Source: Methanothrix sp.
GTDB lineage: Archaea > Halobacteriota > Methanosarcinia > Methanotrichales > Methanotrichaceae
Direction of reading: 5' to 3'
Assembly: GCA_029907715.1 (NCBI GenBank)
Contig: JARYLI010000002.1
Coordinates: 1-64,000 of the forward strand
Length of the DNA: 64,000 nucleotides
The first letter of the stretch is position 1, and the number at the start of each line of letters is the position of its first letter. Positions 1 to 64,000 of this stretch are shown piece after piece. The notes under the pieces are model-generated. The model did not search any database. It was not told where the DNA came from and worked only from the letters and a program-made list of their open reading frames with translations. The translations under genes were made by a program, and so were the position numbers.

Positions 1-1
1 A

Positions 2-145
2 ATACCTGACATCAACAAACTGAGAGACGAAATCAATATCTGGCAACAGGAACGAAATGCAATCCGCGCAACTGTACAGTGGAAGTTCAGCAAAGATAAC
101 GCCAGAGCAAAACTCAAACGACACTACAATACGGTTAAAAATTAA
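2..145 (+). CDS. IS630-type transposase, C-terminal fragment (cut by window edge)
   Basis: An open frame enters from the left edge and ends at TAA 143-145, giving 47 residues. The tail has the typical end of IS630/Tc1-like DDE transposases: a helix with NKLRDEI, then WQQERN, then a tryptophan-rich W-K-F strand followed by DNARAKLKRHY. Family assignment rests on this recognisable tail only. The catalytic part lies outside the window, so whether the gene is intact cannot be judged. It is followed by a long gene-free stretch. IS630 elements duplicate TA, so this enzyme would not explain the 8- and 10-bp duplications flanking the short elements elsewhere in the window. Confidence 0.7.
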   Translation: MPDINKLRDEINIWQQERNAIRATVQWKFSKDNARAKLKRHYNTVKN

Positions 146-461
146 TGTTACGGAGCACTCCAACAGCAAACTCCGATCGTCAGGATTCTCTACCATACTT
201 TTACAGCAATTTCGGCACGCTGCCCTCAGCAAGAAACAGCACGACATCTCATGCATTCTTGAAAAGAGTCCTGAGCATGTGTAAGCCGGAGGAGATCTTT
301 CTGGACAAAGGACCATCGTACAGAGACGCACTCTGCCGGCCTGGCATAAAAGTCGGATACGAATCTTTTGGGGCTTCAACTTTGTTGAGGCCTCTCGACG
401 ACAGTCGAGAGTGATCGAAGCCTCGTGGAGTCTGTATTCCCTCCTTCAAGCAAAGAGCAAA
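146..461. other. Gene-free stretch after the transposase tail
   Basis: I see no credible gene on either strand. The short open frames here have no ribosome-binding site and no recognisable protein. The end of the IS630 element may lie just after the transposase stop, but I could not define its inverted repeat because the other end is outside the window. A short inverted pair (CTCTCGAC / GTCGAGAG near 391-411) could form a small hairpin. Confidence 0.5.
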
Positions 462-585
462 CGCTCTTATGTATTCAGCAACTTGAAGGATATGCATACT
501 GGTTGCTGAATGCACTCATTCGCTCGTCACGAGCGCACAGCGCGACTGGTGCCTCTTCGGGCAAGTTATCAGATTGATAAGAGCG
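462..585 (+). repeat. Family-2 short element, copy A (8-bp duplication)
   Basis: The element starts CGCTCTTAT and ends ATAAGAGCG, a perfect 9-bp terminal inverted repeat. It is flanked by the direct repeat AGAGCAAA at 454-461 and 586-593, as expected of a target-site duplication. Inside are the family hallmarks: CAGCAACTTG paired with GTTGCTGA, a CATTCGCTCG arm, and GGGCAAGTTATCAGAT near the right end. It encodes no protein. Confidence 0.85.
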
Positions 586-771
586 AGAGCAAAAATATTC
601 TTCTGCTCCATAACCGTGAACTTCAAATGCAAGGATAAGAAACCTGGAAGCCTGCGATGGACAAGAGCTATAGAATGCTGGAACAACTTCTTTAAAATGT
701 TTATGTTCTACTACAACGCCGCGAGAAGTTAATAATGTTATTCGGACAGGTCCCCCTGTCATATCCTAAAG

Positions 772-779
772 CTTATATC
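772..779 (+). promoter_or_regulatory. TATA box of the aspartate kinase gene
   Basis: The AT-rich box CTTATATC sits about 32 bases upstream of the ATG at 811. That places the expected archaeal transcription start very near the start codon, so the mRNA probably has little or no leader. Confidence 0.5.
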
Positions 780-810
780 GTTGTATGGCTGGTATGGGGC
801 AGGGTTCCAG

Positions 811-2208
811 ATGGCACGCTTGGTAATGAAATTCGGCGGGGTTTCTGTAGCTGATGGCAGGCGGCTCAGAAACGTTGGGGAGCTTGTGAGGGGATTCAGC
901 TCAGGGAATGAAATCGTGGTGGTGACCTCTGCCCTCCAGGGGGTCACCGATGATCTGCTGGAATGTGCGAGATCCTCTGCGAAATATGGCAGGGTCTCCG
1001 ACGTCGAGGATTTCATAAAGAGGCTTGCTGAGAGACACGAGCAGGCAATCAAAGATGCGATATCAGATGATGCGATCCGCGAGGAGATCAGATCAGACAT
1101 ATGCAAGAAGATCGACATGCTTGAGAAGGCCTACGTTGGGATATGCTATCTCGGAGAGCTCACGCCGAGATCCATAGACTACATATCAAGCTTTGGCGAG
1201 CAGCTCTCAGCCCCGATACTCTCAGGCGTCTTCAGGGATCTGGGAATTGAGTCGAAGTACTATACAGGCGGAGACGCGGGGATAATCACAAACAGCGATT
1301 ACGGAAATGCGAAGCCTCTCGAGAAGAGCTACGCGCTCATAGGGAAGAGGCTGCTGCCCATAAAGGGAATACCTGTTGTCACAGGATTCATAGCAAAGGA
1401 TGAGAACGGCATAACAACAACACTCGGGCGCGGCGGGTCAGACTTCACAGCATCGATAATCGGCGCTGCGATAGACGCGGATGAGATCTGGTTCTGGAAG
1501 GAGACCTCTGGAGTCCTGACAGCAGACCCCAAGATAGACCCGTCTGCCAAGACCATACCCACTATATCCTACATAGAGGCTATGGAGCTCTCCTTCTTCG
1601 GAGCGAAGGTGCTTCACCCAAGGGCTATCGAGCCGGCAATAAAGAAGGGCATACCTGTAAGAGTGAAATGCACATTCGATCCCGACAGCCCGGGCACACG
1701 CATAGTACAGGAGGAGGAGCTGAAGGACGGGGTCATAAAGGCTGTGAGCCTCTCCACAAATGTCGCACTGCTCAACGTCTCAGGTGCGGAGATGATCGGC
1801 ACCCCTGGAGTCGCGGCCAAGGTATTCTCAGCCCTCGCAAACTCTGGTGTGAACATAATCATGATCAGCCAGGGCTCGTCAGAGGCGAATATATCGATGG
1901 TAGTGGAGGAGAAGGACCTCGACAGGGCAGAGGAGGCCCTGAGGCGTGATCTCCCCAGGGAGATCGTGAAGGATATCACCCACAACAAGGACGTCTGCGT
2001 AGTCGCAGTTGTCGGATCTGGCATGGCAGGCACCCCTGGTGTAGCCGGCCGCCTCTTCAGCGCCATGGGGAGAGCAGGGATAAACGTGAGGATGATCAGT
2101 CAGGGCTCGAGCGAGCACAACATATCATTCGTAGTCGCATCGAAGGATGGAAAACGTGCTGTGCAGGAGATACACAGGGAGTTCAAACTCAATGGTGAGC
2201 ACGCATGA
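811..2208 (+). CDS. lysC: Aspartate kinase
   Basis: It phosphorylates L-aspartate with ATP, the first step towards lysine, threonine, methionine and diaminopimelate. The 465-residue protein starts with the KFGGVSV nucleotide-binding motif (about residue 7) and has the RGGSDFTA segment near residue 207. It ends with two ACT domains, each carrying a [16 protein letters not shown] loop and an MISQGSSE motif (about 310-380 and 385-460). Tandem ACT domains usually mean allosteric feedback by an end product, probably lysine or threonine. I chose the ATG at 811 over a TTG at 781 because it begins right at the family N-terminus and fits the TATA spacing. It overlaps purM by four bases. Confidence 0.93.
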
Positions 2209-3203
2209 AGGGGATGACCTACTCCGAGGCCGGCGTTGATATCGAGCTGGAGAACAGGTCCATCGATGCGATGAAGCGGAGGCTCACATTCTCCAGAAAG
2301 GGTTTAGGCGCACCTCTTACCGGTATAGGACATTATGCTGGCCTGATCGACATGGGCGAGTTCGCGATAGCGATGACGACCGATGGCGTTGGGAGCAAGA
2401 TACTGATCGCAAATGCGATGCGCAAGTGGGACACCATCGGGATAGACTGTATCGCTATGAACGTGAACGACCTCCTCGCTATAGGCGCTGAGCCGCTGGC
2501 TTTTGTTGATTACCTCGCTGTGGAGAGGGTCGATCCTGAGGTCTCAGAGCAGATAGCTGTGGGGCTCGAGAGGGGCGCTGAGATCTCCAACATCAGCATA
2601 GTCGGCGGGGAGACTGCATCGCTGCCTGAGATGATCAGGGGCCTGGATCTGGCCGGCACAGCAATAGGCTATGTGAAGAAGGATAAAGTGATCACTGGCG
2701 AGAAGATCCGCACCGGAGATGCTGTGGTGGGGGTGCCAAGCACGGGTCTGCACAGCAACGGTTACACCCTCGCAAGGAGGATAATCGAGAGCTCCGGTTA
2801 CACATACTTCGATAAAATGCCGGGCGATTCCAGAAGCATAGGCGAGATCCTGCTGACACCCACCAGGATATACATAGAGGTCCTGGAGCTCCTCCAGAGA
2901 TGCGATGTTCATGGCCTTGCACACATAACAGGCAGCGGACTCCTCAAGCTTCACCGCATAACAGATCTCGGCTTCGAGATAACAGACCCCATCGAGCCGC
3001 AGCCCGTATTCCGGTTCCTCCAGGAGCTGGGGGGAGTGGATGATGCTGAGATGTACAGGACGTTCAACATGGGCATGGGTTTTGTCGTGGTGCTCCCTGA
3101 GGAGCAGGCAGATGACGCGTGCAGGATAATGGGACCTGGCTCGAAGGTCATCGGCAGGATAGTCGAGAGCGGCCTGAGGGCAGGCAGCATCAGGCTCCAG
3201 TAA
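2205..3203 (+). CDS. purM: Phosphoribosylformylglycinamidine cyclo-ligase (AIR synthetase)
   Basis: This is the fifth step of purine synthesis: ATP-dependent ring closure of FGAM to 5-aminoimidazole ribotide in the cytoplasm. The 332-residue protein has the PurM N-terminal core with [11 protein letters not shown] (about 59-70) and the family glycine-rich segment [10 protein letters not shown] (about 144-153), and has normal length. The ATG overlaps the aspartate kinase stop (ATGA), so the two are probably translationally coupled, although their pathways differ. A second in-frame ATG lies nine bases downstream. Confidence 0.93.
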
Positions 3204-3233
3204 GGGTGGCTTTGGGGGAGAGGACGAAACTTA

Positions 3234-3364
3234 CGCTCTTATATTCAGCAGCGTTTGCCGAACACTCGTTCCATCGCTAGGCCTTCGGCCACGTCGAAGA
3301 TAAGTCGAAACAAGTGCACAGCATGACTGCTATCTTCGGGCAAGTCATTCGACGGATAAAAGCG
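3234..3364 (+). repeat. Family-2 short element, copy B (8-bp duplication)
   Basis: The ends are CGCTCTTAT and ATAAAAGCG, with one mismatch in the right end. The element is flanked by the direct repeat GAAACTTA at 3226-3233 and 3365-3372. It carries the family core, including a TTCGAC/GTCGAA-rich apical segment and GGGCAAGTCATTCGA. It lies between purM and the PPC-domain gene. Confidence 0.85.
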
Positions 3365-3393
3365 GAAACTTAAAGCCCGCATGAATTCAAACA

Positions 3394-3430
3394 CGCTCGA
3401 GACGCCTCAACTGGCCTGAACTCTCGAGCG
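3394..3430 (+). other. Perfect 9-bp stem-loop upstream of the PPC-polC pair
   Basis: CGCTCGAGA (3394-3402) is exactly complementary to TCTCGAGCG (3422-3430) across a 19-base loop. No T-run follows, so it is not a clear terminator. It lies about 100 bases upstream of the PPC-domain gene and could be a leader structure or simply the end of the purM transcript. Confidence 0.4.
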
Positions 3431-3526
3431 CTGTTGTGGCGGTCAGCAGCTCCTGCCTGAAGACCGGAGTTTCCGATGCCCTGCGCCCTGGCAGGTTCTG
3501 TGAAGATCCACAGGAGGTGGAGGTAC

Positions 3527-3934
3527 ATGCCGAAGATGGTGATGGTTGGGCTGCAGCACGGCTCTGATATAATGGAGGCGATAGGAGAGATGGCTGCGGC
3601 TCTATTCATAAATGCGGGATTTTTCAGCGTCATAGGAGCGTTATCGTCAGTTGATCTCGCCTACTACGATCAGAAGGAAAAGGCGTACAGGCAGCGCAGC
3701 TTTGAGGGGGCATTCGAGATCGCATCCTGCACCGGTAACATCTCTTTAAGGGACGGGCAGAGATTCGTCCATGCACACATCGCCCTCGCAGATGAGAACT
3801 ACAATATGATTGGAGGGCATCTGCTCGGCGGCAGGGTCTTTGCTGCTGAGCTTCACATCACAGGTCTTGATGGAGAGCCCCCTGTCAGGGAACACGATCC
3901 CGTGACAGGTCTGTTTCTCTGGAGGAGGAGTTGA
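3527..3934 (+). CDS. PPC-domain (DUF296, PD1-like) protein
   Basis: The 135-residue protein is a single PPC/DUF296 domain. It has an N-terminal GSDIMEAI helix, the [13 protein letters not shown] strand-turn, a TGNISLRDG segment and a terminal [16 protein letters not shown] strand. PPC domains occur alone in prokaryotes and form trimers; in plants they are joined to AT-hook DNA-binding motifs. The prokaryotic function is not settled and DNA binding is only an inference. I chose the ATG at 3527 because AGGAGGTGGAGG lies just upstream; an earlier ATG at 3476 adds an unrelated basic stretch. Its stop overlaps the TTG start of polC, so the two are probably co-translated. Confidence 0.8.
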
Positions 3935-6900
3935 GCGCTGAGTACTTCGAGTATCTTGAGAAGGCCCTGAGAGAGGAGATGGAGATCGCCCGGAGGGCGA
4001 GATCGAAGGGCCTCGATCCGGAGCTTGATGTCGAGATACCCATAGCTGTTGACCTGGCTGAACGGGTCGAGAAGCTCGTCGGCATACCAGGAGTCGCAAC
4101 CAGGATAAGAGAGCTTGAGGCGCAGGGGCTCAGCAGAGAGGAGGCGGCGCTCGCCATTGGCAGGGACTTCGCTGAGGGGCGTCTGGGGGGGAAAGGCACG
4201 AGCAGGCTCGATGCGATAGATATGGCAATAAGGACCTCCGTGGCGCTTCTCACTGAGGGGGTGGTTGCGGCGCCGATTGAGGGCATAGCCAGGGTCGGGC
4301 TGGGGAAAAATGATGATGGCAGCGAGTACCTGAAGGTGTACTACGCAGGCCCGATACGCTCAGCGGGCGGAACCGCCCAGGCGCTATCTGTGCTTGTCGC
4401 GGATTACGTCAGGAGGAGCATGGGCATCGCCCCGTACAGACCCACAGAGGAGGAGATAGAGAGGTACGTCGAGGAGATCGGACTTTACAAGCGGCTTCAG
4501 CACCTCCAGTACACGCCATCCGATGATGAGATCAGGATGATAATCAGAAACTGTCCCGTGTGCATAGATGGCGAGCCCACCGAGGAGGAGGAGGTCTCCG
4601 GCTACCGGGACCTCCCTAGGGTTGAGACGAACAGGGTTCGGGGCGGCATCGCCCTGGTCTCCGCAGAGGGCATCGCTCTGAAGCGCCCGAAGATCAAGAA
4701 GCATGTCTCAAAGCTCGGGATTGATGGATGGGGATGGCTCGATGCGCTCGGCGGTGAGAAGAAGGATGGCGGGGGATCCAGCGAGAAGTTTCTGAGAGAT
4801 CTGATAGCGGGCAGGCCTGTGTTCTCCCACCCATCCAGGCCAGGTGGCTTCAGGCTGCGCTACGGGAGATCCAGAAACACAGGTCTTGCAGCTGCTGGCA
4901 TAAATCCGGCCACAATGATGGTGCTGAATCACTTCCTCGCGCCCGGAACCCAGATCAAGGTCGAGCAGCCCGGCAAGGCTGCTGCCGTAGCCCCGGTTAG
5001 CAGCATAGAAGGTCCCACTGTCAGGCTGGTTAACGGCGATGTCGTGCGCATAGACGACACGTCAGCGTTTCCCTGGATATCGAGCCCTGAAGCACTAAAG
5101 AGAAACATCTCCAGGATCATAGACCTGGGTGAGATCCTGATCAGCTTTGGGGACTTCATGGAGAACAACAGGCCGCTTGCGCCCGCATCCTACACATTCG
5201 AGTGGTGGGCGGAGGAGTTCAGAAGGGCGGGCGGTGATCCTGAGGGCATGGAGCACACTGATGGAAGAACAGCGATACAGCTCTCCAGAGATCTCGGCGT
5301 GCCGCTCCATCCCGATCACACATACCTCTGGCATGATATAACCCTGGATGAGCTGGATCTGCTTGCGGATGCAGCATCAGAGGGGACAATCGATGGGGAT
5401 ATCCTCCTCATGGATCTGCGCGAGGATACAAAGGAGATCCTGGAGAAGCTCCTCGTCCAGCATAAAATCAGGGATGGGAGGATAATGGTGGAGGATGCGC
5501 GCCCACTTCTGCTCTGTCTGGGCGTGGACGAGAGCGGCAGGCGCTGGAGGAGAGAGGATCTGAATGCAGGTGATGCGCTGAGCGCTGTCAATCAGCTCTC
5601 CGGTCTTGTGATCAGAGCGAGGGCGCCCACCAGGATCGGATGCAGGATGGGTAGACCGGAGAAATCAGACAGGAGGGAGATGCGACCTCCACCGCATGTG
5701 CTCTTTCCGACAGGCTCTGAAGGGGGGAAGAGCCGTCTTGTGAACGAGGCTGCAGAGCATGGATTCATAGAGGCGGTTGTGGAAAGAAGAAGATGTCCAT
5801 CCTGCGGGAAGGAGGGTTTCGCGTTCAGATGTGAGTGTGGAGCTCATACGGAGCGTGTGCGTGCGTGTCCATCCTGCGGGGTGCGCGCTGAGGAGAAATG
5901 CCCGAGGTGCGGCACGGAGACGAGCGCAGCCACACGGATGAGGATAGACGTGAAGGGAGCCCTCTCAAGAGCCCTGGAGTCCCTCGGGGAGCGTGCTGAT
6001 AACATCAGGGGCGTCATGGGGCTCACGTCCAGGGACTCCACGCCGGAGCCGCTCGAGAAGGGTGTGCTGAGAGCAAAGCATGGCGTGTTCATATTCAAGG
6101 ATGGAACCTCAAGGTACGATCTCACAGACCTTCCTCTCACCCACTTCCGCCCCAGGGAGATCGGCACCAGTGTGGGTGTCCTTCTCGATCTCGGGTACAC
6201 GCATGACATCCACGGAATACCACTTGAGAGGGAAGATCAAATCCTGGAGCTCAAGGTCCAGGATGTTGTGCTCTGCAGGGATGCCGGCGACTGGCTTCTC
6301 AGGGTCTCGAGGTTCGTGGACGATCTTCTCGTCCGCTTCTACGGACTGGAGCCGTACTACAGAGCTGAGAAACCGGAGGACCTGATAGGGCGACTCATGA
6401 TCGGTCTTGCCCCGCACACATCCGCAGGAGTTCTCTGCAGGCTGATCGGTTTCACGAGGGCGAGCGCTGGATACGCGCATCCCTATTTCCATGCTGCCAA
6501 GAGGAGAAACTGTGATGGCGATGAGGATTGCGTGATGCTGCTCATGGACGCGCTGCTGAACTTCTCCAGGTCCTACCTGCCGGAGAAGAGGGGCGGGAAG
6601 ATGGACGCGCCTCTCGTCCTTACAACAAGAATCAATCCGGCAGAGGTCGACAAAGAGGCCCACAATCTCGATCTCTCCTTCAGGTATCCCCTCGAGCTCT
6701 ACGAGGCGAGCCTGAGAAGCGCGAACCCAAAGGACGTTGAGGGGCTTGTCGATCTTGTCTCCAAGCGGCTTGGAGGCGAGGGGCAGTACTCTGGCTTCGG
6801 CTTCACTCATGATACAGATGATATCGCTGGGGGGCCGAAGAACAGCTCCTACAAGACCCTTGAGACGATGATCGACAAGATGAAATCTCAGCTGGAGCTC

Positions 6901-7263
6901 GCGCGGCTGATAAGGGCGGTTGATGCTACCGATGTGGCTGAGCGTGTGATAAACTCGCACTTCCTGCCAGATCTGATGGGGAACCTGAGGGCGTTCTCGC
7001 GCCAGAGCGTGCGATGTGTGAAATGCAACGCGAAGTACAGGAGGCCTCCGCTCAGCGAACTCTGCCCGAAGTGCGGGGGGAAACTGGTGCTCACGGTCCA
7101 TGAGGGGAGCGTCAGAAAGTACCTCGAGGTCTCGATGAAGGTCGCGGAGGAGTACGGCGTGTCGAGCTACACGCGCCAGCGGCTCGAGCTGATCAGGATG
7201 GAGATAGAATCTTTATTCAGATCAGATAAGGTGAAGCAGACCGGTCTCGCGGATTTTGTGTGA
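3931..7263 (+). CDS. polC: DNA polymerase D large (catalytic) subunit DP2
   Basis: This is the catalytic subunit of the euryarchaeal replicative polymerase PolD; it works with the exonuclease subunit DP1, which is not in this window. The 1110 residues include the NCDGDED catalytic aspartate motif at about 860-866. Several zinc sites are visible: CPVC near 208, a cluster of CPSCG/CPRCG pairs at about 615-665, and CVKC/CPKCG at about 1028-1050. No intein interrupts it, though PolD inteins are known. The TTG start at 3931 is preceded by a purine-rich GGAGGAGG and overlaps the PPC gene by four bases. Confidence 0.95.
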
Positions 7264-7378
7264 ATCGATCCCGGCACAGCAACCCCATGCAGGGCCGGTC
7301 CAGAAGCACTCATTCAGCTCGCACAGGCGCATGGCCGTAAGAATGCCTTTACAAGCAGGTTGAGATTGTGGTGTGAAT

Positions 7379-8758
7379 ATGTATCTCGGCATCGATATCG
7401 GCACCACCTCCGTCAAGGCAGGGCTGTTCACGCACGAGGGAGATCTGGTGAGGGGCGCTGTAAACCGGTACAGGCAGTTCAGGAGCCATGAGAGTTTTGT
7501 GGAGATCAACCCGGAGGTGTTCTGGAATGCGCTGTGTGAGGCGCTACGTGCGCTGAAACCACCATCCGGGATATCAGGAATATCGATCGGCGGCCACGGC
7601 CCATCCCCAGTATTCCTCGACGCATCAATGGAGCCGATCGCCCCCTCGATACTCTGGCTGGACAGAAGGGCTGAGCGGGAGGCATCTCAGCTCTCAGAGC
7701 TTCTTGGAAGACCTGTGCAGCCGTCGTGGTATGTCCCGCAGACGATGTGGCTCAGGAACCACAAACCTGAGATCTTCACAAGGTTGAGAAGAGTGCTTCA
7801 GCCGATGGACTATATCGCATGGAAGCTCACCGGCTCCTTAACAGCATCTATCGCCTCAAGTGAGATACTTCCCTGGAGCGATGAGGAGATCGATGCAGCA
7901 GGCCTGGATCCCGGGATCTTCCCGGAGCAACATATCATGGGAGAGCTGATAGGGTGTACAGGACCGGATCTCTCGCGGAGCTCCGGACTGCCTGGCGGCA
8001 TTCCGGTGTTCGCAGGCGCTCCCGACTTCGTGGAGGCGATTCTAGCGACCGCATCTTTCGAGAGGGGGATTGTGTGCGATAAGGCCGGCACCTCTGAGGG
8101 CATCGAGCTCTGCTGGGATGCCCCAATCGAGGGGTTCTACACAGCTCCTCACCCGCTGGATGGAGCTCTCTGGCACACAGGAGCGTCGCTCTCGACGACG
8201 GGCCTGAGCATGGAGTGGATGGCAGCTCTTGTCTCAAAGCATCCATGGGAGCTGGCAGCAGAGGCCGGGACCTCGCCTCCGGGATCAGGCGGTCTGACCT
8301 TTCTGCCGTATCTCTCCCGCGAACGCCACAGCATCTCCGCGATGGGCGCGATGCTCAACATCTCCTTAACTCACGGACTGCCTGAGGTATCCAGAGCGAT
8401 CATGGAGGGGTGCGCATGCGCGATGCGGCTGGTGATCGACAGGTTTAAGGAAATGGGCGCATACATTAAAGAGATAAGAACGACAGGAACACAGTCGGTC
8501 TCGAAGCTCTGGAACCAGATGAAGGCAGATGTAACAGGCCTGCCGGTTGTCTCACAGAGGGTGCCAGAGGGAGAGATGCTGGGCGCTGCGATGATAGCAG
8601 CATATGGGTCTGGTGATTATCACAGTCTCAGAGAGGCCTCACGATGCATGGCCCATCCGAGGGAGAGGTTTGAGCCGGATAGCATGACGGGAGACAGGAT
8701 ATTCGAGCAGTTCATGAGATCGGCTGGCGGCACCGTACATTCCGGAAGCATCAAATAA
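7379..8758 (+). CDS. FGGY-family carbohydrate kinase (xylulokinase-like)
   Basis: A 459-residue member of the FGGY sugar kinase family, which uses the actin-like ATPase fold. The N-terminal phosphate loop GIDIGTTSVKAGLF is followed by WLDRRAE and then DKAGTSEG. A C-terminal TTGTQSVSKLWNQMKAD plus GEMLGAAMIA segment forms the adenosine site. The fold is clear but the substrate is not; xylulose, glycerol or another polyol are all possible. Methanogens rarely use sugars, so a salvage role is possible but unproven. A GTG at 7373 is an alternative start. There is no operon partner. Confidence 0.82.
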   Translation: MYLGIDIGTTSVKAGLFTHEGDLVRGAVNRYRQFRSHESFVEINPEVFWNALCEALRALKPPSGISGISIGGHGPSPVFLDASMEPIAPSILWLDRRAEREASQLSELLGRPVQPSWYVPQTMWLRNHKPEIFTRLRRVLQPMDYIAWKLTGSLTASIASSEILPWSDEEIDAAGLDPGIFPEQHIMGELIGCTGPDLSRSSGLPGGIPVFAGAPDFVEAILATASFERGIVCDKAGTSEGIELCWDAPIEGFYTAPHPLDGALWHTGASLSTTGLSMEWMAALVSKHPWELAAEAGTSPPGSGGLTFLPYLSRERHSISAMGAMLNISLTHGLPEVSRAIMEGCACAMRLVIDRFKEMGAYIKEIRTTGTQSVSKLWNQMKADVTGLPVVSQRVPEGEMLGAAMIAAYGSGDYHSLREASRCMAHPRERFEPDSMTGDRIFEQFMRSAGGTVHSGSIK

Positions 8759-8816
8759 ATATGCTGCAACGTCTGTCTCAGCCGAGACTGCATAAAAGAG
8801 ATTGTCGTGTAAGATC

Positions 8817-8887
8817 ATACGCGTCGTGCACCTGAGAAAGCCACTGAAGGATCTATCGGGAAGAGCAGAGTCGTATCAGGCATCATC
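8817..8887 (-). pseudogene. Inverted fragment of the thymidylate kinase gene
   Basis: Read on the minus strand, this ~70-base segment encodes MPDTTLLFPIDPSVAF and continues with a GTGCACGA-containing stretch. It matches the internal tmk segment at 10980-11045, which encodes MPDMTLLFRIDPSVAL, with only scattered differences. It lies about 2 kb from the intact gene in the opposite orientation, without start codon, P-loop or the rest of the enzyme. It therefore looks like a short inverted duplication rather than an independent gene. Confidence 0.7.
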
Positions 8888-8969
8888 ATGAAATGGTAGA
8901 GAAGCAAAGGGTGCAGGCTCTGGTTCAGGGCATGCGGGAAGTCACCAGAAGTGTTGAAGTGGGTGTGAT

Positions 8970-9443
8970 ATGTCATCGGTATTGCTTGTGGAGGACGACG
9001 AGAACCATGCGTCACTCTTTATAAGATCCTTTGAAGAAATGAACATGGGAAGGATCTACTGGGTGAGTGATGGAGAGCAGGCGCTCGATTTCCTGCTCCA
9101 TCGTGGCAGATATGTGGACAGCAGCATCAGCCCCAGGCCGGACCTCATCCTTCTCGATCTCAGGCTTCCGAGAATGGATGGCATGGATCTCCTCAAGGAG
9201 ATCAAGCGTTCTGAGGATCTTAGGAGCATACCGGTGGTGATACTGACCACATCAAAGAACAGGCATGATATCAGAAACGCGTACATGAACCATGCTAACA
9301 GCTATCTCATAAAGCCGCTTGGATTCAACAAGTTCCAGGAGCTGGCGAGAACTGTGTGCACGTACTGGCTCACGTGGAACACCCTGCCGCCAGGGAACGA
9401 TGCGCCCAACAAAAGCGCTGCAGAGAACGCCTCTTTGGCATGA
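8970..9443 (+). CDS. Stand-alone response regulator (REC domain, Rcp1-like)
   Basis: The 157-residue protein is one CheY-like receiver domain with a short polar tail and no output domain. It has the acidic pair in LLVEDDEN (D9-D10), the phospho-acceptor aspartate D63 in LILLDLRLPRMDG, the switch threonine in ILTTSK (about 93-94) and the conserved lysine K114 in YLIKPLGF. An insertion between strand 2 and the D63 strand matches the cyanobacterial Rcp1/archaeal single-domain group. No histidine kinase is nearby, so the partner must be encoded elsewhere. Confidence 0.88.
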   Translation: MSSVLLVEDDENHASLFIRSFEEMNMGRIYWVSDGEQALDFLLHRGRYVDSSISPRPDLILLDLRLPRMDGMDLLKEIKRSEDLRSIPVVILTTSKNRHDIRNAYMNHANSYLIKPLGFNKFQELARTVCTYWLTWNTLPPGNDAPNKSAAENASLA

Positions 9444-9509
9444 CTCTCTGGCGCAGACCGGATTGTCCATGCGGAGTGTAGCTGTGAGACCGAATATGGG
9501 AGTGATACC

Positions 9510-10457
9510 GTGATCAAGCATGTATGTATGTGGGTGTTGGTTGGGGTATTCCTGATCAGCGGTCTGGCTCTTGGCGGATACGACCTCAACCCCGGCGCAG
9601 GCGTTGTGAATATGAGCCTGCAGGATTTCAAGTCTCTTCTGCAATCGTCTGGAGCAAAAGAGGTATCTGTACCGATTCCCCAGGCGGCTGGATCCTCGGC
9701 GGTGGAAAGCGCGGTTTACACAACCCAGGCCCCGCCAGAGACTGATTTAGGTGAGCTGCTTGCGTTCGATGATATGGACCAATCGTCTTACGTCTACTAC
9801 GGCGGCAGCTACATGCCCTGGGGGAGGTTCAGCGCGATCTTTCCACAGGACACGCCCCTGATGTGGATCAGACGGCATAACGGGTGGTCGTGGTATGCCA
9901 CAATGCCTCTTGGCACGTGGTCAGAGATGCTGATGTTCATTCCGGATGCATCGCCTGTTTACATCTACGAGATATACCCACAGGGGTTCGTGTGGAGGTA
10001 CGATTTTGGATATGTGGACCCTGGCTTCTACCGCATCTGGTACTATGCAGATATCCCTGGAAGGCATGAATGTCTCCTCTACTCAGGGGGCATGTTCAGC
10101 AACCGCGTGGTTGTTGATGTTTTCCATCAGTGGATCCCGCCGGAGCCGTCACCAGGCCCCTCTCCACGGGAGGTCTGCGAGAGCAACCCCCAGTGCAGCT
10201 GGGTCAACGGGAAGTGCTACTGTCGCGGCCTGATTCCTCCAGACGATCCGGAGAAGCAGCGATGCGAGCAGAACCCGATGTGCCAGTGGGTCAACGGGCA
10301 GTGCCTGTGCACAGGACTGATTCCAGATGATCCGGAGAAGCAGCAGTGCGAGCGCAACCCCATGTGCCGCTGGGTCAACGGGCAGTGTCTGTGCACAGGG
10401 CTGATAGGGACAGAGGCAGATGATGGCATGATTGGATCTGCACTGCCGGAGCAGTGA
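9510..10457 (+). CDS. Exported protein with three C-terminal Cys-rich repeats
   Basis: I do not recognise a family. The 315-residue protein begins with a clear signal peptide (MWVLVGVFLISGLALGG), so it is probably secreted or anchored outside. The middle is rich in Trp and Tyr and predicted to be beta-stranded. The C-terminus holds three near-identical ~32-residue repeats of the form C-E-x-N-P-x-C-x-W-V-N-G-x-C-x-C-x-G-L-I, separated by DDPEKQ. Each has four cysteines, which suggests disulfides or metal binding. GTG 9510 is taken as start; an in-frame ATG at 9528 is possible. The response regulator just upstream runs the same way. Confidence 0.75.
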   Translation: MIKHVCMWVLVGVFLISGLALGGYDLNPGAGVVNMSLQDFKSLLQSSGAKEVSVPIPQAAGSSAVESAVYTTQAPPETDLGELLAFDDMDQSSYVYYGGSYMPWGRFSAIFPQDTPLMWIRRHNGWSWYATMPLGTWSEMLMFIPDASPVYIYEIYPQGFVWRYDFGYVDPGFYRIWYYADIPGRHECLLYSGGMFSNRVVVDVFHQWIPPEPSPGPSPREVCESNPQCSWVNGKCYCRGLIPPDDPEKQRCEQNPMCQWVNGQCLCTGLIPDDPEKQQCERNPMCRWVNGQCLCTGLIGTEADDGMIGSALPEQ

Positions 10458-10616
10458 CCTGTATGAGCTACACCCGTACACCTTGAGCCCGGATGGTGAT
10501 CAGGCTCGAATGATGGATCGGAAGAGGCGTTGCGGAATCATGGATTCTGTGATGCCTCTTTTCGCGCCTCGAATGATATCGCACCGAAAATAAAACCTAT
10601 CAGCAGATCCACAGGG

Positions 10617-11243
10617 ATGCGGATAATGCGGGCTGACAGAGGTCTTCTGATCACCCTCGAGGGGATTGATGGTGCTGGAAAGACGACCATCGCAGGAATG
10701 CTAAAGATGAGGTTTCCGGATTTCGTCTTCACCAGAGAGCCGACTGAGGGGCCTGTTGGAAAAATGGCCAGGAGAACAGAGGAGCCGCTCGAGCAGCTCT
10801 TTTTATTCATGGCGGACCATGCGAACCACCTCCGCTCATGCATACTCCCGTCCATAAGCAGCGGGAAGGTGGTGGTATCAGACAGATACATAGACTCGCG
10901 CGCCGCGTACCAGGGCGCTCTTCTCAGGGAGATGATCCCGATCGATTGGATATACGATCTTCACAGGCCCTGGTCGCTGATGCCTGATATGACTCTGCTC
11001 TTCCGGATAGATCCGTCAGTTGCTTTGGAGAGGTGCACGAAGCGCGGCGCGACCTCGCTCTTCGAGATGGAGACGCTCCTGAGAGAGGTGAGCAGGAACT
11101 TCGATATCATGGCCTCGAGGGAGCCTGAGAGGTTCGTGGTGATAGATGCGGAAAGGGGGATCCCGGAGGTTGCAGAGCATGCAGCCTCCGAGATCTTGAA
11201 GCTGCTCCGGCGCAGGGACAGCCAGGGTGGAGATCTGCTGTAG
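10617..11243 (+). CDS. tmk: Thymidylate kinase
   Basis: It phosphorylates dTMP to dTDP with ATP in DNA precursor synthesis. The 208-residue protein has the P-loop EGIDGAGKTT (about 15-24), an R-E-P-T-E segment, the SDRYIDSRAAYQG motif and the MPDMTLLFRIDPSVAL strand before the lid. Two close ATGs (10617 and 10626) are possible; both follow the AT-rich stretch AAAATAAAACC, which may be the promoter. A short inverted copy of its central region lies at 8817-8887. Confidence 0.9.
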   Translation: MRIMRADRGLLITLEGIDGAGKTTIAGMLKMRFPDFVFTREPTEGPVGKMARRTEEPLEQLFLFMADHANHLRSCILPSISSGKVVVSDRYIDSRAAYQGALLREMIPIDWIYDLHRPWSLMPDMTLLFRIDPSVALERCTKRGATSLFEMETLLREVSRNFDIMASREPERFVVIDAERGIPEVAEHAASEILKLLRRRDSQGGDLL

Positions 11244-11272
11244 ACCCCCGTGCCTTATCCTCTCTGAGAGCA

Positions 11273-12412
11273 TCACGCACGCACGAACCTATCCTTCGCA
11301 GCGCCACACTGCGGGCACCTCCAGTCTGCCGGCAGCTCATCGAAGGGCGTCCCTGGCTGGATCCCCTGGCTCGGATCCCCGACCGCTGGATCGTACTCGT
11401 AGCCGCAGACCGTGCATCTGTAATTTGGAGATGCTGATGCGCCTATACCCACAAGCGTAAGCGCGCCGCTACTTTCCTCCACCCTTCCTGTTGTGTACTG
11501 CAACTCCGATAGGGCTGATATGATGGTCTCTGCGAACTCCGATGACGCCCCGGGGTCCCTGCCTGTTATTATCGCGCCGTCTCTGACAACAGGCGCGTCT
11601 GTGTAGTTCACGTTCTTCTGGATCAGATACGTGCTGTCCGCACATGTCGCATTTCTGTTCGTCAGCAATCCTGCGCTCGCAAGTATGTTCGGAGCCAGGC
11701 AGATCGCGGCCACGATCATCCCTCTGTCATATGCGCTCCTGGCCAGGTTCACATAATCGCTGTCCTGGTGGAGCTTCAGCTCCTCTATGCCGATTCCCCC
11801 GACGAAGACGACCGCTCTGTACTTTGATAGATTCACATTTCTGATGTCGACATCCACAGACACATTCTCACCGCCCATAGAGGTGGCGGTGGTGATGCCC
11901 TTCGAGCCCACATCCACATCCAGCCCGCGCCTCTCAAATGCCTCCTTCGGGATGTTCAGCTCAATTTCCTGGTAGTTTCTGGGAGCAACGACCATCAGGA
12001 CGCTGCCACTGAGATTGTAGAGACCTGCCGCATCGCTCTGCGCATGCGAGCCCAGCTGGGATGTCTCGAGCGTCTGAACAGGAGCCATCTCCTCGCCGGT
12101 ATCCTCGGTGACATATCCAGTCTGTTCTGTGAGACCCTCGCATGGAACGAGCACGAAGTTTCCAGCGAAGGTGAGCGTTCCGAGAGTGTAATAGCATGTA
12201 GGACAGTACCAGTCAGGGTTATTCGGATCTAGGCTCATTATGCTTCCCAGAGCTGTCTGGTAGTACTGAGCCCCGGCCGGCACGCTGACTTCGAGCGAAT
12301 AAACACTGCCGCATACAGGGCACACCCAGCATGATGTTGTGCCAGAGATCTGTCCAGATGCGGACACGATAAGAGCCGCCATGACGGCCATATGGAGAAG
12401 AGCGTATCTCAT
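11273..12412 (-). CDS. Exported DJ-1/PfpI-domain protein with C-terminal rubredoxin
   Basis: The 379-residue protein starts with a signal peptide ([20 protein letters not shown]). Next is a region with two CPxCG-type pairs (CWVCPVCG and CPTC), probably a rubredoxin-like zinc or iron site. Then comes a DJ-1/PfpI domain (about 145-320) with the candidate nucleophile Cys in [15 protein letters not shown], and finally a true rubredoxin ([16 protein letters not shown] ... DWRCPQCG). DJ-1 members are proteases, chaperones or deglycases. The usual His after the Cys is Leu here. Redox function outside the membrane is an inference. The ATG at 12412 follows GGGAGGACC; a longer frame upstream has no support. 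Confidence 0.85.
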
Positions 12413-12687
12413 GTGAGGTCCTCCCTTAGGGAGCAGCAGGATTCGAAAGGTCAAACAGATAAGATCCTTCCTTCCCGCCCTGGCCCGGCAGTTCAGAGCC
12501 ACAGCCATCATCAGCCTTTGTAGTATGTGCTGTAACCTCCCTGAGGGACAGGGCTCCCTGATTGTCTCTTTGGAGATCGAGCTACATATACTTTTTTGGA
12601 TGTCACATGCCATCCATGCAGCATTGTGCCAGTGAATGCTGAGTTCTGAGAGCACATCAGTTTATTCGAGCACACGAGCATGAAAAA
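12413..12687. other. Upstream region of the DJ-1/rubredoxin gene
   Basis: No convincing gene. On the minus strand, AAAAGTATATGTAG near 12580-12595 looks like a TATA box and would give a leader of about 150 bases before the ATG at 12412. The pair CCTCCCTGAG/CTCAGGGAGG-like segments near 12537-12550 could form a small hairpin in that leader. Confidence 0.35.
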
Positions 12688-12697
12688 GAAGCTGTTC

Positions 12698-12886
12698 CAT
12701 GCGTCATCGGTTAAGATCGACATGTGTAGAATTGGACTTAATAGTCTTATCTCGCCTCAGTACTGCTATCAGGACTCAAGTCCACAGGCTGTCGATTTGA
12801 ATCAAACTCTCCACTATGGGGAGATCTCAATTTGTCAAATTTCATGATCACTATATTTTCATAAAATCCTTAACCGATGACCAATG
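12698..12886 (+). mobile_element. 189-bp MITE family 1, copy 1 (10-bp duplication)
   Basis: The full-length non-coding element begins CATGCGTCATCGGTTAAG and ends CTTAACCGATGACCAATG, 18-base terminal inverted repeats with two mismatches. It is flanked by GAAGCTGTTC at 12688-12697 and 12887-12896, a perfect 10-bp target duplication. It lies about 290 bases upstream of the DJ-1/rubredoxin gene. A family-2 element follows only 23 bases further on. Confidence 0.93.
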
Positions 12887-12909
12887 GAAGCTGTTCTGGT
12901 CCTGGAAAT

Positions 12910-13062
12910 AGCTTTCATGTATTCAGCAACTTGGAGGTCATTCGGGAGGTTGCTGAACACACTCATTCGCTTGTCAGGCCTTCGACGCAGTCGAAGATAA
13001 GTCGAAACGAGCGCATAGCATAACTGATGCCTCTTCTGGCAGGTCATCAGATGATAAGAGCG
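12910..13062 (+). repeat. Family-2 short element, copy C (8-bp duplication)
   Basis: The left end AGCTTTCATG is a diverged form of CGCTCTTATG and the right end is ATAAGAGCG. Direct repeats CTGGAAAT (12902-12909) and CTGGGAAT (13063-13070) differ by one base. The inner region has the paired CAGCAACTTG/GTTGCTGA arm, a TTCGAC/GTCGAA palindrome and the CGAGCGCATAGC arm. Confidence 0.75.
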
Positions 13063-13138
13063 CTGGGAATTTCATACCAACCCCCGATCTTCGGAAAACG
13101 AGACGCACCACCATTTGAATATTCTCCCGATGTCTTCG

Positions 13139-13771
13139 TCACAGCAGACTGATGCGCCTCTCAGCGGTCCTCCCTCTCAGGATGCTCTCCGCCCTCCTGA
13201 GATCATCGGGAGTATTGACGTTGAAGAAGCTCAGGAGCTCAGGATCCACACCTCTGAAGATACCAGCATCCACAAATCTGATGTCAAGCCATGCCAGCGG
13301 CGCTGATACCCTGCGCGCACCTCTCACGATCGCGATTCTGCATGCCTCCTCGAGCTGTCTCGCGAGGTAAACCGCATGGAGCCTCTCAGGAATGTCATTA
13401 AGAACAGGAACTGCGCCGTCGTGGCCATCAGCGAGTGAGAAGAGACCATCTATTATATCAGAATTCAAAAAGGGCATGTCGCAGCCTGCTGCGAATGCGT
13501 AGCGTCCGCGCGCTGCATCCATTCCGGCCTGGAGGCCTGCGATCGGCCCCACGCCATGTGCGCGATCTATCACCACCCTGCAGCCGGAAGTCGCACATTC
13601 AAGCCTCGCAGCCTGCGCCTCATCTCTCATGACAACAATGAGATCATCGACCACATCAGATATTCTCTCGATCACATGCTCGATAAGGGGTCTGTTGCAG
13701 AGCATGACGGACGCCTTCTCTGCGCCCATCCGTCTTCCTTCTCCTCCGGCAAGTATAACAGCAGACCTCAT
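13139..13771 (-). CDS. mobA: Molybdenum cofactor guanylyltransferase (MobA-like)
   Basis: It transfers GMP from GTP to molybdopterin, making the guanine dinucleotide cofactor used by formylmethanofuran dehydrogenase and similar enzymes. The 210-residue protein has the signature loop LAGGEGRRMGAEKA at residues 7-20, a GVGPIAGLQAGMDAA segment and an AGCDMPFL metal-site motif. This is the standard MobA layout. It overlaps the upstream DUF2121 gene by four bases and is the last gene of the glyA-folD run. A related nucleotidyltransferase such as CofC is less likely given the AGCDMPF motif. Confidence 0.85.
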   Translation of the reverse strand: MRSAVILAGGEGRRMGAEKASVMLCNRPLIEHVIERISDVVDDLIVVMRDEAQAARLECATSGCRVVIDRAHGVGPIAGLQAGMDAARGRYAFAAGCDMPFLNSDIIDGLFSLADGHDGAVPVLNDIPERLHAVYLARQLEEACRIAIVRGARRVSAPLAWLDIRFVDAGIFRGVDPELLSFFNVNTPDDLRRAESILRGRTAERRISLL

Positions 13772-14346
13772 AACCTCCAGCCCATCTTCTCGCAGTCCCT
13801 CGAGAAGGTCTGCATGAGAACGGATGCTGGGTCTTTATGAGACGCAGTCACCCTCAAAAGCGTGTGCTCTCTGCTCATGGTCGCGGTTCCTGCGCTGACC
13901 TCCTTCATCACTCTCTCTATCGCATCAGCGTTGATCCTCCCCAGTCCCTGAAGCGCCCTTCCAGCAGCATCTCTTGTGTACCTGTTCCCCAGAACGATGA
14001 GCGAGGCACCACCCCTCCCGGAGATCCTGGCGTTCCCGTCGATCACATCCACGATGAGATACGCGCCGGATGTGACATACACCCTTCTGCGTTTGCTGCT
14101 GGAGACTGAGACCTCAGTCACCTCTCCAGCAAGCACATCCCCCTCACGCCAGACCTTCTCCCTGCCGTCAGATATGTATATCGTCGCAGAAAGCTCTCCG
14201 GCCCTCCTGAGCAGCTCCTCATCATCGCGTATCCTGCCAGAGTACAGCTCCTCCTCAAGCGACCTGCAATCACCGGCGAATGCTATGCTCCTCTTGTCGC
14301 CTGCGATCACCGCCTCCCTGCCGGAGAACGCGATAATCAGGCTCAT
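13768..14346 (-). CDS. DUF2121-family protein (proteasome-like fold suspected)
   Basis: The 192-residue protein begins [21 protein letters not shown], the characteristic start of the methanogen DUF2121 family. This family has been compared with N-terminal-nucleophile hydrolases of the proteasome type because of the strand-turn-strand AVIAGDKR. Its activity is unknown. The middle part (EGDVLAGEV ... [15 protein letters not shown]) is beta-rich and the end is helical. It overlaps folD and mobA by four bases at either side, so it is co-translated with cofactor and one-carbon genes. Confidence 0.75.
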
Positions 14347-15185
14347 GATCTCCGCCTCTTGAGCGAGAGCTCTGCAGCCATCACGGTCTGACTCATGAGC
14401 ATTGCGACGGTGAGCGGCCCAACACCGCCTGGCACCGGCGTTATCCCAGCTGCCTTCTCCCTGACGGCATCAAAATCGACATCTCCTACCGTCTTGCCAT
14501 TCACTTTATTTATGCCCACATCGAACACGTATGCTCCATCTCTGACCATATCTGCCTTTATGAGCCTGGGAACCCCTGCAGCGACCACGAGTATCTCAGC
14601 ATCTCTGGTGTGCTCTTTCAGATCCCTGGTGTAGACATGGCAGACCTGGACTGTAGCGTTCCTGTTCAGGAGCATGGCTGCAAGCGGCTTTCCCACAACG
14701 TTGCTGTGCCCAACGATGACAGCCTCTGCACCCTCGATCTTCACTTCCAGCCGCTCTAGCGCATATATTATCCCTCTGGGGGTGCATGGAACAAGCCGCT
14801 CCGAGCCGAGCAGCAGCGCGCCCATGTTCTCCGGATGGAAGCCATCTGCGTCCTTCTCAGGAGCTATCGCCATCATCGCCTTCCTCGGATCGAGGTGCCC
14901 CGGCAGCGGCAGCTGTAGGAGTATCGCATGCACATCCTCTCTGCCGTTCAGCTCCATGATCGTTTTTATGAGGGTGTCCTCATCCGTATCCCCGGGAAGC
15001 ACGATGTTCTCCGATCGTATGCCAACACGCTCGCATGCAGCATGTTTAATTCTCAGGTACATCTGAGAGGCAGGGTTGTCCCCGACGAGTATCGTGGCCA
15101 GGCCCGGAGTGAAGCCGAGCCTCCCGACCCTCTCCCTCACCCCGGCCTCGATATCTGACGCCAGCGCCTTTCCATCTATTATCAA
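14343..15185 (-). CDS. folD: Bifunctional methylenetetrahydrofolate dehydrogenase/cyclohydrolase
   Basis: It interconverts methylene-, methenyl- and formyl-tetrahydrofolate. The 280-residue protein has the substrate segment [14 protein letters not shown] with the catalytic lysine, QLPLPGHLD, the NAD(P) loop [16 protein letters not shown] and the terminal [15 protein letters not shown]. It lies downstream of glyA in one leftward run (15-base gap). Most methanogens use tetrahydromethanopterin, but Methanosarcina barkeri is known to keep folate-specific FolD and SHMT for biosynthesis. This pair fits that pattern. Confidence 0.93.
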
Positions 15186-15200
15186 GAGAGGATCACCTCA

Positions 15201-16454
<1,254 letters not shown>

Positions 16455-16483
16455 TATGGTTTTGATGGCAAATACGCTATGCA

Positions 16484-16492
16484 GATATAAGT
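16484..16492 (-). promoter_or_regulatory. TATA box of the glyA operon
   Basis: On the minus strand the sequence reads GACTTATATC, centred about 33 bases before the glyA ATG at 16454. The spacing implies a near-leaderless transcript. Confidence 0.55.
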
Positions 16493-16544
16493 CTATCTAG
16501 TGCTCAGCGACAAACTCGAGGAGATGGATGGCCGAGAGATCGAA

Positions 16545-16678
16545 CGCTCTCATCCATCTGATGACCTGCACGAAGAGGCATCAGTCATGCTATCGTTCGT
16601 TTTGACTTAGTCGAAGGCGTGGCAATGAATGCTTTCAGCGACCACGTTGCATGATCTATAAGTTGCTGCTTACATAAC
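16545..16678 (-). repeat. Family-2 short element, copy D (degenerate)
   Basis: In reverse orientation it shows CGCTCTCATCCATCTGATGA, CCTGCACGAAGAGGCATCAG and the far-end AAGTTGCTGCTTACATAA. The outer repeat at its right end is eroded and I see no target duplication. It stands back-to-back with copy E, separated by about ten bases. Confidence 0.6.
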
Positions 16679-16689
16679 TTTGACATTTT

Positions 16690-16814
16690 CGCTCTTATGT
16701 GTTTGGCAACTTGCGGGTCGTGCAATATGGCTGCTGAAAGTACTTATTCATTTACCTGGAATGTATAGCAAGCCCAGTGCTTCTATTGGGCAAGTTAACA
16801 TATGGATAAGAGCG
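16690..16814 (+). repeat. Family-2 short element, copy E
   Basis: Both outer ends are intact (CGCTCTTAT and ATAAGAGCG), and GGGCAAGTTAACATATGG occupies the usual place near the right end. Central parts differ from other copies. No flanking duplication is visible, perhaps because of the adjoining inverted copy D. Confidence 0.7.
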
Positions 16815-16880
16815 AAGCCAGAATCTCTGCCAGAGAATCGCATCATCGAAGATCTGCAGCATCGTCCTCTAAATAGTAGT

Positions 16881-17069
16881 CATTTGTCATCGGTTAAGGA
16901 TTTTATGAAAATATATTGACCATGAAATTTGACAAATTGAGATCTCCCCATAGTGGAGAGTTTGATTCAAATCGACCGCCTGTGGACTTGAGTCCTGATA
17001 GCAGTACTGAGGCGAGATAAGACTATTAAGTCCAATTCTACACATGTCGATCTTAACCGATGACGCATG
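16881..17069 (-). mobile_element. 189-bp MITE family 1, copy 2 (10-bp duplication)
   Basis: A full-length reverse-orientation copy, beginning CATTTGTCATCGGTTAAGG and ending CTTAACCGATGACGCATG. The duplication AAATAGTAGT is perfect at 16871-16880 and 17070-17079. Its end lies only 21 bases before the ATG of the small gene at 17091, just outside that gene's ribosome-binding site. Confidence 0.93.
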
Positions 17070-17090
17070 AAATAGTAGTAGGAGATGACA

Positions 17091-17228
17091 ATGTCAGGTT
17101 ATTCATCTGGACTAAGACGGCATATTCAGCCATTCGCGCCCGCGCCTGTGAACAGAAGCAAAAGCCAGTGGGACGATGGGCATCCCCGCATGTATGCAGT
17201 ATCTGAGGGCAGAGGAGCAGCTCAATAG
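17091..17228 (+). CDS. Possible 45-residue small protein
   Basis: I do not recognise it. The frame runs ATG to TAG and encodes a basic, proline- and serine-containing peptide beginning MSGYSSGLRRHIQPF, with no membrane segment. Support comes from a strong ribosome-binding site (GGAGATGA) six bases before the ATG and a hairpin after the stop. MITE copy 2 has inserted immediately upstream, so the original promoter may be displaced. It converges on dnaG. It may be a genuine small gene or chance; conservation would decide. Confidence 0.4.
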   Translation: MSGYSSGLRRHIQPFAPAPVNRSKSQWDDGHPRMYAVSEGRGAAQ

Positions 17229-17282
17229 ATGGTGAAAAGGAGATCCGGGCAGAATCTCCTGGATAGAGAGCAGCAGGGAGCA

Positions 17283-17302
17283 AACTCCGGTCTCCAGGCC
17301 GG
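17283..17302. terminator. Hairpin between the small gene and the end of dnaG
   Basis: CTCCGG and CCGGAG form a 6-bp GC-rich stem around an 8-base loop. It sits in the convergent gap between the 45-residue frame and the dnaG stop. No clear T-run follows, so a terminator role is only suggested. Confidence 0.35.
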
Positions 17303-17317
17303 AGTAAGCCTGTGTGA

Positions 17318-18634
17318 TCACTGACCACTTGTTATGACCTTTACCCCCACAGGGGTCTTCGCTATGCTCCCCATCTTCGCTCCAATCAGATAGTCCAGGC
17401 CTTTTTCAGCCGCGATATCGAGAAGCCTCTGGGTGACCACTCCATCGAATATCACGCCATGGACGCTGCCGTTTGACTCCTTCAGCTCTTTTGCGAGGTC
17501 GCGCACAGCCACATCCCTTATCGGGTTGTTGTTTCTGTCGAAAAGCCTTGCCGTGAGCGTCCCGTCGAGCTCTTCGACGTGATGCTTGAACCACTCCCCG
17601 GCCTCCTCGGCCTCGATCTCCGGCTCCTCGTAGTGCTCATGGGCATCCTTCTGAAGCGCTCTGGTCTGGATCTCTGGCGGTGGAGCTATCTCAGCACGGT
17701 GCGCTATTGGGACCACCTGGGCGACAGTCCTGACAGAGACAGGTCTCTCCTTTATCAGGCTCTTACGCTTGGTCACGATCTCCCGCTTCTTTCTCGCAAC
17801 CGGCTTGATCTTGTACATGTCCATGACCTGCTCGACCGGGATCTTCTGGCGGAGTGCGCGAATGATCTCCTTCTGCGTCAGCTCCTCCACGCACTTGCCC
17901 TCCGGCGCACGTGCGACGTAATCTATATCCGCGACCTGCAGAAGCTCCTTGACGATGAGCTCCCCGCCGCGGTCGCCATCTGTGAATGCTGTGGCGATCT
18001 TCTTCGAGCAGAGCTCTGTGATCGTGGGAGGTATGTTCGTACCGCCAACAGCGACGGCGTTCTTTATGCCGTACTTGAGAAGGTTCAGGACATCAGCCCG
18101 TCCCTCAACAACAAGAATCGCATCTGAGTCCAGCACGTTCGGACCCGCCGGCAGGTTGTCCTTGCCTATGTAGGTGATCTCCTCCACCCTCACAGACTGC
18201 TTGATCTCCTCAGTGATCTGCTCAGTCTCAAGGATGTTCTCATCGAACATCTCCACCAGTATCCTCTTCGCCCTGTCGATGATGTACTTCCTCTTCGCGG
18301 CTCTTACATCCTCTATCTTTGTAACCTGTATCCTTGCCATGCAGGGCCCAACCCGGTCTATGGTCTCAAGAGCTGCAGCCAGGATCGCGGTCTCGACCTT
18401 ATCGAAGCTTGAGGGTATGGAGATCGTGCCCATCGACTTCCCGCCACTTGAGGATATCTGGACGTCTATCCTGCCGAGCCTTCCAGTCTTCTGCAGATCC
18501 CTGAGATCGAGATCGCTGCCCAGCAGCCCCTCCGTCTGGCCGAATATCGCTCCCACAACATCGGGCCGCTCCACTATGCCATCTGCAGTGATATCAGCGT
18601 AAATTATATATTTTGTTGTGTCAACATTCTGCAT
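17318..18634 (-). CDS. dnaG: Archaeal DnaG (primase-like, exosome-associated)
   Basis: Archaeal DnaG contains a bacterial-type Toprim domain. It can make RNA primers in vitro and is a subunit of the archaeal RNA exosome. The 438-residue protein shows the Toprim glutamate E177 in [12 protein letters not shown] and the aspartates D219/D221 in AFTDGDRGG, followed by [15 protein letters not shown] charged linker and a C-terminal domain complete it. It lacks the bacterial N-terminal zinc-binding domain, as usual in archaea. I chose ATG 18634 over GTG 18643 because GGAG lies eight bases before it. Confidence 0.92.
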
Positions 18635-18643
18635 ATAAGACAC

Positions 18644-19007
18644 TCCAAATTTTAAAATAGTCAGATAAAAGTCACGCAGACCTTCACCGCCCGACAGGTC
18701 GACCTACCCACACTGTATCGGCGTCGCCCAACTGCTTCACCCTGCACAGTCCTTCAGCCAAAATACCCTTCAGGTGCCCTTCCTATCGAGCTGTAATGAT
18801 CATGAACGTGCATTTATCCAACTATTCCCATGCTCATGTATCAGCTTTATGGATTATGTGATAACTGCCCACTGTGGTCCTACCGAGCTCTCATGTGAGA
18901 TACAACGCTCTTACAATAGCTCCCACGCGAGCATCTATCAAAAAGTAAGGGGCAAAACTAGTTTAATAACTTTTTGGTACCACCCGATCGGCATACAATT
19001 TATAATA
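18644..19007. other. Gene-free stretch between dnaG and nmd3
   Basis: I see no gene. On the minus strand, AT-rich sequence next to 18650-18670 (TTTTATCTGACTATTTTAAAA) probably holds the dnaG promoter. The right end is very AT-rich and lies just past the nmd3 stop. The rest shows no repeat shared with the other intergenic regions. Confidence 0.4.
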
Positions 19008-20042
19008 CTAATACAATAAAAACATACCCCTGTCTGTATGCAATACTTTCACCTCTGCTCCAGACTCGAGCTTCATTCCAGCCGGGCGAATCGTGAGCAC
19101 GGTCCGGTAGCTCTCCGGATCCAGAACCTCCACCACGCTCTCGTCAACGGAGATCACCACGCTCTTCCTGGCCTTCGAGCTGTCTCCTATGATCTCCGCA
19201 GCATCAGCCTCATCCTCAGATATGAAGAATCGCTCGCCCTTGTCCAGAGAGACAACCGCCGTCCTTCTCCCCTCAAACCCCACCACCTCCATCACCGTAC
19301 CCTTTGAGTATATCACATCGCCCTTCCTGAGCCTGGGAAGGCGCACAAGCATGGTTGTCCGGAAGATGTCCTTCCCGTCCCTGCATCCCACAAGCTTCAC
19401 AGATTCCTGGACCCTGCCGCCGAACCTCTGAGCGATGGTTTTTGCTATATGCCTTCCAAGCTGTGTGGAGCCCACAATGATGTCTATGCCTCCCCTGACG
19501 TCCTTTATGTCCTGTATGAATGCGAGCCGGTCGCCCTTCTTATATCCAGCCGCTGCAAGGCTCTGGGCGATCTCCCTCGCCTCTGAGAGATCGCTCTCTT
19601 CCGGCGGCCTCTCACTCCTCCTCACCTGGACTATGCCCTCAAAGTATCTGCCGGAGATCCTGCTGCACCTGTCGCATGTGCGTCTTGATACCCTTACCCT
19701 GATCTGACAGTCAGAATGCACGATAGCGCCCCTGAACATGCCGCTCAGATGGACATCTGCCACAAACCTCGTGGATCCCCTTGGATGCAGGAGGATCTCC
19801 AGCTCGACATCCTCAAGCTCATGGTGTACAGAGATCTTCTTGAAGAGAGCATCTCTGATGAGCTCATCCAGATCCGAATCTGACTGCCTCCACCTTCCCC
19901 TGTCCAGGATTGAGCCGCAGACCGGGCAGACGACAAGCTCGATCTGATCCGGGCAGACCATGAACTCTGTCGTCTCGAGAATGCAGGAGAGGCAGAGCCC
20001 GTCATCAGATGCCCCACCGCATCTGGGACATATGCTCTTCAC
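19008..20042 (-). CDS. NMD3-family ribosome-associated protein
   Basis: NMD3 in eukaryotes is the export adaptor of the 60S ribosomal subunit. Archaeal homologues keep the zinc-binding N-terminus and probably act in large-subunit assembly. Here SICPRCG ... CLSC is followed by MVCPDQIELVVCPVCG near the start, and a further CDRCSRISGRYFEG pair lies near residue 125. The remainder is beta-rich with a KGDVIYSKGTVMEVVGFEG SH3-like segment. GTG 20042 overlaps the DUF424 stop (GTGA), suggesting coupling; GTG 20063 is the alternative. Confidence 0.85.
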   Translation of the reverse strand: MKSICPRCGGASDDGLCLSCILETTEFMVCPDQIELVVCPVCGSILDRGRWRQSDSDLDELIRDALFKKISVHHELEDVELEILLHPRGSTRFVADVHLSGMFRGAIVHSDCQIRVRVSRRTCDRCSRISGRYFEGIVQVRRSERPPEESDLSEAREIAQSLAAAGYKKGDRLAFIQDIKDVRGGIDIIVGSTQLGRHIAKTIAQRFGGRVQESVKLVGCRDGKDIFRTTMLVRLPRLRKGDVIYSKGTVMEVVGFEGRRTAVVSLDKGERFFISEDEADAAEIIGDSSKARKSVVISVDESVVEVLDPESYRTVLTIRPAGMKLESGAEVKVLHTDRGMFLLY

Positions 20043-20335
20043 ATTCGCACCATCTGGGCGCACGGAACCCCATCGATATGCAGAACGTTCTCGCTATCGA
20101 CATACTCGAATGCTATCGCCCATGCGACCGCTCTCTCGCCGACGAAGTTCGCCATCGTCGCCTCCTCGAGAGCTCTCTCGAGCATCGCCGCCGATGCCAG
20201 CTCCTGACCGAAAAAGCTCACGCTCACCTCGAGCTGGAGCTCGTTCTCCGTGAACCGCTGTCCGAGCAGTTCGCTGTCGCAGACAGCCACCAGGACCTCC
20301 CCGCCGATCGTGTACGTCCTGAGACACATCGACAT
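20039..20335 (-). CDS. DUF424-family protein
   Basis: A small protein of 98 residues from the ATG at 20335. It has the archaeal DUF424 layout: an opening strand (MSMCLRTYTIGGEVLVAVCD), then SELLGQRFTENELQLEVS and a C-terminal amphipathic stretch ending in an ILHIDGVPCAQM-like strand. The function is unknown. The family is often next to translation or ribosome genes, and here it overlaps nmd3 by four bases, supporting a translation-related role by context only. In-frame upstream ATGs (for example 20398) would add a stretch rich in charged residues that other family members lack. Confidence 0.7.
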   Translation of the reverse strand: MSMCLRTYTIGGEVLVAVCDSELLGQRFTENELQLEVSVSFFGQELASAAMLERALEEATMANFVGERAVAWAIAFEYVDSENVLHIDGVPCAQMVRM

Positions 20336-20405
20336 CTCATCGTAATCGCCTGGTGCTCCATCGTTTCTCATCATACCATCAATCCCTTCATTTGTCATGC
20401 CTGAT

Positions 20406-21308
20406 TTATATCTCCTCCTGCGCGCCAGGTGTTTCCAGGTAAACAAAGCCGTGGTTTGTGACCCTGGTCGTGAGCACTATATCAAGAGAGCCGCCCGGGC
20501 TGGATGTGTTTCTTGTGAAGCTCCTGGACTCGCCAGGGCAGAGCCGGAACATCTCGCCCATGTGCGTCATGTGCACACAGCCATCCTCAATGCCCAGAAT
20601 ACCGAACCGATCGGTCTCGTTCGTCTCCATCGTTGATACCTCTGCTGTGTACGGCAGCTTCACAGCATTGAGAATGCTGCTTGCACCTCCGCCGAGATCT
20701 CCGGAGAGCGATATGCCCGTCCCGACTATGATATCTGCATCCTCCACGCCATCGAGGGGCATCATCGATCTGAGCGTGCCATCATCCAGCGAGTATGTGG
20801 GGAAATCGATCATGATGCGCGGGCCTGGCCCTGTTCTGGCGATGCCGTGCTCAACTGTCCATATCTCGAGAAAGAGATGCCTCCCCGTGTTTACCGTCAA
20901 ATCCTCTCCATGCCTGCCTATTCCGAGCACCCCACCATCGACCGCGACAAAGATCTGATCCCCAATAGCTGCTATCGATCCCGGGTTGTTGAGACCTCCT
21001 GCAATATCACGGATGCTTTCGCCCCTGATCGAGGTTATCCTGTCCGAATGTGAGACCAGCAGCTCACCATTGTTGAAGGCAAGCCCTCTGACACGCCCGT
21101 CGACCTCAAATCGGCCCAGAAGCTCCCCATCAGGAGATATCCTCAGGATCTCCGTTGTATCATTGCCGGCTCTGTAGACCGCAGCATAGATCTCATCGCC
21201 GGAGCTTGTCAGCACATCCGGCCTCTCTCCGCTCCAGATCAGTGTGCCCGCGGCATATGAGATCTGTGGTATAAGGACAAAAAGAAGAGCCATGGCCAGC
21301 GCTCTCAT
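20406..21308 (-). CDS. Exported protein of unknown function, beta-propeller-like
   Basis: I do not recognise a family. The 300-residue protein has a signal peptide (MRALAMALLFVLIPQISYAAG). A beta-rich region with recurring I-S-P-D-G-E-L-L-G-R-type strands resembles a small propeller (about 25-150). The C-terminal part contains two cysteines (GCVHMTH, FRLCPGES) that could form a disulfide. It starts nine bases after the AdoMet synthetase stop and precedes DUF424-nmd3 in the same direction. An exported protein in a translation and cofactor operon is unexpected. Confidence 0.7.
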   Translation of the reverse strand: MRALAMALLFVLIPQISYAAGTLIWSGERPDVLTSSGDEIYAAVYRAGNDTTEILRISPDGELLGRFEVDGRVRGLAFNNGELLVSHSDRITSIRGESIRDIAGGLNNPGSIAAIGDQIFVAVDGGVLGIGRHGEDLTVNTGRHLFLEIWTVEHGIARTGPGPRIMIDFPTYSLDDGTLRSMMPLDGVEDADIIVGTGISLSGDLGGGASSILNAVKLPYTAEVSTMETNETDRFGILGIEDGCVHMTHMGEMFRLCPGESRSFTRNTSSPGGSLDIVLTTRVTNHGFVYLETPGAQEEI

Positions 21309-21317
21309 AACTCCACC

Positions 21318-22517
21318 TCAGTATGTCTGGAGCTCCCCGCGGAATATCATCTGCTGCACCCTGGGGATGTCCTCGAGCCACCTGTCGGTTATCTCCTGCG
21401 CCCTGGAATGTGCCGAATTCATACTCACCCCCTCCTTCAGGACGAGCTGCACAGATGCGATGTGCGGCTGGCTTATTGGCTTGCCGATCTGTGAGAGTAT
21501 CTTCACGTAAACCTCCTCCACACCCTCCACCTCCTCAGCGATCTCCTTTGCTATGAGGTTTGAGAGGAGGTTGTAGATCTTGCCGACGTGGTTGATCGGG
21601 TTCTTCCCTGACGTGGCTTCCAGGCTCATCGGTCTGTTCGGTGTTATCAGGCCATTTGCACGGTTGCCCCTGCCCACAGCGCCGTCATCCCCCATCTCTG
21701 CAGAGGTGCCTGTGACAGTGATGTACACAGAGCCGGTTGCTATGTTATCGCCCACGTTCATCTGCACGCTGACCCTGCGCCTTGTCATCGACTGCGCCTT
21801 GGCGGAGATCGCCTCCACGATCTCTTTCTTCGTCTCCACGTAGTGATCCAGATCATCTATGTACCTGTCGACCATCGCGCATGCGATCGTCAGATAGATC
21901 GTATCGTCATCCCTGAGACCCATGACCTTTATGTCCTCGCCTATCGCGGGTATTCTGCTCCTGAGCGAGAGAAGCTCCTGCTCTGTGCTGTACACTATCC
22001 TCTCGGTCTCAGATAACGGAGCATATCCCACACCGTATGATGTATCATTCGCGCTTGGCACAGTGGTAACATCTCTGTCGAATATATCACACAGATCTGC
22101 AGAGCCTGTGCCTATCTTGCAGTCTATGATGACATGTGTATCCAGATCGAGGTTTCTCAGAGCTCTCCTGAGGTGGTTTCGTGCTGTTCTCAGCGCTATT
22201 GCGTCCACAGGCACCTCAACATCTCCGCATGTCCGCGTCGCTCTGCCTGTGAGCAGTATGTACTGGGGCTGGATGACCTCCCCACCGCCGAACGCCGGCC
22301 TGGAGCGTCCCGCCACTATCTGTATCTTGTCGGTGTTGTGGTGAAGCACCCTGCCGAACCTCTCGATGTACTCTCTGCAGAGGGCCCGGCTGATCTCCTC
22401 CGCGATGCCATCTGCAACGCTGTCCGGATGCCCCAGTCCCTTGCGCTCCACAACCTCTATCTTCTGCTTCTCAACAGGCCTCTGGGTTAGCTCCTCGACC
22501 CTGATATTTCTGGTCAT
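21318..22517 (-). CDS. mat: S-adenosylmethionine synthetase, archaeal type
   Basis: It makes S-adenosylmethionine from methionine and ATP. The 399-residue protein is the archaeal form, distinct in sequence from bacterial MetK. It begins [16 protein letters not shown] and has [18 protein letters not shown] (about 25-42), GGGEVIQP, and the terminal segments [15 protein letters not shown] and [16 protein letters not shown]. Length is normal. It is the first gene of the leftward run with an exported protein, DUF424 and nmd3. Confidence 0.95.
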
Positions 22518-22672
22518 GACCCCATCCTCGGTTCAGATCTTCGAGCTCAGATCCACCAGCTCCCTATTAATACTTTGGTCGGTGGAATGGAACTCCGGTT
22601 GGCTCATTCATTGATGAAGATGCCAGCTGGTTTTAATCATGCCTGAAGAGCAGCTCGCTCGATCCAGATTGG

Positions 22673-22680
22673 TATATATA
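22673..22680 (+). promoter_or_regulatory. TATA box of nadE
   Basis: TATATATA lies 25-32 bases before the ATG at 22705. It argues that the gene starts there rather than at the upstream in-frame ATG at 22639, which would place the promoter inside the coding region. Confidence 0.6.
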
Positions 22681-22704
22681 AGAGATGTGCCATACGCTGA
22701 TCCG

Positions 22705-24324
22705 ATGAGAGCAGCTCTTCTACAGATCAACACAACCGTCGGGGATCTCGAGGGCAATGCGTCTCTTATCAGAAAAGCTGTGGAGTCGCTTGATGCAGAC
22801 CTGGCGATAACCCACGAGATGTCCCTGCTGGGATATCCTCCGCGCGATCTTCTTCTCATGCCCGGCTTTGTGAGCAAAGCCTGGGATGTTCTCAGGAGGC
22901 TCGCGCTCGATCTCAAAGATTCTCCGCCCGTGCTCGTCGGGATACCGGAGCCGAATATATCCGATACCGGGAGAACACTCTTCAACTCTGCTGCCCTTTT
23001 AGCAGATGGATCTGTGAAGCAGATCTTCCGCAAGACTCTGCTCCCAGCATGGGATCTCTTTGATGAGGAGAGATACTTTGAGCCTGCATCAGGACCTCAG
23101 ATGCTGAACATAAAGGGGAGAACGTTTGGGATCTCGATATGCGAGGACATCTGGAACGACAGATCTCCCTTCGGGCGCAGAAGGTACCAGAGGGACCCGC
23201 TGGAGGACCTGCGCGGAGCTGACTGTTTTATAAACATGTCCGCATCGCCTTTCACTGCGGGAAAGCACCTCAGAAGAGAGATGATGCTCAGCACCATCGC
23301 CCGCAAGTACGGAGTACCTCTCATCTATGTGAACCAGGTCGGCGGCAATGACGATCTGGTCTTCGACGGCAGAAGCTGTGCTTTCACACCTTCAGGAGAG
23401 CTGATGGCGAGAGCTGCGGCGTTTGAGGAGGATGTGCTGGTAGTGGATATGGATTCCCACAGCGGACATGTCTCCAGAGACGACTTCTCTCCGGAGTCTG
23501 AGATATGGAGGGCGCTTGTGCTAGGCACCAGGGATTACGTTCGCAAATGCGGGTTCACATCGGCTGTGATCGGGCTATCCGGCGGCATTGACTCGTCCCT
23601 CACAGCTGCGGTTGCCGCTGAGGCGCTCGGCCCCGAGAATGTGACTGGCGTTCTCATGCCATCTCCATACACCAGCAGGGAGAGCATGGAGAATGCCCTG
23701 GAGCTTGCAAGGAACCTCCGTATAAAAACCATCACCATACCGATAACTGAGATAATGATGGCATTCGAGCGCACCCTGGAGCCGGTTTTCAGGGATGTGA
23801 AGAGAGATGTGACAGAGGAGAACATCCAGGCGAGGATACGGGGGAATATACTCATGGCACTCTCGAACAAGTTCGGGCATATCGTTCTGTCGACGGGAAA
23901 CAAATCCGAGCTTGCAGTTGGATACTGCACGATCTACGGGGACATGTCAGGTGGTTTTTCCGTGCTATCAGACGTCCCCAAGACCATGGTCTACAGGATA
24001 GCGAGGTGGATCAACAGGAGAGGAGCTGTGATACCCCCGAGGGTTCTTGAGAGGGCGCCGTCTGCTGAGCTCAGGCCTGGGCAGAGAGACCAGGACGTCC
24101 TTCCCCCATACGAAATCCTGGATGAGATTCTGCACAGGCACATAGAGCAGCACCAGTCTGAGGAGGAGATCGCGAGCGCCGGTTTTGATCCTGAGCTTGT
24201 GAGATACGTCCTGAGGATGATCAAAACCGCGGAGTTCAAGCGGAAGCAGGCGCCACCAGGTATTAGGGTCACAGACCGCGCCTTCGGGAGCGGTTGGAGG
24301 ATGCCGATAGCCTGCAGGATGTAA
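22705..24324 (+). CDS. nadE: Glutamine-dependent NAD+ synthase
   Basis: It makes NAD+ from nicotinate adenine dinucleotide, ATP and glutamine-derived ammonia. The 539-residue protein fuses an N-terminal nitrilase-type glutaminase with a C-terminal NAD synthetase. The glutaminase triad is visible: E38 (ITHEMSLLGYPPRD), K110 (FRKTLLPAWD) and C146 (GISICEDIWND). The synthetase has the P-loop GLSGGIDSS near 290 and ends in FGSGWRMPIACRM. Many archaea have only the ammonia-dependent enzyme, so this fused form may have been acquired or retained. The start is set by the TATA box. Confidence 0.93.
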   Translation: MRAALLQINTTVGDLEGNASLIRKAVESLDADLAITHEMSLLGYPPRDLLLMPGFVSKAWDVLRRLALDLKDSPPVLVGIPEPNISDTGRTLFNSAALLADGSVKQIFRKTLLPAWDLFDEERYFEPASGPQMLNIKGRTFGISICEDIWNDRSPFGRRRYQRDPLEDLRGADCFINMSASPFTAGKHLRREMMLSTIARKYGVPLIYVNQVGGNDDLVFDGRSCAFTPSGELMARAAAFEEDVLVVDMDSHSGHVSRDDFSPESEIWRALVLGTRDYVRKCGFTSAVIGLSGGIDSSLTAAVAAEALGPENVTGVLMPSPYTSRESMENALELARNLRIKTITIPITEIMMAFERTLEPVFRDVKRDVTEENIQARIRGNILMALSNKFGHIVLSTGNKSELAVGYCTIYGDMSGGFSVLSDVPKTMVYRIARWINRRGAVIPPRVLERAPSAELRPGQRDQDVLPPYEILDEILHRHIEQHQSEEEIASAGFDPELVRYVLRMIKTAEFKRKQAPPGIRVTDRAFGSGWRMPIACRM

Positions 24325-24537
24325 GCCAGATTTCTGCCGCAGTAAACCTCCGGGCACAAACGGCCGGGTATTCATGCCAGCCTGCCCCATGAATTGTGCA
24401 GGTGTAACACTCGTGCTTACCTGCTGGAGGATTGAAACATATGAGGGGATCTCCTTCACGGCTTGACCAAAAGCCCATCACACATGGAGAATCACAGGCT
24501 CTCTGGCGCCAAGTACTTGATTGCAAAGGCCACAACC

Positions 24538-24847
24538 TATAGTATTCCGTATAAGTTGATATAATATTGCACGTCACATAAAATCATCTGTGAAGTATGA
24601 CACATCCAGTAAATTTTAAATGGATTTACATGAAGTGACGCAAAAGGCTATAATTGGTTGCTCTCCGGCATGATCGCTCTTATGTGCTTAGCAACTTTGA
24701 TGCCCGCAAGCCCATTGCTACCAGTCCTCATTTATAGTCCTTTGCGTCACTCCATGTAAACTCATTTAAAAGCTACTGGATATGTCATACTTCATAGACG
24801 ATTTTATGTGATATTCTATATTATAGCAACTTATGCGGAATATTATA
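24538..24847. repeat. 310-bp foldback element with 116-bp arms
   Basis: The left arm (24538-24653) and right arm (24732-24847) are inverted copies with scattered differences, so a transcript or single strand could form one long hairpin. Matching landmarks are TATGACACATCCAGTAAA on the left against TACTGGATATGTCATACTTC on the right, and GTGACGCAAAAGG against CCTTTGCGTCAC. The 78-base centre contains a truncated family-2 element. There is no coding capacity and I see no flanking duplication. Confidence 0.85.
24675..24717 (+). repeat. Family-2 short element, copy F (truncated, inside the foldback loop)
   Basis: CGCTCTTATGTGCTTAGCAACTT matches the left end of the family over about 23 bases, and a paired CCCATTGCTAC follows. 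The right half is missing. It occupies the loop of the 310-bp foldback. Confidence 0.55.
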
Positions 24848-24883
24848 TTCGACAGGCGTTCCCGATGCCATCGTATCAAGGCG

Positions 24884-25402
24884 TCAAAGCGCCTGTTTGC
24901 AGCCCCTGCGAAAGGAGCACCTCAAGCATCTCGCCTTCTGGCTGTGATTCCTCTTAGCATGCCCCCTTATCAGCGCGCGCCTCATCTCATCCAAAGCGCT
25001 CAGGACCTCAGCCCTAAGATCGTCATTGAGCTCTATCCTGTAGCGCCTGTTCCTGTAGACGATATACCCGTACGGAACATATGTTCTGTAGATCTCTTCC
25101 ATGATCAGGCCGTAGGCTGCAAGCTGGAGCTGGTGGCTCCTGTACGGCTTTTCTGCCAGGCTGCTCTTGACCTCTACGGGTATCAGATTCCTGCCCTCTT
25201 TTATTATGTAATCTGGCTTTCCTGAGAGATGGTAGCGCTCGGAACGCAGGACCCTTCCAGATCCGGACAGATCTGAGTAGAGGGCATCTCCATCCAGCAA
25301 ACCGTATCTCACTTGTAGGGATCTCGCAGCCGAGGATATCTTGATGGACAGAAGCAGAGATGCAGTGCCCAGAACAAAGAGGAGCGGCGTGATCTCATTC
25401 AT
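24884..25402 (-). CDS. Cas4-like nuclease, C-terminal half (membrane-anchored)
   Basis: The 172-residue protein begins with a hydrophobic segment (ITPLLFVLGTASLLLSI). It then carries the catalytic part of the RecB/Cas4 PD-(D/E)xK fold: D in GKPDYII, E and K in PVEVKSS, and the QLQLAAYGLIMEE motif. The C-terminal CLRCSFRRGC cysteines would bind an iron-sulfur cluster with a cysteine from the upstream gene. The ATG 25402 overlaps the upstream stop by eight bases (ATGAATGA), so coupling is likely; TTG 25417 is an alternative start. Together the two genes make one complete domain. No CRISPR is nearby. Confidence 0.75.
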   Translation of the reverse strand: MNEITPLLFVLGTASLLLSIKISSAARSLQVRYGLLDGDALYSDLSGSGRVLRSERYHLSGKPDYIIKEGRNLIPVEVKSSLAEKPYRSHQLQLAAYGLIMEEIYRTYVPYGYIVYRNRRYRIELNDDLRAEVLSALDEMRRALIRGHAKRNHSQKARCLRCSFRRGCKQAL

Positions 25403-25658
25403 GAACAAACCATCCAATAACTGATAAAAGCATCATAAGCCCTCCTGCGATCCGCAGGATACCCGAGATCCTTTTCAGAAGATGCGATCTCGACAGGGAC
25501 GCGCCTGCTGCTCTGTGCATCTCCCTCCCCTCCATCATCTCCCTGCGCACGTGTCCGGAAGGTCGCATTCCCATCCTGCTCTGGTACCAGGCCACAGGAC
25601 AGTATGCGTACTCCGCAACCTCGGATGCCGATATCCACTCCCTCTTCCGGCGGAACAT
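25395..25658 (-). CDS. Cas4-like nuclease, N-terminal half (membrane-anchored)
   Basis: The 87-residue protein opens with ISASEVAEYAYCPVAWYQSR, the first-cysteine segment typical of Cas4/RecB-like nucleases, then GREMHRAA with the motif-I histidine. It ends in a transmembrane helix (ILRIAGGLMMLLSVIGWFV). It lacks the D-E-K catalytic residues, which lie in the next gene one frame over. The pair is either a true split protein with two membrane helices or a frameshifted single gene. A TATA box lies about 28 bases before the ATG. Confidence 0.72.
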   Translation of the reverse strand: MFRRKREWISASEVAEYAYCPVAWYQSRMGMRPSGHVRREMMEGREMHRAAGASLSRSHLLKRISGILRIAGGLMMLLSVIGWFVHE

Positions 25659-25681
25659 CGCTTACTGAGGTCAGACCGTTT

Positions 25682-25690
25682 ATTTATAAA
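25682..25690 (-). promoter_or_regulatory. TATA box of the split Cas4-like pair
   Basis: The minus strand reads TTTTATAAATAAAC, about 25-32 bases before the ATG at 25658. A perfect hairpin (CAACAGG/CCTGTTG, 25703-25719) lies just upstream of it. Confidence 0.5.
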
Positions 25691-25884
25691 ATTGACGGTA
25701 TGCTCAACAGGTGGCCTGTTGATCTGAGCCATCTGATACATACAGAGCTGCAGCGCGCCGGTTATCCCGGAGCGCTGGGCGCTGCTCTCTTCAAGGAAAC
25801 AACGACAACCACCGGATTTTTCCCGCAACGCCTGATTGATCAGGAACTGAAATGTCAGGCGCTTTGGATCTCCTGAATCAGATC

Positions 25885-27045
25885 CTACCGCACAGCGCCC
25901 TTTACCTCATCAACTATCTTCTCGAAAAAACCGGATTTCCCATGATGTCTTCTGCCCTCTGTCTCGCCGAACTCCCTTGCGAGCTCCTCGAGGAGCTGTC
26001 TCTGCCTGGGCGTCAGCGATGTGGGTATCCTCACGTTCGTTCGCACCAGAAGATCCCCTGTGCCCGTGCCATGGAGCCTTGGCATGCCCTTGCCCTTGAT
26101 CCTGAAAAGCGATCCGCTCTGCGTTCCTGGAGGTATCTTCAGGTGTGCTCTTCCATCCAGGGTTGGAACATCGAGCTCTGTGCCGAGGGCAGCCTGCGTC
26201 ATGCTGATGTTCATCTCGTGAATCAGGTTGTCGCCATCCCTGAAGAACAGCGGGTGCGGCCTGACGTTGATGAATATGTACAGGTCCCCAGGCTCAGCCT
26301 GTGCCCCAGGAGAGAACGGCGGAGCCTCACCCTGGCCTCTCAGCTTGAGGTGATGGCCTGTGTCCACGCCAGGCGGGATCCTGACGTTTATCTTTCTGTA
26401 CCTCCTCACCCTGCCGGTGCCATCGCAGTCGTCGCAGGGCGTCTGTATCACCTGCCCCTTCCCGCCACACCTGGAGCATGTGGTCGATGTCACTATCTGA
26501 CCGAACGGCGTCACCTGTGTCCTCGTTATCTGTCCTGTGCCATGACAGCTCTGGCACCTCACCGGCGATGTACCCGGCTTTGCTCCCGTACCCGAGCAGG
26601 TCCTGCAGACCTCTGTCCGGGGCACCTCGATTGTGGTCTCCAGACCTGAGGCAGCCTGCTCCAGCGTTATCTCCAGGTCGTATCTGAGATCCCTTCCCCT
26701 CACAGGCCCGCGGCGACCTCTGCCAAAGAACATGTCGAAGATGCTATCAGTGCCGAACCCGAACCCTCTGAGCAGATCCTCGAAGTCGACGGATCTGAAG
26801 AGATCCTCCTGGGAGTACTGGCCGATGCCGGCATGTCCGAACTGATCGTACTGCCTCCGCTTCTCAGGATCTGAAAGTACAGCGTACGCCTCCGAGATCT
26901 CCTTGAACCTCTCCTCTGCGTCTGGGGCGTCGGAGCGATCGGGATGGTACTTCATCGCCAGCTTACGATAAGCGCTCTTGATCTCCTTCTCTGTGGCGTT
27001 CCTGTCGACGCCGAGGATCTCGTAGTAATCCCTCTTCTCCGCCAC
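25885..27045 (-). CDS. dnaJ: Chaperone DnaJ (type I Hsp40)
   Basis: The co-chaperone stimulates DnaK ATPase activity and delivers substrates. The 386-residue protein has an N-terminal J domain with HPD (KYHPDRS), a G/F-rich linker, the zinc domain with four CxxCxGxG repeats ([32 protein letters not shown] at about 145-215) and the C-terminal substrate domains. It starts 14 bases after dnaK. The system is bacterial in type and was probably acquired by archaea through gene transfer. Confidence 0.96.
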
Positions 27046-27059
27046 CCCGACCGCCTCAC

Positions 27060-28904
27060 TCAGCGCTTATCGTCGTTCACGACCTCGTAGTCCGCTTCAA
27101 CTGTCTTGCCGCCAGATGTGGATCCAGATGAGCTAGAGGCAGATCCGCTCTGGCTCTGTGCAGCCCTCTGATACATCGCAGCCGAGAGCTCATAGACCGC
27201 ATTCTGAAGCTTCTCCATCCTGCTCTTGATCTCCTGGATGTCCTTACCTGAGAGCGCGTCTCTGAGCTCAGATATCGCCTTCTCGATCCTCTCCCTCTGC
27301 TCGGACGTTGCCACATCTCCGGCTTCCTTCAGCATCTTCTCAGTCGTGTATATCAGGTTGTCAGCCTGGTTCCTGGTTTCGATCTCCTCCCTGCGTCTAG
27401 CATCCTCCTGCGCGTACCTCTCCGCTTCCTTCACCTTCTGCTCGATCTCCTCCTTCGAAAGCCTGTGAGGCGCTGTGATGGTGATCCGCTGCTCCTTCTT
27501 CGTAGCAAGATCCTTCGCTGAGACGTGAAGTATGCCGTTCGCATCTATATCGAACGTGACCTCTATCTGCGGAATTCCGCGGGGCGCTGGGGGTATGCCC
27601 ACGAGTGTGAACCTGCCAAGGGAGATGTTGTCCTTAGCAAGCGGCCTCTCGCCCTGGAGCACATGTATCTCGACGCTCGTCTGATTGTCCGCTGCGGTTG
27701 TGAAAATCTGGCTCTTCCTGGTTGGGATCGTTGTGTTCCTCTCTATCAGCTTTGTCATGATCCCGCCGAGGGTTTCAACGCCCAGTGAGAGCGGCGTGAC
27801 GTCCAGGAGCAGGATATCCTTGACCTCGCCCGCGAGCACTCCTGCCTGTATGGCCGCGCCCATTGCGACGCACTCCATCGGATCAACGCCGCGCTCGACA
27901 TCCTTTCCCATGACGCGCTTAACGAACTCCTGTACCGCGGGCATTCTCGTCGGCCCACCAACCAGGATTATCTTATCGATATCACTCTTGCTGAGCTTCG
28001 CATCGCTGAGAGCCTGCTCCATCGGGCCGCGGCACCTCTCCAGCACATCCTGGATGAGTTCCTCCAGCTTCGCCCTCGTTATCGTCATGTTCAGATGCTT
28101 CGGACCGCCGGCATCCGCTGTTATGTATGGGAGGTTTATCGTTGTCTGGAGCATGGATGAGAGCTCGATCTTTGCGATCTCCACGGCCTCGCGGAGACGC
28201 TGCATTGCCATCGCGTCCTTCCGCAGGTCGATTCCCGTCTCCTGGCGGAACTTCTCAACGACGTAGTTGAGGAGCCGCTCGTCCATGTCCCTGCCGCCGA
28301 GCTGTGTATCGCCACTTGTCGACTTGACCTCGAAGACACCCTCGCCCATCTCCATTATCGTGACATCAAGCGTCCCGCCGCCGAGGTCGAAGACCATGAT
28401 CTTCTGCTCGCCCCCCTTGTCAAGACCATAGGCCAGCGCAGCAGCCGTCGGCTCGTTGATTATCCTAACAACATCAAGCCCTGCTATCGTACCTGCATCC
28501 TTCGTCGCCTGCCGCTGGTTGTCATTGAAGTACGCAGGCACCGTGATCACGGCTTTCTCGACCTTCTCACCCAGGAAGGCCTCTGCATCCTGCTTTATCT
28601 TCCTCAGAATATGGGCAGAGATCTCCTCGGGAGTATACTCCTTTCCGAAGACCTTTACCTTGTAGTCGGTTCCCATCTTTCTCTTAATACCAGTTATCGT
28701 GCCCTCAGGGTTTGTGATGGCCTGCCTCCTGGCCGGCTCCCCCACAAGGACCTGGCCATCCTTTGTGAATGCAACGTATGATGGGAACGCCTTTCCACCC
28801 AGGCTCGTGCCCTCAGCGCTGGGTATTATCGTCGGTCTTCCTCCAATAAGCACCGCAGCGGCGGAGTTGCTGGTTCCAAGATCTATGCCTATGATCTTCG
28901 ACAT
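27060..28904 (-). CDS. dnaK: Chaperone DnaK (Hsp70)
   Basis: This ATP-driven foldase holds and refolds client proteins. The 614-residue protein shows [13 protein letters not shown] at the start, the phosphate-2 motif [13 protein letters not shown] near 175, [15 protein letters not shown] and a substrate domain with [17 protein letters not shown]. The GGQ/G-S-rich tail ends in [10 protein letters not shown]. The gene lies between grpE and dnaJ. SD-like GGGGATGG precedes the ATG. Confidence 0.97.
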
Positions 28905-28946
28905 GCTACCATCCCCTAAACATAATTATGCAATTAACATTTAACC

Positions 28947-29483
28947 TTATCCACGTTTTGCGACAGCGACCTTCGATGTTCTTATGACCTTTGAATGAAG
29001 TGTGTATCCCTTCTGAAACTCCTGAACGACAGTCCCGTCCTCAGCCTCCTGGGACTCGACCTGCATCATCGCCTCATGCACAAACGGATCGAACTTTTTC
29101 CCCAGAGCATCTATCGGCTCCAGCCCCTCAGATCTCATTATATCCAGGAGCTGCTCGTACAGCGCCTTGGATCCATCATCGTGCTTCGCTGCCTGCTCCA
29201 GGCTGTCCAGGAAGACCAGGAGTTTTTTTATGATCGTCTCAGATGCGAACCTTGCGAGCTCCTCCCTTTCACGGGAGTTTCTTTTTATGACGTTGTCCAG
29301 CTCTGCCCTGCATCTCAAAAGCTGCTCGAGCCGCTCATCTGCGAGCCTCCTGGCATCCTCTAGCTCCTGCCGGAGTCTCGCAATTTCATCCACAGAAATG
29401 TCTTCAGAGGAGCCCCCGATAGATACTGCCTCTATCTCCTCCTCAGAGCCCTCAATGATCTCCTCTGAAGGTTCATCTGCCAT
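28947..29483 (-). CDS. grpE: Nucleotide exchange factor GrpE
   Basis: It exchanges ADP for ATP on DnaK. The 178-residue protein has an acidic N-terminus, a long coiled coil (about 45-100) and the C-terminal beta segment with FDPFVHEAMMQVES and GTVVQEFQKGYTLHSKVIRTSKVAVAK. The ATG 29483 follows GGTGA; a TTG fifteen bases upstream is less likely. It follows the thermosome gene by 31 bases, so all four chaperone genes could be on one transcript. Confidence 0.94.
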   Translation of the reverse strand: MADEPSEEIIEGSEEEIEAVSIGGSSEDISVDEIARLRQELEDARRLADERLEQLLRCRAELDNVIKRNSREREELARFASETIIKKLLVFLDSLEQAAKHDDGSKALYEQLLDIMRSEGLEPIDALGKKFDPFVHEAMMQVESQEAEDGTVVQEFQKGYTLHSKVIRTSKVAVAKRG

Positions 29484-29514
29484 CGCGCTCACCTTCAAAA
29501 GAGGATGTGACTGC

Positions 29515-31140
29515 TCACATCCTCGTGTAGTCGTGTGGACTCTGCCCTGGCTTCGGCTTGAGCTCCTCTCTCTTAGCAGCTATCACATCATCCACCCTGA
29601 GGACCATTGTGGCGGCTTCTGCAGCTGACTTCACCGCCTGAAGCTTCACCTTGAGGGGCTCCACAACGCCGCCGTCGAGCATGTCCGCAGTACCTCCTTT
29701 ATGGATATCGACTCCATATGTTCGGAGACCTGCACCATGCTTCGATCTCAGGGACACAATGGTATCTATCGGATCGAGACCTGCGTTCTCTGCAAGCGTC
29801 TTGGGTATGACCTCGACTGCATCTGCAAATGCTCCCACCGCGAGCTGCTCCCTGCCGCTGAGCGTCGCAGCATATTCTCTCATCCTCTCAGCGACCTCAA
29901 CCTCAGGAGCGCCTCCGCCGGGAACTATCTTTCTGTAGGAGAGCACATCACCAACAACCATCAGGGCGTCGTTAAGAGCCCGCTCCATCTCATCCAGGAA
30001 GACCTCGGATCCACCGTGGACGACGATCGTCACTGCCTTCGGGTCCTTGCAGCCCTCGACGAAGATCATGTGCTTGTCCTTCTTGATCTTCCTGTCCTCA
30101 ACGACTCTGGCATGCCCGAGATCCTGCGGGGATGCCTGCATCGGATCGCCTATTATCCTCGCGCCGGTCGCAAGTGCGAGCATCTTCATGTCCTCGTCCT
30201 TGACCCTGCGTGCAGCAAGCATGTTGTGCTTTGCCAGGAAATGCGATGCAGCAACTCCGATGCCCTTCTGGCACAGCACCACATTTGCTCCGGCCTTTGC
30301 AAGAGCCTCCACCTGTGCCTCAAGGACCCTCTTCTCGCCCTCCTTGAAGCTCCTGAGACCCTCGACCTCTGAGATCGTTATCTTTGCATCCGTTCCAAGC
30401 TTCTTCAGCTCGAGCGTTGCATCCAGCAGGGCGATCCTCGCATCCTCGACCCTTCTGGGCATCTCGGGATTCAGGCGCTCCAGCTCAAGAACGATGCCGT
30501 GCACGAGCTCTGTGTCAGCCAGACTTCCGCCGGTGATCTTCACTATCTTCACTCTGTTCTCCACATCCACCTTTCCGTTGTCCTCGATGGCGAGAGCTGC
30601 ATCCACCACAATATCCGCCAGCTTCTCCTTCATCGCCTCGATGCCCTTACCGGTCATCGCGGTCATCGCTATCTTTCTCAGCACATCCCTGTTCTCCCTG
30701 GTGACCTCGAGCGACATGCTCTCGAGAATTTCGCTGGCCTTCGCCTCAGCTGTCTTGTACCCCTGAACTATCGTTGTGGGATGGACGCCCCTGTCAAGAA
30801 GTTCCTCTGCCTTCTTCAGAAGCTCTCCCGCGAGGACAACTGCTGTTGTGGTCCCATCTCCCACCTCATCATCCTGCGCCCTTGCAACCTCCACGATCAT
30901 CTTGGCAACTGGATGCTCTATGTCCAGCTCCCAGAGTATCGTGGCGCCATCGTTCGTGACCACCACATCTCCATTGTTGTCCACCAGCATCTTGTCCATG
31001 CCCTTCGGGCCAAGGGTTGTTCTCACAGCCTCTGCCACCGCCCTCGCCGCTGTTATGTTTTTATGCTGGGCCTCGCGTCCCACATCGCGCTTGGCACCTT
31101 CCTTTAAAATGATGATCGGATAGCCGCTCATTCCAGCCAA
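29515..31140 (-). CDS. ths: Thermosome subunit (group II chaperonin)
   Basis: A subunit of the archaeal double-ring chaperonin that folds proteins in a closed chamber with ATP. The 541-residue protein has [14 protein letters not shown], the ATPase motif GDGTTTAVV near 90, the apical and helical-lid region, and the [11 protein letters not shown] segment near 405. The tail ends in DYTRM and lacks a GGM repeat. I chose TTG 31140 because GGAGGAG lies five bases before it and family members begin MAG; ATG 31131 is the alternative. It is the first gene of a thermosome-grpE-dnaK-dnaJ series. Confidence 0.95.
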
Positions 31141-31185
31141 ATCAACTCCTCCAAAGCCTGGCTGGGCTTAAAGCTGTTTGAGGTT

Positions 31186-31195
31186 CTATATAAAT
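31186..31195 (-). promoter_or_regulatory. TATA box of the thermosome gene
   Basis: On the minus strand ATTTATATAG lies about 46 bases before the TTG start, leaving room for a ~20-base leader holding the GGAGGAG site. As this is a chaperone operon it may be heat-responsive, but no regulator site is recognised. Confidence 0.6.
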
Positions 31196-31199
31196 ATTC

Positions 31200-31618
31200 C
31201 GATAGCAGGTGATGGATAGGGCACTCACCGTCTCCGACAGGCAGCGTTACAAAAGGACGAAAGCATTGCGAGCCGGGATCGGGCTGCTGAAGAGCATTTC
31301 GATCGATTCCGGTGGCAGTGGTCGTGTACTTGATTCGTTGAAAACCAGAGCGCCAGCCCCTCCAGATTCAGGGGATATCCCTTCATGGATCTCGATTCCA
31401 GCAGAACCATTCAGTGATACGAGCTCACGATCGTGGCAGTATGCCTCGTGAAACCTGCGAAAATACTGGAGATATATGCAGGTACACAATCAGTGATGCT
31501 ACATGATTGCGTGTGCGGATCTCGACGATCCGGGCAGCAATCCGCAATCATCTGCAATACGGAATCAAACAAAAAACAGGTCGAGAAATGAGTTTGGGCG
31601 CCTCTCAGCGCGTGGATC
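31200..31618. other. Gene-free stretch upstream of the thermosome gene
   Basis: I see nothing convincing. Overlapping frames on both strands have no ribosome-binding site or recognisable family. A short segment, GGTCGTGTACTTGATTCGTTG near 31320-31340, recurs as GGTCGTGTACTCGATTCATTG near 31963-31985. This suggests old duplication or decayed coding sequence. Confidence 0.35.
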
Positions 31619-31786
31619 TCATCTCACCCTTGCGGGCCTGTGTTTCTGATAGCACTCCTTGCAGTATACGGGCCTAGACCCATCGGGCTTGAATGGAACC
31701 TGTGTCTGTTTACCGCAATCCGAGCATACCACATCATGCATCTCTCTTGGGCCGTGGTTGAAGCCACCCCTATTACCAAATCTCAT
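31619..31786 (-). CDS. Small CxxC-x17-CxxC zinc-ribbon protein (55 residues)
   Basis: This short gene encodes a 55-residue basic protein starting MRFGNRGGFNHGPREMHD. It contains CSDC and CKEC separated by exactly 17 residues, the pattern of a recognised family of very small zinc-ribbon proteins common in methanogens. Four cysteines at 21, 24, 42 and 45 should bind one zinc; the N-terminal glycine/arginine patch suggests nucleic-acid binding, but function is unknown. The minus-strand ATG is preceded by AAGAAGTGA. It stands alone between two gene-free stretches. Confidence 0.82.
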   Translation of the reverse strand: MRFGNRGGFNHGPREMHDVVCSDCGKQTQVPFKPDGSRPVYCKECYQKHRPARVR

Positions 31787-32300
31787 ATATTTCACTTCTT
31801 ATTCGACTCGAGAAGAGCCGCTCTGCCACAAAAACATCTCAACAAAATCAATTGAATCGATGTAATGCAGCACTCCAAGCAAGGGCAACCCAGTATATAT
31901 AGTTATCCCCAGGATCGCGCTGGTGTTGGGTCCTGAAGCTATTTCGCGTCACATCCAACGCCATAGGTCGTGTACTCGATTCATTGGATCCACAACGCTC
32001 AATCCAGACTCATGGAACATCTCGCTCATAGCTGTTGATTACAGCAGGTTCACTCAGCTATTCGAGTCTCCGACCCTGCGATCTACTGCGATATGTGATT
32101 CGCAGCGACTCTGTCAGTACCCCATGCAACCCTGTGAGATCCATCTGGAATCATGTGAGAGCATGCTTTCTGGACTGCATTTTCAGTTATTCGATCCTGA
32201 GGAACTCCAAGTGATCCGAGACCATAAAGGTAAGGACTGATGGCACAGCGCATATATGACGCCATGAGCAGTCAGTGGATTTTTCCAAAAATTACTTATC
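31787..32300. other. Gene-free stretch upstream of the 429-residue membrane protein
   Basis: No supported gene. It may hold decayed sequence related to 31200-31618 through the shared GTCGTGTACT motif. A possible TATA box for the next gene is GCATATATGA near 32249-32258. Confidence 0.35.
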
Positions 32301-33590
32301 ATGGTCCGCGCAGCTACAGATACGATGGATGTCTCCTTCTCATCGTGGAAGCTCGCAAATGAGAACAAAGGCCCACTTCCGCTCAGCGGAGATAGCTTTT
32401 CGTTCCTGTTTGACAGGAGGTACACGAACAGGCTCAACAGGATGAGCCGGGTATTCTTCGAGGCCTATGCGAAGGCGACTGCAGAGCTCGCCGTATCAGA
32501 GGACCGTTTCCCCAGCCTGAGCGAGGTCGAGGCGAAGATGGAGAGCGGGGCAGTCTATGCCTTCAAAGACAGACTCATGAAGAACACCCAGTTCTTCGAT
32601 GAGGTGAAGATCTCAGGTGTCTCATACCTCGTTCCGAGAGCATATCATTTCGTGGACTCATCCGGCATATACACCGATCTGATCTTCGATTTCGAGAAGG
32701 GATCGGTCACGCTGCCAAGCCGGCGGAAGGTTCCACTTCTGAAGGACAGGACTGAGATCAGAGAGCCACAGGCAGGGGAGACGGCCGGAGAGGAGAAGAG
32801 GGCTCCAGAGCGAGAGGTGGAGCCGGCCGGGATGGAGGTGCCAGGGGGCAAGCCCGCTGCAGAGGAGATCCCAGAAGCGGAGGAGGCGGCGCCCGTGGGG
32901 CCTGCAGAGCCGTCTGAAATGCAAGCCCCTCCCAGACATGATGTTGCTGAGGCACTTTACATGGAGGAGGCCGCGGAGCCATCTGAAAGAACACACCCCC
33001 CGATACCACCGGTGCCCCAGGCCACTCCTGGGGAGAAGGCCGGGGCTGAGGAGGAGATAGCTGCTGAGAAGGGGCCCGGATACTCACGGACTCAGATCGG
33101 CATCCTCCTGGCGGCTCTGCTCATCGCGGCCGGAATCGGTGTCTTTTTCATTTACTCGCCATTTCTCGCCCCAGCCCAGATAGATCACGTGATGTATGCC
33201 GCGTACATCTCGAACAGCACAAACGAGAGCATACTCAACTTCGATATCGAGAACTCGGCTGGCATACAGCATGAGGTGGAGCTGATCCTGCCGGAGAACA
33301 TCGACAGATCCGTAATCGCCAGGGGCGGCACTGTGACCGTGTCCCACTACAGAGGTACTGTCGTCAGGATGTCATCATCCGGCGACTCAAGCATAAAGGT
33401 GTACCTCTCAGACAGGAGAGATTATGTTCCGGTCGTGCTGAGCGTATCGGTGCCAGAGGGCTACGACTCAGGCATAGTGGTACATGGCAGGAGCTATGAG
33501 GTAATCAAAAAGGACAGAGAGCTCGAGCTCCGACTGAACGTCACATCCGAGAGGGTGGAGTTTGACCAGAGCTACATGCGAACGCGATAG
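32301..33590 (+). CDS. Membrane protein of unknown function with Pro/Glu-rich linker
   Basis: I do not recognise a family. The 429-residue protein has a cytoplasmic-looking N-terminal region (about 1-150), a low-complexity linker rich in Pro, Ala and Glu (about 160-260), one transmembrane helix (TQIGILLAALLIAAGIGVFFIY, about 266-287) and an outer beta-rich domain of ~140 residues. That layout suggests a sensor or anchored scaffold, by inference only. An ATG at 32325 is another possible start. Its end overlaps the Taw2 frame by about 29 bases, so the two may be coupled. Confidence 0.7.
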   Translation: MVRAATDTMDVSFSSWKLANENKGPLPLSGDSFSFLFDRRYTNRLNRMSRVFFEAYAKATAELAVSEDRFPSLSEVEAKMESGAVYAFKDRLMKNTQFFDEVKISGVSYLVPRAYHFVDSSGIYTDLIFDFEKGSVTLPSRRKVPLLKDRTEIREPQAGETAGEEKRAPEREVEPAGMEVPGGKPAAEEIPEAEEAAPVGPAEPSEMQAPPRHDVAEALYMEEAAEPSERTHPPIPPVPQATPGEKAGAEEEIAAEKGPGYSRTQIGILLAALLIAAGIGVFFIYSPFLAPAQIDHVMYAAYISNSTNESILNFDIENSAGIQHEVELILPENIDRSVIARGGTVTVSHYRGTVVRMSSSGDSSIKVYLSDRRDYVPVVLSVSVPEGYDSGIVVHGRSYEVIKKDRELELRLNVTSERVEFDQSYMRTR

Positions 33591-34587
33591 GCTTGCTGTG
33601 GTGGTCGGGAGCTCTGAGGCATCCAGTGCCATCGGAATGCTCCGGGAGAGGGGGCTGCTCGATAAGCGCAGGAAGATCGTGCGCAGGGGAGAGCTGGTTG
33701 AGATCCCTGTACTGAAGGAGATTGCAGGGATGCAGATCGTCGAGCAGCAATCCCCGGAGAACTATATCAAAATGCCGGAGCTCTCAGACCTCCTGGATGG
33801 ATCGATTCCAGAGCCACTCAAGAAACTCCTCCCGAGGGGGTGGTTCATACTGGGAGACACGATAATCGTCAGGATCCATCCCGATCTCTCGGAGCACAAG
33901 CGGATGATAGGTGCCGCTCTTCTCAGGCTCTATCCGAGATGCAGATGTGTTCTTGCGGATCAAGGGGTCAGAGGCCAGTTCAGGGAGCCATGCAGGGAGG
34001 TCATCGCAGGGACACCTGCGGAGACGATCCACAGGGAGAACGGAGTTCTCTTCAAGCTCGATCCGATGAGAATAATGTTCTCGCAGGGCAACGTGAAGGA
34101 GAGGATGCGGATGGCCTCTCTCGGTAAAGATGAGATCGTTGTTGACATGTTCGCTGGAATAGGCTACTTCTCCCTGCCGATGGCAGTGCACTCGAGACCG
34201 TCGAGGATCACAGCAATCGAGATTAATCCGCTCGCTCACAGATATCTGGTGGAGAACATCAGGCTGAATCACGTTGAGGATATCGTCGAGCCGGTGCTTG
34301 GAGACTGCGCTGTTCTGACACCTGAAGGAGACGCGAACAGGGTCATAATGGGCATGGTGGGGATAACCGACAGATACCTGAGGAAGGGAATAGAGGCATT
34401 GAGACCCGGCGGTATCCTGCACTACCATCAGAACGTGCCCGCGTGGCAGTATCCCGACGCTCTGATAAAACCACCTGTGCATGCTGCAGCGTTTCTGGGG
34501 AGATATGCAGAGCCTCTCGGATGCCACAAAATCAAAAAGTATGCCCCGGGGATCATACACGGCGTCGCAGACATAAGGATATGCTGA
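33562..34587 (+). CDS. taw2: tRNA wybutosine-synthesis transferase (Taw2/Trm5 family)
   Basis: A Rossmann-fold SAM-dependent enzyme of the Trm5/Taw2 family, acting on the modified G37 of tRNA-Phe. The 341-residue protein has the insertion domain, then VDMFAGIGYFSLPMA (motif I), ITAIEINPLAHRYLVENIRLN (motif II), and RVIMGMVGITDRYL followed by ILHYHQNVP. Trm5 methyltransferases have NLP at the equivalent site, whereas Taw2 has MG followed by a HYH-like segment, so I favour Taw2, which transfers the aminocarboxypropyl group. The TTG start lies inside the previous gene; GTG 33598 is an alternative. Confidence 0.78.
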   Translation: MTRATCERDRLAVVVGSSEASSAIGMLRERGLLDKRRKIVRRGELVEIPVLKEIAGMQIVEQQSPENYIKMPELSDLLDGSIPEPLKKLLPRGWFILGDTIIVRIHPDLSEHKRMIGAALLRLYPRCRCVLADQGVRGQFREPCREVIAGTPAETIHRENGVLFKLDPMRIMFSQGNVKERMRMASLGKDEIVVDMFAGIGYFSLPMAVHSRPSRITAIEINPLAHRYLVENIRLNHVEDIVEPVLGDCAVLTPEGDANRVIMGMVGITDRYLRKGIEALRPGGILHYHQNVPAWQYPDALIKPPVHAAAFLGRYAEPLGCHKIKKYAPGIIHGVADIRIC

Positions 34588-34603
34588 TCGCCAATATGCA
34601 TCT

Positions 34604-34662
34604 GCTTGAAGCAGAAGCACCAGTTTGGCATGCGATCTTGCGAATGAGCGAGTGCTTCAAGC
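34604..34662. repeat. 10-bp inverted pair downstream of taw2
   Basis: GCTTGAAGCA (34604-34613) and TGCTTCAAGC (34653-34662) are perfectly complementary across 39 bases. They lie between the convergent taw2 and the Cas4-like gene, and contain GAATGAGCGAGTGC, a distant echo of the family-2 inner arm. It may be a decayed element or terminator structure. Confidence 0.35.
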
Positions 34663-34741
34663 AACGTCTGCTATTCGCTCATGAGGAAGCCTTCAATGCC
34701 CCTGCACTCCAGGTCTGCAACCTGAAGTTTAGATAATGGAA

Positions 34742-35476
34742 TCACAGCATCCTGGAGACGGCGCAGCTCTTCACCCCGCATATTCCGATCATCTCACACG
34801 AATCGCATTTCTCGTTCCTCACATCAGGCATCTCTCCATCGCGTATCTTGCGCACACGGTCCCTCACCCAGAGCGCCCTCGATCTGTCCAGGCCTCTGAT
34901 GCGCACGCGTCTTATCTCCCCCTCACGCACGTACTCAACCTGCCCCGTGGATACCTCAACCCCAAAGCGCTCTTCGAGGAGCATGGCGTACCCAGCGAGC
35001 TGTATCCTGTCCCTCCTCCACACCCCCTCTCCTGGCGGTCTCCCGGTGCGGACCAGTGATGGAATCATCTGAGCATCTCCGCCCAGCAGCATTCCCAGCA
35101 GCCCCCGCCGTTCTGGCTCAGGCCTGACCAGCCTGTCCAGAATCCCGGAGAGGCCCAGCCGCTCTGAGCGCAGCTCCACCTCGATATCACATGGTGTTAC
35201 GAGCTCCCGTGGAACAGATGCGATCCTGGAGATGGATCCCCTCATGCTATCGATGGATCTGATGACATCTTCCTCTGGGATTCTGTGGACCGTAGCCACA
35301 TCCTGCACGACCTTTGAGAGATCCCCGCGCAGATCCTCTGGTGCTGAGTAAAGCGCGAGATGGCGGAGAAGCGTGCGCCCTCTATCAGCTCTGAAGCATT
35401 CTCTGCCCATCGACTCCAGATAGACAAGCATCGGGCACCTCAGGTAAAGCCCTATATCGTGAATCCTGACGAACAT
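34742..35476 (-). CDS. Cas4-like protein with degenerate catalytic motif
   Basis: The 244-residue protein has the RecB/Cas4 outline: an early cysteine (LYLRCPMLVYLESMG), a GLSGILDRLV segment with the motif-II aspartate, QLAGYAMLLEE, and a C-terminal cysteine cluster (CDSCEMIGICGVKSC) for an iron-sulfur site. At the place of the usual E-x-K-T-G it reads LVRTGRPP, so both Glu and Lys appear replaced. Nuclease activity is therefore doubtful. It begins four bases after the exported propeller gene in the same direction. No CRISPR array or other cas gene is near. Confidence 0.72.
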   Translation of the reverse strand: MFVRIHDIGLYLRCPMLVYLESMGRECFRADRGRTLLRHLALYSAPEDLRGDLSKVVQDVATVHRIPEEDVIRSIDSMRGSISRIASVPRELVTPCDIEVELRSERLGLSGILDRLVRPEPERRGLLGMLLGGDAQMIPSLVRTGRPPGEGVWRRDRIQLAGYAMLLEERFGVEVSTGQVEYVREGEIRRVRIRGLDRSRALWVRDRVRKIRDGEMPDVRNEKCDSCEMIGICGVKSCAVSRML

Positions 35477-35480
35477 GAGC

Positions 35481-36818
35481 TCACAGCCTGAACATCGCCC
35501 TGAAGCTCTTGGACCCCATCTCTCCCTTTCTGCTGATGGACGTCATTCCATCCGGACCACTGAGGCTATCTGAAGACACGTGCGGGGCGTTTCCGGTGGC
35601 GTTCGGCGCCGGTGGAAGCGACGATGAGATGTTGCCCTCGTCAATGCGTGGCTCAGGCGCCTCCAGCGATGAGGGCATGCTGCTCCAGAGTGGGATCCTG
35701 AAGCTGGCGACGAAGAGATCCTCCTGCTCAAGATCCCCTGCGGGTATCATGCCGATAACCACGCATTCATCCCCACTGCACGCAACAGATGTCGCTATGC
35801 CCCTGCCCAGATTGTATGATGTCAGCGGCACCCCGTTAGGATCCGTGACAACAAGCATCATGCTCCAGTCGTTTGTTGGCCCGCTTCTTCCAGCTATGAC
35901 ATAGCCATCATCGGACTCTGCGACCGCCATGCCCACCTGGTCCCCCTCGCCTCCAAAGCTCCTCCACCACAGGAGATCGCCCTGCGGTGATATCCTGGCG
36001 AGCAGCATGTCCTTGTCCCCTCTTTTCGTCTCTGTTCTTCCTGCCAGAACAAAACCATCCCCGGATGATATCATCGAGAGCGCTGCATCGCTCCCCGTAC
36101 CCCCAAAAGACCTGTTCCAGATCTCTGATCCCAGATGATTCACCATGACGATATACACATTCTCATTGCCTGCGTCTGTCCCATACCCGGCGGCTATGTA
36201 CCCGAAGGCTGTGCGCTCCACCGAGAATCCGACATCATCCTGAGATCGGCCGAAGGCCTTCGACCAGAGAACCCTTCCATCCCGATCCAGCCTGATCATC
36301 CAGAGATCCTTGCCGCCCGCGCCAAATGATCTGGTCGATCCGGCTATCACAAAACCATCACCCGTGTCCCTGACAGACCATCCAGCCTCGCCATCTGTGA
36401 TGAAACCACCCAGCACCCTGTCCCAGAGGAGATCTCCTCTCTCATCGAGCCGCAGCACCCAGAGCTTCTCGCCCCCGGGGCCGAAGGAGTCGGTGGTGCC
36501 GACTGCGATGAAGCCGCCGCCCTCCACCTCATCTATCCCGTAGCCCATATCATCGCCAGGGCCGCCGTATGTCTTGGCCCATTCGATCTCCCCGCGGCTG
36601 TTGAGCTTCAACACCCACAGATCCGTATCGTTCCTGACAGTGTACCCAATAACTGCATATCCACCGTCGCTCGTTTCCCTCAGAGACCACCCACCATCTG
36701 AGTACGGCCCACCGTAAATATGCATCCAGGCAACATCTGGTGGCAGGGGCTGTGGAACGATATCCCCATGCGCATCTGCTATCAGAAGAGCTATCAGAAC
36801 CAGTGGTATCGATCTCAT
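35481..36818 (-). CDS. Exported beta-propeller protein
   Basis: The 445-residue protein has a signal peptide (MRSIPLVLIALLIADAHG) and at least six repeats of about 52 residues. Each repeat has the form GxxDxGxSV...DGGYVIAGxT...D-x-W-x-x-x-L-D-x-x-G-x-x-x-W-x-K-x-F-G-G, typical of a seven-bladed PQQ/Kelch-like propeller. A Ser/Pro-rich tail follows. Such proteins are often surface proteins of methanogens; ligand unknown. Its ATG overlaps the upstream stop (ATGA), and the Cas4-like gene follows after four bases, so all three form one operon. Confidence 0.8.
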   Translation of the reverse strand: MRSIPLVLIALLIADAHGDIVPQPLPPDVAWMHIYGGPYSDGGWSLRETSDGGYAVIGYTVRNDTDLWVLKLNSRGEIEWAKTYGGPGDDMGYGIDEVEGGGFIAVGTTDSFGPGGEKLWVLRLDERGDLLWDRVLGGFITDGEAGWSVRDTGDGFVIAGSTRSFGAGGKDLWMIRLDRDGRVLWSKAFGRSQDDVGFSVERTAFGYIAAGYGTDAGNENVYIVMVNHLGSEIWNRSFGGTGSDAALSMISSGDGFVLAGRTETKRGDKDMLLARISPQGDLLWWRSFGGEGDQVGMAVAESDDGYVIAGRSGPTNDWSMMLVVTDPNGVPLTSYNLGRGIATSVACSGDECVVIGMIPAGDLEQEDLFVASFRIPLWSSMPSSLEAPEPRIDEGNISSSLPPAPNATGNAPHVSSDSLSGPDGMTSISRKGEMGSKSFRAMFRL

Positions 36819-37294
36819 GCTGCAGGCTCGTGAAAGATCACAGACTTGTCGACCTGGAAGTCCCCGCTCAGCGAGATTCTGGACCATATGCCCTCTCGGC
36901 CGAAGGTCCTTTTGCTGGCCTCCATGCTCCAGAAGCCCCTGATATTCCCGCTCACAGAGGATGCAACATCACTTCCAACACTCGTAGTTCCAATTGTATC
37001 ATTGGATGAGATGGCAGAAGCTGTTGTCTGATTCATCGTGCTGTTTGTATTGGGCGCTGATTCATTCAGGCTGGCAGTGCTGTTATTCGCCGGCAGAGAC
37101 CTTGTGTTTATCAGTATCGCTTCCAGCGATGACAGAAGGCGCTTCTCCATCACCGAGGGAGCTTCCGAGGAGACGCCGAAGTTGAGGGCTGAGGACAGAC
37201 CGATCATCAGAACCACCACTGCAGCAATTCCCTTCAACACACCACCCCTGTGGAGGGAAGGTGCTCTATCGATTTTAACCTTTCCACTGTGCAT
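36815..37294 (-). CDS. Single-pass membrane/exported protein of unknown function
   Basis: A 159-residue protein with a basic start, one hydrophobic helix (GIAAVVVLMIGLSSALNFG) and an outside-facing region very rich in Asn, Ser and Thr (about 70-120). That region has many N-x-S/T sites, which suggests a glycosylated surface protein. No family is recognised. Start choice is uncertain: ATG 37294, GTG 37318, or a GTG/TTG just before the helix. It is the first gene of the operon with the propeller and Cas4-like proteins, and MITE copy 3 sits 83 bases upstream. Confidence 0.6.
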   Translation of the reverse strand: MHSGKVKIDRAPSLHRGGVLKGIAAVVVLMIGLSSALNFGVSSEAPSVMEKRLLSSLEAILINTRSLPANNSTASLNESAPNTNSTMNQTTASAISSNDTIGTTSVGSDVASSVSGNIRGFWSMEASKRTFGREGIWSRISLSGDFQVDKSVIFHEPAA

Positions 37295-37376
37295 GAGACG
37301 CGCTCGAATCTCCGGCACACCCGGAGAGACGTTGAAAAACTTTCATAAGATGTCAGAGCCAATTGCCAGTGAAATC

Positions 37377-37565
37377 CATGCGTCATCGGTTAAGATCGGC
37401 ATGTGTAGAATTGGACTTAGTAGTCTTATCTCGCCTCAGTACTGCTATCAGGACTCAGGTCCACAGGCGGTCGATTTGAATCAAACTCTCCACTATGGGG
37501 CGATCTCAATTTGTCAAATTTCATGATCAATATATTTACATAAAATCCTTAACCGATGATCAATG
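37377..37565 (+). mobile_element. 189-bp MITE family 1, copy 3 (10-bp duplication)
   Basis: A full-length copy with terminal repeats CATGCGTCATCGGTTAAG and CTTAACCGATGATCAATG. The duplication CAGTGAAATC is perfect at 37367-37376 and 37566-37575. It lies 83 bases upstream of the propeller operon. Confidence 0.93.
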
Positions 37566-37639
37566 CAGTGAAATCTGATCCTGCATCTCCGGTATCTGAA
37601 TGCTGGTCATGACCTCTCCCTGAAAGGGCGAGGAGTGAG

Positions 37640-38050
37640 TCAGATCACGCTTCTGAAGAGCACCGGCCTGCCTGAGACCTGGGCGATCATCCACGGGTCG
37701 TTCAGCATCTCCGGAGACGCGAAGTCAGGTGCATTTTTTGCGCTCAGGCTCGCGTTCTCGATGATAGGCGTGCTGTTTGTGGGAAATGCTGGATAGAACC
37801 ACGCCCCTGAACCCATGTACTCGAGCCTGCCGCCCACGAGCATGTGCCACTTCGGAACCGAACCCCAGGACCAGAGCCCATCCGCAGTTGTATTGGTCCT
37901 GTTTACCCCAGCAGACTCCATCAGCTCCAGGCTCTGGAGCCAGGCTTTTCCAAAACCGCCTCCGACCTGCTGTGTGCCCTCTCCAGTTATGGAAACAGCA
38001 GGCGGGACTGAAAGCATGAGCATAACGACAGCCAGCGCGATAATTCTCAT
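37640..38050 (-). CDS. Small exported protein of unknown function
   Basis: The 136-residue protein has a signal peptide (MRIIALAVVMLMLSVPPAVS), then an aromatic-rich region (LWSWGSVPKWHMLVGGRLEYMGSG is typical of its character) with several N-x-T sites. I do not recognise a family. The longer frame upstream of 38050 would put residues before the signal peptide. It follows the IscU gene by about 60 bases in the same direction; a functional link is not evident. Confidence 0.65.
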   Translation of the reverse strand: MRIIALAVVMLMLSVPPAVSITGEGTQQVGGGFGKAWLQSLELMESAGVNRTNTTADGLWSWGSVPKWHMLVGGRLEYMGSGAWFYPAFPTNSTPIIENASLSAKNAPDFASPEMLNDPWMIAQVSGRPVLFRSVI

Positions 38051-38110
38051 ACGCAACCACCCTGCCACCGAACTTTGAGCGCACATGGGCTGTACCTCCC
38101 AAGCCACATC

Positions 38111-38500
38111 TTAATGCTTTTGCTTTTTCGAGAGGTAATCGTTGATGGCTGCGTGCAGCGCATCTGCCGCGAGGTTGGAGCAGTGCATCTTCTGTGGAGG
38201 CAGGCCATCGAGAGCATCTGCCACGTCATTTCTTGTTATCCTCATCGCCTCCTCCAGGCTCTTTCCTCTGGCCATCTCTGTGATCATGCTGCTCGTGGCG
38301 ATTGCTGCCCCGCAGCCGAAAGTCCTGAACCTGATGTCCTCTATTTTCTCATCCTTCACCTTTATGAAGATCTCCATGAGGTCCCCACAAACCGGATTTC
38401 CGACTCTGCCGTATCCGTCGGGATCCTCTATGACCCCAACATTTCTTGGGTTCATGAAGTGCTCCATCACCTTTTTGCTGTAGCCAGTCTGCTGAGTCAT
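38111..38500 (-). CDS. iscU: Iron-sulfur cluster scaffold protein IscU
   Basis: It assembles [2Fe-2S]/[4Fe-4S] clusters and passes them to target proteins. The 129-residue protein has all three cluster cysteines: C38 in GNPVCGD (with D40), C63 in FGCGAAIA and C107 in HCSNLA. Length is that of a stand-alone IscU/NifU N-domain. The usual partner IscS is not adjacent here. The archaeal form lacks the LPPVK chaperone-binding motif; here it reads LPPQK. Confidence 0.93.
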   Translation of the reverse strand: MTQQTGYSKKVMEHFMNPRNVGVIEDPDGYGRVGNPVCGDLMEIFIKVKDEKIEDIRFRTFGCGAAIATSSMITEMARGKSLEEAMRITRNDVADALDGLPPQKMHCSNLAADALHAAINDYLSKKQKH

Positions 38501-38622
38501 GAATGGATTTATGCAGGCTGCAGGAGATTATATTTTCGCTGACATTTATGCGTTCGATCGCTTCGTTTTCCCGCCTGATCGTGATCCGTCATGCTGGTGT
38601 GGTGGGGCAGTGTGCCGAAATT

Positions 38623-38679
38623 GCTGTAAATTGACCTTATGCTGGCGCGAAGCATACCGATCAGTTTCGAATTTACAGC
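38623..38679. repeat. Nested hairpin at the MITE copy 4 insertion site
   Basis: GCTGTAAATT (38623-38632) pairs with AATTTACAGC (38670-38679), and TATGCT/AGCATA forms a smaller stem inside. The right arm overlaps the 10-bp sequence duplicated by MITE copy 4. Confidence 0.45.
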
Positions 38680-38685
38680 GAATTC

Positions 38686-38874
38686 CATGCGTCATCGGTT
38701 AAGATCGACATGTGTAGAATTGGACTTAATAGTCTTATCTCGCCTCAATACTGCTATCAGGACTCAAGTCCACAGGCGGTCGATTTGAATCAAGCTCTCC
38801 ACTATGGGGAGATCTCAATTTGTCAAATTTTATGGTCAATATATTTTCAGAAAATCCTTAACCGATGACAAATG
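38686..38874 (+). mobile_element. 189-bp MITE family 1, copy 4 (10-bp duplication)
   Basis: A full-length copy. The flanks are CAGCGAATTC (38676-38685) and CAGCGAGTTC (38875-38884), nine of ten identical, so it may be slightly older or mutated. It lies about 220 bases upstream of the MC1 gene. Confidence 0.9.
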
Positions 38875-39030
38875 CAGCGAGTTCGATACACTGCCTGCTG
38901 GTTCACGAGATGCCATTGAGCGAATTGCGCACGCGATCGATTTCTATAGTCTGACCGCATCGATCGAGCAGTTGCGAAGAGGTACTTTCACCAATTCCTG
39001 AGATGGAACAAAAAATTAATATAAGGGTAT

Positions 39031-39040
39031 TTGATATATA
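39031..39040 (+). promoter_or_regulatory. TATA box of the MC1 gene
   Basis: TTGATATATA lies about 55-60 bases before the ATG at 39093. The predicted leader of ~30 bases contains GAGGT seven bases before the start. Confidence 0.5.
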
Positions 39041-39092
39041 CATGCAGGAGTACTTAAGAGCCCATGGATATGGATAATCCGAGGTATAAAAA

Positions 39093-39377
39093 ATGGCTGA
39101 AAAAAAGTCTGAGAAAAGGAACTTCGCATTGAGGGATGCCGAAGGAAACGAGATCGGTGTCTTCAGCGGGAAGCAGCCGAGGCAGGCGGCGCTCAAGGCT
39201 GCCAACAGAGGGTTCACGGATATCAGGCTGAGGGAGAGAGGAACGAAGAAGGTCCACATCTTCAAGGGCTGGAGAACACAGGTGCCGAAGCCGCCCAATG
39301 CGCCCGCGTGGATGCCGGACATGATCTGGAAGCCGAACGTCAAAAAGATCGGCATAGAGAAGCTGGATAAGATTTAA
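39093..39377 (+). CDS. mc1: Chromosomal protein MC1
   Basis: This is the abundant, small, DNA-bending chromatin protein of Methanosarcinales and haloarchaea, replacing histones as an architectural protein. The 94-residue protein contains the conserved series NFALRDAEGNEIGVFSGKQ, PRQAALKAANRG, RLRERGTKKVHIFKGW and PAWMPDMIWKP. Length matches the family. It has a strong promoter and ribosome-binding site, as expected for an abundant protein. It is good support for the Methanosarcinales assignment. Confidence 0.95.
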   Translation: MAEKKSEKRNFALRDAEGNEIGVFSGKQPRQAALKAANRGFTDIRLRERGTKKVHIFKGWRTQVPKPPNAPAWMPDMIWKPNVKKIGIEKLDKI

Positions 39378-39456
39378 GGGGGCGAAGCGGAGTGCCCGCC
39401 ATTTCCAGGGCGCGGGAGTTGCTCATTTTTACCGCCCCGCGAACTGGAGATTCACC

Positions 39457-39954
39457 TCAGTCTATTCGCCTGAATGACGAGCCCTTGGCTCCGCAGATGG
39501 GGCATCTCTCCGGAGGCTCCCTTCCGACGGTCATCCCGCATACCGGGCATACGAAGTAGGGATACTCCTCCTTTGACTCGCCCAGCTTTGCCAGTGCTTC
39601 CCTGTAGAGTTCCGCATGGACCTTCTCCACCTCGTTTGCGTAGCGGAACGATATCTCAGCTGCCCTCTTTCCCTCATCCTTCGCGGTCTTCAGCATCTCC
39701 GGGTACATATCCTTGAACTCATGCGTCTCGCCTGCCACTGCCTCCTCGAGATTCTCCCTCGTTGAGCGTATGGCGTTCAGCGCTCTTAGATGGTTCATCG
39801 CATGGACTGTTTCAGCCTCGGCTGCAGCCCGGAAGAGCCTGGCAACCTGCAGATACCCTTCCTTCTCTGCCTTCTCAGCAAATGCCAGGTACTTCCTGTT
39901 CGCCTGCGACTCTCCGGCAAACGCCTCCTTCAGATACTCCTCTGTCTTGGACAT
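39457..39954 (-). CDS. rbr: Rubrerythrin
   Basis: It reduces hydrogen peroxide in anaerobes. The 165-residue protein has an N-terminal ferritin-like four-helix di-iron domain (FAGESQANRKYLAFAEKAE, AEAETVHAMNHL, EETHEF-like and EVEKVHAELYREA motifs). It ends with a rubredoxin (FVCPVCG ... CPICG). The ATG 39954 gives the standard N-terminus; a longer open frame upstream is not coding. It follows the sulfite-reductase-like gene by about 55 bases in the same direction, so both may respond to redox stress. Confidence 0.94.
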   Translation of the reverse strand: MSKTEEYLKEAFAGESQANRKYLAFAEKAEKEGYLQVARLFRAAAEAETVHAMNHLRALNAIRSTRENLEEAVAGETHEFKDMYPEMLKTAKDEGKRAAEISFRYANEVEKVHAELYREALAKLGESKEEYPYFVCPVCGMTVGREPPERCPICGAKGSSFRRID

Positions 39955-40010
39955 TTTCTCACCCAACAGCAACATCATCTCCGGCAGTATTTGAGCCAGA
40001 CCTCTGATCT

Positions 40011-40673
40011 TCAGGATCCCAGCACCTCGCCCTTGAACCTCTCGAAGCCGATCTCCTCGATGAACTCCCCCAGGCGCTGCTTCTTTGCATGCGCCTTGTA
40101 GTAGTTGATGATCCTGTCCACGAGATCTATCGCCTCCTCGTCGTTCAGGTTCTCTGCCAGAACCTGCGCGATCCGCGGCTTTGCGCCGGCGCACCCTCCG
40201 ACGACGACACGCCAGCCCTTCGATGTGCCTATGAGCCCGATATCCTTGATCCAGGGCTCGGCGCATGAGTTGACGCACCCCGAGACGCCCATCTTGAACT
40301 TCCAGGGGAGCTGATACCCATGGTACCTCTCGTCTAGCTTCAACCCGACTCCAACAGAGTCCTGCTGCCCCCTCTTGCAGAACGTCGTGCCCGGGCATAT
40401 CTTGACGCTCCGCACACACATCCCTATGGCATGGCCAGGACTCATGCCGAGATCCTTCCAGGCATTGTCTATATCCTCAGGCCTGATGCCAACTATCGCT
40501 ATCCTCTGAGCAGAAGTGAGCTTCAGCACCTTTGCGTTGTACTTCTCAGCAACGTCTGCTATCTTTCTCAGCGTGGCCGGGTCGATTATGCCTCCAGGTA
40601 TGTGAGGAGCTATGGCGTATGTCTCCTTGTCGCGCTGCACAATTGCACCCTTCTCCAATATGTCCTTGGACAA
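40011..40673 (-). CDS. Small siroheme/[4Fe-4S] sulfite-reductase-like protein
   Basis: A 220-residue member of the nitrite/sulfite reductase superfamily, of the short single-domain type found in methanogens. It has the ferredoxin-like half-domain with TSAQRIAIVGI and the cluster-binding series CVRSVKICPGTTFC ... GCVNSCAEPW, followed by IGLIGTSKGWRVVVGG. The reaction is unknown; sulfite reduction or a siroheme-linked role are both possible. The TTG at 40673 is preceded by GGGGGT and matches the family N-terminus (SKDILEKGAIVQRDKETYAIAPH). An upstream GTG at 40781 is less likely. Confidence 0.82.
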   Translation of the reverse strand: MSKDILEKGAIVQRDKETYAIAPHIPGGIIDPATLRKIADVAEKYNAKVLKLTSAQRIAIVGIRPEDIDNAWKDLGMSPGHAIGMCVRSVKICPGTTFCKRGQQDSVGVGLKLDERYHGYQLPWKFKMGVSGCVNSCAEPWIKDIGLIGTSKGWRVVVGGCAGAKPRIAQVLAENLNDEEAIDLVDRIINYYKAHAKKQRLGEFIEEIGFERFKGEVLGS

Positions 40674-40808
40674 GACAAAACCCCCATACGAGATCGAATC
40701 TTTTCTTATTTCAATTATGCGATCCGATGAGAACAGCCGGAATGAAAACCGCTGGGCATTCAGAAAATCCAGAAAATACACAAACTAATAAAAAATATAT
40801 TTTCCTAA

Positions 40809-40967
40809 TTAGAGTGCTTCCCGGACGAATGTGCCAGGGCTTATCTCGACCTTCTCGGCAGCTCCTCGGACCTTGATCTCCTGGAGACCTCTGTGCTTCT
40901 CGATCTCCTTGCCACATCAGATCGTGTCCTTCTTGCTATATCTGACATACGTATCACTGCTCCATAC
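40809..40967 (-). pseudogene. Remnant coding sequence with an in-frame TGA
   Basis: On the minus strand the frame ending at TAA 40809-40811 reads CGKEIEKHRGLQEIKVRG followed by AAEKVEISPGTFVREAL, protein-like in composition and codon use. It is cut by TGA at 40917-40919. The same frame upstream reads VWSSDTYVRYSKKDTI, also protein-like. No start codon is evident and I do not recognise the protein. It is probably a decayed gene, lying just upstream of the sulfite-reductase-like gene. Confidence 0.35.
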
Positions 40968-41123
40968 TTTTCGTAAGGATAAAAACCTTTTGTATAGGAT
41001 TGATACGATCGCTGCAATATGTCACATATGAATATACACAAAATAAGAAAAATCATGTGCTCACGTGGTTGCATCTCAGGAGACGCACCATCCACAGGAT
41101 CTTGGAGATGATGCATGCAAGTG

Positions 41124-41312
41124 CATTGGTCGTCGGTTAAGGATTTTCTGAAAATATATTGACCATAAAATTTGACAAATTGAGACCTCCCCATAGTGGA
41201 GAGTTTGATTCAAATCGACCGCCTGTGGACTTGAGTCCTGATAGCAGTGCTGAGGCGAGATAAGACTATTAAGTCCAATTCTACACATGTCGATCTTAAC
41301 CGATGACGCATG
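41124..41312 (-). mobile_element. 189-bp MITE family 1, copy 5 (10-bp duplication)
   Basis: A full-length reverse-orientation copy, beginning CATTGGTCGTCGGTTAAGG and ending CTTAACCGATGACGCATG. The duplication CATGCAAGTG is perfect at 41114-41123 and 41313-41322. Confidence 0.93.
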
Positions 41313-41322
41313 CATGCAAGTG

Positions 41323-41575
41323 CTGTGTTCCATAGTGCACCAGGTGAGACCGTGTGCCCTCATTGTTGAGATCAACAGCGTGTGTCTCACCGAATTCAGG
41401 AAGGACATGCTGAACGATGCTGATTCCCTGGAAACTGCCAGCAATTCGAACCTGCCACCCGGATGAATGCCTCAATGATTGGTGCACATTCGCTCTGAGA
41501 GACTCGCATCAGCCTCCTGCTATGCAAACTCAAACGTCCACTGTATCTCAGCCGCCCCCATTCGTTCTGAACGAC
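41323..41575. other. Gene-free stretch with a possible gene remnant
   Basis: The plus strand has a short protein-like frame near 41354-41464 (ALIVEINSVCLTEFRKDMLN) with no start codon, ending in TGA. A ~30-base sequence around 41487-41516 (CATTCGCTCTGAGAGACTCG) recurs at 41560-41589 (CATTCGTTCTGAACGACTCA), overlapping the end of lysA. Confidence 0.3.
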
Positions 41576-42859
41576 TCACATCAGCCTCGGCGGTATGATC
41601 TGGCAGGCGAGAAGCGCGCTGATGTCCTCTGCCTTTCTTATGAGCTCCACATCTCCGCTGTGGACCAGAACCTCTGCAGGCCGCGGCTGGCCGTTGTACT
41701 GAGATGACATCGAGAACCCGTATGCTCCTGCATCGAGAAACGCCAGGATGTCGCCCCTCTTCACCACAGGAAGCGCTCTTTCACGCGCGAGGACGTCTCC
41801 GCTCTCGCATATCGGCCCCACAACAGTGTACCTCTCCGAGATCTCGGCATCTGCCCTGTTCGCCACGACAATGTGATGATAGGCGTCGTAGAGCATCGGC
41901 CGTGCGAGGACATTGAAACCTGCATCAACACCCACAAATGTGACGTGCGCCCTTTTGACAACATTCACCCTCGTGAGCAATACAGTGGTATCCGCGACGA
42001 TGCTCCTCCCGGGCTCCAGAATCAACTTCATCTTAACACCAAGCTCCTCCGATCTTCTCTCGATCACAGGGAGTATGGCATTCGCGAGATCCTCAGGAGA
42101 TGGCGCGGGAGATGCCGCAGGATCGTACTGTATCCCCAGGCCTCCACCTAGATCCAGTATCTTCACATCACCACCGATACCAGCGATCTCACCCACCAGG
42201 TCCATCATCCTGGCAGCTGCCTCTGAAAAAGGCGATACATCGAGTATCTGGGAGCCTATGTGGCAGTGTAGACCGATCGGCTTCACCCCATCCATCTGCA
42301 TCGCCTTTTCGTACATGCTCCTCACAGACTGCGCAGGTATGCCGAACTTGGAGCTTCTCAGACCCGTGGCTATCTTCGGATGCGTCTTCACCGAGATATC
42401 TGGGTTGACCCTGAAGAGGACCTCGACGCTCTTACCCACCTCTGATGCAATCCTGCTCAGGCTCTCCAGCTCCTCCTCAGAGTCAACAGATACCCGAACC
42501 CCTGCGGTCGCAGCCATCCTGAGCTCATCATCCCTCTTGGAGTTCCCGTTGAAGAGTATCCTCTCCCTGGGGACGCCTGCGAGCCTTGCGAGGTAGAGCT
42601 CTCCCGCGGAGAAGACATCCGCCCCCGCCCCCTCATGTGCGAGAATTCTTATTATCGATATGTTGCCATTCGCCTTCACAGCGAAGTACTTATCAGCATC
42701 CGGAAAAGCTCTGTGATACCTCCGAATGTTCTCTCTGAGACGATCCTCTGAGGTCACGTAAACTGGAGTGCCAAACCGCCTCGCTATCTCGACTGTGTCA
42801 GCGCCTGAGATGTGGAGATGCCCGTTGACAATCTGGATGTGATCCTTGCCTCCAAACAT
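41576..42859 (-). CDS. lysA: Diaminopimelate decarboxylase
   Basis: It makes L-lysine from meso-diaminopimelate with PLP. The 427-residue protein is a fold-III PLP enzyme with the Schiff-base lysine in YFAVKANGN (about residue 60), the glycine-rich LDLGGGLGI phosphate site, EPGRSIVAD, and the C-terminal ICESGDVLARER with the catalytic cysteine. Length is normal. ATG 42859 is preferred to ATG 42898, which adds 13 residues. Aspartate kinase at the other end of the window acts earlier in the same pathway. Confidence 0.94.
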   Translation of the reverse strand: MFGGKDHIQIVNGHLHISGADTVEIARRFGTPVYVTSEDRLRENIRRYHRAFPDADKYFAVKANGNISIIRILAHEGAGADVFSAGELYLARLAGVPRERILFNGNSKRDDELRMAATAGVRVSVDSEEELESLSRIASEVGKSVEVLFRVNPDISVKTHPKIATGLRSSKFGIPAQSVRSMYEKAMQMDGVKPIGLHCHIGSQILDVSPFSEAAARMMDLVGEIAGIGGDVKILDLGGGLGIQYDPAASPAPSPEDLANAILPVIERRSEELGVKMKLILEPGRSIVADTTVLLTRVNVVKRAHVTFVGVDAGFNVLARPMLYDAYHHIVVANRADAEISERYTVVGPICESGDVLARERALPVVKRGDILAFLDAGAYGFSMSSQYNGQPRPAEVLVHSGDVELIRKAEDISALLACQIIPPRLM

Positions 42860-42942
42860 GATCCACGCATGGATCGGGATATAGGTAAACCTTATCATCC
42901 AATCATGCTCGATTGATTGTGCGTGATTCAGAGAGGTGTGGC

Positions 42943-43884
42943 ATGAACAGCGAAAATCCCCTCATGATGCTCAGGAGCGAGAATTACTTTGAGAGCCAGA
43001 GGGCCGCATGGGAGCTTGTGGGTATGGGAGAGAGCGCGGTTCCCGGCCTTCTCGAGGCTCTTGATGATCCTGCACCCCATGTACGCTACAGAGCCGCATG
43101 GGCTCTCGGAAAGATTGGCGATACAAAGGCGGTTTACGCTCTATCGAGGTGCCTGCTCAGCGACGTGGACCGTGCGGTGAGAGAGTGGTCTGCAGCCGCG
43201 CTCGAGGCGATCGGCGATCCATCTGCAGTTCCGGCCCTCGTCCAGGCCATGAGATCCGATTCGGCGAGGGATGTGCGTTTGAGAGCTGCTGCAGCACTGC
43301 GCGGCCTGCGTGCTGAGGCTGCGCTCATAGATCTGCTGAATGACACAGATCCCATGGTGAGGGGCATGGCGGTCACAGCGCTCGCCAGGCTGAAGTCGAG
43401 GGATGCGCTCCCTGCAGCAGCAGATCTCCTGCGCGACGAGGATCCGGAGGTGAGGAGGAGAGCAGCTGGCTTCATGGGAGAGCTCGCGATCGAGGAGACA
43501 GAAGATCTCATCGCCCCGCTGCTCGGCGACGAGTATCTGGACGTCCGGGTTGAGGCGATTAAGGCTCTCGGGCGCATACGCACAGATCGTGCATGCGATC
43601 TTGTCGTCTCAGCTCTCAGCGACGATAACCCTGAGATACGGCTCTGTGCCGTGACAACGCTGGGCGAGATGGCGAATCCGAAAGCCCTCAATCCGCTCGT
43701 AGATGTCATGCTCAGCGGGGATCTGGAGGAGATCAGGGCATGGGCTGCATGGTCTCTCGGAGAGATAAACGATAAGAGGGCCATAGAGCCTCTCAGGAAA
43801 GTCTGCAGCTCAGACCGGTTCCCGGAGATCGTCAGGGAAAAGGCCAGAGCATCGCTGGTAGAGGTTTATGGCCTGAATCTCTGA
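42943..43884 (+). CDS. HEAT-repeat (PBS lyase-type) protein
   Basis: The 313-residue protein consists almost entirely of about nine HEAT-like repeats of ~31 residues (for example ALDDPAPHVRYRAAWALGKIGD, VDVMLSGDLEEIRAWAAWSLGEI). They form a curved helical solenoid for protein binding. Such repeats are named after phycobilisome lyases but methanogen members are of unknown role; they often act as scaffolds. The ATG 42943 follows GAGAGGTGTGG. It is divergent from lysA. Confidence 0.85.
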   Translation: MNSENPLMMLRSENYFESQRAAWELVGMGESAVPGLLEALDDPAPHVRYRAAWALGKIGDTKAVYALSRCLLSDVDRAVREWSAAALEAIGDPSAVPALVQAMRSDSARDVRLRAAAALRGLRAEAALIDLLNDTDPMVRGMAVTALARLKSRDALPAAADLLRDEDPEVRRRAAGFMGELAIEETEDLIAPLLGDEYLDVRVEAIKALGRIRTDRACDLVVSALSDDNPEIRLCAVTTLGEMANPKALNPLVDVMLSGDLEEIRAWAAWSLGEINDKRAIEPLRKVCSSDRFPEIVREKARASLVEVYGLNL

Positions 43885-43888
43885 GTAT

Positions 43889-44341
43889 TCACGTTTTAAG
43901 ATCGGACGTGCAGTACGGGCATTTTACAGCTGCCAGAGGTATGGTCTCCCTGCAGTACGGGCACTCCTTCGTGTTCGGCTCAGGCGGGGCTGGCGCCTTC
44001 TTCATGGCATTGATGCGTCTTATGACGATGAATATGGCCAGCGCCACTATTATGAAGTTTATTATAGTGTTTATGAACAGACCATAGTTTATGGTCGGAG
44101 CGCCAGCCGCCTGGGCTGCTGCCAGAGATGGATATGCCTTTCCGTCCAGAGCTATGAACAGATCCGTGAAGTTCACCCTTCCCAGGATGAGCCCCAGCGG
44201 CGGCATTATTATGTCCTTGACAAGCGAGTTGACGATCGCCCCGAAGGCCGCTCCGATTATTATGCCCACTGCCATGTCCACGGCGTTGCCCTTCACCGCG
44301 AACTCCTTGAACTCATCAATAAACCCCACAAAGATCACCAT
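43889..44341 (-). CDS. mscL: Large-conductance mechanosensitive channel with zinc-ribbon tail
   Basis: MscL opens under membrane tension to release solutes during osmotic downshock. The 150-residue protein has the amphipathic N-terminus ([41 protein letters not shown]) and two transmembrane helices (about 18-45 and 90-115). The extra C-terminal tail carries CPYCRETI ... CPYCTSDL, a zinc ribbon not present in the E. coli protein. The ribbon may regulate or assemble the channel; this is inference. It converges with the HEAT-repeat gene. Confidence 0.9.
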
Positions 44342-44498
44342 GATTCTTTAAGTCGGTAGTATGATTAATAGCTTCCCAGTGGTTGGCCTGCCTCAGACGC
44401 GTAGATAAACGAAAAAGCAATAAATTCGGGCAGTTCCCAACCATAAAACAGGCTGTGGGGTTAGAGAGATAGCAGAACAGCTTTCCGGATATTGATGC

Positions 44499-44507
44499 TT
44501 ATATAAA
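44499..44507 (+). promoter_or_regulatory. TATA box of the AlkP-like gene
   Basis: TTATATAAA lies about 50 bases before a GTG at 44553 and 75 before the ATG at 44580. Confidence 0.45.
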
Positions 44508-44579
44508 ATATCGTCAGTATTGTGTGATCTTCGAGGGCGAACTTTATTGGCAGTGAAGACAATCTCAAACCAGAACATC

Positions 44580-45326
44580 ATGAGAACTGTGAGCCAGACA
44601 GACATCGCGCCGAGCATAGCGCGATCGCTTGGATTTCAGCTCCCAAATCCGGATGGCAGGCCAATAGATGAGATCGAGCGGTGGAGATGCCGGGGGGCGA
44701 TTCTGATAATAGTCGACAGTCTAGGGTATGAGCTTTACAGATCATTTCTGCCGCACCTGAGGCACATGAGGGAGATCGCTGCCTCGGGCTTCCTCTTCAG
44801 AGCTATTCACGTCTCGGATCACACCTCTCCTGCCATAGCATCAATACTCAGCGGGCTCACGCCAGAGCATCACGGCATATACGATACAGAGAGCGCCAAG
44901 AGATCGCCGATTCTGAGCATACCTGAGATGGCGAGCTCAGCCGGTCTCAGATCCGCGGTAATAATGGAGAAGGGTGGCGCAGAGGTCTACGACGGGCTGA
45001 TAGAGTACATAGGAGCTGTACCGAGAACACTACCACCAGATGAGTTTGATCATCATATCTGCCAGCTCACCATCGAGGCGCTATCCATGGATCCGGATCT
45101 CGTTGTATCATACTTCATAGGTCTGGATAAGGCTGCGCACAACGGTCTGCATCTCGATGGGTTCGTTAAAGCTGCCGTCTCCATAGACGCCCACATAGGA
45201 GAGATATTCAGAAGAGCTGGCTCAAAGACAATGATGGTGATCGTCGGAGATCATCCGGTTCACGCCGGGCATATGAAGAGTGATGACGACCAGAATGTGG
45301 CTTTGATAATTGGAAGGAAGATGTGA
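44580..45326 (+). CDS. Alkaline phosphatase-superfamily protein
   Basis: A 248-residue protein with the AlkP core (phosphodiesterase/phosphomutase fold). The first metal aspartate is in ILIIVDSLGYELY, followed by SDHTSPAIASILSGLTPEHHGI with the catalytic Ser/Thr. The C-terminal metal site is FIGLDKAAHNG and IVGDHPVHAGHM. It is shorter than true phosphatases, and its substrate is unknown. A GTG at 44553 is an alternative start that would add nine residues. Confidence 0.8.
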   Translation: MRTVSQTDIAPSIARSLGFQLPNPDGRPIDEIERWRCRGAILIIVDSLGYELYRSFLPHLRHMREIAASGFLFRAIHVSDHTSPAIASILSGLTPEHHGIYDTESAKRSPILSIPEMASSAGLRSAVIMEKGGAEVYDGLIEYIGAVPRTLPPDEFDHHICQLTIEALSMDPDLVVSYFIGLDKAAHNGLHLDGFVKAAVSIDAHIGEIFRRAGSKTMMVIVGDHPVHAGHMKSDDDQNVALIIGRKM

Positions 45327-45501
45327 CAGAGAGCGAACTGGAGTCACAGCGAATGATCGCGGTTCCAGGACCTGTACCCTGATCGATATCTCAGTGTCTG
45401 CCCTGGAAGCTGGGATCAGAACAGGACGATGATCTCTCCTCTCCACATACCAGTGGATCTCAGAGGAATGATGTCCGTGGAGGAGATCCCTGCCTGATGG
45501 C

Positions 45502-46089
45502 TTACTCTGGCGAGAGCCTCAGAAGAGCATCGTCGAACCATCTTCTCGCCCTTCTCACAGCATCCGGATCATCTGTGCTCCTGTAACCGCTCTCCTTCAA
45601 CTCGCTCAGCGCCTGTGTGAGGGCTCTGACAGCCTCAATCGAGCCCGGGCAGCTGGTGTGTACCTTCACAGCATCCTCAGATCCGTAAATCCCCAGGAAC
45701 GGAAATATCCGGCAAGACCACGGCCTGGCCTCGTAGATCCTGCATCCCTTCGCTGATGGATCATAGAACCTGCACGGCCTGGTGTGCTTCATCGCAAGAA
45801 AACTCTTCCCGGTTTCTGAGACCCTGCGGGCAGCATACCGCTTCATGGCCCTGCTGGGCGTTATCCGGAGATGTCTGGCGATCCTCCTGATGTCGTCCTC
45901 CCTCAACTTTATTGGATCGCCCGTTGTGCAGCAGGTGCCGCATCGTCTGCACACGAAGAGCATGTGGCACGCGATCCGGTAGTAGTCTGCCTGGGAGAGC
46001 GCTGGAACGAGCGGATCCTCTGCCCTCGGGTCGCCAAGCATCGATGTCGCCTCGATCAGCTTTATCGCTATCTCTCTGGGAGTTGTCAT
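45502..46089 (-). CDS. YkgJ-type cysteine cluster protein
   Basis: A 195-residue protein with the YkgJ/CxxCC signature. FVCRRCGTCCTTGD is followed by HTRPCRFYDPSAKGCRIYEARPWSCRIFPF, eight cysteines in the spacing expected to bind an iron-sulfur cluster or zinc. The family is linked to assembly or Fe-S functions but no reaction is established. The ATG 46089 is preferred to an upstream start that adds nine residues. The phosphoribosyltransferase gene lies ~60 bases upstream in the same direction. Confidence 0.82.
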   Translation of the reverse strand: MTTPREIAIKLIEATSMLGDPRAEDPLVPALSQADYYRIACHMLFVCRRCGTCCTTGDPIKLREDDIRRIARHLRITPSRAMKRYAARRVSETGKSFLAMKHTRPCRFYDPSAKGCRIYEARPWSCRIFPFLGIYGSEDAVKVHTSCPGSIEAVRALTQALSELKESGYRSTDDPDAVRRARRWFDDALLRLSPE

Positions 46090-46148
46090 CAAAACCTCAT
46101 ATCTTTCGTACAACACATGAGATCTTCGATCACTGTCTTGCTCTCCAC

Positions 46149-46808
46149 TCAGACCTCTGCCCTCACGTATCCCCCCGCAGTCATCTCAGCCCTCCCTGTG
46201 AAGATCGCGTCTTCCAGCACATCTGAGAGGTCAGGCTCGCTTATATCTATCCCGTACAGCATCCTCAGACGAAGGCGTATCTCCTTCATCCCAACAGGAT
46301 TGCCTGACAGAACGCGCTCGACAAAGCCGAGCATCTCCTCATGGAATGCCCATGGGTATACGATCCACCTCCATCTCTGAACGATCTCAGAGCAGTAATC
46401 TGGCTCCACCCTGCTGGAGACCTTGTGATGCAGGACACCTGTTTTGACATCAGCAGGCCCCAGGCTCCAGAGATACTCCAGCGCGGCGCTCAGCGTATCC
46501 CCAGTGTCGGTCACGTCGTCTATTACAAGAACCCTCATGTTTGAAATGTCCACAGATAACGGAAAGCGTATCGTGGCCTTTTCGAGCTGGTGAGCCGCGA
46601 CCCCCCATCTCTCGATCCGTATGCTTGTGAGCTGCGTGTGCAGAAGGCGGTCGCAGACCACCCTTGCGGGAACGAACCCGCCACGACCTATCGCGATCAC
46701 GAGATCCGGACGGTATCCGGAGGATTTTATACGAGATGCAAGCTCCCGCTCCAGCCTGTAGGCCTCATCCCATGATACGACCTGGCAATCAAACCGCTCT
46801 TCGGGCAT
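46149..46808 (-). CDS. Phosphoribosyltransferase-family protein
   Basis: A 219-residue PRTase type I fold protein with the PRPP-binding loop VLVIDDVTDTGDTL (about 94-107) and an upstream IAIGRGGFVPAR loop. A 50-residue C-terminal extension looks like a small winged helix. It is probably a purine or xanthine phosphoribosyltransferase or a related regulator; the substrate cannot be read from sequence. No ribosome-binding site precedes the ATG, in line with a leaderless mRNA. Confidence 0.82.
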   Translation of the reverse strand: MPEERFDCQVVSWDEAYRLERELASRIKSSGYRPDLVIAIGRGGFVPARVVCDRLLHTQLTSIRIERWGVAAHQLEKATIRFPLSVDISNMRVLVIDDVTDTGDTLSAALEYLWSLGPADVKTGVLHHKVSSRVEPDYCSEIVQRWRWIVYPWAFHEEMLGFVERVLSGNPVGMKEIRLRLRMLYGIDISEPDLSDVLEDAIFTGRAEMTAGGYVRAEV

Positions 46809-46860
46809 CAAAAAGATAAGATGCTCTTATGGATAAAATAGCTTGCAGAGATGAAGATAC

Positions 46861-46980
46861 GTATTTGCTCAATATCGTGAGCGTACTTGAGTTACTGATC
46901 AAGTGAAACCGCTATTGGCACAGTCGTTCATCCAGAAATCTTCCATGAGGGCAATTTATCCCTACGTATTGAGCATGTTC
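46861..46980 (+). repeat. Family-3 short element, copy 1
   Basis: The element is bounded by GTATTTGCTCAATATCG and CGTATTGAGCATGTTC, imperfect inverted ends. Imperfect direct repeats GAAGATAC (46853-46860) and AAAGATAC (46981-46988) flank it. It matches the copy at 53250-53367 over its whole length. Confidence 0.7.
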
Positions 46981-47064
46981 AAAGATACCCCTCTCGCGAT
47001 CGGAATGGGAGGAGATGCGATACAGAAGTCCTGCGCATATCAGAGAGAGCATGCGTGCCCAGAG

Positions 47065-47373
47065 CTATGCGGTCTCCGCCTCCTGCCTCAGCCTTTCGAT
47101 CAGGCTTCTTATCATGCTCTTCGTCCTCTCAGCGCTCTCACAGTGCGAGGCTATCTTCGGGCTGCAGATGCTCAGTATATCCATGACCCTGTCCGCGAGC
47201 CTGTACTGACCTGCGTCCTCCAGCCGCTCAAGCAGCCTGGCGAGCATGCCGCCGAATCTCCTGCACTCCTCGATGTCGCAGAGCGCGGCATCATGCCTCT
47301 CGTACAGATCCTCAAGCTCCTTTATGAGACCCAGCAGGAACTCCCTCTCATCAGGATTCTTACCTTGTGACAG
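47065..47373 (-). CDS. Helical protein of unknown function, start unresolved
   Basis: The minus-strand frame ending at TAG 47065 encodes a charged, helical protein: LLGLIKELEDLYERHDAALCDIE, then MLARLLERLEDAGQYRLADRVMD and a tail ending RLRQEAETA. Codon use is strongly coding from about 47361. No ATG, GTG or TTG lies in frame before ATG 47247, which would cut off the first conserved-looking helix. CTG 47373 is a possible start. A TAATG overlap with larA (ATG 47405-47403) is in another frame, so a frameshift near the 5' end is equally possible. The downstream partner of larA is not otherwise known to me. Confidence 0.6.
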   Translation of the reverse strand: MSQGKNPDEREFLLGLIKELEDLYERHDAALCDIEECRRFGGMLARLLERLEDAGQYRLADRVMDILSICSPKIASHCESAERTKSMIRSLIERLRQEAETA

Positions 47374-47404
47374 GCCCGTCGAACCACCGCCCTGAAGCTG
47401 CTCA

Positions 47405-48610
47405 TTACTGCATCGCCCTTGTCAGCGTGAGGTCTCCATGGGGGATCAGCACAGTCCTGGCATCCCTCCCATGCGTGCTCCATGCCAGCTCCAGCGCCTT
47501 CTCAATGCTTCTCACTGGCGTGAAGAAGCACCTTTCAGCCACGTCTCTGGGTATCGATGATACCAGAACAAGGTTGTTCCTGAGGGCCAGCTCTGCGATG
47601 TAAGCTGCCTTGTGCCCCCCAAACTCGTACTCTCTCGCAAAGCGCTCAACACACTCCTCTGGCGTGGAACATTCCCTCACCCACCTTTCGAATACCCTGT
47701 CGCCCAGACCCTCGGCGCACTCTGCCAGGAGGATGATGGTCCCTCCAGGAGCTGCAGCGCCCTTTGCATTCTCCAGCGCCTTCACAGCCTGGTAGAGGTT
47801 GATGTCCTTCGGCCTGCCTCCTGCGCATGTTATGACTACCTCCGCGGGCTTCACCTCCCGCAGGTACATCCTGTCCACAACCGCTGCGCCTGCGCGATGC
47901 GCCTTTATGTAATCGCCAGCCACAGCTGAGACGATCTCCTTTCTGCTGTTCAGCACCACATTGAGTATCAGATCGAGCCCTGCTATTTCTGCAGCCTCCT
48001 CCATGTCCTGCCTCACAGGGCTGTCAAGAAATCCAGAGCGAGCCCTTGGCTCCCTCATCATCATGTGGTTGCGGTGTATGGATCTCTCAGATGATACTCC
48101 TGGAAGAAGAGCCTTCGCACCACCGCTGTAGCCGGCGTAATAATGGTACTCTATGTTGCCTGTGCCTATCACTAGATCTGAGGACTCCACCAGATCGAAG
48201 ATCTCGACCGGCGTGCCGCGGCTGGTCTCACCAAGATGCACGCATCTCGATGTATCATGCTGGAAATGCGGAAGTCTCACACATCCGCGCAGAAGATGCC
48301 TGACCTCATCCTCGGTCATGCGCCGGTGTGTCCCAAGGGCAAAAACAACCCTGAGGTCCTTCACCCCTATTCCCTTAAGCCTGCGCACGAGGGGCGGAAG
48401 TATCCTGTGGCTCGGAGATGGTCGGGTGATGTCGCTCACGATCACCGCTGCACTCCTGCCAGAGAGATCCTCCAGGCCGGCGCCAATGGGCGAGTCCAGA
48501 GCTCTCTCTATCTCACCATCATGCGCCGGAGGCAGCTCGTTCGGCTTGAGAACCTCCCAGCCATCCTTCAGCTCAAGCCTGATAGATGAATTTCCATAGC
48601 CGAGAAGCAT
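47405..48610 (-). CDS. larA: LarA-family (nickel-pincer lactate racemase-like) protein
   Basis: A 401-residue member of the LarA/DUF2088 family, whose lactate racemase uses a nickel-pincer nucleotide. It has VSDITRPSPSHRILPPL, RVVFALGTHRRMTEDE, GNIEYHYYAGYSGGAKALLPGVSSERSIHRNH (with the His and the pincer lysine) and the C-terminal GGRPKDINLYQAVKALENA. Family members act on various 2-hydroxy acids, so lactate is only one option. The cofactor genes larB, larC and larE are not here. ATG 48610 follows GGGTG. MITE copy 6 lies ~120 bases upstream. Confidence 0.88.
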   Translation of the reverse strand: MLLGYGNSSIRLELKDGWEVLKPNELPPAHDGEIERALDSPIGAGLEDLSGRSAAVIVSDITRPSPSHRILPPLVRRLKGIGVKDLRVVFALGTHRRMTEDEVRHLLRGCVRLPHFQHDTSRCVHLGETSRGTPVEIFDLVESSDLVIGTGNIEYHYYAGYSGGAKALLPGVSSERSIHRNHMMMREPRARSGFLDSPVRQDMEEAAEIAGLDLILNVVLNSRKEIVSAVAGDYIKAHRAGAAVVDRMYLREVKPAEVVITCAGGRPKDINLYQAVKALENAKGAAAPGGTIILLAECAEGLGDRVFERWVRECSTPEECVERFAREYEFGGHKAAYIAELALRNNLVLVSSIPRDVAERCFFTPVRSIEKALELAWSTHGRDARTVLIPHGDLTLTRAMQ

Positions 48611-48731
48611 GTTAATTAACACCCTGAGATCCGGGATAACAACGACGTCTCTACCTCGAGCTTTATGAAGTTTTCAATCCACATTTTTCCTGGAACTCGG
48701 AGGGTGGTTTTGAGCTGATGTGAGCTTATCG

Positions 48732-48919
48732 CACGCGTCATCGGTTAAGATCGACATGTGTAGAATTGGACTTAATAGTCTTATCTCGCCTCAGTACTGC
48801 TATCAGGACTCAAGTCCACAGGCGGTCGATTTGAATCAAACTCTCCACTATGGGGATATCTCAATTTGTCAAATTTCGTGATCAATATATTTACATAAAA
48901 TCTTAACCGGTGACCAATG
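48732..48919 (+). mobile_element. 189-bp MITE family 1, copy 6 (188 bp, 10-bp duplication)
   Basis: Full length but for one deleted base near the right end (AAAATCTTAACCGG). The duplication GAGCTTATCG is perfect at 48722-48731 and 48920-48929. Confidence 0.92.
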
Positions 48920-48929
48920 GAGCTTATCG

Positions 48930-49422
48930 CCTGGTTTATCAGAGCCGGATATTTTCACGCATCGTACTTCCCTCCCAGTGCTGTGAGAGATTCGATTGCG
49001 TGGTTAGCGCATTTATGTGAACATGCATCACACCGCATGACGACATCTGCGAGCACTGCTGTGAGAGATGGTATTAGGAGAGGAGGCGCCTGCCCCAATG
49101 CAAGCGCCAGATGGCATCGCTCGAGCCTTTCTCCAGCATATCGGGAAAACCTGAGATGTCAGGTAAAGGAGGTCAAGTCGCGTGCCAATGCTACCTCATC
49201 TTACTGGGTAATAAAGATTTTGATTATAGTATTACAGAACCGTGGATGGATTACCATGTAGCTGAGAAAATCAGCGTTAGACCACACGGTAGGTGTTATG
49301 CAGGCGGGGCAGATTCCTGACAGGCATTCTGTGATTTGACAGCCAAAATCTGGCGCACCGCCTGTCCGCTGTTCCCGACAGCTGCGACAACCTATAAGTA
49401 GTATGCATTCCCTCTGGAAAGC
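48930..49422. other. Gene-free stretch between MITE copy 6 and the small membrane protein
   Basis: No supported gene. The motif CACTGCTGTGAGAGAT near 49056 echoes CAGTGCTGTGAGAGAT near 48978, a ~78-base direct spacing. CCTATAAGTA at 49391-49400 looks like the TATA box for the next gene. Confidence 0.35.
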
Positions 49423-49671
49423 ATGCTTTCTCCTGTGCTCCTGGATATCGCGGCAGCTCTGATCGGGGCTGGCATACTGATAAGCGTAATAAACAATCGC
49501 ATGGGCTCTGTGAGCATAGGTCTTGGATCCGTGACTGTGGGCGTTGTGCTTCTGTCGAATGTGCCCCAGGGCTGGGAGATTGTTGCTCTGGGATTCTTTG
49601 GCATCGCTGTGCTCGCAGGACTCTGGATGATCTCAGTCGGCTTAAAGCGAACTGGTGGAGAGCATTCCTGA
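49423..49671 (+). CDS. Small membrane protein of unknown function (82 residues)
   Basis: The 82-residue protein has two hydrophobic helices (LLDIAAALIGAGILISVI and WEIVALGFFGIAVLAGLWMI) joined by a glycine/valine-rich segment that may be a third (SVSIGLGSVTVGVVLLS). There is a short charged tail. Codon use is good and a TATA box lies about 27 bases upstream, so it is likely real. I know of no function. Confidence 0.65.
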   Translation: MLSPVLLDIAAALIGAGILISVINNRMGSVSIGLGSVTVGVVLLSNVPQGWEIVALGFFGIAVLAGLWMISVGLKRTGGEHS

Positions 49672-49970
49672 AGAGGACTCCATCCCGGTCATACCGGAGC
49701 TGGGGTCGTCTGATCAGATCGAATTGAGCCTCGCGTGAGATCCATGCGACCGCGGCAGCTCCGGGCTCAGCTCTGGCTGACCGAACATGCAATAACTGCG
49801 CCCGATCAATTCGACCCCGATGCCCATGCCGCCCTGTCTGAATGAGTGGGTCATTCCCGGACGCACAGCTTACAAAAGATGCCCATCGTTATATCAAGCA
49901 TCGCATTGATGCCGCGTGTCAAATAAAATAATGGCGGGCATCGGGATGCCGGACATTCTGTCAGCAAAGG
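49672..49970. other. Gene-free stretch with palindromic segments
   Basis: I see no gene. GATCAGATCGAATTG near 49711 and GATCAATTCGACC near 49803 form an inverted pair of modest length. GATGCCCAT occurs twice. GGCGGGCATCGGGATGCC near 49932-49949 could form a short hairpin. Confidence 0.3.
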
Positions 49971-50342
49971 CTATGGTGAGAGTTCCCCGCTGTTCTGCAT
50001 TCTCTTTATCTGATTTTTGACGGCCGCCTGCGAGTACCCCACCAGGCTCGCGATCTCCTTTACAGATGGTCTTGGATCAAGTTTCCAGAGCTGCTTTATC
50101 TTCTCCAGAGCCTCTTTATCATCTGAAAGCCGCGTCCTTCTCGAGATGCTGCCCCTGGTCATGGGTTTGCCTGCAAGATCTGACTCCTCATGGACAAATC
50201 TCAGAGCCTTCGGAGAGATCCCCTGGAGAATCAACTCAGATGCCAGCCTCTTGAGGGTCTTTCGCTGGAGTATAGCCTCCGCCTCAAGTCCCATGTAAGC
50301 CTCGGGCGTTATCTCGATCCTGGTATATCGACCACTTGGCAT
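49971..50342 (-). CDS. DNA-binding protein with C-terminal helix-turn-helix
   Basis: A 123-residue protein. The N-terminal half (RIEITPEAYMGLEAEAILQRKTLKRLASELI) resembles a ribbon-helix-helix or short helical dimerisation unit. The C-terminal half (PSVKEIASLVGYSQAAVKNQIKRMQNSGEL) is a clear helix-turn-helix of the winged type. It is probably a transcriptional regulator; the target is unknown. There is no adjacent operon partner. Confidence 0.72.
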   Translation of the reverse strand: MPSGRYTRIEITPEAYMGLEAEAILQRKTLKRLASELILQGISPKALRFVHEESDLAGKPMTRGSISRRTRLSDDKEALEKIKQLWKLDPRPSVKEIASLVGYSQAAVKNQIKRMQNSGELSP

Positions 50343-50543
50343 CGAAACAGATCGCCTCTTGTAAACTGGAATATAACAGAGCTAACAGATTACCGATAAT
50401 GGTGCAGGATGGATATGATCTTTTTGGTTGGACAGGTATCCTGTCTAGTCCCGAAACCTCTGACCTTATATAGTCGACGTTTTGAGGGGTGTTTCAACAT
50501 GGTTCACGCCTGGAGGTTCCTGAACGTAATCAATCCCCCGGAA

Positions 50544-50599
50544 GGAGCGCAGAGCAGGAGCGGTGTCTCTTTGGGCAAGTCATCATATGGATAAGAGCG
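50544..50599 (+). repeat. Family-2 short element, right-half fragment
   Basis: Matches only the right half of the family: GGAGCGCAGAGCAGG, then TTTGGGCAAGTCATCATATGG, ending ATAAGAGCG. A complete copy follows directly, five bases later. Confidence 0.6.
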
Positions 50600-50604
50600 A
50601 AGTC

Positions 50605-50778
50605 AGCTCTTATGTATTCAGCAACTTGGAGGTCATACAGGCCAGTTGCTGAGTGCACTCATTCGCTCGCCAGGCCTTCGACTTCGTCGAAACTCTTCGA
50701 CGTAGTCGAAGATAAGTCGAAACGAGCGCATAGCAGGGCTGATGCCTCTTCAGGCAAGTTATCAGATGGATAAGAGCG
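50605..50778 (+). repeat. Family-2 short element, copy G (longest, 174 bp)
   Basis: Starts AGCTCTTATGTATTCAGCAA and ends ATAAGAGCG. It has the paired TCAGCAACTTGG/CCAGTTGCTGA arm and an extended apical part with three TTCGAC/GTCGAA palindromes, then CGAGCGCATAGC and CAGGCAAGTTATCAGATGG. Flanks share only AAGTC, so no clear target duplication. Confidence 0.75.
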
Positions 50779-50956
50779 ATAAAGTCAAGACTTTTGGGAC
50801 TAAACAGCCATCACGCTGGACGGGCTCGAGCTCCATGAGCGACTGTTCCCCACGGGCATATTCTCTTCACATCAATCCAGAAAATCATCGGGAGTTCATG
50901 ATCCACCGTCGATCCCGACAGATTCTTATATTTCCTGTAAGAGTCTCCGGAGATGA

Positions 50957-53191
50957 ATGCACCTCATCATTGCTGAGAAGCACGATGCTGCGAGGCGTAT
51001 ATCTGAGATTCTTGCCGGCAAGAAGCCAGCTGTTGCGAGGGTCTCCGGGGTCGATACATTTCGTTTTGATGATCGTGTTGTCATAGGCCTCAGCGGCCAT
51101 ATCGTGGGCCTTGATTATCCTGAGAGCTACAACAACTGGCAGAGGGTGGATTACAGGGATCTCATCAGGGCGGAGATTGTATCAAAACCCACACAGGAGC
51201 GGATAGTCTCTGCGCTCAGAAAGCTCGGCAGGGAAGCGGATCATGTCACGATCGCCACAGACTACGACAGAGAGGGCGAGCTCATAGGTGTTGAGGCTCT
51301 ACGCATACTGCAGGAGGTCAATCCCTCTGTAAAAGCTGACAGGGTGCGGTTCAGCGCCATAACAAAAAGCGAGATTCTCAGGGCGTTCGCCCAGCCAGGT
51401 GAGGTCGACTTCAACCTTGCCGCATCTGGCGAGGCCAGACAGATCATAGACCTCGTGTGGGGCGCAGCCCTGACGCGGTTCATATCAATCACATCAGGCC
51501 GGCTCGGCAAGGAGTTCCTATCTGTGGGAAGGGTCCAGTCGCCAACACTGGCCCTGATCGTGGATCGCGAGAAGGAGATAGAGTCGTTCCAGCCGAAACC
51601 CTACTGGGAGATTTACGCAGATCTCGAGAAGGGTATAAGGGCGAGGCACGCGAAACCCAGGATCTGGAACAGGGACGAGGTCGATCATATACTGAATTCT
51701 CTGAGCGACGTGGCACGCGTGAGATCGATCTCGAGAGGGGAGAGAAGGGACAGGCCACCAACGCCCTTTGATACCACCAGCTTCATCAGCGCAGCTAGCA
51801 GCATTGGCTTCACAGCGGCAAACGCGATGAGGATCGCAGAGGATCTTTACACAAACGGTTACATCAGCTATCCCAGGACAGATAACACCGTTTACCCTCC
51901 ATCGATCGATCTTAGATCGCTGCTCGAGATGCTGTCATCAGGCCCGTTCCGCGAGGATGCCCTGGAGCTGATGAATGGCAGCCTGATACCCACAAGGGGA
52001 AAACGCTCGACCACGGATCACCCCCCCATATATCCGACGTCGGTAGCTGATAAAAACGATCTCAAAGAAGATCAGTGGAGGATATACGAGCTCGTTGTGA
52101 GGCGGTTCTTCGCGACGCTCTCAGGAGAGTGCGTCTGGGAGACGACGAGCATAAGCTTTGATATCGGTGATGAACTCTTCAGGGCGAACGGCTCCAGAAT
52201 CCTGGACAAGGGCTGGAGGAGGTACTATCCATACAGCAGGGCAGAGGAGAACGTTCTTCCCCCGCTCGAGGAGGGAGAGGAGCTGAAGGTTCTCGGCCAT
52301 GAGGTTCTCTCGAAGGAGACCCAGCCTCCGGCTAGGTTCGGGCATGGGCGTCTGGTCAGGCTCATGGACGAACTCGGCCTGGGCACAAAGTCCACCAGGC
52401 ACGATATAATAAGCAAGCTCTATGCGAGAGCTTACATACACGGCAACCCTATAAGACCGACGAAGACAGCGTATGCTGTTGTGGATACGCTCCAGCGTCA
52501 CGCCCCTGCGATCACGAAGCCAGAGATGACACGAACCCTTGAGAATGACATGCTCAAGATTGCGGAGCAGAAGATCACAAAGGGGGAGGTCATCGAGGAG
52601 TCGAGGCAGATGCTCGAGTCTGTATTCGATGAGCTCCTCGCCCACAGGAAGGAGATCGAGGATTCGCTGAGGGAGGGGCTTCGCGTCGACAGGATAGTGG
52701 GCAGATGCAGCCTCTGCGGTTCGGATCTGATTATAAGACGCGGGAGGCGTGGTGCCAGGTTCGTGGGATGCTCCGGATATCCTGAATGCAGGTTCACGCT
52801 TCCTCTTCCCAGAGGAGGCATGATAGTGGTCACAGAGCGGAGATGCGAGACACATGGCATGAACCACATCAGAATCATAAATCGCGGTAAGAGGCCATGG
52901 GACCTCGGATGTCCATACTGCAACTTCAACAACTGGCAGGCGAAAAAGGAGTCGGAAACGCGGCGTATGCCCGAGCTCGGTGACATCTCGGGAATAGGTC
53001 CGAAGAGCAGGGAACGCCTCGAGAATGCGGGAATAAAGACGCTCGAGGCGCTTGTGTCCACAGATCCTGCCAGCATCGCAGAGTCGACCGGCATCAGCAT
53101 CAAAAAGATAATCGCCTGGCAGAAGTCGGCCAGGAGCATCATCTCCGGAGGTGAGCCGGGCGGCGAGGTGCCTGGATCGTCCACGTGCTGA
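50957..53191 (+). CDS. topA: DNA topoisomerase I (type IA, archaeal)
   Basis: It relaxes negatively supercoiled DNA by passing one strand through a transient break. The 744-residue protein has the Toprim residues E7 and D102-x-D104-x-E106 (ATDYDREGELIG), and the active tyrosine Y305 in YISYPRTDN. The C-terminus has CSLCG ... CSGYPEC zinc finger (about 580-610), another CETHG/CPYC pair and a helix-hairpin-helix (LGDISGIGPKSRERLENAGIK). ATG 50957 is preceded by GGAG. Confidence 0.95.
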   Translation: MHLIIAEKHDAARRISEILAGKKPAVARVSGVDTFRFDDRVVIGLSGHIVGLDYPESYNNWQRVDYRDLIRAEIVSKPTQERIVSALRKLGREADHVTIATDYDREGELIGVEALRILQEVNPSVKADRVRFSAITKSEILRAFAQPGEVDFNLAASGEARQIIDLVWGAALTRFISITSGRLGKEFLSVGRVQSPTLALIVDREKEIESFQPKPYWEIYADLEKGIRARHAKPRIWNRDEVDHILNSLSDVARVRSISRGERRDRPPTPFDTTSFISAASSIGFTAANAMRIAEDLYTNGYISYPRTDNTVYPPSIDLRSLLEMLSSGPFREDALELMNGSLIPTRGKRSTTDHPPIYPTSVADKNDLKEDQWRIYELVVRRFFATLSGECVWETTSISFDIGDELFRANGSRILDKGWRRYYPYSRAEENVLPPLEEGEELKVLGHEVLSKETQPPARFGHGRLVRLMDELGLGTKSTRHDIISKLYARAYIHGNPIRPTKTAYAVVDTLQRHAPAITKPEMTRTLENDMLKIAEQKITKGEVIEESRQMLESVFDELLAHRKEIEDSLREGLRVDRIVGRCSLCGSDLIIRRGRRGARFVGCSGYPECRFTLPLPRGGMIVVTERRCETHGMNHIRIINRGKRPWDLGCPYCNFNNWQAKKESETRRMPELGDISGIGPKSRERLENAGIKTLEALVSTDPASIAESTGISIKKIIAWQKSARSIISGGEPGGEVPGSSTC

Positions 53192-53249
53192 ACATTGATA
53201 GAATCGTGTTCGCTTCAGAAGCCACCTGCGATGCTCAGATGCGCTGCAG

Positions 53250-53367
53250 GTATTTGCTCGATATTGTGAGCGTACTTGAGTTACCGATCAAGTGAGGCCG
53301 CTGTGGCATAGTCGTTTATCCAGAAATCCGCCAAGGTGAACTCTACCTCAACGTATTGAGCATGTTC
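53250..53367 (+). repeat. Family-3 short element, copy 2
   Basis: Matches the copy at 46861-46980 from GTATTTGCTCGATATTGTG to CGTATTGAGCATGTTC. Flanks GCGCTGCAG (53241-53249) and GCTCTGCAG (53368-53376) agree at eight of nine bases. Confidence 0.7.
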
Positions 53368-53424
53368 GCTCTGCAGGATCACCTATCGCAATATTGATGC
53401 GGTTTTGAAGGGACCTATCAAAAT

Positions 53425-53538
53425 GCTCTTATGTGCTTTGCAACTTGGAGAGACTGCAGAGCTTGCTGCTGTAAGCGCTCATCAACTTGCCGGAAGCGCA
53501 TAGTGTGGCTTTTCTTCGGGCAAGTTAGCACAATAGCG
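53425..53538 (+). repeat. Family-2 short element, copy H (8-bp duplication)
   Basis: Starts GCTCTTATGTGC (first base of the family end lost) and ends with AATAGCG. The flanks ATCAAAAT (53417-53424 and 53539-53546) are identical. Inside are GCAACTTGGAG and TTCGGGCAAGTTAGCA. Confidence 0.75.
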
Positions 53539-53573
53539 ATCAAAATTTCAGAAACCATCATGCAAGGTGGACA

Positions 53574-53648
53574 TGGGCCTGGCCGGATTTGAACCGGCGA
53601 CCACTCGGTTATGAGCCGAGCGCTCTAACCGGACTAAGCTACAGGCCC
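53574..53648 (-). tRNA. tRNA with CAU anticodon (Met or Ile2)
   Basis: The 75-base cloverleaf has acceptor stem GGGCCTG paired with CAGGCCC and discriminator A, TAGC...TTAG in the D arm, anticodon stem CTCGG/CCGAG with loop CTCATAA, and a GGTTCAAATCC T-loop. The anticodon CAU could be elongator Met or lysidine/agmatidine-modified Ile; sequence alone does not decide. No CCA is encoded and there is no intron. A TATA-like box lies about 20 bases upstream. Confidence 0.92.
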
Positions 53649-53664
53649 GCAAGACCACAGGAAC

Positions 53665-53675
53665 TCGATTTTATG
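53665..53675 (-). promoter_or_regulatory. TATA box of the tRNA gene
   Basis: The minus strand reads GCATAAAATCG, about 17-27 bases before the tRNA 5' end. Confidence 0.5.
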
Positions 53676-53871
53676 CAACCACCGGCGTTATGCCTACTTT
53701 CCACTCCTGTATTTATAGCTTGTGTTGTGCAGCCAGATTATCATATAAATAATAAAATACTCAAACTAAAATCCACAGCTTTCGAGCAGACTGCCTGAGA
53801 CACAGCCATTCGGTCACAGGTGAGTGTGCCGAGATGTACGATATAAGCAGGCGCAGGGATGAAAGCATGAA

Positions 53872-53974
53872 CGCTCTTGTCCATCTGATAACTTGCCCGA
53901 AGAAAAGTCACGCCGTGCGCTCGTGGCGAGCGAATGAGTGCATTCAGCAACCAGCCTGCATGTTCATCGCTTAA
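53872..53974 (-). repeat. Family-2 short element, copy I (truncated)
   Basis: In reverse orientation it starts CGCTCTTGTCCATCTGATAA and keeps CTTGCCCGAAG, the GCGCTCG/CGAGCG arm and ATTCAGCAACC. It breaks off before the far end. No duplication is visible. Confidence 0.6.
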
Positions 53975-53996
53975 TATATAATATCTGGAATGAATT

Positions 53997-55310
53997 CTAG
54001 CCGGCACCGCCGACGACTGCCTCCTCTATCAGGATGTGCGGCGCCCCATCTCCCACAGGCACGACCTGTCCACCCTTTCCGCATCCGCCGCTGTTGAACC
54101 TGAGATCGTCTGCAACCGCTCTCACTCCCTGAAGAATGCTCAGAGTCTGCCCAGATAGGGATACATCTCTTATGAGCCCGGCGAGCTCTCCGTTCCTCAC
54201 AAGATAACCTCTCCTGGCATTGAACTGGAAGATCCCCTCAGCGGTGTTGACCTGTCCACCGCGGCTCCCTATGAGGTAAACTCCATCTTTCATCTCCTCA
54301 AAGATCTCTTCCAAACTCCAGTCGCCATTGGCCATGTATGTGTTTGACATTCTCACTATCGGCCGGTTGTAACCCTGAGCCCTGGCGTTCCGTGGATCTC
54401 CACCCAGCCTTCCAGCGGTCTCTCTTGTATGAAGATACGATCTGAGTATACCATTCTCAACGAGAACCGTCTCCCTCGCTGCGGACCCCTCATCATCGAA
54501 GGGATAGTGGCCGTAATGCATGAGAGATGGATCGTCCTTCACGGTTACAAGCTCAGAGCCTATCCGCTCTCCGATCCTCCCCTGGAGTACTGAGCCGCCC
54601 TCAAGAACTATGTCTCCTTCTGTCGCGTGCCCCACTGCTTCGTGTATGAAGACCCCACCCAGCTCCTGGTCCAGCACGACCGGAAACCTTCCGCCCTTGG
54701 GGACCCTCGCGTCCAGCAGATCGAGGGCTGTTCTGGCTGCACTGCGTGCGAGCTCAAATGGATCCTCCCGCTCGATCAGCTCCAGCCCGCAGACACCAGC
54801 TCTTATCTCGCTGCTTGACTGGAGGAGGCCTGCCCTTGTGGCAACGGCACTTATCCCAAAGCCCGTTCTGGTCACGGAGCTTCTCAGCGATGCCCCATCC
54901 GAGCTGCTGTACTCTGTCTCAGTGAGAATATCTGTGTAGAAAACACGCGTGCTTGAGATCCCGGGAAGCCTCGCTGCCCTCTCTATCTCCCTGACGAGAT
55001 CGACCTTCTCCTCCAGGGAGACCGATGATGGGTCCTTCTTCACCGGTACTCTGCAGCTCACCCCCCTCTCCCCCTCGGCCAGATGCAGTATCTCACGGCC
55101 ATCGACCGATCTGGCGATCCTCCGGGCCCTCTCGACGCTCTTCTCCAGGTCTTCGATGCTGTCGCTCTTCACAAAGCCCCATGCTCCGTCCACGAGAGCT
55201 CTGACAGCCACGCCCTGGAATATGCTCTCCGAGATCTCCTCGACCTTCGAGTTGTCAACAACTATGCTTATCCTCCGGCCCCTGACGATCCTGGTATCGA
55301 AGAACTCCAT
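53997..55310 (-). CDS. tldD: TldD-type metalloprotease
   Basis: TldD/TldE (PmbA) form a heterodimeric metalloprotease that degrades unfolded or modified peptides; TldD carries the active site. The 437-residue protein has the zinc motif HEAVGH (with the third ligand in the following GGCGKGGQVV region) and the family segment DDEGSAARETVLVENG. Its partner TldE is not adjacent. The start ATG 55310 lies nine bases past lonB, with GTG 55319 as an alternative overlapping its stop. Confidence 0.9.
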   Translation of the reverse strand: MEFFDTRIVRGRRISIVVDNSKVEEISESIFQGVAVRALVDGAWGFVKSDSIEDLEKSVERARRIARSVDGREILHLAEGERGVSCRVPVKKDPSSVSLEEKVDLVREIERAARLPGISSTRVFYTDILTETEYSSSDGASLRSSVTRTGFGISAVATRAGLLQSSSEIRAGVCGLELIEREDPFELARSAARTALDLLDARVPKGGRFPVVLDQELGGVFIHEAVGHATEGDIVLEGGSVLQGRIGERIGSELVTVKDDPSLMHYGHYPFDDEGSAARETVLVENGILRSYLHTRETAGRLGGDPRNARAQGYNRPIVRMSNTYMANGDWSLEEIFEEMKDGVYLIGSRGGQVNTAEGIFQFNARRGYLVRNGELAGLIRDVSLSGQTLSILQGVRAVADDLRFNSGGCGKGGQVVPVGDGAPHILIEEAVVGGAG

Positions 55311-55318
55311 GCAGATCA

Positions 55319-57217
55319 CTAGAGTATGCTCATCGCTGGGCTTGGAATGCCGTCCGGCAGTGAGATCCCTATCTTCTTCTCCGTCGCGAACCTCCTGAGC
55401 TTCTCGAGGAGCTTGGACCTCTGCCCGGCCAGGCTGTATTCGAAGACCTCGCTGATATTAGACACAGGTATGATCTCTATCTTATCTCTTATAGATTCAT
55501 CCACCAGCACATCACCCATGTTGGATCTGGGTATCAGCACGGTCTTTATCCCTGCTTGCGCAGCAGCCTCTATCTTCTGTGTTACGCCTCCAACCGGGAG
55601 CACATCTCCTCTGACCGAGAGGGAGCCGGTCATCGCAACGCTCTGCTTCACGGGTATACCCTCAAGAGCAGAGACAACCGCTGTGGCTATCGATATCGAC
55701 GCGCTGTCCCCCTCAACGCCCTCGTATGTGCCGATGAACTGAATGTGGACGTCCTTTGTTGTTATATCCTCTCCCTGGAGCTTCTTGATCAGCGCAGAGA
55801 CATTTGTAACCGCTTCCTTCGCGATCTCCTGGAGCCTGCCGGTCGCGATCACCCGCCCCTCCTCCTTCGACTGGGCGGGGGTCACCTCAGCCATTATGGG
55901 CAGGACGATGCCCGAGTCGCCGACGACAGCGAGCCCGTTCACCCTTCCAATCTCATCGCCGGAGCTCTTGTACATGCTGTACTCCTTTCTCCTCTCGAGA
56001 TACCTGTCGGCCATCTGCTGCTCCAGCGATCTCGCCATCCTCTTCGCCTCTATGACATGCCTCGCCTCGGTCAGTGGAGCGCCCTCAGATCTCGCGATAT
56101 CGCCGGCGACGCGTATCAGCCCTCCAAGGTCTCTGAGCATCAGTGTCAGATGCCCCTTTCTGCCGGAACGCCTCTTAGCCTCTCTGATTATCTCAGCCAC
56201 CGCATCCCTCGTGAAGTGCGGGATCTTGCCGTCCCGCACGACCTCCTGGGCCACGAACCTTATCAGCTTGTCCCTGTTCTCCACGGTGTCCTCCATTGTG
56301 TCCCTCATGTAGACCTCGTAGCCGTAGCCCTTGATGCGGGATCTGAGCGCCGGATGCATTCCCTGCACCGCATCCAGGTTCCCCGCGACGACCATTATGA
56401 AGCTGCAAGGCACAGGCTCCGTCCGCACGAGAGCTCCTGAGGATCTCTCACTCTGCCCTGTTATCGGGTAAGCGCCTTCCTGCAGGGCTGTGAGGAGGCT
56501 CTGCTGCGACTCCAGACGGAGCGTGTTGATCTCATCGATGAACAGCACACCCTTGTGTGCCCTGTGGATGGCGCCACACTCGACCCTCTCATGGCTCGGG
56601 GTCTCCAGGCCACCTGACTGGAAGGGATCGTGCCTGACATCACCGAGCAGTGCTCCGGCATGCGCACCTGTTGCATCAACGAATGGAGCGGTCTTCTTGC
56701 CGCTGTTATCCACCAGAAGCTTTGGGATGAACACATCCTCTTTTGGTATGAGATACCTCATTGAAAGGAAAATGAGCGCTGCTGCGATTATCCCGAAGAG
56801 AAGCTGGCCCGTGTAGTAAGCGTATACTATCAGCCCCATGACGATGAGCATGAAGAACATGTTCCTCGTCTGTACCTTCTTCCTGGCCTCCATCTTGTGC
56901 GCATCCACGATCTGCCTGCCTCTACCTGCCGGCACGACCCTGATGCGCGGGTTGTTGTTGTCCTCCGGATTGTGATAGACCAGGATGTCCTGCAGCTCCT
57001 CCACAGGAAGCAGCTCGCTCATGGCCTTTCCAAGCATCGATTTGCCGGTGCCGGGCGAGCCTATGAGCATCACGTGGCGGCGCTGGTGTGCCGCCTTCCT
57101 GATCACCTCCACCGCCTCCTCCTGGCCTATGACCTGATCTATAAGGCTCTCGGGGACGGCGATGCTGCTCGTATCCTCGAACTGAATGCTGCCAAGCAAC
57201 TCGTTCGGTTCTTCCAT
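55319..57217 (-). CDS. lonB: Membrane-bound archaeal Lon protease (LonB)
   Basis: ATP-dependent protease anchored in the membrane. The 632-residue protein has Walker A GSPGTGKS at 53-60, two transmembrane helices (MFFMLIVMGLIVYAYY and GIIAAALIFLSMRYL, about 120-160) inserted in the AAA+ domain, Walker B GVLFIDEINTL, and a C-terminal S16 domain with the Ser in EGDSASIS and Lys in VTQKIEAA. ATG 57217 is preferred over TTG 57223. A TATA box lies about 45 bases upstream. Adjacent tldD makes this a two-gene protease operon. Confidence 0.95.
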   Translation of the reverse strand: MEEPNELLGSIQFEDTSSIAVPESLIDQVIGQEEAVEVIRKAAHQRRHVMLIGSPGTGKSMLGKAMSELLPVEELQDILVYHNPEDNNNPRIRVVPAGRGRQIVDAHKMEARKKVQTRNMFFMLIVMGLIVYAYYTGQLLFGIIAAALIFLSMRYLIPKEDVFIPKLLVDNSGKKTAPFVDATGAHAGALLGDVRHDPFQSGGLETPSHERVECGAIHRAHKGVLFIDEINTLRLESQQSLLTALQEGAYPITGQSERSSGALVRTEPVPCSFIMVVAGNLDAVQGMHPALRSRIKGYGYEVYMRDTMEDTVENRDKLIRFVAQEVVRDGKIPHFTRDAVAEIIREAKRRSGRKGHLTLMLRDLGGLIRVAGDIARSEGAPLTEARHVIEAKRMARSLEQQMADRYLERRKEYSMYKSSGDEIGRVNGLAVVGDSGIVLPIMAEVTPAQSKEEGRVIATGRLQEIAKEAVTNVSALIKKLQGEDITTKDVHIQFIGTYEGVEGDSASISIATAVVSALEGIPVKQSVAMTGSLSVRGDVLPVGGVTQKIEAAAQAGIKTVLIPRSNMGDVLVDESIRDKIEIIPVSNISEVFEYSLAGQRSKLLEKLRRFATEKKIGISLPDGIPSPAMSIL

Positions 57218-57259
57218 ACTCAATATCTGCCTCTAAATCTGATCGTTATCCTTCTGATC

Positions 57260-57269
57260 TATATATTTG
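57260..57269 (-). promoter_or_regulatory. TATA box of lonB
   Basis: The minus strand reads AAATATATAG about 45-50 bases before the lonB ATG. Confidence 0.55.
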
Positions 57270-57368
57270 ATGCTTGCCTCGCGCGGGCGTCCCAGATCAC
57301 TGCGAGTAATTCTGTGGAACAACAGGGTGTGGGTCCAATCCGCTGGGGGGCATCTCCGGAACCATTAT

Positions 57369-57468
57369 GTACGCAGGAGACCATATGACTCCTGTACACG
57401 CTGCTGATCAGCGAAGACCATAATGCTCGTGAAGACCAGCCACAACTCATGCGTACATGAGTCGTGGC
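57369..57468. other. Three hairpins between lonB and the topoisomerase VI operon
   Basis: Three inverted repeats lie in one ~100-base stretch. The first is 57369-57397 (GTACGCAGGAG against CTCCTGTAC, with a two-base bulge). The second is 57399-57413 (CGCTG/CAGCG). The third is 57439-57468 (GCCACAACTCATG against CATGAGTCGTGGC, one mismatch, four-base loop). They are outside any gene, between divergent promoters. Possible roles are operator sites or a structured RNA. Confidence 0.5.
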
Positions 57469-57527
57469 AGCCTGCGGAAAGCACAGAGTCCTATCTGTGA
57501 TCCGGGGATACGGCTGGATGTAAAGTT

Positions 57528-57536
57528 AATATAATA
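57528..57536 (+). promoter_or_regulatory. TATA box of the RAM-top6B-top6A operon
   Basis: AATATAATA is about 31-39 bases before the ATG at 57567, leaving a short leader with GGTGA as ribosome-binding site. Confidence 0.55.
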
Positions 57537-57566
57537 TGCGGTAGCGTGTGTTTATGGTGAGCGCAA

Positions 57567-57797
57567 ATGGTGATTGGAGTAACAATGGTCAAGGTAGTGC
57601 CTGGACAGGAGAAGCCGGTTTACAGCGCGCTTCGAGAGATTGATGGCATAAAGAACGTTTATCACGTCTTCGGAGAGTTCGACTTCGTTGTGATCATAGA
57701 GGTCGATGGTCTGAGCATGCTGAACCGCCTGGTCGATACGATTCGTGAGATCGAGAACGTAACAGCAACACAGACCGTGGTTGGGGCAGAGCTTTAA
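57567..57797 (+). CDS. Stand-alone Lrp/AsnC ligand-binding (RAM) domain protein
   Basis: A 76-residue protein consisting only of the beta-alpha-beta-beta-alpha-beta RAM domain of Lrp/AsnC regulators ([39 protein letters not shown] in character), with no DNA-binding helix-turn-helix. Such free RAM domains can bind amino acids and modulate other Lrp proteins. Its stop overlaps the top6B start by one base (TAATG), so it is translated with topoisomerase VI; why is not known. Confidence 0.85.
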
Positions 57798-59638
57798 TGG
57801 ACACAGCCGAGGAGCTGGCAAAGCATCAGAGATCGATATCTGTTGCGGAGTTCTTTGAGAAGAACCGCCAGATTCTTGGATTCGACTCAGCCCCTCGCGC
57901 CCTCATCACATGCGTCAAGGAGGCTGTCGACAACTCCCTTGACGCATGTGAGGATGCCGGCATACTTCCCGATATTTTTATACAGATTAGGCGTGCAGGT
58001 GAGCTTTACCGTGTCATAGTCGAAGACAACGGTCCTGGCATCGTGCCATCTGAGATCCCCAGGGTCTTCGCAAAGCTGCTCTACGGCTCCAGGTTTCACG
58101 TTCTCCGGCAGAGCAGGGGGCAGCAGGGTATAGGCATATCTGCAGCTGTCCTCTACTCACAGCTGACCACAGGGAAGCCGACGAGGATCACATCAAGGAC
58201 ATCTCCTGAGAGGCCAGCGAGATACGTGGAGGTCATGATTAACACAGCGAAGAACGAGCCGGAGATCATCAGGGAGGAGGATATCGACTGGGAGCGGCCA
58301 AGGGGCACACGGGTGGAGCTTGATATCGAGGGATCGTATGTCCGTGGCAGGAGGCAGTCTGTTTACAGCTACCTGAAGAACGTCGCGATAGTGAATCCGC
58401 ATGCCAGGATAACATTCGTGGAGCCCGATGGATCCACAGAAAGGTTCGAGAGGGCCACAGAGCTTCTTCCAAAAAGAGCATATGAGATAAAGCCCCACCC
58501 CGCAGGTATAGAGCTGGGCGAGCTCACGAAGATGCTGAGATACACTGAGAGGAGAAAGCTCTCCAGCTTCCTGAAGGAATCGTTCTCATCCATCGGCAAC
58601 ATCGCTGCTCAGGAGATCATTCAGAATTCGGGCCTTGACCCATCGATGGATCCCAGAAGCCTTGACTACGATCAGTCCAGGCGACTCTTCGAGGCGCTCA
58701 GACGGATGAAGCTGAAGTCACCTCCGGTCGACTGTCTCTCGCCGATAGGAGAGGATCTGATAAGATCCGGCCTTGCAAAGGAGTACCGTGTGGACTTCAT
58801 CGCGACCGTCTCAAGACCCGTCTCAGTCTACTCCGGAAATCCCTTCGTGGTCGAGGCAGGGATGGGCTTCGGCGGCGAGCTAGATCGGAACGGCAGGGTG
58901 GAGATCCTGCGGTTTGCGAACCGCGTGCCTCTCATATACCAGCAGGGAGCCTGCGCCATAACCCATGCGATAGAGGGGGTGTCCTGGAAGAGCTACGGCC
59001 TGGACCAGCCTGGGGGGGGATTGCCGGTCGGGCCTGCTGTGATACTGGTGCATGTGGCATCCACCAACATACCATTCACATCTGAGTCAAAGGATGCTGT
59101 GGCAGACATCCCGGAGATCCTGACAGAGATGGATCTCGCGATGAAGGAGATCGGCAGAAAGCTGAGGAGATTTCTCGCAATCCAGGAGACGCTCTCTGAG
59201 CGCAGGGAGAAGGAGGAGATCATAGGCAGGATACTTCCGAGGATGGCGGACAAGCTCGCAGATATGCTCGGGCTCGAGAGGCCTGACATAAGCAGGGTCG
59301 TGGCCAGGATCATGGGCAACATTCTGGTCAGAAGGGAGATCGAGCAGGAGGACGGTCGATTGAGGGTGTGCATAGAGATAGAGAATAACACATCCTCGCA
59401 GAGAAGCTTCAAGCTGCACGAAATCCTCCCTGTGGAGGCAGAGGATCTTGATCCGCCAGCGAGAAGGGTCGCTATGGGAGACCGCTATGATCACCAGTGG
59501 AAGATAGCAATCCGGGCAGGTGAGAAGGTGATCCTGAGATATGCAGTAAAGAACCATCTGCAGAGAATGCCGGAGGCTGTTGTTGAGGGGCTGGAGCCTG
59601 AGATTGTGACAGGGGCGAGGGTGCTTTCTGATGCATGA
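57797..59638 (+). CDS. top6B: DNA topoisomerase VI subunit B
   Basis: The ATPase subunit of type IIB topoisomerase, which decatenates and relaxes DNA by double-strand passage. The 613-residue protein has the GHKL ATP-binding motifs [23 protein letters not shown] and [11 protein letters not shown], an H2TH-like middle domain and a C-terminal transducer with the family segment. It overlaps top6A by eight bases, in the usual B-A order. Confidence 0.96.
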
Positions 59639-60704
59639 TCCGGAGAGCAGGCTTCTCGGCATAGCAAGGTCACTCTACGACCAGTTCAGAGAGGGCACTG
59701 TCCCTCATCTTGTGCTTCCGACGAGGACCAAGAAGAACATCGAGTACAGCACAGAAGATGATGTGTGGGTGTATGGCGATCAGGAGAGCGTGAGAAGCGT
59801 CAAGACGATACGCGGTGCGAAGACACTGCTCAAGACCGTGCATCTGATAGATCTCCTGGTAACAGAGCATCTCAGAGGGAACCGGGCTTCAACTCTAAGG
59901 GAGATATACTACATCTCCGAGAACTGGGATCTCGCCAAGTTCGCAGAGCAGGCCGAGAGCGACCGTCTAATCGAGGATCTCGAGATAATCACAGGCCTTC
60001 AGCGGGAGGATTTTCATGTCAGACCTGAGGAGGACGGAGCCGCTGTATTCGGCCCCCTCCGGATCAGGGAGCGGACGCGCCGAGGCGAGCGTGAGATACA
60101 CTGCCAGGAGGATATAGGAGAAGCAGGCTATCAGATACCGTTCAATGTCGACTTTGTTGAGTTCCTGGAGCACGATGCCAGGATGGTCATAGCAGTGGAG
60201 ACCGGCGGAATGTACGCCAGGCTGATCGAGAACGGGTTCGATGAGGAGTTTGATGCAATTCTGGTTCACCTAAAAGGCCAGCCGGCGAGGTCCACCAGGC
60301 GCTTCATAAAAAGACTCAATACAGAGCTTGGTCTGCCCGTAGCAGTCTTCACAGATGGGGATCCGTGGAGCTACAGGATATACGCGAGCGTCGCGTACGG
60401 CGCGATAAAGAGCGCGCATCTCTCCGAGCATTTAGCCACCCCGGATGCGAAGTTCCTGGGCGTGCAGCCCACAGACATCGTTGAGTACAACCTCTCCACA
60501 GACAGGCTCACAGACAGGGATCTCCATGCACTGAGAGCAGAGCTCACAGATCCGAGGTTTGGAAGCGATTACTGGCAGAAGCAGATACAGCTCCAGATAG
60601 ACCTGAAGAAGAAGGCAGAGCAGCAGGCTTTCGCCGGCAAGGGTCTGGACTTCGTCACGAAAAGGTATCTTCCGGAGAGGCTCTCAGATCTGGGGATGGC
60701 ATAG
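59631..60704 (+). CDS. top6A: DNA topoisomerase VI subunit A (Spo11-like)
   Basis: The DNA-cleaving subunit, related to Spo11. The 357-residue protein has the catalytic tyrosine in the winged-helix motif [12 protein letters not shown] (Y93/Y94) and the Toprim domain with [14 protein letters not shown]-like E and the metal aspartates in [11 protein letters not shown]. Length is normal. It starts inside the end of top6B and ends the operon. Confidence 0.96.
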
Positions 60705-60771
60705 AGCGCCAGATATGACCCTCAGACCATCAAAGGAGCAGTGCTGGCTCTCAAACCAAACGCCATCGCGG

Positions 60772-61623
60772 TTACCTTCCGTATGCTGAGATGAAAGGAA
60801 GCAGGAGGTTGTAGTCGTTCAGCATGCCGATGAGCTTCCTGTGAGCATTGACGACCGGCATCTGGTCGATCCTTTTCTGTGACATTGTCCTTGCGCACTC
60901 GCTGACCCTGCTGGATCTCAGGGCGGTTATCGCCTGGACCATGGCCTCCCTAACCCTCACATCCTTCAGCCTGATCTTCGATACCTGGTAGTACCTGGAT
61001 ATGGCCTCCTTCTGGCTCTCCCAGCTCCACTCGTCCATCTCGGGAGCGGTGTCTGCATCTGCCCTCTCCAGGGACTCCTCGACGACGCTCTTTGCTATCA
61101 GATCCCTGTCCGTGACTATGCCGACAAGCTGCAGATCTGTGTCGATCACAGGGCATGCCTGGACTCCGGCATACTCCATGATCGCGCCCACCACCGGCAG
61201 CGGCATCTCCGACCAGACAGCGACAACATTCCTCTCGAAGTACTTATCTATGGTCTCATCGATGTTTAGGGTCGCGATCACCCTCACGATATCCGCCACG
61301 CTGATGATTCCAACCAGCCTACCGTCTTCGACCACAGGCAGACGTCTCACACGCTTCTCAACGAAGAGCTTCGCAGCATCAACCAGACGATCTTCAGGAC
61401 GCACGACATAGGGGTTCCTGGTCATGAGCATGGCGATCTGGTCCTCCTCCGGGTTCCGGAGGAGATCTGTCCTGGTGACCATGCCGACAACCGTGCAGTT
61501 CTTTACGACAGGAACGCCAGAGACATGCCGCTCATTCAGGACCTGCAGCACCTTATCCCTGGTGCCCGGCAGGCTCACATAAGCGACATCCCTGACCATT
61601 GCATCTCTGACCAGGATATCCAA
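60772..61623 (-). CDS. Protein with four CBS domains
   Basis: A 283-residue protein made of four CBS repeats, each with the VRDAMVRDVAYV-type start (MDILVRDAMVRDVAYV, VGMVTRTDLL, LVGIISVADIV, LVGIVTDRDLI, LIGMLNDYNLL). Pairs of CBS domains bind adenosine nucleotides or S-adenosylmethionine and act as energy sensors. TTG 61623 is used because GGAGGG lies seven bases upstream. It is the last gene of the amidohydrolase-USP-CBS series, three bases after the USP stop. Confidence 0.85.
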   Translation of the reverse strand: MDILVRDAMVRDVAYVSLPGTRDKVLQVLNERHVSGVPVVKNCTVVGMVTRTDLLRNPEEDQIAMLMTRNPYVVRPEDRLVDAAKLFVEKRVRRLPVVEDGRLVGIISVADIVRVIATLNIDETIDKYFERNVVAVWSEMPLPVVGAIMEYAGVQACPVIDTDLQLVGIVTDRDLIAKSVVEESLERADADTAPEMDEWSWESQKEAISRYYQVSKIRLKDVRVREAMVQAITALRSSRVSECARTMSQKRIDQMPVVNAHRKLIGMLNDYNLLLPFISAYGR

Positions 61624-61626
61624 ATG

Positions 61627-62070
61627 TCAACCCTCCTTCCTCTCTCCGGGCACTGTTAAAACTGGAACCCTGGAGTGCTGAACCACCTTCTCCGCAACAC
61701 TTCCGAGGAGGAACCTGTCGAGGCCGCTCCTCCCAACGCTTCCCATGACGAGCATATCCACGTTTAGATCACGTGATAGCTTCAGTATCTCATCAGTCGG
61801 CTTCCCCTCGACAACCCTCTTCTCGCACGCCACGCCCGCGTTCGATGCAATCGACTCCACGTATGATGTGGCATCCTCCCCCTCCTTGAGGAGCATATCC
61901 CTTATGCCAACCAGGATCATCTCATCCGGAAGGTGGCTGAGCCTGCCCGTGTCTGCCACGTAGACCGCTATGACCCTGGCCCCGAGATTCCGGGCAAGTT
62001 CCACACCAAACCTCGCGGCCCTCTCGCTCGTCTCAGAGCCATCCGTTGCTATCATAATCTTCTCGATCAT
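61627..62070 (-). CDS. Universal stress protein (UspA family)
   Basis: A 147-residue USP with the ATP-binding signature G-x2-G-x9-G-S in GSVGRSGLDRFLLGSVAEKV (about 118-137), and the MIATDGSETSERA start. ATP-binding USPs are dimeric and appear in stress responses. The exact role is unknown. It lies between the amidohydrolase (four bases) and CBS genes, so the two nucleotide-sensing proteins are co-expressed. Confidence 0.9.
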   Translation of the reverse strand: MIEKIMIATDGSETSERAARFGVELARNLGARVIAVYVADTGRLSHLPDEMILVGIRDMLLKEGEDATSYVESIASNAGVACEKRVVEGKPTDEILKLSRDLNVDMLVMGSVGRSGLDRFLLGSVAEKVVQHSRVPVLTVPGERKEG

Positions 62071-62074
62071 GTTT

Positions 62075-63223
62075 TCAGATCCTCAGCATTATGTCAGAGG
62101 GCTCAGCCCTTCTCACAATGCTCGCCAGTGGGTTCAGCGACCCCTTCAGATTGCGGGATCTCCTGTCGAACACGATCACCCGTGCCTCTTTCCCGGGATC
62201 GATGGAGCCGAGCCTCTCATCCATACCCAGTGCTCTTGCTCCATTTATCGTGCACATCATAAAAACCTGTCTGTCGTCTCTGACAAGCGCTTTTGAGATG
62301 AGCTCCATCTCCCTGAAGATGCTGGCCGAATTTATCATCAGGTTGTCCGTGCCCACGCAGACATTGATCTCCAGGGAGAGCATCGCTGCGACATCAGGAA
62401 GGCCGGCGCGGGTGAAGAGATTGGATCTGGGGCACACGACCACAGAGGCGCCTGATTCCGCAACATCCCTGAGATCGGAGCGCTCCGCTCTGGAGAGATG
62501 TATCAGAATGTCAGGCTCGATGGCCAGCGCGCCCTCTATATCATCCCTGCCAGCCTCACCAGCGTGTATCGCGATGCACCTTCCCTCTCTTCTTGCGATC
62601 CTCACCACCTCATCGACGAAGCCCCAATCGTAATCCCTGGTGCTGCTCAGCCCGACACCCCAGCATGCTGGATGTATATCCCCAGGGTCTTTCAGAGGCC
62701 TGCCGAATATCCTGCTCTGAATTCCCAGACCCTCCAGAGCTCTGAGGAGAAGATCCACCCCGTGAGGGCCGCCCTCCCTGAAATCGCCGAAGGCACAGGT
62801 TCCGGTATTCAGCATCTCCTCAGCTGAGAAACGCATCGATTCGACAAGGAGATCATCGCTCGCGCTCTCAAGAATCCTGTGCTTGAAGCCCCCTGGACCC
62901 ACAAGATCAGCCAGACTCATGAACGGCGGATCCTTCGCGATGGAATCCGCTACATGCGTATGCGCGTTGACAAAAGCAGGGCATATGATGCCCTCGAACT
63001 GCCCCCTCTCCCTCCCCTCGCAGACCTCTTTTATGATGCCGTTCTCTATGACGACACATCCATCGAGGACAGCCATATCCTCACCCGCGATAACCGTTCC
63101 GGAGAGTACCAGCTCATCCGGGAGGCCCGCAGCGTATTCCGCATCTGGGGTCCTTTTCAGGCCGGAGGCATCGCAGCTATTGGGAACCCTCAGTTTATTA
63201 ACATCCTCCTTGAGTCTATGCAT
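62075..63223 (-). CDS. Amidohydrolase-family protein (chlorohydrolase/deaminase-like)
   Basis: A 382-residue member of the metal-dependent amidohydrolases with the metal-binding VNAHTHVADS, a second His in CIAIHAGEAG and the aspartate in VCVGTDNLMINS. The fold is a TIM barrel with a beta-sandwich. The substrate is unknown; cytosine, guanine or S-adenosylhomocysteine deaminases are related. ATG 63223 is the only standard start in the frame before the core; the first ~35 residues look non-conserved. It meets the arfC start head-to-head with no gap. Confidence 0.8.
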   Translation of the reverse strand: MHRLKEDVNKLRVPNSCDASGLKRTPDAEYAAGLPDELVLSGTVIAGEDMAVLDGCVVIENGIIKEVCEGRERGQFEGIICPAFVNAHTHVADSIAKDPPFMSLADLVGPGGFKHRILESASDDLLVESMRFSAEEMLNTGTCAFGDFREGGPHGVDLLLRALEGLGIQSRIFGRPLKDPGDIHPACWGVGLSSTRDYDWGFVDEVVRIARREGRCIAIHAGEAGRDDIEGALAIEPDILIHLSRAERSDLRDVAESGASVVVCPRSNLFTRAGLPDVAAMLSLEINVCVGTDNLMINSASIFREMELISKALVRDDRQVFMMCTINGARALGMDERLGSIDPGKEARVIVFDRRSRNLKGSLNPLASIVRRAEPSDIMLRI

Positions 63224-63224
63224 G

Positions 63225-63893
63225 ATGAGACCCTATGTTTTCATCAACAGCGCGATGAGCGCTGACGGGAAGATAAGCTCTTTTCTGAGGAGACAGGTGC
63301 GCATCTCCGGATCTGAGGATCTCCTCAGGGTGGACAGGCTCCGGGCGGAGAGCGATGCGGTGATGGTTGGAGTGGGAACTGTCATTGCAGACGACCCGAC
63401 GCTCCGAGTGAAGTCTGAGGCGCTGCGATCATGGAGGCTGGAAAGAGGTGTGCCGGAGAACCCTCTCCGGATCGTGGCTGACAGCAGGGCCAGAACGCCT
63501 CCGGAAGCCAGGGTTCTGGGGCCGGGATGCATCGTGGCTGTATCGAGATATGCCCCTGAGGATAGACTCAAAGAGCTCTCTGAGAGGTGCGAGATCGCGA
63601 TCTGTGGGGAGGATCGCGTTGATCTCAGAGAGCTTCTGGAGATGCTGTACAGGAGGGGCGTGAGGAGGTTGATGGTCGAGGGAGGAGGCACCCTGAACTG
63701 GTCGCTCATAGAGCAGGGGCTCGTCGACGAGATTTGCGTCTTCGTGGGGCCCATGGTGATAGGGGGTCAAGATGCTCCCACGCTCGTGGACGGCAGAGGC
63801 TTCCCGGAGAACTTTCAGAGGCTGGAGCTTGAATCCGCGGAACGCATCGATGATGGTCTTCTCCTGAAATGGAGGGTGGTCAGGAGCGCATGA
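63225..63893 (+). CDS. arfC: 2,5-diamino-6-ribosylamino-pyrimidinone 5'-phosphate reductase (RibD/ArfC-like)
   Basis: It reduces the ribose side chain of the diaminopyrimidine phosphate in archaeal riboflavin and F420 synthesis. The 222-residue protein has the RibD C-terminal (dihydrofolate reductase-like) fold: VFINSAMSADGKISS, the DAVMVGVGTVIADDPTL NADPH-loop segment, RLMVEGGGTLNWSLI and a terminal LVDEICVFVGPMVIGG. The start is ATG 63225, or 63222 with one more Met. Its end overlaps the next gene on the opposite strand. Confidence 0.88.
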   Translation: MRPYVFINSAMSADGKISSFLRRQVRISGSEDLLRVDRLRAESDAVMVGVGTVIADDPTLRVKSEALRSWRLERGVPENPLRIVADSRARTPPEARVLGPGCIVAVSRYAPEDRLKELSERCEIAICGEDRVDLRELLEMLYRRGVRRLMVEGGGTLNWSLIEQGLVDEICVFVGPMVIGGQDAPTLVDGRGFPENFQRLELESAERIDDGLLLKWRVVRSA

Positions 63894-64000
63894 ATCTGTC
63901 CCAGCCCTCGTGCCTCTCCTTCAGAACCCTGCATATGTCTTCGAGCATCTCGAAGGGTATACCGACGACGACATCGTTATCTGCAAGGCCGGTCTTTTTC
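63880..64000 (-). CDS. Unknown protein, C-terminal 39 residues (cut by window edge)
   Basis: The minus-strand frame ending at TGA 63880 reads KKTGLADNDVVVGIPFEMLED then ICRVLKERHEGWDRFMRS and runs off the right edge. It is protein-like, with an amphipathic helical tail. I do not recognise it from this piece. Its 3' end overlaps that of arfC by 14 bases in convergent orientation. Confidence 0.6.
   Translation of the reverse strand, partial: KKTGLADNDVVVGIPFEMLEDICRVLKERHEGWDRFMRS

Follow-up and report, generated by a model that had tools for sequence, protein, structure and literature searches.

A conserved pair of overlapping genes for a predicted membrane-anchored, Cas4-like nuclease in Methanothrix, other archaea and bacterial plasmids

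Two minus-strand open reading frames, ORF-A and ORF-B, were identified in a 64,000-nt stretch of a Methanothrix sp. genome (hereafter the window), where they are flanked by a nadE-like gene on one side and by dnaJ-dnaK-grpE on the other (Table 1). The first-pass annotation of this DNA described two coupled genes in different frames that overlap at ATGAATGA, and the coordinates, the difference in reading frame and the shared bases (25402-25395) were verified on the minus strand. It further assigned the first cysteine, the motif-I His and a terminal membrane helix to the upstream gene, and a membrane helix, D, E-x-K, Q-x-x-x-Y and the last cysteines to the downstream gene, with the join falling between the two helices. 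This partition is borne out by the translations: ORF-A carries C20, H48 and a helix at approximately residues 67-85, ORF-B carries all of the remaining elements, and each ORF has a single predicted helix, placed at the gap in the Cas4 profile. A TTG at 25417, upstream of the ATG at 25402, is a possible alternative start for ORF-B and is not required.

Table 1 Features of the two-gene locus, in window positions.
Feature	Position	Strand	Description
ORF-A	25395..25658	minus	87 aa, ATG to TGA; N-terminal half of Cas4-like nuclease and C-terminal membrane helix
ORF-B	24884..25402	minus	172 aa counted from ATG; N-terminal membrane helix, catalytic core, three cysteines
Overlap ATGAATGA	25395..25402	minus	8 nt; ORF-B start and ORF-A stop
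BRE/TATA-like element CAATTTTATAAATA	25681..25694	minus	Read from sequence; ends 22 nt before ORF-A start codon
ORF-A transmembrane helix (residues 67-85, ILRIAGGLMMLLSVIGWFV)	25404..25460	minus	Predicted from hydropathy and positive-inside charges; in all orthologues
ORF-B transmembrane helix (residues 4-22, ITPLLFVLGTASLLLSIKI)	25337..25393	minus	Predicted from hydropathy and charge pattern

Both ORFs are under purifying selection, with dN/dS values within the genus of about 0.09-0.41 for ORF-A and about 0.11-0.25 for ORF-B. The BRE/TATA-like element CAATTTTATAAATA is identical in 6/6 genomes of the genus, with varying flanks and variable sequence after its last A. Judged against archaeal promoters in general, its spacing from the start codon suggests that the ORF-A/ORF-B transcript is leaderless or has a very short leader. 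A Shine-Dalgarno signal before ORF-B did not rise convincingly above shuffled sequences. Just downstream of ORF-B lie two inverted-repeat arms (24538-24656 and 24729-24847; 119 nt, 85% complementary, 72 nt apart), and their folding is much stronger than that of shuffled sequences (z -15.9). Copies resembling the arms are present on contig C18 of the same genome near its CAS-cas4 gene (L061/L129, about 314-506), and the inverted repeat looks like a MITE-like mobile element.

The pair matches Cas4-family profiles well beyond chance. ORF-B was recovered by Pfam Cas_Cas4 (PF01930, 8.9e-12) and by NCBIfam TIGR00372 (5.8e-23, profile 60-179, above the cut-off), and ORF-A by the beginning of TIGR00372 (1.4e-5, profile 1-47, below the cut-off); together they tile the 180-position model, a pattern seen again in a whole-genome profile search. 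C20 of ORF-A lies within YAYCPVAWY and its motif-I His within GREMH48, while the core motifs of ORF-B are GKPD64, E77-V-K79 and Q93-LAA-Y97, followed by the C-terminal cysteines C159/C162/C168. Comparison of 14 divergent orthologues showed C20 and G44-x3-H48 of ORF-A and D64, E77, K79, Q93, Y97, C159, C162 and C168 of ORF-B to be invariant. The four Fe-S cysteines that characterise Cas4 (one N-terminal, three C-terminal) and the RecB-type motifs (H, D, E-x-K, Q-x3-Y) are therefore all present, spread over both chains; the usual single polypeptide, which is not a strict requirement for Cas4, is replaced here by two. The ORF-B sequence profile matches the catalytic half of the solved Cas4 structures 8d3l, 7mi4, 4r5q and 4ic1, which differ from the pair in being single-chain (7mi4 is fused to Cas1) and, to our knowledge, have no membrane segment. 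For ORF-A, neither its sequence profile against solved structures nor its AF2 model against PDB folds gave a credible or significant match.

Two-ORF junctions were read in 33 archaeal genomes from five families; the window's family accounts for 21 of them and four other families for the remaining 12. Within the window's family (50 genomes searched) ORF-B was found in 22 genomes, with ORF-A adjoining wherever the contig permits checking; both halves lie at contig edges in G060, and only ORF-A, near a contig edge, was recovered from G050. Searches widened to the class (232 genomes), the phylum and other classes provided the four further families, whose 12 split copies comprise eight genomes of genus g74, recovered by the class search, together with L073, L082, L084 and L086. 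Both halves occur in the same 20 genomes of a 394-genome phylum sample, where they are adjacent. In G343 (L085), no ORF-A was found upstream of the ORF-B-like gene, which is divergent. The unit is missing from several near-complete genomes of the window's family, indicating that it is dispensable. Nearly all 33 junctions are short start/stop overlaps. All six members of the window's genus share an identical 8-nt overlap, and the overlaps outside the genus measure 4 nt (ATGA or GTGA), 13 nt or 16 nt; the frame offset between the ORFs is +1 within the genus and -1 elsewhere. The ORF-B start is less clear in L049 and L053, where the options are a GTG located 25 nt ahead of the ORF-A end and a TTG 2 nt past it. 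Near locus position 1495 of L075 (G316), the GTG of its sister L074 has mutated to GCG, the ORF-A stop is shifted downstream and the start of ORF-B is ambiguous.

These junctions bear directly on the possibility that the locus is a single-chain Cas4-like gene broken at the overlap by a frameshift of recent origin or by an indel introduced in sequencing, as the differing frames and the existence of single-chain relatives (L076, L078, L080, L083 and L119) might imply. The split recurs in 33 genomes of five families, in independent assemblies of which some are single-contig, the two chains have separate start codons, stop codons and membrane helices, and both ORFs are under purifying selection, while the change of offset from +1 to -1 excludes one ancestral indel error. 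A frameshifted gene or pseudogene was rejected on the conserved split, the lineage-dependent offset and the purifying selection, and we consider a broken gene or assembly error extremely improbable. Programmed ribosomal frameshifting at the overlap, yielding one fused protein, would likewise account for a second overlapping ORF in another frame, and the fused homologues imply that a fused product is tolerated. However, the ribosome would have to shift by +1 in the window's genus and by -1 in others, which makes this mechanism very unlikely; the overlap itself is not conserved (ATGAATGA, ATGA, GTGA, 13 or 16 nt), no shared slippery heptamer was seen, the ATG or GTG of ORF-B nearly always lies inside the overlap, and in a Bacillus pair the genes do not overlap but are 4 nt apart. 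With no conserved slippery site and no fixed direction of shift, a programmed-frameshift gene was rejected and is assigned a very small probability. ORF-A and ORF-B are thus very likely a real, conserved two-gene unit. The first-pass annotation had favoured a real two-subunit arrangement over a broken gene and had proposed looking at whether relatives are fused or split; the split is kept in all five other members of the genus, in 21/21 family genomes with a readable junction, in the four other archaeal families and on bacterial plasmids.

Bacterial copies were reached by tblastn of ORF-B against plasmids, with matches on Bacillus subtilis plasmid NRS6107_2 and Paludisphaera borealis PALBO2. 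On both, a gene of 82-92 codons annotated as 'hypothetical protein' precedes the Cas4-like gene. In translation, the bacterial first half shows ISA.E..(x)YCP..W, G-x3-H and, at its C-terminus, a helix; the second half consists of an N-terminal helix, the catalytic core and three cysteines. A two-gene unit with a 4-nt overlap is also present on Singulisphaera pSINAC03, which is typed as conjugative, bringing the plasmid-borne two-chain form to three bacterial species; the genes of the Bacillus pair are separated by the 4-nt gap and do not overlap. The Bacillus and Isosphaeraceae pairs (Dna2/Cas4-domain protein plus 'hypothetical protein') hence share layout, helices and residue partition with the archaeal unit, and differ in being bacterial and plasmid-borne; we found no published two-subunit reading of them. 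The units on pSINAC03 (L142) and PALBO2 (L145) lie near DNA methylase and MobF relaxase genes, which suggests a plasmid-transfer or anti-restriction setting. On a plasmid of Planctomyces sp. SH-PL62, a shortened Cas4-like gene with an overlapping hypothetical gene follows an IS701 transposase (L143:2337-2836) and is possibly a disrupted copy of the two-gene unit. Searches of viral contigs and phages returned distant partial homologues or nothing.

A single fused gene was found in five archaeal genomes (L076, L078, L080 and L119, g74; and L083, of another family), and the fused protein retains the two helices, located between motifs I and II. Phylogenetic analysis of 37 ORF-B-type sequences, with soluble Cas4 as the outgroup, placed the fusions at two separate points among the split copies, with weak support for the deep branches. 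Given this placement inside the split clade, the fusions are best read as secondary, with at least two independent fusions of the two genes, and this position, along with the retention of both helices, supports the idea that the two halves work together. Single-gene relatives with a clear indel had been named at the outset as the mark of a frameshift; those found are distant, keep both helices and fall inside the split clade. In a second tree, to which soluble Cas4 proteins and bacterial copies were added, all membrane-anchored copies lie on one side of a branch with 100/99 support when flanks are included, and the membrane-anchored clade remains apart from soluble Cas4 on the catalytic core alone, bacterial pairs included (99/98.6). 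The archaeal sequences do not form a clade apart from the bacterial ones in the core tree, where archaeal monophyly is not rejected (AU p 0.335).

In nearly all orthologues, Lys/Arg residues abound next to each helix on its nuclease side and are few or absent at the junction ends. According to the positive-inside rule the Lys/Arg-rich flank of a membrane helix is cytoplasmic, so that both nuclease halves are predicted to face the cytoplasm, with the junction outside. The AF2 model of ORF-A (mean pLDDT 71) contains a single helix (35-86) in which the motif-I region runs into the transmembrane segment, whereas that of ORF-B, built from four sequences, was poor (pLDDT 42). We offer the following arrangement as a model. 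ORF-A and ORF-B would form one transcription and translation unit under their own promoter, the short start/stop overlaps probably coupling translation and keeping the amounts of the two chains similar. The motif-I His, the first cysteine of the cluster and the helices at the N-terminus would come from ORF-A, which would then exit across the membrane; ORF-B would re-enter through its own helix and provide the D, E-x-K, Q-x3-Y core together with the three remaining cysteines. In this arrangement the two helices may stand in for the linker of a single chain, so that the two cytoplasmic halves could come together as one Cas4-like fold at the inner membrane face. It is likely that the products assemble into one membrane-tethered Cas4-like nuclease, and we place at roughly 0.85 the probability that the pair is a PD-(D/E)XK nuclease of the solo-Cas4 type that is heterodimeric, tethered to the membrane and equipped with an Fe-S cluster. 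The analysis establishes the gene structure, its conservation, the partition of residues, selection, common ancestry and repeated fusion; that the chains form a heterodimer, bind Fe-S, cut DNA and are coupled in translation is what we infer from sequence.

The two products might instead have separate roles, with ORF-B acting as a membrane nuclease by itself and ORF-A being either a regulator or a leftover N-terminal domain. All of the D/E/K/Q/Y catalytic residues reside in ORF-B, which could in principle cut alone, and G343 has its ORF-B-like gene without ORF-A. Against this, the first cluster cysteine and the motif-I His are found only in ORF-A, where they are invariant, and the two genes co-occur and have been fused at least twice, which leaves separate roles improbable.

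Turning to the genomic setting, no CRISPR-like repeat array was found within the 64,000-nt window, in agreement with the first-pass annotation, and no operon partner is common across families in 20 neighbourhoods plus the window. The lack of a neighbourhood conserved across families leaves the pathway unconstrained. The host genome carries cas1 at two other loci, on other contigs, and has two single-chain Cas4 genes near cas1 (G000 C18:29627-30199 and C4:138178-138744), which belong to the same nuclease family as the pair, and in contrast to it are single soluble chains of ~200 aa on a different branch. The pair adjoins neither cas1/cas2 nor a CRISPR array, as a CAS-Cas4 would, and is a Cas4-family gene unit outside CRISPR-cas loci, as solo-Cas4 is defined. 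Trimming of prespacers for the host Cas1-Cas2 by a membrane-bound Cas4 would be compatible with the two-chain structure, and the Cas4-family profile match, the two host cas1 loci and the presence of cas1 in 21/22 family genomes with ORF-B are consistent with such a part in CRISPR adaptation. Nevertheless, two other Cas4 genes already sit beside the host cas1 genes, G008 (93% complete) has the pair and no detected cas1, many relatives with cas1 lack the pair, the pair's clade is separate from the CAS-Cas4 proteins sampled, and neither a cas gene nor a CRISPR is found in its vicinity; a role in adaptation is accordingly unlikely. Among PADLOC models only Cas4/Cas1-fusion and DruK matched, with no closer named non-CRISPR defence system.

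The anchor and, in bacteria, the plasmid carriage point most simply to a two-chain nuclease that handles DNA at the membrane, and we tentatively suggest a role in processing or degrading DNA there, such as incoming plasmid or viral DNA; this is the weakest step of the model, rated at below even odds. The broader proposal of an ancient two-subunit, membrane-tethered Cas4-like clade of archaea and bacterial plasmids, which would cut or trim entering DNA at the membrane independently of CRISPR, is more doubtful still.

Hudaiberdiev et al. (2017; PMC5704561) defined solo-Cas4 as Cas4-family genes outside CRISPR-cas loci. The pair shares with Cas4 (PF01930/DUF83, TIGR00372) and with this class the four-cysteine signature and the order His, D, E-x-K, Q-x3-Y, and with the solo-Cas4 class (PMC5704561) its location outside CRISPR-cas loci, but it differs from that class in consisting of two overlapping genes, in the helix pair between motifs I and II and in forming a clade of its own. 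In the main text of the 2017 survey the word 'split' is absent and 'membrane' occurs once, and no split or membrane-anchored group is described there (PMC5704561). No description of a Cas4 that is split or anchored in the membrane emerged from a search of the open-access literature. Cas4-type enzymes are usually treated as soluble single chains, and plasmid records of Bacillus and planctomycetes list the N-terminal half of the unit as 'hypothetical protein'. With an anchor on each half, a conserved two-chain form would be a naturally split Fe-S nuclease, the activity of which would require assembly at the membrane, and natural fused and split versions within one archaeal genus are available for comparison. 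Solo-Cas4 proteins have an unexplained role outside CRISPR, for which the unit is also a concrete candidate.

The window contains a second Cas4-like ORF at 34775-35182 on the minus strand (266-aa open frame; TIGR00372 48.7 bits, below the cut-off), which groups with longer (~270 aa) Cas4-like proteins of relatives. Several of these ~270 aa proteins are without the motif-II Asp and the Glu of E-x-K (GIPS, PLSIRT). Elsewhere in the window are a 211-nt direct repeat (37361-37571 and 38670-38880, 92% identical) and an 84-nt tandem duplication (10238-10405).
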